Shown: piece by piece, positions 1 to 26,634 of the stretch
Numbering within the stretch: the stretch's first letter is position 1
Layout of the letters: every line of letters begins with the position of its first letter
Source: a virus
DNA length: 26,634 bases
Direction: 5' to 3' (one strand)
IMG/VR virus record: IMGVR_UViG_3300030333_004382
Span: 1 to 26,634 of that record
The notes under the pieces: generated by a model
Told to the model about the DNA's origin: nothing
The model's input: only the letters and a program-made list of their open reading frames with translations
The model's database searches: none
Position numbers and translations under genes: made by a program

Positions 1-42
1 ATTACCAGAAATAAGGCAAATAAGATTTTATACCCCCTCCCT

Positions 43-378
43 TTATTTTTTTCTAACATAGTCCTTAATTCCTTTTCTATATTCAACACTCTCTTGAGCA
101 GATTTCTTTGAATGGCATGATTCACATAATGTTTGAAGATTGCTAATATCAATTTTATTTCCTCCAATAGATATTGGTCTTATATGGTCAACACAATATC
201 CAGCAGTTAATTTACCTTGCCTATTACATTCAGCACAAATTGGATTCTTTTTTATATACCAGTTTCTTAACATTCTCCATTGTTTAGAATGATAAAATGA
301 TGAGTTGTCATTTTGTCCATAAACTTTTTTACGTTTAGGAATCCAACTTCTTTTCTTTGATTTAGGTAATGAGGGCAT
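43..378 (-). CDS. HNH endonuclease, probable packaging-associated (HK97 gp74-like)
   Basis: This 111-residue protein has a complete HNH zinc-finger nuclease motif: C48/C51, D64-H65, N80, then C85/C88-H89. The basic N-terminus and the phrase FYHSKQWRMLRN are typical of phage HNH proteins. I start it at the ATG at 378, which overlaps the upstream TGA in a TGATG junction; a TTG one codon earlier is less likely. HNH proteins of this type act with large terminase in DNA cleavage at cos in HK97-like phages and lie beside cos and the terminase genes. Here the gene is the last in the leftward direction and the terminase genes occupy the other end of the window, as in HK97. Nuclease identity is firm; the packaging role is inferred from position. 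Confidence 0.9.
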   Translation of the reverse strand: MPSLPKSKKRSWIPKRKKVYGQNDNSSFYHSKQWRMLRNWYIKKNPICAECNRQGKLTAGYCVDHIRPISIGGNKIDISNLQTLCESCHSKKSAQESVEYRKGIKDYVRKK

Positions 379-746
379 CAATAATCTTCTTTAAAAAATA
401 ATTGCATATCCATATCATGATTATTTATTAAATGATAATATTCTTCATCAACAGATAATATATATTGCATATTCTTATGATAATCAAGCAGCTTATACCT
501 TTGAGCAGATTCCCATAAAGAATGGCATCCTTTCCTTCCATCCATATCTAAACAATGATAAGTTATATTCTTTTTATCTAACTCTAAATCTTTTCTTCTG
601 CTTCTTGGTATAATGTGAGAATGGCTTAATGGTAAATCAGAACGATTACATCCAGTACAGAATTTACCTCTTTCCAATTCTATTTCTTTATATACTTTCT
701 TTAAAGCATTATTTATTTTTGCTTGTTTTTTACTTACCTTTTTCAT
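378..746 (-). CDS. Zinc-binding HNH-like protein, possible NinG-type nuclease
   Basis: This protein of about 122 residues carries C30-x2-C33, then H42-S-H44 followed by IIPRS, then H64-C65 and C74-H75. The pattern resembles a degenerate HNH/treble-clef nuclease. It directly follows the NinB-like gene, which is where lambda-type phages keep NinG/Rap, a recombination endonuclease. The start at 746 gives an ATGA overlap with the NinB-like stop; an ATG two codons upstream (752) is also possible. Zinc binding is well supported by the residues. The NinG analogy is inferred from context, not from clear sequence identity. Confidence 0.7.
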   Translation of the reverse strand: MKKVSKKQAKINNALKKVYKEIELERGKFCTGCNRSDLPLSHSHIIPRSRRKDLELDKKNITYHCLDMDGRKGCHSLWESAQRYKLLDYHKNMQYILSVDEEYYHLINNHDMDMQLFFKEDY

Positions 747-1138
747 CTGCATCCTAAAAGAAATTGTCTTGCTTCTGGTAACGATATTTCCAGAGTATTG
801 TTACTCCAATATAATATATCATTCATAAAATCATTAAACTCTTTAATGGTTAATGTGCTTGTTGATTTAATAACAACATTAGTTTCTCCATCTTTGTTTT
901 TATATTCTCTTTTGAGAAATTTATATTTTATTAGTTCATGCATTTCTGTTTTTGTATATCCTAAATCATTACTTAATATATCAACCCACTTCCAATATAA
1001 ACTGTTTTGCTCATTGCTTCTATTGTTACTTCTAACTCTTATTCTTATCTCAACTTCTTGCCCATCAAATATCTTTAAAGATTTCTCATTCAATGAAGAT
1101 ATTAATTTACCATTCTTAACTCTTCCATATAATTTCAT
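743..1138 (-). CDS. ninB: NinB-like recombination protein
   Basis: This 131-residue protein has features of the NinB (lambda Orf) family: a central RSNEQNSLYWKWVDIL segment followed by LGYTKTEMHELIKYKFL and a C-terminal helix ending in PEARQFLL. Lambda Orf binds ssDNA and SSB and mediates RecF-pathway-type recombination in place of host RecFOR. The gene is coupled on both sides by 4-nt ATGA overlaps, so it is an integral member of the early operon. The family call rests on motif pattern, length and the adjacent HNH-like gene. Confidence 0.75.
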   Translation of the reverse strand: MKLYGRVKNGKLISSLNEKSLKIFDGQEVEIRIRVRSNNRSNEQNSLYWKWVDILSNDLGYTKTEMHELIKYKFLKREYKNKDGETNVVIKSTSTLTIKEFNDFMNDILYWSNNTLEISLPEARQFLLGCR

Positions 1139-1356
1139 ATGTGAAATTGTCTTTGTAATTTTTCTGTTTTTTCTTTATTGAGGGATATATAATTATTATA
1201 GTTTGTCAATCTTAAATTATCTTCATAGTTTTCTCTCTCCTTTCTTTTATATCCCAAATGAAATCCAAAGTAAAATCCAACAATTGCTGTAAATCCTCCA
1301 AATAATATAAATCCAAAAATTATCATTAGTATTTTAAACCCCTCAAATATTATCAT
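1135..1356 (-). CDS. Small membrane protein of unknown function
   Basis: This 73-residue protein has a hydrophobic N-terminal half (about residues 8-35, rich in Ile, Phe and Gly), enough for one or two membrane passes, followed by a charged tail predicted to lie in the cytoplasm (KRKERENYEDN and on). I do not recognise a family. The start at 1356 overlaps the upstream zinc protein by 14 nt; a second Met at 1326 would begin just after that stop and is an alternative. It ends in an ATGA overlap with the NinB-like gene, which supports it being real. Confidence 0.6.
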   Translation of the reverse strand: MIIFEGFKILMIIFGFILFGGFTAIVGFYFGFHLGYKRKERENYEDNLRLTNYNNYISLNKEKTEKLQRQFHI

Positions 1357-1543
1357 TATTACATCCTATACAATTTATATTCTTTTCTTTTTCTCTGCCG
1401 CATTTTTTACATATGTTGCAGTTTGGACAATATTCAAATCCCTCCATTGTTGTTTCCATCTCACTTTGACAATCATCACATTGCTCTTGTTCTTCATGGC
1501 AATTAATTGGATTGTTTGGGTTATTGCTAATGTAATTGTCCAT
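1343..1543 (-). CDS. Multi-CxxC zinc-ribbon protein
   Basis: This 66-residue protein contains four CxxC pairs: C22/C25, C39/C42, C45/C48 and C58/C61. The middle part (GFEYCPNCNICKKCG) looks like a rubredoxin or zinc-ribbon knuckle. At least two zinc sites are likely. No catalytic signature is visible; such mini-ribbons usually bind nucleic acid or protein partners. It sits between an unknown early protein and a small membrane protein in the early operon. An overlapping frame of 67 codons in the same strand lacks these motifs and is rejected. Confidence 0.65.
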   Translation of the reverse strand: MDNYISNNPNNPINCHEEQEQCDDCQSEMETTMEGFEYCPNCNICKKCGREKEKNINCIGCNNDNI

Positions 1544-1608
1544 ATTACAAAGTTAATAAAAAAAGTTTTTATTTGCATTTTATTAAAAAAGTTATAAAAA
1601 ATCTATTG

Positions 1609-2010
1609 TTAATTAATCTGTTTTGTTTTTTTGTTTTTATAATGTAATAATAATTCTGGTTGATTTTGCATTATACTCCTTATATGCGGTTGTATAGTAT
1701 GATAGCTTCCAATTTCATAATTATACCATCCCTCCCAAATATCTTTCTTCATTTTGTTTAACCACTTACACCAAACTCTTGGAGATAATACAAATAAATC
1801 TGTATCTCTTATTCCATTTTCAAATGAATGATAAACAGCTTCAATAGGCATAAATGAATATCTTTTCATTAAATCTTTTGCTAATGATTGAGCCATCATA
1901 ACTTTGTTTTCTGCATCATTATCTTTTTGTCCTAAATCTGCTAATGCTTGAGTTATTATGTCAATACATAAAAACTCCAATTTGTTTTTTTCAATGTTTT
2001 TAATTTCCAT
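1609..2010 (-). CDS. Conserved phage early protein, possible replication accessory factor
   Basis: This 133-residue, mostly helical protein has an N-terminal helical part (to about residue 50), then a central YSFMPIEAVYHSFENGIRD segment and LSPRVWCKWLNKMKKD. I do not recognise the family with certainty. The phrase with a residue run like AxxxSFExG followed by a tryptophan-rich region is seen in small proteins next to Bacteroidota phage replication initiators, which would fit a helicase-loader or initiator-accessory role, but that is a guess from position. Its ATG lies 2 nt after the stop of the methyltransferase gene. Confidence 0.6.
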   Translation of the reverse strand: MEIKNIEKNKLEFLCIDIITQALADLGQKDNDAENKVMMAQSLAKDLMKRYSFMPIEAVYHSFENGIRDTDLFVLSPRVWCKWLNKMKKDIWEGWYNYEIGSYHTIQPHIRSIMQNQPELLLHYKNKKTKQIN

Positions 2011-2011
2011 T

Positions 2012-2986
2012 TTAAAATAATTTTCTCTGTTTTAATATCTCATCAACTCTTTTTTGGCTAATTGTAGCATGTTTTTCTGTTATTTCATAACCAATAAATT
2101 TTCTCCCCTCCTTAACACTCATTGCACATTCTGTTCCACTTCCTGCAAATGGAACAATTACCAAATCATCTTTTCTGCTGCATGTTAAAATTAATGCTCT
2201 TGTTAATGTTTCTGGCTTAACTGTTTCATGTTCAAATTGTTTATTTTTGTTAGTGTTAAATTGCAAAACCTCATTCAAATTTAGTTTATTATTAAATGGT
2301 CTCCTTAAATCCTCATAATCTTTCCTTAAATCCTCATAATCTTTCCTTAAATACTCATAATCTTTCCCATTATTTAACCATAATTTCAATTTTAAATACA
2401 TTTCTTTTGTAAACATTGTTGGCTCTGCTTTGTCTAAACTTAAACATGATGAGGCAACCCCACCGCCATTTGTTGCTGTTCCCAATGCCTCATTTACCTG
2501 TTTTAAAATAATTTTTCCTTTTGCTCTTATTATTTCATTTCTGATGTAATCCCTTACTGTAAAAATACAACCAGTTAAATTATAATTTTCTAAAGAATAC
2601 ATTAAAATTCTTTCTGTGCATATTGGGAAACATCTTACATTCTCACCTCCAACACTTCCAAACATTCCACCTCTTAGATTATATTTATACCAAACCAAAC
2701 TGTTTTCTAAATTAAAATATTTGTCAAAAATAATTTGAGAATATGCAATATTTTTATCATCCCCATACCAAAATAATGTTCCATTATCTGCCAATAATCT
2801 TTTGCATTCAATTGCCCATTTTTCAACATCTTTTAAATAATCATCAAAAGTTTTCCATATAAAATCAAACTCCCCTTTAATTTTGTAATATGGAGGGTCT
2901 GCAATTATCAAATTTGCACATTTATCTGGCAAATCATTGTTTAAAAAATCAATATTAAATACTTTATTTATTTGTTTAATTTCCAT
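2012..2986 (-). CDS. DNA methyltransferase (N6-adenine/N4-cytosine, beta class), early region
   Basis: This 324-residue amino-methyltransferase has catalytic motif IV DPPY at residues 30-33 and the SAM-binding motif I FAGSGTE at about 280-286, with KPETLTRALI just before it. Motif IV before motif I is the beta-class order. The middle third should be the target-recognition region; it holds an in-frame triplication of RKDYEDL encoded by 21-bp direct repeats. No partner endonuclease is visible, so it is probably an orphan enzyme that protects phage DNA from host restriction or marks it. It overlaps the initiator gene by 11 nt. Confidence 0.9.
   Translation of the reverse strand: MEIKQINKVFNIDFLNNDLPDKCANLIIADPPYYKIKGEFDFIWKTFDDYLKDVEKWAIECKRLLADNGTLFWYGDDKNIAYSQIIFDKYFNLENSLVWYKYNLRGGMFGSVGGENVRCFPICTERILMYSLENYNLTGCIFTVRDYIRNEIIRAKGKIILKQVNEALGTATNGGGVASSCLSLDKAEPTMFTKEMYLKLKLWLNNGKDYEYLRKDYEDLRKDYEDLRRPFNNKLNLNEVLQFNTNKNKQFEHETVKPETLTRALILTCSRKDDLVIVPFAGSGTECAMSVKEGRKFIGYEITEKHATISQKRVDEILKQRKLF
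2303..2365 (-). repeat. Three tandem 21-bp repeats inside the methyltransferase gene
   Basis: Three adjacent 21-bp units start at 2303, 2324 and 2345. The first two are identical and the third differs at one base. They keep the frame and encode repeated RKDYEDL heptads, a charged, coiled-coil-compatible linker in the target-recognition region. The near identity suggests recent expansion by replication slippage. Confidence 0.9.
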
Positions 2987-3665
2987 CTTGTATATTTTTT
3001 AAAATCTGTTTTGCTTTTTCATGAGTAGATAATCTTTCCATTACTTTGCTTTCTATCTGTCCTTTTGATTTGCTCATTAATTCCCAATTTCTAACAGCCG
3101 CCTTCCATGATTTCATTTTATTTTTTCCAACTTTCCATCCATTGCTCTCATAATAATTATAAAATCTTTCAGCACTTATTATATCTCCCCTTTCTTTTAT
3201 GTAATCTTTCAACTCATTAAAATCTGGTTTTTGGAATCTCTTTATAATTTTTTTATTAATTAAAGGTTTAATTATATTATTATTTAATTGTGTGCTGTTT
3301 GGTGTATCTTCATTTTGTGTATCTTCATTTTGTGTATCTTCATTTTGTGTATCTTCAAAACCGCACTTCAGCAATTTGGGATTCTCAAATACTGTATATT
3401 CATAACCTCCAAATCCATTATTTAATCTAATGGGAGTTCTTGAAATATATCCAGCTTTAATTAATTCATTTACAGTAGAAGAGATTGCTCTCTTTCCCTC
3501 TTTACAAATAGAAGCTAATCCAGAAATAGATAAATCCCAAGATGGAGGTAATGCCAATATCATTCCCAACAATCCTTTTGCTTTTAATGATATGTTATTA
3601 TTTTTATATATGTTGTTGCATATGGTTGTATAATTATTATTTTTTACTACTCTTATTATTTCCAT
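2976..3665 (-). CDS. Replication initiator-like winged-helix protein with internal iterons
   Basis: This protein of about 229 residues has an N-terminal winged-helix domain (about residues 1-100; KAKGLLGMILALPPSWDLS, then SGLASICKEGKRAISSTVNELIKAGYI) of the kind found in phage and plasmid initiators and DnaD-type loaders. A low-complexity EDTQN linker follows at about residues 106-125, then a basic C-terminal domain with FYNYYESNGWKVG and KSWKAAVRNW, as in DnaD-like tails. The ATG at 3665 is 1 nt after the preceding stop; a start at 3701 would add 12 residues and overlap. The linker is encoded by 15-bp direct repeats, suggesting that the origin lies inside the gene. Confidence 0.75.
   Translation of the reverse strand: MEIIRVVKNNNYTTICNNIYKNNNISLKAKGLLGMILALPPSWDLSISGLASICKEGKRAISSTVNELIKAGYISRTPIRLNNGFGGYEYTVFENPKLLKCGFEDTQNEDTQNEDTQNEDTPNSTQLNNNIIKPLINKKIIKRFQKPDFNELKDYIKERGDIISAERFYNYYESNGWKVGKNKMKSWKAAVRNWELMSKSKGQIESKVMERLSTHEKAKQILKNIQDGN
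3241..3357 (-). other. Candidate replication origin: 15-bp iterons plus AT-rich stretch within the initiator gene
   Basis: Three perfect 15-bp units (TGTATCTTCATTTTG on the plus strand) start at 3303, 3318 and 3333, followed by a 10-bp partial unit at 3348-3357. On the other side, 3241-3292 is almost pure A and T, with only a few G residues. Read in the gene direction the order is DNA-binding domain, iterons, AT-rich block, C-terminal domain. That is the arrangement of the lambda O gene and ori. Function is inferred. Confidence 0.5.
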
Positions 3666-3666
3666 A

Positions 3667-4038
3667 TTATTCAAATAAAGTTGTTTGTCCAGTTCCTCCA
3701 AATATTATTGATTGTTTTTCTAAAGCATTTAATACATCAACTTGAGCTTTGATTCTTTGTTTTAAACTTATTATATAATCATTTATCTCTTCCATATTTG
3801 TTGCCACATAATAACCATTAGATGATGAACATAATGCTGGGAGCAAATTCTTGATTCTAATATGATTAATAATTTTTCTTAATCTTGGTCCATTAATATT
3901 TAATGCTTTACATATTACTGTACTTGTAACTGCTTTTGCTTTGCCTTGTTTAGTCATTAATCCCTTAACAACTGTTGGTACTAAATTTAATTCTTCTTCA
4001 TTTAGCTCTTGTGTAATTTCTTCAAATCCTTTTATCAT
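3667..4038 (-). CDS. Winged-helix DNA-binding protein, replication region
   Basis: This 123-residue protein begins with an acidic helix (EEITQELNEEELNLV), then a helix-turn-helix-like core (VTSTVICKALNINGPRLRKIINHIRIKNLL) with a beta-wing-like GYYVATNMEEI and a final coiled-coil-like helix (SLKQRIKAQVDVLNALEKQ). It is likely a DNA-binding helper of replication or a regulator; I cannot assign a named family. It sits between the DnaA-like gene (17-nt overlap) and the initiator (1-nt gap), which suggests a role with these two. Its start is preceded by the A-rich leader AAAAACACAAAACA. Confidence 0.65.
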   Translation of the reverse strand: MIKGFEEITQELNEEELNLVPTVVKGLMTKQGKAKAVTSTVICKALNINGPRLRKIINHIRIKNLLPALCSSSNGYYVATNMEEINDYIISLKQRIKAQVDVLNALEKQSIIFGGTGQTTLFE

Positions 4039-4429
4039 TGTTTTGTGTTTTTAAATAATCGTTTATTTCTGCTTGTAATTGTACAACTTGCATTTGTTTG
4101 TCTTTTATGATTTCATTTCTAATATCAAATTCTTTCATTCTGGATTGAAAAAAGTCATAAGTTTCTTTTGTTGGAGGGTCGTATAATAAAAACCATTCCA
4201 TCTTGTTGCAATGATGAATTGATGTTGCATGATGCATTCCTTTTATATAATGTTTCATTGAATTATGTCTAACTCCAACAAATCTATTTAAATAAAAAAT
4301 TACAATTCTTCTGGCTTCCATGATGGATTTATTTCTAACTCCCATTTTTCTTAATTCTTCTTCTGGCACATTGTAAATATCAGCAGCAACACTTATTGCC
4401 ATATCAATCATTCTTTGTTTATAACTCAT
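4022..4429 (-). CDS. Stand-alone DnaA domain IV-like DNA-binding protein
   Basis: This 135-residue protein matches the helix-turn-helix C-terminal domain of DnaA without the AAA+ ATPase. The parts are ISVAADIYNVPEEELRKMG (about residues 12-30), the basic RNKSIMEARRIVIFYLNRF (32-50) and HHATSIHHCNK (66-76), which parallels the DHTTVLHA signature that contacts the DnaA box. The last 50 residues form a helical, coiled-coil-like tail. It could recruit or compete with host DnaA at origins. It overlaps the nuclease stop by 11 nt and lies upstream of the initiator genes. The domain call is good; the role is inferred. Confidence 0.75.
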   Translation of the reverse strand: MSYKQRMIDMAISVAADIYNVPEEELRKMGVRNKSIMEARRIVIFYLNRFVGVRHNSMKHYIKGMHHATSIHHCNKMEWFLLYDPPTKETYDFFQSRMKEFDIRNEIIKDKQMQVVQLQAEINDYLKTQNNDKRI

Positions 4430-5159
4430 AATTTATAATTTTTGGTTTAACACTTCTTTTTTTACATTCTATTTTACATTTTCTACATATTGAAAAATTA
4501 TCTATTGGAGCTGGAGATTTTTTATTAAACTTTCTGTAATCAATTCTAAATTGTCCAATCAACATCATATAATCTTCCATTGATAATTGAGTAATGTCCA
4601 AACTTATTACTTTTACCCATCCACTCTTTCCAAACACTAAATAAATAAATGGTAAATAAACCTTATGCATTTTGTAATACATCAACACATAATGAAGAGC
4701 TTGTCTAAAATCTTTATAATCTAAATCATCCCAAGCATATGGATTGTATTTGCAAGAATCATCTTCTTTAACAGCAGTATATTTTAAATCCATTATTGCT
4801 TTATGTCCTTTATAAGTAATTAAACAATCTGGATGTCCTATTAAATCTTCCACAATCCATTCTGGCTGCACATCTAATATTTCAATATCTAAACTCTTTA
4901 TCATTTCTTTTGCATCAATAGACAGCTTTTCTAAATCCAATTCTCTTTTAGATTGCTTTCCATTTTTTAATTTTGGAATCTCATAAACTTCTCCACCTCT
5001 GCTTAATCCAATTACTTTTTGCTCAAATACTAATCCATCCATCATTGCATCAGTTGGCTCTGTTCTGTTGCCTTTCACATAAACTTCTTTCCACTTTATC
5101 TTGCAATAATTTGGATTATAAAAATCTCTTAAAGCACTTTGACTAATCTTGAATTTCAT
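4419..5159 (-). CDS. PD-(D/E)XK exonuclease, Cas4/AddB-like with putative Fe-S cysteines
   Basis: This 246-residue nuclease has the RecB-family core: GHPD (D111), then IMDLKYT with D124 and K126 as the DxK pair, and a following Q-A-L-H-Y helix (the QhXXY motif). One cysteine near the N-terminus (C19) and three at the C-terminus (C225, C228, C232) form the scattered four-cysteine set that holds a 4Fe-4S cluster in Cas4 and AddB nucleases. It is probably the 5'-3' resecting exonuclease of the phage recombination system, paired with the protein encoded just upstream. Nuclease class is firm; the Fe-S cluster is inferred. Confidence 0.85.
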   Translation of the reverse strand: MKFKISQSALRDFYNPNYCKIKWKEVYVKGNRTEPTDAMMDGLVFEQKVIGLSRGGEVYEIPKLKNGKQSKRELDLEKLSIDAKEMIKSLDIEILDVQPEWIVEDLIGHPDCLITYKGHKAIMDLKYTAVKEDDSCKYNPYAWDDLDYKDFRQALHYVLMYYKMHKVYLPFIYLVFGKSGWVKVISLDITQLSMEDYMMLIGQFRIDYRKFNKKSPAPIDNFSICRKCKIECKKRSVKPKIINYEL

Positions 5160-5559
5160 TTAATTTATTTAAAGATTTATTTGGTTGATTCTGTACTTCA
5201 TCTTCTCCTTTGATATTAGTCCATTTCATTGTTTTGATAATACATCTTGCCAATGCTCTTTTCTCTGCTATCTCAACTAAAAAATGCTGTTTGCAATTGT
5301 TAACACTTGCACTTCCAAAAGTTTCAATGATTGGAATAAACTCATCCAAGTTGCTATCAAATCTTAAACTTGTTGCTTTAAATACAACATTATCTAATGT
5401 ACATACAATTGGCTCAAAAGTAACTTTTATATTATTTTGATTTTGTATCTTTTCAATTCCAGATTTAGTAATTATTATAAATCCTCTTTTATCTCTATAT
5501 ACATCATCTCTTTTGAGATTATGCATTTTATAGAATTTGCTTAATGTTATTTTATCCAT
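5143..5559 (-). CDS. Possible single-strand annealing protein (Rad52/Erf-like), divergent
   Basis: This 138-residue protein has beta-rich N-terminal segments (RGFIIITKSGIEKIQ, then VTFEPIVC and VVFKATSLRF) followed by ETFGSASVNNC and a conserved helix VEIAEKRALARCIIK. A beta-sheet plus a G-x-AS element and a KRALAR helix is reminiscent of phage annealing proteins of the Rad52/Erf/Sak group, though I see no decisive signature. Context helps: it lies between an SSB-like gene and a PD-(D/E)XK exonuclease that it overlaps by 17 nt, the usual company of such proteins. It could also be an unrelated exonuclease partner. Confidence 0.45.
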   Translation of the reverse strand: MDKITLSKFYKMHNLKRDDVYRDKRGFIIITKSGIEKIQNQNNIKVTFEPIVCTLDNVVFKATSLRFDSNLDEFIPIIETFGSASVNNCKQHFLVEIAEKRALARCIIKTMKWTNIKGEDEVQNQPNKSLNKLNEIQD

Positions 5560-5762
5560 AATAATATTAATTCAGATATTAAGATTACAACACAAATTGA
5601 TATAAAACTTATGAATAAAGTATCTAATACATTCTCTTTATTACTTTTTATAGCACTTATTGCATAATCATTAAAATTATTCAGTTTTAAAAACCTTCTC
5701 AATTCGTTATTATTCATAACTTGAGATTTTCTTGATATTCTATTTATTATTTTATATTGCAT
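5547..5762 (-). CDS. Small single-pass membrane protein, unknown
   Basis: This 71-residue protein has a basic, polar N-terminal 45 residues (SRKSQVMNNNELRRFLKLNN) and one clear C-terminal membrane segment (about residues 49-69, FISFISICVVILISELILLW). The orientation would leave the N-terminus in the cytoplasm. It overlaps the next gene by 13 nt. The start at 5762 is preceded by an A-rich leader; an internal ATG at 5717 is possible. No family recognised. Confidence 0.5.
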   Translation of the reverse strand: MQYKIINRISRKSQVMNNNELRRFLKLNNFNDYAISAIKSNKENVLDTLFISFISICVVILISELILLWIK

Positions 5763-5807
5763 TTTATTTGTCTTTAAGTTTTTTATTTATTAAATATTTG
5801 ATTTTAT

Positions 5808-5972
5808 TTAAGATACAACATTAAAATCTTCATTTTCTCTTATAACTAATTTAGAGTAAAGTTTATGAATCATTGTTATAAAATCTTTGTCCTCAATTGT
5901 CTTGTTTTTTTTCAAGTTTTTCTCAATCATCATTATAAGATAATTAAGCTCTGTTTTTGTTAATTCTAACAT
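5808..5972 (-). CDS. Small helical protein, unknown (54 aa)
   Basis: This 54-codon frame starts MLELTKTELNYLIMMIEK and ends ENEDFNVVS. It is lysine-rich and predicted to be two amphipathic helices. It fills the gap between the SSB-like gene and the small membrane protein, lies in the same direction, and its ATG follows an AAATTAAAAAATAATTATT leader like those of its neighbours. No function can be assigned. Support is by position, frame and plausible composition. Confidence 0.5.
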   Translation of the reverse strand: MLELTKTELNYLIMMIEKNLKKNKTIEDKDFITMIHKLYSKLVIRENEDFNVVS

Positions 5973-5991
5973 AATAATTATTTTTTAATTT

Positions 5992-6243
5992 TTAAAATGG
6001 TAAATCATCATCTTCAACATTCTGTTCTGATTTGGAATCTTTATTTGGATTAAAAGTGTTTTCAAAAGCATAATGTGTTGCTCCTTTTTCAGATGGCTCT
6101 TTTCTTTCAGCTATTGTAATATTTACCCATCCATTTTTTGCAATCTTTTGTAAATCTTCCATTTTGAAATTAGCATTGAACAGCTCCCCATATTGAGTAG
6201 TTATTTTTTTAATGCTACTTGCTACATAATTTTTTTCTGGCAT
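5992..6243 (-). CDS. Small SSB-like protein with acidic DDDLPF tip
   Basis: This 83-residue protein ends in EDDDLPF, the acidic-hydrophobic tip by which bacterial single-stranded DNA-binding proteins recruit partners. The body (KNYVASSIKKITTQYGELFNANF, then GWVNITIAERKEPSEKGATHYAFEN) is compatible with a very small beta-barrel but is shorter than a normal OB fold of about 110 residues. It may be a minimal SSB or a mimic of the SSB tail that competes for its partners. The leader is A-rich (AAAAACAAAAATTATG). It lies upstream of the annealing and nuclease genes. Confidence 0.6.
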   Translation of the reverse strand: MPEKNYVASSIKKITTQYGELFNANFKMEDLQKIAKNGWVNITIAERKEPSEKGATHYAFENTFNPNKDSKSEQNVEDDDLPF

Positions 6244-6261
6244 AATTTTTGTTTTTATAAT

Positions 6262-6483
6262 TTATTGTTTTTTATAGAATTTTTTTATTAAAGTATTTTT
6301 TAATGCTTTAGCATCTTTTTTAGTTCGAATACATCTTTGTTTATGTAATGTTTTTACAGAATAAACACTCTCATCTAAATCAGTAGCATTTTCATTTGTT
6401 ACTTCAAGAATTGTAATCATATACATTTTCTTTTTAAATAATCTATCATGATATTTATTAATATTTAATTTAATTGTTGTCAT
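6262..6483 (-). CDS. Small basic early protein, unknown
   Basis: This 73-residue, strongly basic protein alternates short beta-like segments (MYMITILEVTNEN, then SVYSVKTLHKQRCI) with a lysine-rich C-terminal helix (KKDAKALKNTLIKKFYKK). Net positive charge suggests nucleic-acid or acidic-protein binding; no family recognised. Its start has a near-perfect copy of the recurring leader AAAAACAAAAAACAATG. It stands 16 nt after the preceding gene in the early operon. Confidence 0.55.
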   Translation of the reverse strand: MTTIKLNINKYHDRLFKKKMYMITILEVTNENATDLDESVYSVKTLHKQRCIRTKKDAKALKNTLIKKFYKKQ

Positions 6484-6499
6484 TGTTTTTTGTTTTTAT

Positions 6500-6757
6500 T
6501 TAATGTTTAAGTTTATTAATCTCCCCCCAAGTATCAACATATTCAACCCTCATTTCAAACCATTCCAATCCTACACATTCTTCTTTGTCATAATCACAAG
6601 TTGATGCCTCAATAAGATAAACAGTTTCAAGAGTATTCTTAACACCAGCCACTACACCAATCCCTCTTATTCTACCAGACCAAGAATCAAGTGTATCATT
6701 AAAATCAATGATATCCCCAATTTTAAATTTTTGTTTGTTTAATTTAATCATTTCCAT
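6500..6757 (-). CDS. Small early protein, predicted beta-barrel, unknown
   Basis: This 85-residue protein looks all-beta: KFKIGDIIDFNDTLDSW, GRIRGIGVVAGVKNTL and TVYLIEASTC resemble a small SH3- or KOW-like barrel, followed by an acidic end. The cysteines are isolated and do not form a zinc site. It is the first gene after an internal terminator hairpin in the early leader. The leader is AAAAACAAAAAAAAATG. A second Met two codons in is an equally possible start. Function unknown. Confidence 0.55.
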   Translation of the reverse strand: MEMIKLNKQKFKIGDIIDFNDTLDSWSGRIRGIGVVAGVKNTLETVYLIEASTCDYDKEECVGLEWFEMRVEYVDTWGEINKLKH

Positions 6758-6779
6758 TTTTTTTTGTTTTTAATCTTGC

Positions 6780-6793
6780 GGACACTATTGTCC
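6780..6793 (-). other. Short perfect hairpin in the leader of the gene at 6500
   Basis: GGACA and TGTCC form a 5-bp perfect stem around a 4-nt loop, 9 nt downstream of the terminator hairpin and about 22 nt before the ATG at 6757. With no T-tract behind it, it is more likely an RNA stability or processing element than a second terminator, or it may be chance. Confidence 0.35.
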
Positions 6794-6801
6794 TTTACCA
6801 C

Positions 6802-6828
6802 AAAAACCCCACAATCTTCATTGCAGGG
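6802..6828 (-). terminator. Intrinsic terminator after the first early gene
   Basis: On the minus strand CCCTGCAAT and ATTGTGGGG form a 9-bp stem with two G-T wobbles around a GAAG tetraloop, followed by five T residues. It is 19 nt past the stop of the gene at 6847 and before the remaining early genes, so it probably acts as an attenuator that boosts the first gene relative to the rest. Confidence 0.65.
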
Positions 6829-6846
6829 CTTTGAGGGATATTTAGT

Positions 6847-7086
6847 TTATAGATTTATGATTGATTTTAGGCTACTTGCTAATACTCCATAATAATACCT
6901 TCTGTTTTCTGTTCTAAAATATAGGTATTTATCATCTTCTCCTACTTGTTCACTAAACACTCTTACAGAATAATCAGTAGTGTTGTCAAAAGTATCATTT
7001 CTATCAGAAACTATATCTCCATCTCTATCATCAAATGTTACTACTCTTGCGTTTTCTTTAAATTTAAATTGGTAATTTGCTTTCAT
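6847..7086 (-). CDS. First early protein, unknown
   Basis: This 79-residue protein is the first gene behind the early promoter. It is rich in charged and aromatic residues (MKANYQFKFKENARVVTFDDRDG, then KYLYFRTENRRYYYGVLASSL) and probably all-beta. Being first and followed directly by a terminator, it should be made early and abundantly, as are host-takeover or anti-host proteins, but nothing in the sequence proves that. The start is preceded by the leader AAAAACAAAAAACTATG. No family recognised. Confidence 0.6.
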   Translation of the reverse strand: MKANYQFKFKENARVVTFDDRDGDIVSDRNDTFDNTTDYSVRVFSEQVGEDDKYLYFRTENRRYYYGVLASSLKSIINL

Positions 7087-7116
7087 AGTTTTTTGTTTTT
7101 AATTATTAATATGATA

Positions 7117-7147
7117 CAAATATAACACTTTTCAACACTTGTGCAAA
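7117..7147 (-). promoter_or_regulatory. Early promoter, Bacteroidota type
   Basis: On the minus strand TTTG (7147-7144), a 19-nt spacer and TATATTTG (7124-7117) give a perfect match to the Bacteroidota -33/-7 consensus TTTG and TAnnTTTG. The ATG of the first early gene follows 31 nt after the -7 box, leaving a leader of roughly 25 nt that contains AAAAACAAAAAAC. The promoter is the core of a 140-bp module that recurs at 23385-23524. Confidence 0.85.
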
Positions 7148-7257
7148 GAAATAACAAGAAAAATTAAATATTTTATGCTGCTGATTATCAATCACTTACA
7201 AGCATTTCAAGAAATTTGTTAATTTGGTAGTGTTTTTTTTTGGTCATTTTTTGGCGA
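7118..7257 (-). repeat. 140-bp regulatory module, copy A (early operon)
   Basis: Aligned without gaps to 23385-23524, this segment is about 76% identical by hand count (about 106 of 140). Conservation is in blocks: a 37-bp promoter core (7118-7154, one mismatch), a 13-bp dyad TGATTATCAATCA (7182-7194, identical), and TTGGCGA (7251-7257, identical). Spacers of 27 and 56 bp are the same length in both copies though their sequence has diverged. Confidence 0.85.
7182..7194. promoter_or_regulatory. Operator-like dyad, copy A
   Basis: TGATT-ATC-AATCA is a 5-bp inverted repeat around 3 bp, about 35 bp upstream of the -33 box. It is identical, at the same distance, in the second module. Position upstream of -33 suits an activator or a distal repressor site. 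The binding protein is unknown. Confidence 0.55.
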
Positions 7258-7292
7258 ATTTTGGGGGATTTTGGTCAAAAAGTGGTCAAAAA
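7241..7292. repeat. Three TGGTCA boxes upstream of the early promoter
   Basis: TGGTCA occurs at 7241, 7272 and 7283; the last two extend to identical TGGTCAAAAA 10-mers, 11 bp apart (one helical turn). They lie in a non-coding stretch between the phosphoesterase terminator and the early promoter, and could be binding sites for a phage regulator or initiator. The second module has TGGCGG in place of the first box and lacks the other two. Confidence 0.4.
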
Positions 7293-7295
7293 TAG

Positions 7296-7350
7296 AAAAA
7301 ACCCAGAAGAATTACATATATGCTCACTTTATATATGTGTTTCAACTGGG
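7296..7350 (-). terminator. Terminator after the phosphoesterase gene
   Basis: On the minus strand two 20-nt arms (7350-7331 and 7321-7302) pair as CCCAG, GAA and ACATATAT helices separated by two 2-nt mismatches, with a 9-nt loop, followed at once by six T residues. It is about 50 nt beyond the stop at 7399 and separates late transcription from the early promoter. Confidence 0.75.
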
Positions 7351-7398
7351 CTTATCCAGATTAAAAACAATTTTGCTATTGAAAACGTTGCAAATATA

Positions 7399-8586
7399 TT
7401 AAAAATAATGAACGAGCCTTGCAACTTGTCCAGAATCTTTTTGATGTATAAATCCCTCTACTGCTTTTTGAACACCAGTATAACCTTTTCTGCTATGCCA
7501 TGAGTCAGTTCCAGATGGGCTTCTCATATATTCAACTGTTACTCCTATAAAATCTTTAGCATCCAGCCATTTGTGTTTGACCTTATGATGAACATGGTGC
7601 AAATACCAATATCTGTATTTTGATTTACTCCATTCATCTGGCTTTTCTTGAGCCATTAATAATGGAAGAGAATCCATCTTTGCTCCATCTCCATGCTCTA
7701 ATCCAATCAAGTTTTTACCATAATGATAATACTTTCTATGTGCAACAGATATATCAAATGTAATATCTTTATCATTTCTAAACCAGCATTGAAGAGCATG
7801 TGCTAAATGGAATCCACTTTGATAATCATGGTTGCTCATGGAATGCAAAACATCTACTGGAGCAATTAATCTTAACGTTTCTACACATTTAATATATAAA
7901 TCTAATGCAATCTCAAAATGCTCCCACCATTTCCCATCTGTATCTTGAATAGTTCCTTTTGTTGTTGTTTGATATACGTTGTCAATATGAAGAACATCAT
8001 TTCCAATGCAAAATAATATTTTATCTATCTCAAAGCCCTTTGATTTAGTTATTAGTCCATTTATACCCTCTAAAACTCTATCTGTTGCTATTTTATTATT
8101 ATAATCTGCTCCAGTTTCTTTTTTAACTGCATATTTTCCAATATGTATATCTGCTGGATTTATAACAAGTAGATTATTTGCATCTGGATTTCTTTGGATA
8201 GGAGCATAATATGGAGCATGTTCTGATATTAAATCTTTTATCTTTCCAAGTAACTCTTCATCTCTTATTCTTTGTTTTTCTTTTGTAACAATAGAGAATC
8301 TTAATTCTCCATTCATGGATTGCCAATGTTTAACAGATACTACATCTTTTTTATTTATTCCTCTTTCTTTTAAGTGTTCATCTAATGCTGAATTATTATT
8401 GATATTATCTAAATCAACTACTGATGAGGAATGATTAACAATCTTTGCAATTTGTTTTCTTAAATAATTTGATGTAACATTTAATCCATGATTTTTGATT
8501 AATATATCTGCAATAGCAGTATATCCATTATCAAGATTCCATAATTGTATTATCTCATCTTTATATATAGAATATTTATTATTCAT
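7399..8586 (-). CDS. Calcineurin-like metallophosphoesterase with N-terminal HTH
   Basis: This 395-residue protein has the full two-metal phosphoesterase set: DIH at 146-148, GND at 195-197, NHD at 252-254, HGD at 298-300 and HHVHH at 330-334. Residues 1-50 (KDEIIQLWNLDNGYTAIADILIKNHG, then YLRKQIAKI) resemble a helix-turn-helix domain, so it may act on DNA or be targeted to it. The family cleaves nucleic acids, nucleotides or phosphoproteins; the substrate here is unknown. It is the last gene before the major terminator and starts only about 10 nt after another terminator, so its expression may depend on read-through. Confidence 0.85.
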   Translation of the reverse strand: MNNKYSIYKDEIIQLWNLDNGYTAIADILIKNHGLNVTSNYLRKQIAKIVNHSSSVVDLDNINNNSALDEHLKERGINKKDVVSVKHWQSMNGELRFSIVTKEKQRIRDEELLGKIKDLISEHAPYYAPIQRNPDANNLLVINPADIHIGKYAVKKETGADYNNKIATDRVLEGINGLITKSKGFEIDKILFCIGNDVLHIDNVYQTTTKGTIQDTDGKWWEHFEIALDLYIKCVETLRLIAPVDVLHSMSNHDYQSGFHLAHALQCWFRNDKDITFDISVAHRKYYHYGKNLIGLEHGDGAKMDSLPLLMAQEKPDEWSKSKYRYWYLHHVHHKVKHKWLDAKDFIGVTVEYMRSPSGTDSWHSRKGYTGVQKAVEGFIHQKDSGQVARLVHYF

Positions 8587-8590
8587 ATAA

Positions 8591-8620
8591 AAAAAACAAA
8601 GGGGATTTTACTCCCCTTTG
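8591..8620 (-). terminator. Strong terminator after the lysis region
   Basis: CAAAGGGGA and TCCCCTTTG form a perfect 9-bp stem with a 6-nt loop, followed by an uninterrupted run of T residues (minus strand). It begins 15 nt after the stop at 8635, and its T-tract ends a few nt before the ATG of the phosphoesterase gene at 8586. Confidence 0.85.
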
Positions 8621-8634
8621 CATTATATAAAAAC

Positions 8635-8862
8635 CTATGATTCCTTTTCTAATAGTTTAAACAACACCACCAGAGCAATCAACCCTACAACACCATTTCC
8701 TCCAAGCATGTTAATCACTCCAACAATATTATCCATTACACTCATCCCTAAAACTGGGCTTCCATATAATATCTCTGCAACGACTCCCAAAGAAAGCATT
8801 GCTATTATTAATTTAGTTAATTTACCAATAAAATCTACTACTACATTAAATATATTATCCAT
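8635..8862 (-). CDS. Small two-helix membrane protein, holin-like
   Basis: This 75-residue hydrophobic protein has two predicted membrane helices (about residues 10-33, and 48-70 ending VVGLIALVVLFKLLEKES) joined by a glycine-rich turn. Size and topology suit a class II holin or antiholin, and it directly follows the M15 peptidase gene. Three further membrane proteins lie upstream, so which one is the true holin cannot be told from sequence. Confidence 0.55.
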   Translation of the reverse strand: MDNIFNVVVDFIGKLTKLIIAMLSLGVVAEILYGSPVLGMSVMDNIVGVINMLGGNGVVGLIALVVLFKLLEKES

Positions 8863-8873
8863 TATTTTGAATT

Positions 8874-9236
8874 TTAATTATACAACCAAATTACTGGAGT
8901 GGCTGCATCTCCACCTTTACCAAAATCTACATGGCAAAATTCACTATGAATGCCAAATCTCCTAAACCCAGCCCAACCAAGTGAATCCAGAATCTTTGCT
9001 CTGCTGACCGAATCTTCACATTTTATATCAGCAGCAATTCCCTTTATATGTTGTGAATTTGGGTTTTTTAAGGATTCGGGATGATTTGGACACCTATATC
9101 CAGAATTTATAACTAATGGTTTCCCATAGTGAGTTCTTGCTTGTTGTAACATATCAATAAAATCATCTTTAATTAAATTTGTACCGCATCCGCATTTACA
9201 AGCAAACTCTTTTCTTTTAAAGTTTTTCCATTTCAT
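8874..9236 (-). CDS. Zinc D,D-peptidase of the M15 family (putative endolysin)
   Basis: This protein of about 120 residues has the M15 zinc site: SQHIKGIAAD (H63, D70) and FCHVDFG (H102, D104), plus the N-terminal CKCGCG motif and SGYRCPNHP typical of the M15_3 subgroup. It would cut peptide cross-links of host peptidoglycan. There is no signal peptide, so release should need a holin, and several candidates flank it. I chose the ATG at 9236, which makes an ATGA overlap with a short upstream frame; a start at 9245 would add three residues. The best endolysin candidate in the window. Confidence 0.88.
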   Translation of the reverse strand: MKWKNFKRKEFACKCGCGTNLIKDDFIDMLQQARTHYGKPLVINSGYRCPNHPESLKNPNSQHIKGIAADIKCEDSVSRAKILDSLGWAGFRRFGIHSEFCHVDFGKGGDAATPVIWLYN

Positions 9237-9358
9237 AAATACCATATTTTATAAATCTTAACTCCTTTAACTTCTCTTACAAATTCTCTTTTTACTTTTA
9301 CTTCTTCCTCTTTTGACCATTTAGGATTGGAAGAATTCAATTTTCTTTTTTTAGCCAC
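9233..9358 (-). CDS. Tiny basic ORF coupled to the peptidase (GTG start)
   Basis: This 41-codon frame begins with GTG (AKKRKLNSSNPKWSKEEEVKVK) and ends with TGA overlapping the peptidase ATG as ATGA. It is lysine-rich and has no recognised domain. The GTG start and short length keep confidence low, but the exact coupling on both sides is what a real small gene in this genome looks like. Confidence 0.4.
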   Translation of the reverse strand: MAKKRKLNSSNPKWSKEEEVKVKREFVREVKGVKIYKIWYL

Positions 9359-9437
9359 AAGTATTTTTATTACACCAATTAAAACAAACAGTTTTATTAG
9401 TTAGTTTATATATTAATCTGCAAATTATATTTTTCAT
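9351..9437 (-). CDS. Tiny cysteine-containing ORF (28 aa)
   Basis: This 28-residue frame (MKNIICRLIYKLTNKTVCF and on) holds four cysteines at positions 6, 18, 22 and 27 and a hydrophobic start. Its ATG follows an A-rich leader of the kind used by accepted genes, and its end overlaps the next tiny frame by 8 nt. It could be a small membrane-associated or zinc-binding peptide. Its length alone gives little statistical support. Confidence 0.35.
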   Translation of the reverse strand: MKNIICRLIYKLTNKTVCFNWCNKNTCG

Positions 9438-9469
9438 TTTTTTTTATTTTTTATCAATTAGTAATTATA

Positions 9470-9865
9470 TTAATTTCTTTTAACCTTTTCATACGACCTC
9501 CCACCAAAATATGCACCAATAACTGTTAATAACGTTATTTGCAATAAATTAATCCAACTCTCCTCAACATTAAAATCTATCACTCCAGCATCAATAAAAA
9601 TTAATACAACAGTTGAAACAACTAAAAATATTAAAGTTAATGGTCTAATGTTTTTACTTAACCAAGAATCAGAATTCATATCTTGAGTCCATCTTGCAGT
9701 TACCTCTTGCTGCATTTTGGATTCATAATCCATTATTACAGCTTCCAATTTGTTTTTTGCTTCAATTCTTTCTTGGTCAGATGTTGTTAAATTATCCACA
9801 ACTTCCCCTACATTTTTTACTAATTCTGATGCTCCAGAACTAAAGATTTTACTTAATATATTCAT
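9470..9865 (-). CDS. 3TM-type phage holin
   Basis: This 131-residue protein has an amphipathic N-terminal half (EVVDNLTTSDQERIEAKNKL), then SWLSKNIRPLTLIFLVV, two or three closely spaced membrane segments (about residues 75-95 and 105-122) and the end GAYFGGRSYEKVKR. The SWLxxNxRP and FGGRSxEK elements are typical of the GTA/phage 3TM holin family. It should form the membrane lesion that lets the M15 peptidase reach the wall. It lies behind a 195-bp non-coding gap with a promoter-like sequence. Confidence 0.8.
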   Translation of the reverse strand: MNILSKIFSSGASELVKNVGEVVDNLTTSDQERIEAKNKLEAVIMDYESKMQQEVTARWTQDMNSDSWLSKNIRPLTLIFLVVSTVVLIFIDAGVIDFNVEESWINLLQITLLTVIGAYFGGRSYEKVKRN

Positions 9866-10060
9866 ATTTCTCTATTTTTGTTACTTTCATTTTAAGGCTA
9901 TTTTAATGCGTTTTAAGGCACTTAGCCCCCTTTTAGGTATATTGGTATTAAAAAACAAATAAAATCAATTTACTATCGTAGCCCAAACTTTTTAAAAATA
10001 TTATGTTAAATAACTTTTTTTAGCATTTTTGATTAAAAATTGACCTAATTTGTCTGCTTT
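9866..10060 (-). other. 195-bp non-coding gap upstream of the lysis genes
   Basis: No credible frame lies here, in a genome where most genes overlap. It holds a promoter candidate (9956-9987) and two direct 9-bp repeats TTTTAAGGC at 9890 and 9911, 21 bp apart, between that promoter and the holin start. I see no terminator hairpin. Confidence 0.5.
9956..9987 (-). promoter_or_regulatory. Promoter candidate for the lysis genes
   Basis: On the minus strand TTTG (9987-9984), 20 nt, then TTTATTTG (9963-9956), which matches the TAnnTTTG consensus at five of six fixed positions. It is in a rare non-coding gap, about 90 nt upstream of the holin ATG. Confidence 0.45.
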
Positions 10061-10270
10061 TTATTTTTCTTTTTTTATAAATTCTAATATAATATCTATC
10101 TTCTTTTTTACTTCTTCCATGTTGTCTGCTGCTCTTTCATGATGTCTTGAAAATTGATTTTTAACTTCATATAATGAAAAAACTAAAAAACGATAAATGG
10201 CATATAATGCACCAATAAGCAATATTAATGGCAACCCATATCCATCAATTAATTTTAATATTTCTTCCAT
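10061..10270 (-). CDS. Small membrane protein with coiled-coil tail (lysis region)
   Basis: This 69-residue protein has one N-terminal membrane helix (about residues 12-33, GLPLILLIGALYAIYRFLVF) and a charged tail (HHERAADNMEEVKKKIDIILEF) with coiled-coil character. Topology is like spanin inner-membrane subunits or pinholin accessory proteins. It follows the next upstream gene by 1 nt, so the two are probably made together. Confidence 0.55.
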   Translation of the reverse strand: MEEILKLIDGYGLPLILLIGALYAIYRFLVFSLYEVKNQFSRHHERAADNMEEVKKKIDIILEFIKKEK

Positions 10271-10271
10271 A

Positions 10272-10559
10272 TTATTTAAACTTTAATCTATCATTCTCTC
10301 TTTCTATAAATTCTAATTTAACTGACAATTGAGCAACTTGATTGTTTAAATTTATTAAATTGCTCATGCATTCTTCTTTATCTTTTTCTAATTTATCTAC
10401 TCTTGTCAACAAATCATCTCTAAAAATTGTTCTTTCATTTCTCTTTTCTTTTCTTGTTTCAATTCTATTTTTTATTAAAAAAACATAAAATCTCCATGCT
10501 CCAGCACCAAATAAAACTGTAATCAATGTAATAATAACACTTGTTAAATTATCCCCCAT
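10272..10559 (-). CDS. Membrane-anchored coiled-coil protein, spanin-like candidate
   Basis: This 95-residue protein has an N-terminal membrane anchor (about residues 7-28, VIITLITVLFGAGAWRFYVF), a basic stretch (IKNRIETRKEKRNER) and a long coiled coil (LLTRVDKLEKDKEECMSNL, then LNNQVAQLSVKLEFIEREND). That is the plan of an i-spanin (Rz-like) subunit, but no lipoprotein partner gene was found and the basic stretch argues for a cytoplasmic tail. Function therefore remains open. It overlaps the upstream gene by 11 nt. Confidence 0.55.
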   Translation of the reverse strand: MGDNLTSVIITLITVLFGAGAWRFYVFLIKNRIETRKEKRNERTIFRDDLLTRVDKLEKDKEECMSNLINLNNQVAQLSVKLEFIERENDRLKFK

Positions 10560-10968
10560 TTTTTATTTTTTTATGTAAATGCTCATTTTTAAGTTTTACT
10601 AATATCCATACCCACAACACAAAATACCATAACGTTATAAATAGATTTTTAAAATCCATAACTTCAAATCCTACATCTCCACCATAAATATTTAATAAAT
10701 ATCTAATTGTAGAATATAGATATATTAATAAATAAAGTGTTACAGCAGTTGATAATCTTTTCAAATTATTTATGCAACATAAAATAAAAATACTTGCAAT
10801 AAAAAATGCTATATATAAAAAATAAGTGTTTGCTTGTCCTAATTCGCACCAATACCCATATGATGTCCATAAAAACATATTATTAAATATATCACTAACA
10901 ACCCAAAAAAACAATAATGGCTGGTAATCATAATAAAGTAAGATATTTTTAATATTAGATAAAAACAT
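10549..10968 (-). CDS. Polytopic membrane protein (about four TM), unknown
   Basis: This 139-residue protein is very hydrophobic, with about four membrane segments (near residues 15-33, 47-67, 74-93 and 107-127) and a basic C-terminus (KLKNEHLHKKIKNGG) predicted to face the cytoplasm. It starts exactly where the giant tail-tip gene ends, so it belongs to the late operon. It may be a holin-related or superinfection-exclusion protein; nothing in the sequence decides. Confidence 0.55.
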   Translation of the reverse strand: MFLSNIKNILLYYDYQPLLFFWVVSDIFNNMFLWTSYGYWCELGQANTYFLYIAFFIASIFILCCINNLKRLSTAVTLYLLIYLYSTIRYLLNIYGGDVGFEVMDFKNLFITLWYFVLWVWILVKLKNEHLHKKIKNGG

Positions 10969-13900
10969 TATCCAATCTTTACTATATCAATTACACATCC
11001 ATCAATAATTGTTACTGCATCTGTTGCTGTATTTGTTCTTCCATCAATCCAGAATCCAAGCCTTATTAAATAATATGTTTCTTCCTCTAATGCTGCAATA
11101 TTTATAATACAAGAGCCAGAGCCAGAATCCTCATATATATATTGCTTTTCTGCATCAGATGCTCCAATCCCTCTATCATAATTATATACTTGAGTTGCTG
11201 GTATGGCTGTAAAATCTCCATCTGTACTTAATTTTTTATAAAGATGTCCTCCAACAAGCATTCTGTTTGCAGTTCCAGTTACTTGTGTTGTTAAACTAAA
11301 ATCTATTTTATATGTTCCAATAGCATCAATTTTAATATCTCCAGAAGAAACACTAAACATGCTTCCAGCAGTAATGTTAGCTGTAACCATTGGTACTTGA
11401 GAAAAATTCGAAACTGAACCAACAGTAGTTATTGTGGTAGTAGCATCTGGAGAATAAGAGCATGATGGTAATGATGGATTTTGATATTTTTGGATTAAAT
11501 CTCTTACATCATATGTTATCCTTGCCCCAGCATCAATTAAATCTGTGCCAAAATCATATGATACAATACTTAATCTTGTATCGGTAGCACTTGGAGTAGC
11601 AGATAATTCTAAATTATGAACATTAGTTGCTTGGTCAATTAATGATAGCCTATTCCCTTTAGCTAATGTTATATCTGTACCTAATGCAACAATATCAATT
11701 GCAGTTTGTGTTCCACTTGTAGCAGTTCTTAATACTGTAATAAATGTATTTGCTTCAACAGAGGCTTTTCCCCCTACTGGAGGATAATAAACTAATTTGG
11801 CTGGAGTATTTCCAGAGCCATCAATTGCTCCAATTCCAAATTCTCCATATAATGTGCTTGTTAAATTTGTTGTGGTAATAGATTCACTTTTAATTACAAA
11901 ACCTTCATAATCTACTTCATCTGATTTAAGATGCCATGTTCCTCTTTTAAAAACATATATGTTATCTGTTCCATCTCTATGCTCTCTTATTTTTCCAATT
12001 GGATTTGGAAAGTTTGGTACAGTTAAAGTTCCATCAGTTACTTCTTTATTTACAACACTTGTTACTAATCTTGTATTAATTATTTGTGTATTGTTTTTTT
12101 GTCCTTTCATAAATTCAGTTATGAGAAGGTCAGTTAATGTTTGATTTCCACTTGTCGTTCCATCTCCCCAAGTTCCAGATGCTGTTGGATGATTCCAGTT
12201 GACACCATTATAAACTTGTAAAGCACCAGAATCTGTTGAAGATAAAGTATCTCCCCATTTTAACTCTCCAAATTCATAAATATCAGAATTAGTTACTGAC
12301 ACCTCATTAGTAAATTCTGTTGCATATTGATTTACCCCATTGTTTGCATTCAATCCCATTAAATAGCCAGTAAAAGGATTTCCAATATTAGATGTCCAAA
12401 AGATGTTACCACTTGGACTTATATTTTTAATTAAAACTCCATTTTGTGAACTTACATTATCCCAGTTCATTGTTTTATCTCCATTATATCCAATAGTTGC
12501 TGGGTCATATTGAAAACCAGTTCCTATATCTGGGTCAACCCATTCAAAAGAAGAAACACTACCTGGCCCAGTTCCCCAATTAGTATCATCAACTTTTATT
12601 TCCATTGCCCATGTTCCAGCAAAAGCAGCATCTGTTGGTAATTGCTCAGAAAATCCAACCACTTCCCCACCTTGTGTTCCATCAAATGTACCAATCCATC
12701 TTGGTTGATTTACTTGAGATGGTAAAGTTGCTTCCCAGCTAAAAACATTTCCACTACTTTTCTTTAAAAACTTTTCTGTTGTTGGATTGTCCACATCATA
12801 CATTCTTACTTGAAAATATATTCTTACAGAATTAGTACCTACATAATCTGTTGATAAAGCCAATGGTATATGCAGCCATATTGAAGATGCTTTGTCAATA
12901 TTAATTAAATAATTAGAATAAAATGGAGATGTTAATGTTGACCCAACATATTTTGGGAATCCTCCATAATAATTTGTAGTTCCTCCATTAATAAAATTAG
13001 CAGTTGCTTTTTTAATTCTTGGATAATAATTAAACTGTGTTCCAGCTAATTTTCTACATCCACCAGTTGTGCTTTCTCCTACTCCAACTTGATATCTTAC
13101 CCACTTTTTATTTGCTCCTAAATAAGCATATGATGGTGTTGCTGCTGGAGAGCCGGACATTGAATAAACCCTTCTATTAATATTTACTGGAGCATCATAA
13201 GTTCCTCCATCTGCTGTGTTATATTGAGATATTTGTATTACATAGTAAATATTTCTCCAGTAAATTAATCTACATCCCCAAACCTTCATTATTTCTTTTA
13301 AAAAATCATATGTACTCATTGGAGTATAAAGATTTGCAGCATTTTTAGTAAAGCTCCATGATTGTTTCCCTTTTGTATAATATAAAGGGTCTACCGCTTG
13401 AGCTACCCCAGATATATCAGCATTATACCAATTAACAGCAGTAGCAATTTGAGGGTTTAGCACATTACCTTTAGCAATTGTAGCATATCCAGATTTTTGT
13501 AATGCTTCAGCAATCATTTGAGAAAATCTTGTTGGTCCATAATACATATCATCTGCATCATATGGTTTTGTTGCTCCATCTACTACCCAATCAACATCTT
13601 TTAATAAAGCAATCCCATCAGTTGCAGTTAATATCACTTCATATGGCTGGTCTAAATCTTCTTGTTTACCTAAATCCATTAATAAAAATCCAGCCCATAA
13701 TGGTGCTCCAGAAGCAGATGTTGTATCTGCATATAAATATACATACACATCTTGCTCAACCAATGAATCTCTTAAATCCTCAACAAAGCTTTGAATATCT
13801 GCTGAATCAACAACAATTGGTAATTTTAATTGAGATGTTATAATTGGATTAAATCTTGTTTCATCATCTGTTTCATAATGAATAGTTGGTCCAGCTCCTC

Positions 13901-14012
13901 CAACTTTAATTTTTGTTGCTGTTCCACTAAATCCTTCCACAAAAATCTCTATATGAAAATCCCATCCATTATAACTTTTTGGATTTGCAAAATATTTTCT
14001 TCCTAATGCCAT
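10968..14012 (-). CDS. Giant tail-tip / receptor-binding protein
   Basis: This 1014-residue protein is by far the largest product and directly follows the tape measure with a TAATG overlap, the position of distal tail and hub proteins. The first 280 or so residues (WDFHIEIFVEGFSG, VYVYLYADTTSASGAPLWAGFL, YEVILTATDGIALL) look like a baseplate-hub domain. The middle is a long beta-rich, Gly/Thr/Asn-rich region. The last 150 residues (from about TITTVGSVSNF, with GTYKIDFSLTTQV) resemble a jelly-roll C1q/TNF-like head domain, a common trimeric receptor-binding tip. No separate Dit or fibre gene follows, so this protein may combine hub, central fibre and adhesin. Confidence 0.75.
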   Translation of the reverse strand: MALGRKYFANPKSYNGWDFHIEIFVEGFSGTATKIKVGGAGPTIHYETDDETRFNPIITSQLKLPIVVDSADIQSFVEDLRDSLVEQDVYVYLYADTTSASGAPLWAGFLLMDLGKQEDLDQPYEVILTATDGIALLKDVDWVVDGATKPYDADDMYYGPTRFSQMIAEALQKSGYATIAKGNVLNPQIATAVNWYNADISGVAQAVDPLYYTKGKQSWSFTKNAANLYTPMSTYDFLKEIMKVWGCRLIYWRNIYYVIQISQYNTADGGTYDAPVNINRRVYSMSGSPAATPSYAYLGANKKWVRYQVGVGESTTGGCRKLAGTQFNYYPRIKKATANFINGGTTNYYGGFPKYVGSTLTSPFYSNYLINIDKASSIWLHIPLALSTDYVGTNSVRIYFQVRMYDVDNPTTEKFLKKSSGNVFSWEATLPSQVNQPRWIGTFDGTQGGEVVGFSEQLPTDAAFAGTWAMEIKVDDTNWGTGPGSVSSFEWVDPDIGTGFQYDPATIGYNGDKTMNWDNVSSQNGVLIKNISPSGNIFWTSNIGNPFTGYLMGLNANNGVNQYATEFTNEVSVTNSDIYEFGELKWGDTLSSTDSGALQVYNGVNWNHPTASGTWGDGTTSGNQTLTDLLITEFMKGQKNNTQIINTRLVTSVVNKEVTDGTLTVPNFPNPIGKIREHRDGTDNIYVFKRGTWHLKSDEVDYEGFVIKSESITTTNLTSTLYGEFGIGAIDGSGNTPAKLVYYPPVGGKASVEANTFITVLRTATSGTQTAIDIVALGTDITLAKGNRLSLIDQATNVHNLELSATPSATDTRLSIVSYDFGTDLIDAGARITYDVRDLIQKYQNPSLPSCSYSPDATTTITTVGSVSNFSQVPMVTANITAGSMFSVSSGDIKIDAIGTYKIDFSLTTQVTGTANRMLVGGHLYKKLSTDGDFTAIPATQVYNYDRGIGASDAEKQYIYEDSGSGSCIINIAALEEETYYLIRLGFWIDGRTNTATDAVTIIDGCVIDIVKIG

Positions 14013-15667
14013 TACACTGCTCTTTGTCTTTGAATATTAGTTTTGCTATTACTTAACCAAATATCATTCCCCACCAATCTACCAGTTACTGTTATATTTT
14101 GTGAGCCACCTCCCATATATTGTTTCAATTTATCTAATGGTGCAATTACTTCTGGATTGGATAATGATGTACCACTCCCCTCTCCAACCATACTTAATGT
14201 TGGTCCACTAACTAATCCTCCATTAGCAAAACCAAATATTGTTGTAAAAATATTTGCTCCAGTTGTTGCTCCAGTTAGATTTCCAAATAATTGATTTGTT
14301 ATAAATTGTGCAGCTTGTAAAGCAATCATTTGAGTTATGGCTCTTTTAATATTTGCAATAAATGAATCAAAGAAATTCTCTTGAGCCATCATTGCAGAAG
14401 ATAACGAAAATTCAAACATTCTGGAAAATTCTTGAGCCAGTATATTTATTTCTCCACTAAATGTATTTCCTAATTTTTTAAATTCAAAATCTATTTGCTC
14501 AACTTTTTCTGGAATTTCAGCTAATTCATTATTAAGTTCTTTTATTGGTATAATATCTGGAATTGGAATTGGAGTCATATCCATCCCATCTCCATTTGCA
14601 CTTGGTGTTTTACCACCTGCATCTGGAGCTACAAGTTTACCATGTTCCAAAATATTTGCCAGCAAAGGGTCTTTTGGACCTTTAGCTAAATTCTTTTCAA
14701 GTTCTGTTAACTCTCTTACTCCAGTTACCATTTGCCAGATACCAGCACCAACCGCAGTAACAACTCCTAATAGTTTCCCCCATCCAGTTGATTTTGCTAA
14801 TTTACCTACTATTTTTACAGTAGATGTTAAAAAGCCAACTAACCTTCCAAATAATAAAACAACATTACTTAAAATTATAACTACTGGACCAAGTGCTGCT
14901 GCTAATGCTCCCCATTTGATTATATTTTCTTTTTGTGCATCAGTTAATTTAGATAAAAATCCAACCATTTTTTCTAACTCATTTTTTAATGGCTCTATAC
15001 CTTCAATTATCAATTTTCCAAAATCTTCAGAAACATCTCCAAGAGCATTTTGTAATTGTTTTAATGGTCCAAGCCCTTCTTTTGCTATTGCTTCTGCTTG
15101 TCCTTGAAACATTGTTGTTAATGCTCCCACTGCTGAGTCTAATCTTTCACTTGAGCCAACAGCACCTTCAATTACAATTCCATATCTACTCAAAGCATTA
15201 GTTGAAGAGCCAACTGATTTTGCAACTAAATCTGCTGCTTGGACAAGATTCATACCTTTTGCAACTGCCATGTCTTGGACTAATGGAATCAATCTTCTTA
15301 TTGCTTCTTCTTCTAATCCCATTGTTGCTAACATGGCTTGTGCTGCAATAGTTTCTTCATCTCCAAAAAGAGTAATTGTTTGTAATTGTTTTGCTTGTTC
15401 AATTAATCTTTTTTGCACATCTTCTTTTCCTTTTAAAGCAGTTAAGAGTTTAGTTTCTGCTTTTATTTGAGTATCAAATGCTTTAACAGATGCAGCAGCA
15501 AAAGCAGCCATTGGCAATGTTAGATTCATTGTCAAAGACCTACCCATCCTTTTCATATCTGTTCCAAACTTCTTGATGTTTCTTTGAGATTTTTTCATTG
15601 CTCTCTCAAAGCCTTTCATATCAGCCCCAAATATAAATGTTAATCCCTTTGCGGTTTTATTTGCCAT
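14012..15667 (-). CDS. Tail tape measure protein
   Basis: This 551-residue protein starts with FGADMKGFERAMKKSQRNIKKFGTDM, the phage tail tape measure N-terminal pattern, then long helical stretches, a hydrophobic segment at about residues 235-300 (ALAAALGPVVIILSNVVLLFG) and a Gly-rich C-terminus. It sets tail length and enters the host envelope on injection. At about 0.15 nm per residue it predicts a tail near 80 nm. It overlaps the frameshifted chaperone frame by 11 nt and the tail-tip gene by 1 nt. Chaperones just upstream confirm the identity. Confidence 0.92.
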   Translation of the reverse strand: MANKTAKGLTFIFGADMKGFERAMKKSQRNIKKFGTDMKRMGRSLTMNLTLPMAAFAAASVKAFDTQIKAETKLLTALKGKEDVQKRLIEQAKQLQTITLFGDEETIAAQAMLATMGLEEEAIRRLIPLVQDMAVAKGMNLVQAADLVAKSVGSSTNALSRYGIVIEGAVGSSERLDSAVGALTTMFQGQAEAIAKEGLGPLKQLQNALGDVSEDFGKLIIEGIEPLKNELEKMVGFLSKLTDAQKENIIKWGALAAALGPVVIILSNVVLLFGRLVGFLTSTVKIVGKLAKSTGWGKLLGVVTAVGAGIWQMVTGVRELTELEKNLAKGPKDPLLANILEHGKLVAPDAGGKTPSANGDGMDMTPIPIPDIIPIKELNNELAEIPEKVEQIDFEFKKLGNTFSGEINILAQEFSRMFEFSLSSAMMAQENFFDSFIANIKRAITQMIALQAAQFITNQLFGNLTGATTGANIFTTIFGFANGGLVSGPTLSMVGEGSGTSLSNPEVIAPLDKLKQYMGGGSQNITVTGRLVGNDIWLSNSKTNIQRQRAV

Positions 15668-16315
15668 AATCCTCTCTCTTTTTAATGTACTCTGCTTTTT
15701 CTTTTAATTTTTTATAATCCTTTTTACTCATCTTCTTATCCCAATCAAATTCAATCAAATCTTTTGGTTTTAGGTTTTTATTTTTTGGTAACTGTATATT
15801 TAATAATAATGTTGTTTGCCACCTACATCTTTCCCACTCCATTCTCTCTTGCATGTTTTGTAGTTCATAAAAACCATCCAGCTTATTCCAAAAATGTCTG
15901 GGCAACATATCATAAAACTCTTTCACTCCCATCCCTAATTGCCCAAATGCAATTCTTTCTATCTTTTGCCAAGTAAGGGTATTGTCTAACCCTTCTTGGC
16001 TTTCTGCTTTTTTGCGGTATTACTGGACATGTGAGATGCCAAAATCTCCATACATTTTGTAATTGCTTCATAATCTCCATCTATTGAATCTGCTAAAGAA
16101 TCTATATCTAATTTACATTCTTGTTTTGCAGCTCTATATCCATCTTCTATTCCACATAATACCAAAGTCAACACTTGGTCTAAATTCATATCATTTCCAA
16201 GTTTATCCAAATCACTTAATGCAGTATTTGTTTTTGCACTATATTTTCTTAAAGCATTAAATCCAAATTTGATTGGATGTTTTGTGCCATTAATTTCTAC
16301 AAATTCATATTCCAT
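15657..16315 (-). CDS. Tail assembly chaperone, frameshifted long form (G-T fusion)
   Basis: This product is made by -1 frameshifting: 103 codons of the short chaperone frame (16315-16007), then a slip on A AAA AAG so that base 16007 is read again and 116 residues follow in the -1 frame (16007-15657), about 219 residues in total. The -1 frame is open all the way (AESQEGLDNTLTWQKIERIA and on) and runs into the region MGVKEFYDMLPRHFWNKLDG, which resembles the T half of phage chaperones and lacks a good start of its own. The long form should bind tape measure while the short form coats it, before major tail protein replaces both. Confidence 0.85.
15968..16013 (-). promoter_or_regulatory. Programmed -1 ribosomal frameshift signal
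   Basis: The minus strand has the slippery heptamer A AAA AAG (16013-16007), in phase with zero-frame codons GCA AAA AAG, then a 6-nt spacer, then a stem-loop (16000-15968). The stem is 12 bp (GCCAAGAAGGGT with ACCCTT-A-CTTGGC, one bulged A) with an 8-nt loop TAGACAAT that contains the zero-frame TAG stop. All elements match known -1 signals such as that of E. coli dnaX. Confidence 0.88.
15986..16315 (-). CDS. Tail assembly chaperone, short form (G-like)
   Basis: This 109-residue protein begins MEYEFVEINGTKHPIKFGF and has a small helical core (LDKLGNDMNLDQVLTLVLCGIEDG), then a helix ending in a lysine-rich tail (TAKKQKAKK) that contains the frameshift site. The ATG at 16315 is chosen because it is preceded by the A-rich leader AAAACAACAAACA; an in-frame start 45 nt upstream would run through a hairpin. 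Placement between major tail protein and tape measure is standard for the chaperone pair. Confidence 0.88.
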   Translation of the reverse strand: MEYEFVEINGTKHPIKFGFNALRKYSAKTNTALSDLDKLGNDMNLDQVLTLVLCGIEDGYRAAKQECKLDIDSLADSIDGDYEAITKCMEILASHMSSNTAKKQKAKKG

Positions 16316-16338
16316 TGTTTGTTGTTTTAATAAGGATT

Positions 16339-16378
16339 GTAAAGGGATGAAACAAGACAAACAAAATCATCCCCTTAC
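16339..16378 (-). other. 12-bp stem-loop between major tail and chaperone genes
   Basis: On the minus strand GTAAGGGGATGA and TCATCCCTTTAC form a 12-bp stem with one G-T wobble around a 16-nt U-rich loop. No T-tract follows, so it is not a classical terminator. It lies between a highly expressed structural gene and low-demand chaperone genes, where an RNA processing or stability element would set the ratio. Confidence 0.6.
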
Positions 16379-16395
16379 TTTCCTTGTGTTAATAA

Positions 16396-16842
16396 TTATG
16401 ATACAGTTGCTACTAATCCAGCAGTTCCTTCAAAACTCATTGAATAAGTTGCAGTATCTTCTGTTGGTGCAGAAACAGAAACACTTGTTAAAAATGCAGT
16501 ACCTTGATAATAAGTATCTCCAGTTGCTCCACCAGTATTTCCAAATCTTATTGTAAATGCTTCTCTTGTATTACTACCAGCATCCAATAAATACTTTATA
16601 AATAAATCATCTGCTCCATTATCTATTGTAGACCCAGCTGCATTAGTCCAAGCATATGCTCCATCTAAATCTATTGACCACTCTCTTAATCCCTCTAATG
16701 ATTCTTTGAATCCAGCAGATTCTTTATTAGTTATATCTCTTGTAGACATTGAAAAATTCAATGTACCACTCTGTGCATATGCCACCAAAATGTTTGTTGA
16801 TGAATCATATACTTTAATATCTGTTCCATTTAATATTGCCAT
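16396..16842 (-). CDS. Major tail (tube) protein
   Basis: This 148-residue protein opens MAILNGTDIKVYDSSTNILVA and contains STRDITNKESAGFKESLEGLREWSIDLDGAY, a pattern of the TP901-1/phi13-type major tail protein family, and ends in beta strands (TATYSMSFEGTAGLV). Hexamer rings of it form the tail tube. The order tail terminator, small protein, major tail, chaperones, tape measure is standard. Its length is typical of the short single-domain forms; there is no Ig-like extension. Confidence 0.9.
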   Translation of the reverse strand: MAILNGTDIKVYDSSTNILVAYAQSGTLNFSMSTRDITNKESAGFKESLEGLREWSIDLDGAYAWTNAAGSTIDNGADDLFIKYLLDAGSNTREAFTIRFGNTGGATGDTYYQGTAFLTSVSVSAPTEDTATYSMSFEGTAGLVATVS

Positions 16843-16866
16843 TTTCTTTTATTTTTTAATAATTAA

Positions 16867-17031
16867 TTACTCTTTTTTCTTTTTCTTTTTTTCTACTTTT
16901 GGTTTTTCTATACATCCCAATTCAATTAATTCTTTGATTTCATCTTCAAGAGTTATTACAACATATACTCCTTTATTAATTGTTTTATTATGTCTTTTTG
17001 AATCCCAATCTTTTTTTAATAAATATCTCAT
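16867..17031 (-). CDS. Small lysine-tailed protein between tail genes (54 aa)
   Basis: This 54-codon frame starts MRYLLKKDWDSKRHNKTINK, has a short beta segment (GVYVVITLEDEIKELIELG) and ends in a run of lysines (KKKKKKE). It fits exactly between the tail terminator stop (17042) and the major tail start (16842) and keeps strand and spacing. The core reads like a small fold with an N-terminal hairpin, perhaps a neck or tail accessory. No family recognised. Confidence 0.6.
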   Translation of the reverse strand: MRYLLKKDWDSKRHNKTINKGVYVVITLEDEIKELIELGCIEKPKVEKKKKKKE

Positions 17032-17041
17032 AATATTTTTT

Positions 17042-17443
17042 TTATGTGTTTACAATTCTTACACTAAATTCTAATGCTTTACGAAAGATTCCCTCATCTC
17101 CAGAATCATCAGTAAAGATATCATTCAATCCATCATATCTTATTGATTGGATTTGAACTCCTCCATATGTTCCAGATTTTCTATCCAATGCAGTTCTTAT
17201 TTTTCTTGCTAAATCAGATGCTTGAGAATATGTTTTACAATAACATGCGACCATAACAGAATCAGTATCTAATGTTGACACTCCATCTTTATCATTTGTT
17301 GGCACTTCTCCATTTACTTCATAAATGATAAATGGAAACCTTGTAGTTTGTTTTGCGACATTTGGGAATATCTTTTCAGCTACTATTCCAGTTACATCAA
17401 TATCATTGCTTAATAAATTATATATTGCTAATCCTACTTTCAT
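17042..17443 (-). CDS. Tail terminator / tail completion protein (DUF3168-like)
   Basis: This 133-residue protein starts VGLAIYNLLSNDIDV, then KIFPNVAKQTTRFPFIIYEV, then the helix SQASDLARKIRTALDR and a final strand set (GIFRKALEFSVRIV). This is the DUF3168 (lambda gpU/HK97 gp10-neighbour) pattern, in which a hexamer ring caps the tail tube and joins it to the head. It follows the gp10-like gene by 1 nt. Placement and pattern agree. Confidence 0.88.
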   Translation of the reverse strand: MKVGLAIYNLLSNDIDVTGIVAEKIFPNVAKQTTRFPFIIYEVNGEVPTNDKDGVSTLDTDSVMVACYCKTYSQASDLARKIRTALDRKSGTYGGVQIQSIRYDGLNDIFTDDSGDEGIFRKALEFSVRIVNT

Positions 17444-17444
17444 G

Positions 17445-17954
17445 TTAATATCCTAATCTTCCATATTTATTTAATCTTTTGACATGGCTTTTAATTGCTC
17501 TATCAAAAACTTTTTCTGCTTTCCTTATTCCATCTTGTATAATAACTGGTTTTGATGAATCCCATGCTGGATTTAAAAATGGCTGGTCATTACCATATCC
17601 TTTTCCTCCAAATTTAACTTCACTACCATATTCAACAAATGCTCCATAAAATCCAGTTTTCTCTTTACTTCTAAATGCTCCTCTTGTTCTTAATCCTACA
17701 TATCCACCATTTGCTCTTCTGGATGCTTTAGTTGTGAAAAATCCAATACTGTTTTTAATTTGACTACTCCAATTATATTGACTTGCATTGGCTTTTGCTT
17801 GTTTCACTAAAGGCTTTGACACTTCTCTCCAGAATTTAACCCATATTTTATCATTATCAATTTGTTTTGGTAATTGATTAAACATATGTTGGATTTGTTT
17901 GATTCCCTCAACTCTAAATCTTTCTTTAACATCTGTTCTTGTTGTGTTTGCCAT
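17445..17954 (-). CDS. HK97 gp10-like neck/tail protein
   Basis: This 169-residue basic protein has the family layout: a helical N-terminus (VEGIKQIQHMFNQLPKQID), then PLVKQAKANASQYNWSSQIKNSIG, a beta core with FYGAFVEYGSEVKFGGKG, and a C-terminal helix (IIQDGIRKAEKVFDRAIKSH). The xFxEYGT-like phrase (here FVEYGS) is the usual marker of HK97-gp10-like proteins. It would act in head-tail joining and lies between the adaptor and the tail terminator, as expected. Confidence 0.85.
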   Translation of the reverse strand: MANTTRTDVKERFRVEGIKQIQHMFNQLPKQIDNDKIWVKFWREVSKPLVKQAKANASQYNWSSQIKNSIGFFTTKASRRANGGYVGLRTRGAFRSKEKTGFYGAFVEYGSEVKFGGKGYGNDQPFLNPAWDSSKPVIIQDGIRKAEKVFDRAIKSHVKRLNKYGRLGY

Positions 17955-17955
17955 A

Positions 17956-18960
17956 TTAACTTGTAATTGTTGTTGGAGTATCTGTACTCCAAGCAGTATT
18001 ATTTTGTAAAGTTCCAGAATTGTTATTTGTTGATGAATCTTTTAATGTTGTGCCAGTTCCCTCATCATTTAACCAATATCCAACAAGATTGCTCTCAGCC
18101 ATCAAATCTGTTGGTACTCCACTATTATAAAAACTTGTAACTTCACTTGCACTTAATTCTTTATTAAATAATGCAAATTGAGTTAAGTTCCCATCTAAAA
18201 CAACAGAGTTAGATGTTCCAGCTAATAAAGCATTAGATGAATTTCTCATAGCAACATAAGTTCCAGTTGTTGTTCCAGTTCCACTTACTAATGTACCATT
18301 TAAATAAAGTTTTAAATCTGTATCATCTGCACCTCCATCATAAGTTGCAACTAAATATCTCCATCCACCATCTGCTGGAGTAAATTCAATGTCATTTTGA
18401 ATTGTACCCTCATTTGAACTATCTTCTAATTTGAAAGTTAAAGTTGTACTACTATATGATAAATAATATTCAGTATTTTTTTCTATAAATCCTCCAGCAA
18501 CAGTATTACTTGATTTAAACCAAATACTCATTGAAAATGCTCTATCTGAACTTCCATCAAAACTAAAACTGTTACTATCTCCAAAAGAAACAGAATCTCC
18601 AGTTGCAAAAGATAATGAAAATTGAGAATCAAAATCTATATTTTTCTCTTCTGTTTCAAGTTCTATAAATTGCTCTCTTCCATCTATTTGTTTTAATACA
18701 TGGATGAAATAATATTTGTTATTAAATTTAATTCTTGTTTTTGATGTCAAGCCATTTAAATCAATATTTCTTATTGTAAAAACAACTTTAGTCATAGCAG
18801 TAATTACAGAAGATTCTTCATCTCTACTTCCCCCCTCCCAATTAACATGACTCCAAACAGTTTTGTATGCACTCCATGTTTGTGTTACTTCCCCATAAGA
18901 GTTGGTTGTTTGTGTTGGGTTTTGTAGTTCAATTCTTCTATCTAATTCTCCTATCTGCAT
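17956..18960 (-). CDS. Head-tail adaptor fused to a concanavalin/LamG-like domain
   Basis: This 334-residue protein has two parts. Residues 1 to about 107 are a standard head-tail adaptor (SPP1 gp16/HK97 gp7 type): IGELDRRIELQNPTQTTNSYGEV, then WSAYKTVWSHVNWEGG and RIKFNNKYYFIHVLKQIDGRE. Residues from about 108 (17956-18639) are a LamG/laminin-type jelly roll: FSMSIWFKSSN, WRYLVATYDGG, DLKLYLNGTLVSG, LTQFALFNKELSASEVTSFYNSG and GYWLNDEGTGT. Such lectin domains bind glycans. The usual adaptor is about 110 residues, so the extension is an added module, probably displayed at the neck. Both halves are intact in one frame. Confidence 0.85.
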   Translation of the reverse strand: MQIGELDRRIELQNPTQTTNSYGEVTQTWSAYKTVWSHVNWEGGSRDEESSVITAMTKVVFTIRNIDLNGLTSKTRIKFNNKYYFIHVLKQIDGREQFIELETEEKNIDFDSQFSLSFATGDSVSFGDSNSFSFDGSSDRAFSMSIWFKSSNTVAGGFIEKNTEYYLSYSSTTLTFKLEDSSNEGTIQNDIEFTPADGGWRYLVATYDGGADDTDLKLYLNGTLVSGTGTTTGTYVAMRNSSNALLAGTSNSVVLDGNLTQFALFNKELSASEVTSFYNSGVPTDLMAESNLVGYWLNDEGTGTTLKDSSTNNNSGTLQNNTAWSTDTPTTITS

Positions 18961-19529
18961 ACTTGTATTTTGTATTGGTCCAATAAGTATTTGGAAGCCA
19001 TAGGTAATTGAGTTGCAGTTTTTCCAACTACTACATCTTGCCTATTCTGATACCAATGTCCAATAGTTAAATATACAGCTTGAATTATTGGCTCTGGCAC
19101 ATCAGTTGAAGAAGCCCCATATCCCACAACATATTTGCATTCAACAGCATCTTTCCTATCTGCAACTGTTGGATATTCTTGGTCAACTTTTAATGCAATC
19201 TGTGATGGCTCTATTGCTGGAATTAAACTATAAACAGTACCAGCTAATGTTTGTTGTGTATTGTTTGAATCATAATATTTAATATGAGTTATAGAGGATA
19301 CTGGACTTTTATATAATTCATTTAAATCAGTAAACTTTGTACCATACTGAATTAAAGTTGTGTTCATGAAGAATCTGTTTGTATATTCTTCTGCACTTTG
19401 TCTTGCTGCACTAACTAAGTTATCAATCAAAGTATCATCAGCAGATGTATCAACTTTTAAAAATGTTTTTGCATCAGCAGTTGTAATTAATGCAGTAGTG
19501 TTTGCTGTATCTATTTTATATGCTCTCAT
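18951..19529 (-). CDS. Head-tail connector protein (gp6-like)
   Basis: This 192-residue protein begins with the connector pattern ITTADAKTFLKVDTSADDTLIDNLVSAARQSAEEYTNRFF and continues through a beta region (SSITHIKYYDSNN, LAGTVYSLI) to a final helix bundle (EPIIQAVYLTIGHWYQNRQDVV and SKYLLDQYK). This is the HK97 gp6/phi-type connector family that docks under the portal. Its start is only 12 nt past the T-tract of the terminator behind the capsid gene. It overlaps the adaptor by 10 nt. Confidence 0.88.
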   Translation of the reverse strand: MRAYKIDTANTTALITTADAKTFLKVDTSADDTLIDNLVSAARQSAEEYTNRFFMNTTLIQYGTKFTDLNELYKSPVSSITHIKYYDSNNTQQTLAGTVYSLIPAIEPSQIALKVDQEYPTVADRKDAVECKYVVGYGASSTDVPEPIIQAVYLTIGHWYQNRQDVVVGKTATQLPMASKYLLDQYKIQVCR

Positions 19530-19540
19530 ATTATAAGGTT

Positions 19541-19574
19541 AAAAAAAAGAGGTGGCAGTTCCCCACCACCTCTT
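19541..19574 (-). terminator. Terminator after the major capsid gene
   Basis: AAGAGGTGG and CCACCTCTT form a perfect 9-bp stem with a 10-nt loop, followed by eight T residues overlapping the stem base (minus strand). It lies 22 nt past the capsid stop and 12 nt before the connector ATG. It probably lets capsid mRNA be made in excess while partial read-through supplies the neck and tail genes. Confidence 0.85.
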
Positions 19575-19595
19575 CATTAATAATAAATTAAATTA

Positions 19596-20816
19596 CTATG
19601 CTTGAGTTAATTGGACAAATGCAGTTGCATTTTGAACAGCATCTCCATCAAATAAACCAGTAACAACCATTCTTGGCTCTCCAGTAGCAGCATTAGTATA
19701 TGGGTCGAATAACATATCAAGCCCTCCAAATTGTGCAATGTGTACTTTAGAGAAATCTCCCATTAATACATGGTCTTTACTTGCAGTTCCACTTTGAGCA
19801 ACAGCACCAGAAACAAATGCAAAATATCCATTTACAGTTTTATCTCTTAAATCATATGCCGCACTTACATTTGCAACTTGGTCCTCAGTTTTAATTTTAG
19901 CATAAGCATCAGCATCCATTAAGTAAGCCATTCTTGCTCCTTGAAGATTAACATTATTCCCTAATAAAGTTTCCTCCATTGAGATTGCATTAGCCGCAGT
20001 AAATTCTCCAGTTGGTCCAGTAGCTGCATCAGCAAATATAGATTGTGGAGCAGATGTTACATCAGCAGTATCAAGTAAAGCAACTTCTAAAGTAGATGCT
20101 ATATTAGCAGCAATGTTTCTTTGTAAAGCAGCTTCTAAAGATGGATTTTGCACTAATGATTCTTGGCTCATATTAACAACAGAAATTAATTTCTTTGGGC
20201 TTAACGTTACAGCAGTTAAATCTCCAGCACTTGAAACCGCACTACCTCCTGTTTCTGCTATCCAAGATGAAGATATCCCAGAAAAGATTGGGAATTTCAT
20301 ATCGTTGATTCCAGAGTAGAAATTAGCACCAGCAGATGTTAACACTAAATTCTCTTCTAATTGGTCAGTAAAACTCATTGTCATTTCACTATTAGTAGAA
20401 GATGTACTCCATGCTCTTGTTAAGATACTTGATGGTATTCCAACTCCTTTATAAGTTTGACCAGTATAACGAGCTTCATTTCTTGCTTCTTGGTCCATCT
20501 CTTTTACAATACCTTCAACATTACCAGTATAAGCAGCTCTCATTGCAGCTTGAAAAGTAAATCTTTCTAAATCTTTATCTTTTTTTGGCTCTGCTTTTAC
20601 ACCAGCAACTTTTGCAGCATTTCTTAAAGATTTTTCAACCTTTTCAGCTCTCTCAATTTTTACATCAAGATTATCTATCTCAGTTAATAATGCATCAACA
20701 TTATCATTTTCTTCAGCAGTTAAATCTCTTTCCTCAGTTGTAGCCAATTCTTTTACATTGTCTAACTGTGAAAGGATATCTGCTCTTTCTTCTTTTAATT
20801 CTTTACTATTTTTCAT
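19596..20816 (-). CDS. Major capsid protein (HK97 fold)
   Basis: This 406-residue protein has an N-terminal coiled-coil delta/scaffold domain (about residues 1-95: KELKEERADILSQLDNVKEL, then VDALLTEIDNLDVKIERAEK) followed by an HK97-type shell domain with ITQ-like core elements (FPIFSGISSSWIAETGGSA, then LSPKKLISVVNMSQESLVQN, and LLGNNVNLQGARMAYLMDADAY). The delta domain should be cut off by the prohead protease encoded just upstream. The gene is flanked by protease and connector, as usual. The A-rich leader and following terminator suit high expression. Confidence 0.95.
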   Translation of the reverse strand: MKNSKELKEERADILSQLDNVKELATTEERDLTAEENDNVDALLTEIDNLDVKIERAEKVEKSLRNAAKVAGVKAEPKKDKDLERFTFQAAMRAAYTGNVEGIVKEMDQEARNEARYTGQTYKGVGIPSSILTRAWSTSSTNSEMTMSFTDQLEENLVLTSAGANFYSGINDMKFPIFSGISSSWIAETGGSAVSSAGDLTAVTLSPKKLISVVNMSQESLVQNPSLEAALQRNIAANIASTLEVALLDTADVTSAPQSIFADAATGPTGEFTAANAISMEETLLGNNVNLQGARMAYLMDADAYAKIKTEDQVANVSAAYDLRDKTVNGYFAFVSGAVAQSGTASKDHVLMGDFSKVHIAQFGGLDMLFDPYTNAATGEPRMVVTGLFDGDAVQNATAFVQLTQA

Positions 20817-20844
20817 TTCTTTTTTTTTTAAAATTATAAATCAT

Positions 20845-21621
20845 TTATTTTTTTCTCTTTGCTAATTCTATTTTTAATGAAACCAGAGAACGTTTCACTA
20901 AATCATCTTGCTCATCTTCTTGTTTTATTTTATCTTTATATGTTGCTAATCCTCTTTGAGCAATGATTAAATCATTTGCATCTGGATATGCTGGATAAGT
21001 TACAGCAGAAACATCATATAATCTGTTTATTTTTTTGATAGTTCTAATATTATTACCATCATCATCTGTTGTCCAATCATCCTCTTCAACAGTAAATGCA
21101 AAAGAACTTTGAGTAATATCTCCTCTTTCCATTGATACAACTAAATCTTTTCCATAAGATGTATCTGGCACATCAAATTCATATCTCAATCCCTTTTCAT
21201 CAGCATTTAATCTTAATGTTCCAGATGTTGACCGACCTAAAATAAGATTTTGGTCATGATTGATTAAGGCTCTTACATCCGAGTTTTCTATTAATTCTGG
21301 AGTAAATGCTCCAGATTCAATGAACTCATAAAATCCTCCAAGATTTTCACTTCTTTTTCCATATACAGAAGCATGTCCAATAATTATTTTTTTACCATCT
21401 TCTGTTTCTTCTGTTCTTGTTTCTATATTAAAAATTCTTTTCTCCATAATATTATCATATTTTTTATTCCAAATGTTTCTATTTCCCTCTTCTAATTGCA
21501 CATTGCAAACAGCCAATCTTTGTTTCTCATCTTCAAAATCTTCAACCATAATTTCATCAGTCATACATCTTTCAATGAACTCAGCATCAGTTTCATATTG
21601 TTGAGGCTTAGGCAGTGGCAT
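20845..21621 (-). CDS. Prohead protease with N-terminal RCM/QR-AVC module
   Basis: This 258-residue protein has the HK97-family prohead protease domain from about residue 60 (MEKRIFNIETRT, IGHASVYGKRS, GGFYEFIESGAF) with catalytic H122 (INHDQN) and S172/S173 (ITQSSFAF). Residues 1-40 form an extra module (PLPKPQQYETDAEFIERCM, then QRLAVCN) found in many phage proteins; its role is unknown. The N-terminus overlaps the portal gene by 14 nt. A start at the internal Met 59 would give a bare protease, so both forms may exist. It cleaves the capsid delta domain during maturation. Confidence 0.9.
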   Translation of the reverse strand: MPLPKPQQYETDAEFIERCMTDEIMVEDFEDEKQRLAVCNVQLEEGNRNIWNKKYDNIMEKRIFNIETRTEETEDGKKIIIGHASVYGKRSENLGGFYEFIESGAFTPELIENSDVRALINHDQNLILGRSTSGTLRLNADEKGLRYEFDVPDTSYGKDLVVSMERGDITQSSFAFTVEEDDWTTDDDGNNIRTIKKINRLYDVSAVTYPAYPDANDLIIAQRGLATYKDKIKQEDEQDDLVKRSLVSLKIELAKRKK

Positions 21622-22798
21622 CTTCTTGTCCTATCTTTTCTATTGTAGTCATGTTAAGTGGCATAAAATGTTTATCCCCTCCATCAATACTATTCATATT
21701 TTCTTTTTGTCTTACTTCATTTATACTCATATATCCATTTGTAATTGCTGCTTTATATGCTTCTGTTCTTGATTTAACATCTCCTCTTAATAAAGCATTC
21801 ACATTAAATTCAGTATAAACTCTTCCCAATTCACTTTGTTTAAATAATTTAAGATTCATCTCATTTTCAATCCTTGTTAGATAAGGCATTAATGTATATG
21901 TTACAAATTCTTGAGATTGCATTTCAATATTATTGAAACTTGATTTTGTCAAATCTTTTAACATATGGGGAGGCACATTAAAAATCCTTGCAACTTCTTC
22001 AATTGAAAATTGTCTACTTGTTAAAAATTGTGCTTGGTCTGGAGGAATAGAAATTGGTTTAAATGTTAATCCCTCTTCTAATATTGCAGTTTGATTTGCT
22101 CCAGTTAATTTAGAATATGAATTATTAAATGAGTTTCTTAATCTATCAATTGCAGTTTCACTTAATGCTCTATCAGTTGATAATGTTCCAGAAAGCTTTG
22201 CTCCATTTTTAAAAAAAGTATTTCCATATTCTTCAATTGCTAATCCCCAAGAGATTGCATTTTTACATTGAGAAATTGGAGATAATCCATTTATTCCATC
22301 TGTTGTAATTCCAGTAAAATGTAAAATCTCATTTGAATTATAAGTATCTCCAGTTGATGAATCATCATAATATAATTGGTTGTCTTGTTTTAAAATTGTT
22401 ACATCATCATAATTTAATGGAAATAAATTTACTGGAGTTGCATTATTGTTTCTTGAAATAAAAACATAAGAGTTTCCATTAGTACATAAATCCATCATTA
22501 TCTTTTCCAAAAATGTTATTTTGTTTTGATATGGATTTGGCTTATACTTTAATAAACTGTATATTGGAGATTGAGTTAATTCTTCTGTGTTGCCATCTTT
22601 TTGTTTTTCATAAACAGATAATGGTAATGATGAAACACTTTCACTTAATAATCTGATTGCACTCCAAACAGCAGTAAAAGTTAATGCAGTATCATTACCA
22701 ACATTAACACCGCTACCGAAAGCTGTGCTAAATGATATACTCCTCTCTTGCTTTTTAGGAGGATTGAAGATGCTTTTAATTGAATCAAGTATGCTCAA
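21608..22798 (-). CDS. Portal protein (HK97 family)
   Basis: This 396-residue protein has the family pattern: TALTFTAVWSAIRLLSESVSSLPL near the N-terminus, NGNSYVFISRNN, then ILHFTGITTDGINGLSPI, the FNVPPHMLKDL segment and the C-terminal INEVRQKENMNSI. It forms the 12-mer ring through which DNA enters and to which the terminase and connector bind. I see no ATG that fits; translation appears to begin at TTG (22798), with an in-frame stop further upstream. It is the first gene after the terminator of the small cassette. Confidence 0.93.
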   Translation of the reverse strand: MSILDSIKSIFNPPKKQERSISFSTAFGSGVNVGNDTALTFTAVWSAIRLLSESVSSLPLSVYEKQKDGNTEELTQSPIYSLLKYKPNPYQNKITFLEKIMMDLCTNGNSYVFISRNNNATPVNLFPLNYDDVTILKQDNQLYYDDSSTGDTYNSNEILHFTGITTDGINGLSPISQCKNAISWGLAIEEYGNTFFKNGAKLSGTLSTDRALSETAIDRLRNSFNNSYSKLTGANQTAILEEGLTFKPISIPPDQAQFLTSRQFSIEEVARIFNVPPHMLKDLTKSSFNNIEMQSQEFVTYTLMPYLTRIENEMNLKLFKQSELGRVYTEFNVNALLRGDVKSRTEAYKAAITNGYMSINEVRQKENMNSIDGGDKHFMPLNMTTIEKIGQEDATA

Positions 22799-22872
22799 AA
22801 TCTTATAAGAATTTTCACAATAATACGTTTTAATTTTTTATTAGATGTGCAACTTGTTTGCATTTATAAAAT

Positions 22873-22901
22873 AAAAAAAACCCTTGCAGATTATACAAGG
22901 G
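22873..22901 (-). terminator. Terminator closing the two-gene cassette
   Basis: CCCTTG and CAAGGG form a 6-bp GC-rich stem with a 9-nt loop, followed by eight T residues (minus strand). It is 30 nt past the stop at 22931 and about 75 nt before the portal start, so late transcripts coming from the terminase genes must pass it. Confidence 0.8.
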
Positions 22902-22930
22902 CTTTTAAATTTCTGACATAATTTTTCTTT

Positions 22931-23173
22931 TTAGTTATTAATCTCTTTTATATCTTCTTTAGAAAATCTACCCACATAATCTCCTTTTTTTAAAGTTGTA
23001 ATTTCCCATCTTTTATACTGATAATTATAATCTACATACCAACCACATTTTAAAGTATAATATATACCATAATCACTTTCTTCTTTTTTTACAACTTCTC
23101 TGTCCATTGTATGCGAGGTAATTTCTTGATTGTTATACAAATCTTTAAAGTTAATTCTTAATTTTATTGCCAT
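22931..23173 (-). CDS. Small protein of the inserted cassette, unknown (80 aa)
   Basis: This 80-residue protein is predicted mostly beta with aromatic strands (GIYYTLKCGWYVDYNYQYKRWEI) and an acidic-basic end (KKGDYVGRFSKEDIKEINN). I recognise no family. It is the second gene of a promoter-to-terminator cassette between the terminase region and the portal, the position and layout of a moron. The leader is AAAAGCAAAAAACAATG. It could be a host-takeover or anti-defence protein, by context only. Confidence 0.6.
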   Translation of the reverse strand: MAIKLRINFKDLYNNQEITSHTMDREVVKKEESDYGIYYTLKCGWYVDYNYQYKRWEITTLKKGDYVGRFSKEDIKEINN

Positions 23174-23185
23174 TGTTTTTTGCTT

Positions 23186-23359
23186 TTAATTATTAAAATT
23201 ATTTGTGTATTGGTCTATAAATTTTCTCCAATCTTTTCTGTTTACTAAATTTACTTTATATACTTCTCCGATGTATTTTCTAACCATTGAGTTTGAATCT
23301 CCCATACTATGAATATGAAATAGTAGTTTTAGTAACTCTAATTTTGTTTCTTTTTTCAT
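23186..23359 (-). CDS. First small protein of the inserted cassette, unknown (57 aa)
   Basis: This 57-residue frame (MKKETKLELLKLLFHIHSMG and on, ending NNFNN) is predicted to be helical with an amphipathic first helix. It begins 25 nt after the -7 box of the duplicated promoter and has the leader AAAAACAAAAAACAATG, identical in form to the first early gene. No family recognised. The strong expression signals are the main evidence that it is real. Confidence 0.65.
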   Translation of the reverse strand: MKKETKLELLKLLFHIHSMGDSNSMVRKYIGEVYKVNLVNRKDWRKFIDQYTNNFNN

Positions 23360-23383
23360 TGTTTTTTGTTTTTAATTATACTG

Positions 23384-23414
23384 TAAATATAACACTTTTC
23401 AACAATTGTGCAAA
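23384..23414 (-). promoter_or_regulatory. Cassette promoter, duplicate of the early promoter
   Basis: On the minus strand TTTG (23414-23411), a 19-nt spacer and TATATTTA (23391-23384), one base off the TAnnTTTG consensus. The last base change may make it weaker than the early copy. The ATG of the 57-residue gene follows 25 nt after the -7 box. Confidence 0.8.
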
Positions 23415-23524
23415 GAAATAAGACAAAATAATTATACTTTTATTTTGTTGATTATCAATCAGTTACGTATGTTTAATAAAAATAGTTGATTTTAATGTAA
23501 TTTTTTTTGGCGGTTTTTTGGCGA
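23385..23524 (-). repeat. 140-bp regulatory module, copy B (cassette)
   Basis: This is the partner of 7118-7257. The promoter core (23385-23421), the dyad TGATTATCAATCA (23449-23461) and TTGGCGA (23518-23524) sit at the same distances as in copy A. The far 33 bp fall inside the 3' end of the small gene that ends at 23492, so the insertion of the module may have replaced that gene's original tail. Confidence 0.85.
23449..23461. promoter_or_regulatory. Operator-like dyad, copy B
   Basis: TGATT-ATC-AATCA, identical to 7182-7194 and placed at the same distance upstream of the -33 box. The sequence NTTAC follows in both copies. A shared DNA-binding protein, phage or host, is implied. Confidence 0.55.
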
Positions 23525-23713
23525 TTTTAGTCGTTTATCTCTGCTATTTCTATAACTATTATAACCAGCATATCTTCTTTTTTTAAAATGTTTTTTGTAC
23601 TCTTCTTCTAATTTTTCATATGCTTCTTGATATGTTTTGCTTTCTCTTGCTAAATGCCAGAATCGTTTATCAAAACCCTCTGGATTTAATAATGCTATTA
23701 TTTCTAATTCCAT
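23492..23713 (-). CDS. Small basic protein after terminase, unknown
   Basis: This 73-residue protein has a helical first part (FDKRFWHLARESKTYQEAYEKL) and a strongly basic tail (KKHFKKRRYAGYNSYRNSRD and on). It starts 1 nt after the large terminase stop. The tail ends within the regulatory module and is of low complexity there, so the C-terminus may be a by-product of module insertion. It may bind DNA during packaging. No family recognised. Confidence 0.6.
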   Translation of the reverse strand: MELEIIALLNPEGFDKRFWHLARESKTYQEAYEKLEEEYKKHFKKRRYAGYNSYRNSRDKRLKSPKNRQKKLH

Positions 23714-23714
23714 A

Positions 23715-25253
23715 TTATATTGTTATTATTCCTCTTTCGTTATATATACTTTCTGATTCATCTTCTGAGTAATATTCCCCAAGAGCCATTATTAATGCAA
23801 CAATTGGGTCTATTCTATCTGTTGATTTTGCTTTGTTTGGTTTGATGTTTCCTGCTGGGTCCTCTTGAATTGCTACATTTGATAAACACCAATTCAAGCA
23901 TGGGTTGTTATCGTGGATTATATTTTTCCCAATTATTTGAATCTCTAAATCTTTTGTTGGCATATTCATTGACACAAATCCTTGTCCAAATGGGTCAAGA
24001 GTTGCTCCATCATTTTGCAAATCAATTACTAATTGAGAAGCTCCCCACCTATCATAAGCAATAGATTGGATTCTATATTTTTTACTCAAGTCATTTATCT
24101 TTGCTCTAATGAAATTATAATCTTGAACATCTCCAGCTGTTCCAAATATATATCCATCTCTTAACCATTCCATATAATTAACACCATCTCTATCACTTCT
24201 TTTTTTTGCATTTTCTTCTGGGATAAATATGTATGGTCTTACAATAAATTTACCATCAATATTAAACAGCAAAACAAATGCACTTAAATCTCTGGAAGAA
24301 GCTAAATCCAATCCTCCCCAACATTCTTTTCCATCTAAAATTGAATAATCAAAATCTTGATAACATTCCATCCATTCATTATGTCCAATCCATTTGGTTT
24401 GAGATTCAGTCCAAATATTTAGCATCAATCTTTTAAATGTGTTTTGATATGATGGTAAATCAACTGCTCTTTGAGATTCTCTTTTCATATAATCTTTTCT
24501 CAATGATACTCCATAATTTGGATTGGCTTTCTTCCATACTTCTTCACTTGTAATATCATCTTCATTATCTGCTTCAAAAATTACTGGGTAAAATGATTCA
24601 TCTTTTATGCTGCCATCTTTAACTTTCTTTGCATAAGAATAAACCTCATAGCATATTGATTGCTTATCATATCCAGCAGTTGTAATTGCAATTGTTAATG
24701 GCTCTCTTCTTGCTCCAGTTGATGTTGTTAATGTATCCCATAAATCTCTGTTTGGTTGTGTATGTAGTTCATCAAAAATAATGCAGTTTGCATTGAATCC
24801 ATGTTTGGTTTTACTATCAGAAGAAATAGCTTGGAAGAAATTTCCTTTGCTTTGATTTGTAATTGAATTTCTAAACACTTTTCCTCTCTGCTCTAATTCT
24901 GGATTTTGTAATATCATACTCTTAGCAATTTCAAAAACTATTCCAGCTTGATTTCTATCTCCAGCAGCAGCATATATTTCAGCTCCTCTTTCATTATCTG
25001 CAAACAACATATAAATCCCAATGGCTGCACATAGTGTTGTCTTACCATTCTTTCTTGGTACTTCAATAAATACTGTTCTATATTTTCTGAATCCATTATC
25101 TTTATTTTTCCATCCAAATATATCTCCCACAATTTCTTTTTGCCAATCCTCCAGCAGAAAAGGTTTTCCAGTTAGTTCTCCTTTTGTATGTGTTATAAAA
25201 GTTTCAATAAAACTTATTGCTTTATGTGAGGCATCTTTATCAAAATAATACAT
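23715..25253 (-). CDS. terL: Terminase large subunit
   Basis: This 512-residue packaging motor has Walker A VPRKNGKT (residues 65-72), Walker B with catalytic glutamate IIFDELH (158-164) and a motif III-like TTSTGARREP (coupling). The RNase H-like nuclease domain has its first acidic residue in GGLDLASSRD (313-322), further acids around AYDRWG (D401) and DRIDPIVAL near the C-terminus. It belongs to the HK97/Terminase_1 family. It pumps DNA through the portal and cuts the concatemer, probably with the HNH protein. The order small terminase, methyltransferase, large terminase is slightly unusual. Confidence 0.96.
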   Translation of the reverse strand: MYYFDKDASHKAISFIETFITHTKGELTGKPFLLEDWQKEIVGDIFGWKNKDNGFRKYRTVFIEVPRKNGKTTLCAAIGIYMLFADNERGAEIYAAAGDRNQAGIVFEIAKSMILQNPELEQRGKVFRNSITNQSKGNFFQAISSDSKTKHGFNANCIIFDELHTQPNRDLWDTLTTSTGARREPLTIAITTAGYDKQSICYEVYSYAKKVKDGSIKDESFYPVIFEADNEDDITSEEVWKKANPNYGVSLRKDYMKRESQRAVDLPSYQNTFKRLMLNIWTESQTKWIGHNEWMECYQDFDYSILDGKECWGGLDLASSRDLSAFVLLFNIDGKFIVRPYIFIPEENAKKRSDRDGVNYMEWLRDGYIFGTAGDVQDYNFIRAKINDLSKKYRIQSIAYDRWGASQLVIDLQNDGATLDPFGQGFVSMNMPTKDLEIQIIGKNIIHDNNPCLNWCLSNVAIQEDPAGNIKPNKAKSTDRIDPIVALIMALGEYYSEDESESIYNERGIITI

Positions 25254-25901
25254 TTAAAATAATCTTTTTTGTTGTTTATGTTGTTCTATTCTTTTCATAG
25301 CTGCTTCATAATATTCCTTATCAATTTCACAAGCTGTTAAATCAAAACCCAAGTTATGACAAGCAATGGCAATACTTCCACTTCCTAAATGTGTATCGAG
25401 TATTTTGTCTCCCTCTTTTGCATAGTTCATAAGCAACCATTCGTATAATTTAACAGGCTTTTGAGTTGGATGTATTCTATCTTTACCACCTCTTGTTCCA
25501 TGATGGGTTGATACTGTAAATTTTCTTAACGCCTTTTTAAAACTATTCCAAGCTAATTCTCCATCCGAAAAAGTACTGCCTTCTCCATTTATTTTATCCC
25601 AAAATATCCAAGAATTTGTTGGTTTTAGAAAATCTGTAAAATAATTACCCCCCCAAATTATTTGGTTTTTACTCACTCTAAATAATTCATTAAAATATTT
25701 TTTGGCAGGTATTACATTATCCCATTCTTTTGTTTTGTGTTTTTGCTTATAAAAATAACTATTAGGTCTTGAGGGTTTAGTAATAGCTAAATATTTACTC
25801 ATATTTATACCATAAGGTGGGTCTACTATTGCTAAGTCAAAATGGTTATCTTCATATCTTGACATCAGTTCCATATTATCTTCATTGGTAATATTAATCA
25901 A
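25254..25901 (-). CDS. DNA methyltransferase (N6-adenine/N4-cytosine), late region
   Basis: This 215-residue enzyme has motif IV DPPYG (residues 27-31) near the N-terminus, the conserved HPTQKP at about 145-150 and motif I DTHLGSGS at about 169-176. It is a short beta-class orphan methyltransferase with little room for a target domain. It is inserted between small and large terminase genes, overlapping the former by 8 nt and abutting the latter. Methylating DNA just as it is packaged would protect it on the next infection, or could mark cos. Confidence 0.92.
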   Translation of the reverse strand: MINITNEDNMELMSRYEDNHFDLAIVDPPYGINMSKYLAITKPSRPNSYFYKQKHKTKEWDNVIPAKKYFNELFRVSKNQIIWGGNYFTDFLKPTNSWIFWDKINGEGSTFSDGELAWNSFKKALRKFTVSTHHGTRGGKDRIHPTQKPVKLYEWLLMNYAKEGDKILDTHLGSGSIAIACHNLGFDLTACEIDKEYYEAAMKRIEQHKQQKRLF

Positions 25902-26370
25902 AATAATTATTTATTTGTGTATTGTTATTTGTAATTGGTGCAGAGATAGAAGCTCTTGCTACTGGTGTTAATCCAAATTGTGTTGCAAGTTTCATTGCAT
26001 TATTTAATGCGTCATTTTTCATTTTAACATAAGGCTTGGCTTGGCTTCTAACTAAATCTCCATTAGTGTTTGTAAAATTATCTACTCTTCCATTTTTTCT
26101 TAATTCCATTTCACATTCAATATATAATGCTACTTCGTTACAGTACATCTCAATCAATCTCAAATCAACACCATGCAACATATTAAGATTGAATAATTGT
26201 TTTGTTACTTTTACCCATTCTTGCTTCCCTAACTTGCTCAACAAACTTGGAGCTTTAGGAATTGAAGAGCATAAATCAACCTCCATTTCATTCTCAATTA
26301 ATCTGCTTTTCTCTAAAGTTCCTTGCATTTCTTTTAAAGCAGTTGGTGTTTTTTTTCTTCCCTTTCCCAT
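25894..26370 (-). CDS. terS: Terminase small subunit (P27 type)
   Basis: This 158-residue protein starts MGKGRKKTPTALKEMQGTLEKSRL and has PKAPSLLSKLGKQEWVKVTKQL, HGVDLRLIEMYCNEVALYIE, and AKPYVKMKNDALNNAMKLATQFGLTPVARA. These are the hallmarks of the P27-family small terminase. It recognises the packaging site and loads DNA on the large subunit. It overlaps the zinc-ribbon stop by 1 nt, so the two should be co-translated. Confidence 0.92.
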   Translation of the reverse strand: MGKGRKKTPTALKEMQGTLEKSRLIENEMEVDLCSSIPKAPSLLSKLGKQEWVKVTKQLFNLNMLHGVDLRLIEMYCNEVALYIECEMELRKNGRVDNFTNTNGDLVRSQAKPYVKMKNDALNNAMKLATQFGLTPVARASISAPITNNNTQINNYFD

Positions 26371-26561
26371 TATGATTTATTTAAAGTTGGCTCTGTTCTT
26401 ATCAAGCTTGGGAATCCATTGAAATTTTTTTCCACCTCAACCATGTAATTTCCACATTCACATCTGGCTTCTTTCGTTCTGATTTTTCCATCAACAATTT
26501 CCAAAGTTGCTTTCATTAATTTTTTTTGTTTGTTACATTTTTTACATTGAAATATCATCAT
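26370..26561 (-). CDS. Small zinc-ribbon protein before terminase
   Basis: This 63-residue protein has C6-x2-C9 and C34-x-C36, a zinc-ribbon-like four-cysteine set (FQCKKCNKQ, then EARCECGNY). The fold is predicted beta with a flexible tail (SLIRTEPTLNKS). It is the first gene of the packaging operon, so a role at the packaging site or in late transcription is possible. No named family is assigned. Confidence 0.65.
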   Translation of the reverse strand: MMIFQCKKCNKQKKLMKATLEIVDGKIRTKEARCECGNYMVEVEKNFNGFPSLIRTEPTLNKS

Positions 26562-26634
26562 AATTATATTGGTTTTAGTTTGAACTTAAACTGATATACC
26601 TAAATATCCAATTTTGCGTGTAAGATATCGATAG
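26562..26634 (-). other. Non-coding right end, possible cos region
   Basis: These 73 bp hold no gene. They contain several GATAT/ATATC elements (26593-26597, 26604-26608, 26624-26629) and the 8-bp palindrome TATCGATA (26626-26633). With the 42 non-coding bases at the left end, they would make a 115-bp gap between HNH and zinc-ribbon genes in a circle, where cos lies in HK97-like phages. Inferred only. Confidence 0.3.

Follow-up and report, generated by a model that had tools for sequence, protein, structure and literature searches.

A 140-bp element occurs twice on the minus strand of the window, by which we mean the entire IMG/VR virus record of 26,634 bases, and on balance we favour reading it as a duplicated, transferable early-type promoter module. 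The element combines a promoter core with two upstream blocks, a dyad and a CG box, whose distances are kept while the sequence between them has diverged. A similar layout in an unrelated phage group and the absence of insertions and deletions between the blocks support selection on this geometry.

Layout of the two copies

The copies, at 7118-7257 (copy 1) and 23385-23524 (copy 2), align without a gap, as a sequence-only reading of this DNA had claimed, and its block counts were borne out on re-measurement: 36 of 37 positions agree in the core, 13 of 13 in the dyad and 7 of 7 in TTGGCGA. The spacers, which that reading had put at 27 and 56 bp with about 55-62% identity, have exactly those lengths and match at 15/27 (56%) and 35/56 (62%) of their positions. 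Directly beyond the module edges, similarity between the copies is at background level. The repeat (166 nt, 73%) is the longest and best direct repeat of the window, and blastn recovers copy 2 with an E-value of 1.7e-27.

Along the minus strand, the module consists of the CG box TCGCCAA, 56 bp, the dyad TGATTGATAATCA with GTAAS just 5′ of it, 27 bp, and a 37-bp core containing TTTG-N19-TATATTT, with the palindromic site about 50 bp and the CG box about 110 bp upstream of the promoter. The five bases of GTAAS belong to the dyad, which refines the block limits. The core of copy 1 (7118-7154) includes TTATTTC and pairs a -33 TTTG (7144-7147), across N19, with the -7 box TATATTTG (7117-7124). Its dyad GTAAGTGATTGATAATCA (7182-7199), with a 13-bp core at 7182-7194, is a Bacteroidota-enriched 18-mer, and its CG box (7251-7257; TTGGCGA on the plus strand) lies 58 bp 5′ of GTAAS, as in the phage module L372b described below, and has A-runs behind it at intervals of about 11 bp. 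Copy 2 has its core at 23385-23421, with the -33 TTTG at 23411-23414 and the -7 box TATATTTA at 23384-23391, its dyad GTAACTGATTGATAATCA at 23449-23466 (13-bp core 23449-23461) and its CG box at 23518-23524, within the 3′ end of a 73-aa ORF. When the window was searched, the dyad 13-mer, TTGGCGA and TTTGCACAA were each found at the two module sites only. As RNA, the dyad has no stable fold (z ~0).

Promoters recognised by sigmaABfr in Bacteroidota have TTTG at -33, TAHHTTTG at -7 and a spacer of 19 (PMC6847099). The module shares all three features, copy 1 exactly and copy 2 with A for the last G of the -7 box, and its core can be classed from the sequence as a Bacteroidota-type promoter. In PMC6847099, the description of sigmaABfr promoters mentions neither a CG box nor a dyad at set distances, whereas the module has both.

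Genome context and the copy 2 cassette

The main genes, on the minus strand, run from TerS through a methyltransferase, TerL, the 73-aa ORF, copy 2, two small ORFs and a terminator to the portal, continue with protease, capsid, adaptors, tail, holin, endolysin and exonuclease, and end with a terminator-like hairpin, copy 1, small ORFs and replication genes. Upstream of copy 1, the exonuclease gene (7399-8586; phrog_704, E 1.3e-73) is followed at its 3′ end by a strong hairpin (7300-7352; -18.9 kcal/mol, z -4.0), a probable terminator. The first ORF after copy 1 (6847-7086, 79 aa) has no family, and a different ORF occupies that place in the 94%-identical contig G001/L131.

Copy 2 lies in a cassette of about 0.66 kb (22866-23525) that is absent from a close relative, L051, in which matches to 21521-22865 and 23514-25924 directly abut (12 bp ambiguous); L051 is about 93% identical beside the insertion site. 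The 73-aa ORF (23492-23713), between TerL and copy 2, has its C-terminal tail encoded by module DNA, and this tail differs in relatives without the insert. The two passenger ORFs, of 57 aa (23186-23359) and 80 aa (22931-23173), have no family and no Pfam match and were not found in six related contigs. An intrinsic terminator with a 13-bp stem and T tail (22876-22906; -15.6 kcal/mol, z -4.7) closes the cassette and is also present in L232; no obvious terminator follows the cassette of L057. Both L057 and L232 carry other small ORFs after the module at the TerL-portal site, and the gene downstream of the module is different in every copy, including that at the early site of G001.

The copy 2 cassette has the features of a moron: an insert between genes that adjoin in relatives (empty in L051, other genes in L057 and L232), a promoter of its own with consensus -33 and -7 boxes at the sequence level, and its own terminator. 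Copy 2 is best regarded as the head of a self-contained moron comprising module, two small ORFs and terminator, not simply as an internal promoter. The proposal that an early operon and an internal cassette are under one control is plausible, but the cassette headed by copy 2 has its own terminator and lies outside the structural operon.

Conservation of spacing and recombination among relatives

IMG/VR was searched with TerL, the exonuclease and exact patterns, which gave three further module-bearing contigs: L131/G001 with the module at the early site, and L057/G002 and L232/G003 with the module at the TerL-portal site. Three exact patterns (dyad with promoter, dyad with following bases, core alone) returned the same three contigs only. 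Across the five copies in four contigs, the spacings are identical, L232 being assessed by ungapped alignment, and 34 of 37 core positions and 13 of 13 dyad positions are invariant. The TTGGCGA block, kept in full between the window copies, is one base off in each of L131 and L232 and is degenerate, NCGMC-like; unlike it, the A-runs just inside the CG box are unchanged in all five.

Not one spacer indel separates these five copies. The ratio of indels to substitutions in non-coding DNA around the module is 0.10-0.17 (0.14-0.17 in larger samples), and at this local ratio the roughly 60 spacer substitutions on the tree would lead one to expect 6-10 indels, so that zero has a probability of about 2e-3 to 3e-5. 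Without the stretch that is coding in copy 2, 4-6 are expected (P ~0.002-0.02); the location of the CG box in coding sequence there may itself restrict indels.

The contig L232 is copy-2-like upstream of the core (55/56 and 26/27 positions) and has the copy 1 leader downstream (25/25), showing recombination through the promoter core. Given that the downstream gene varies from copy to copy and that one copy is recombinant at the core, the module would act as a transferable promoter joint.

A similar layout in unrelated phages

A second phage group (group B: L372, L368, L409 and L410) has no detected protein in common with the window, apart from a single stretch of 54 residues in L410, and carries the blocks in the window's order. 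Its CG box, in the variants TCGCCAA, TCGCC, ACGAC and GCGAC, stands 57-58 bp before GTAAS (58 in the window), and GTAAS stands 50-51 bp before TTTG (52 in the window), while spacer identity with the window is only 39-53%. Two three-block modules each are present in L372 and L368. In L372b, TCGCCAA is exact at the predicted offset, with a chance of about 2e-4 for that one offset, estimated empirically from 5 occurrences in 27,000 strand positions. A near-equal layout in an unrelated virus group indicates that spacing probably matters, and module geometry appears to have outlasted sequence, whether or not the groups share remote descent of the module. The reading of TTGGCGA as a fossil 3′ tail of the 73-aa ORF was rejected, since the group B modules keep the offset of the box behind a terminator, with no 73-aa gene there. 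The repeated modules of group B (L372:1940-3070, L368, L409) contain TGCAAATATTTTGCA-like palindromes in addition; one of these overlaps the -33 box and another stands roughly 100 bp upstream.

The suggestion that block spacing is under selection therefore gains support from both the missing indels and the layout of group B. The check proposed with it, whether related phages vary in spacing, gave a graded answer: the five copies are identical, the two groups differ by 1-2 bp, and other phages place the dyad at 45-57 bp from the -33 box, facing either way and with no evident CG box. In L385, L391, L388 and L390, the dyad precedes the promoter in the opposite orientation, some 71-81 bp from the -7 box. 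Counts of -7 boxes around the dyad in phage contigs outside the group show a roughly 5.6-fold higher density at distances of 60-90 bp than at greater ones (15 seen, 2.7 expected; Poisson 1.5e-7), and chromosomes show no excess of -7 boxes near the dyad. Phage copies preserve the right half of the palindrome poorly, with 3-5 of 9 outer bases kept.

The dyad in Bacteroidota genomes

The 18-mer GTAASTGATTGATAATCA was found in at least 119 stretches of GTDB genomes, and among the matches listed with titles about 75 of 80 are from Bacteroidota, judged from those titles. On this sampling, the site is almost confined to Bacteroidota genomes and is not private to phages. By one measure, 70 of 107 occurrences fall outside ORFs (12% for random positions), for which the stop codons of the 18-mer itself account in part. 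The right flank tends toward completing the palindrome (z 8.5), and there is no fixed orientation relative to genes. At GTDB loci L245-L363, the 18-mer frequently lies close to a terminator and in some cases 17-20 bp 3′ of a tRNA gene, and one Microscillaceae MAG has 31 exact copies. A literature search found no published role for the 18-mer or the dyad sequence.

Though concentrated in Bacteroidota, the exact 18-mer is rare per genome: with no mismatches it occurred in 1 of 247 genomes of a phylum sample, the centre genome itself. With up to three mismatches, the dyad motif is above its reversed control in most sampled genomes. The host and phage scan that had been called for was borne out on the phage side, where blocks at fixed spacing were found, but not on the host side, where dyad plus promoter had no match in the genome-contig collection and none in 396 genomes of one Bacteroidota order, that of a Flavobacteriaceae MAG. 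On these two counts, a host promoter class is not supported. A plasmid blast returned chance AT-rich matches only. The enrichment of -7 boxes near the dyad in phages, with none in chromosomes, suggests that phages have placed a site of the host phylum into their promoters.

Proposed mechanism and alternative explanations

We propose that host Bacteroidota RNA polymerase of the sigmaABfr type would recognise the -33/-7 core, an assignment made at the sequence level. A dimeric DNA-binding protein would bind the dyad near -75, and it is probably host-supplied because the dyad is an intergenic palindrome found Bacteroidota-wide. The CG box and A-runs, near -140, may provide a second contact, and together these would activate, or loop onto, the polymerase in a fixed geometry. 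That several proteins are bound in such a geometry is what we infer from the module. Copy 1, placed after the exonuclease terminator, would drive the early region. Copy 2 may have been carried with, or recruited by, the moron inserted between the TerL-linked gene and the portal, and would let the cassette fire with the early genes, independent of late transcription. Recombination through the module, of which L232 is the one recombinant seen, would exchange cassettes, as the conserved joint followed by changing small genes suggests.

It is possible, although we think it unlikely, that only the sigma promoter is functional, and that after a recent duplication the upstream likeness is leftover homology whose spacing was kept as few indels occurred. 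The spacers are indeed still 56-62% identical, in many relatives the promoter that follows the exonuclease has neither dyad nor CG box, and L372 itself has promoter copies without upstream blocks. However, the dyad is intact in all five copies while its flanks have diverged, no indel is seen against the 6-10 expected, the block layout recurs in an unrelated group, and the dyad-promoter association is specific to phages.

Alternatively, the dyad could be an operator for repression, whether host silencing or a phage repressor, with the second upstream site allowing a repression loop and the two copies coordinating shut-off. Module anatomy also suits looping repression, and the repeated TGCAAATATTTTGCA-like palindromes of group B, one overlapping -33, fit it too. 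We nevertheless hold it to be improbable: the dyad is 34 bp upstream of -33, and activation is preferred because this leaves it clear of the predicted polymerase footprint; moreover, the window proteins searched included no recognisable integrase or repressor. The missing integrase weighs also against the dyad as a recombination or attachment site, for an integrase or for cassette insertion, with promoter proximity secondary. This we regard as highly improbable, even though some chromosomal copies are 17-20 bp 3′ of tRNA genes and cassettes exchange beside the module. The cassettes break at the CG box and at the terminator, and the recombinant copy is joined within the promoter core. No strand-exchange joint was seen at the dyad, and no linked integrase was recognised in the proteins scanned; a tRNA lies within 150 bp in 8 of 152 cases (random 1.3%, about 1.9 expected), mostly of one tRNA family.

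Returning to the promoter module, we tentatively put forward a wider conjecture, that Bacteroidota encode an undescribed dimeric protein for the palindrome GTAASTGATTGAT-A-ATCAATCASTTAC, around which unrelated phages may have built a fixed-geometry activating region (CG box, 58 bp, dyad, ~51 bp, -33), a portable module for early expression through which morons join the early programme.

Comparison with known systems

The pid moron of P22 is an insert that is absent or different in relatives and has a 3′ terminator (PMC3573128). The copy 2 cassette likewise consists of small ORFs inserted between genes adjoining in relatives, with a 3′ intrinsic terminator. It differs in lying on its neighbours' strand and in its promoter, which duplicates the region of the phage's early promoter, long upstream architecture included.

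Promoter early stem-loops (PeSLs) of T4-type phages, as PMC4503421 relates them from Arbiol 2010 and Comeau 2014, are repeated units of early promoter and stem-loop linked to gene shuffling. On that account, the module, with its promoter copies and swapped genes, may resemble them as a repeated promoter unit associated with gene exchange. It differs in host phylum and promoter type, in having two copies and not many, and in its additional blocks, a CG box and a dyad set at fixed distance. Moreover, a terminator is adjacent at copy 1 only and not beside the promoter of copy 2. Where T4-type phages have E. coli-like early promoters, those of the window are TTTG-N19-TAnnTTT, and its structural genes are not of T4 type.

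The SAS and ESAS repeats of Cluster K mycobacteriophages stand upstream of many, often small, unrelated genes, with an inverted repeat in about half (PMC3203893), and are similar to the module as conserved repeats upstream of small unrelated phage genes. SASs are found at the start codon, and the spacers of ESASs are variable, whereas the module blocks stand upstream of a promoter at fixed spacing, well upstream of the ATG, and the module ends before the leader.

No description of the fixed-spacing upstream architecture was found in the literature searched, to which the original PeSL papers did not belong. The moron, the PeSL-like promoter cassette and the sigmaABfr promoter are known kinds of element; the upstream architecture would be new. 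For Bacteroidota phages, descriptions of promoter architecture that go beyond -33/-7 are few. A fixed-spacing upstream element common to unrelated phages would be a handle on takeover of host transcription, and the module offers an easily tested, portable candidate for a strong promoter. The dyad points to a widespread, putative DNA-binding site in Bacteroidota, and the copy 2 cassette suggests how a phage gains new small genes together with a ready early-promoter copy.

Other features of the record

An ORF at 4022-4429 matches the DnaA C-terminal helix-turn-helix (Pfam E 1e-6, narrowly short of the curated threshold) and adjoins a DnaD/replication-initiator-like ORF (2976-3701) that contains a 15-bp, in-frame-looking tandem repeat (3298-3357). 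Two distinct DNA methyltransferase genes are present, at 2012-2986 and 25254-25901; the latter lies between TerS and TerL and was not detected in G002, a relative that carries the module. An HNH endonuclease (1-381) and the small terminase (25894-26561) lie at opposite ends of the record, which suggests a near-complete, circularly permuted genome cut between them.
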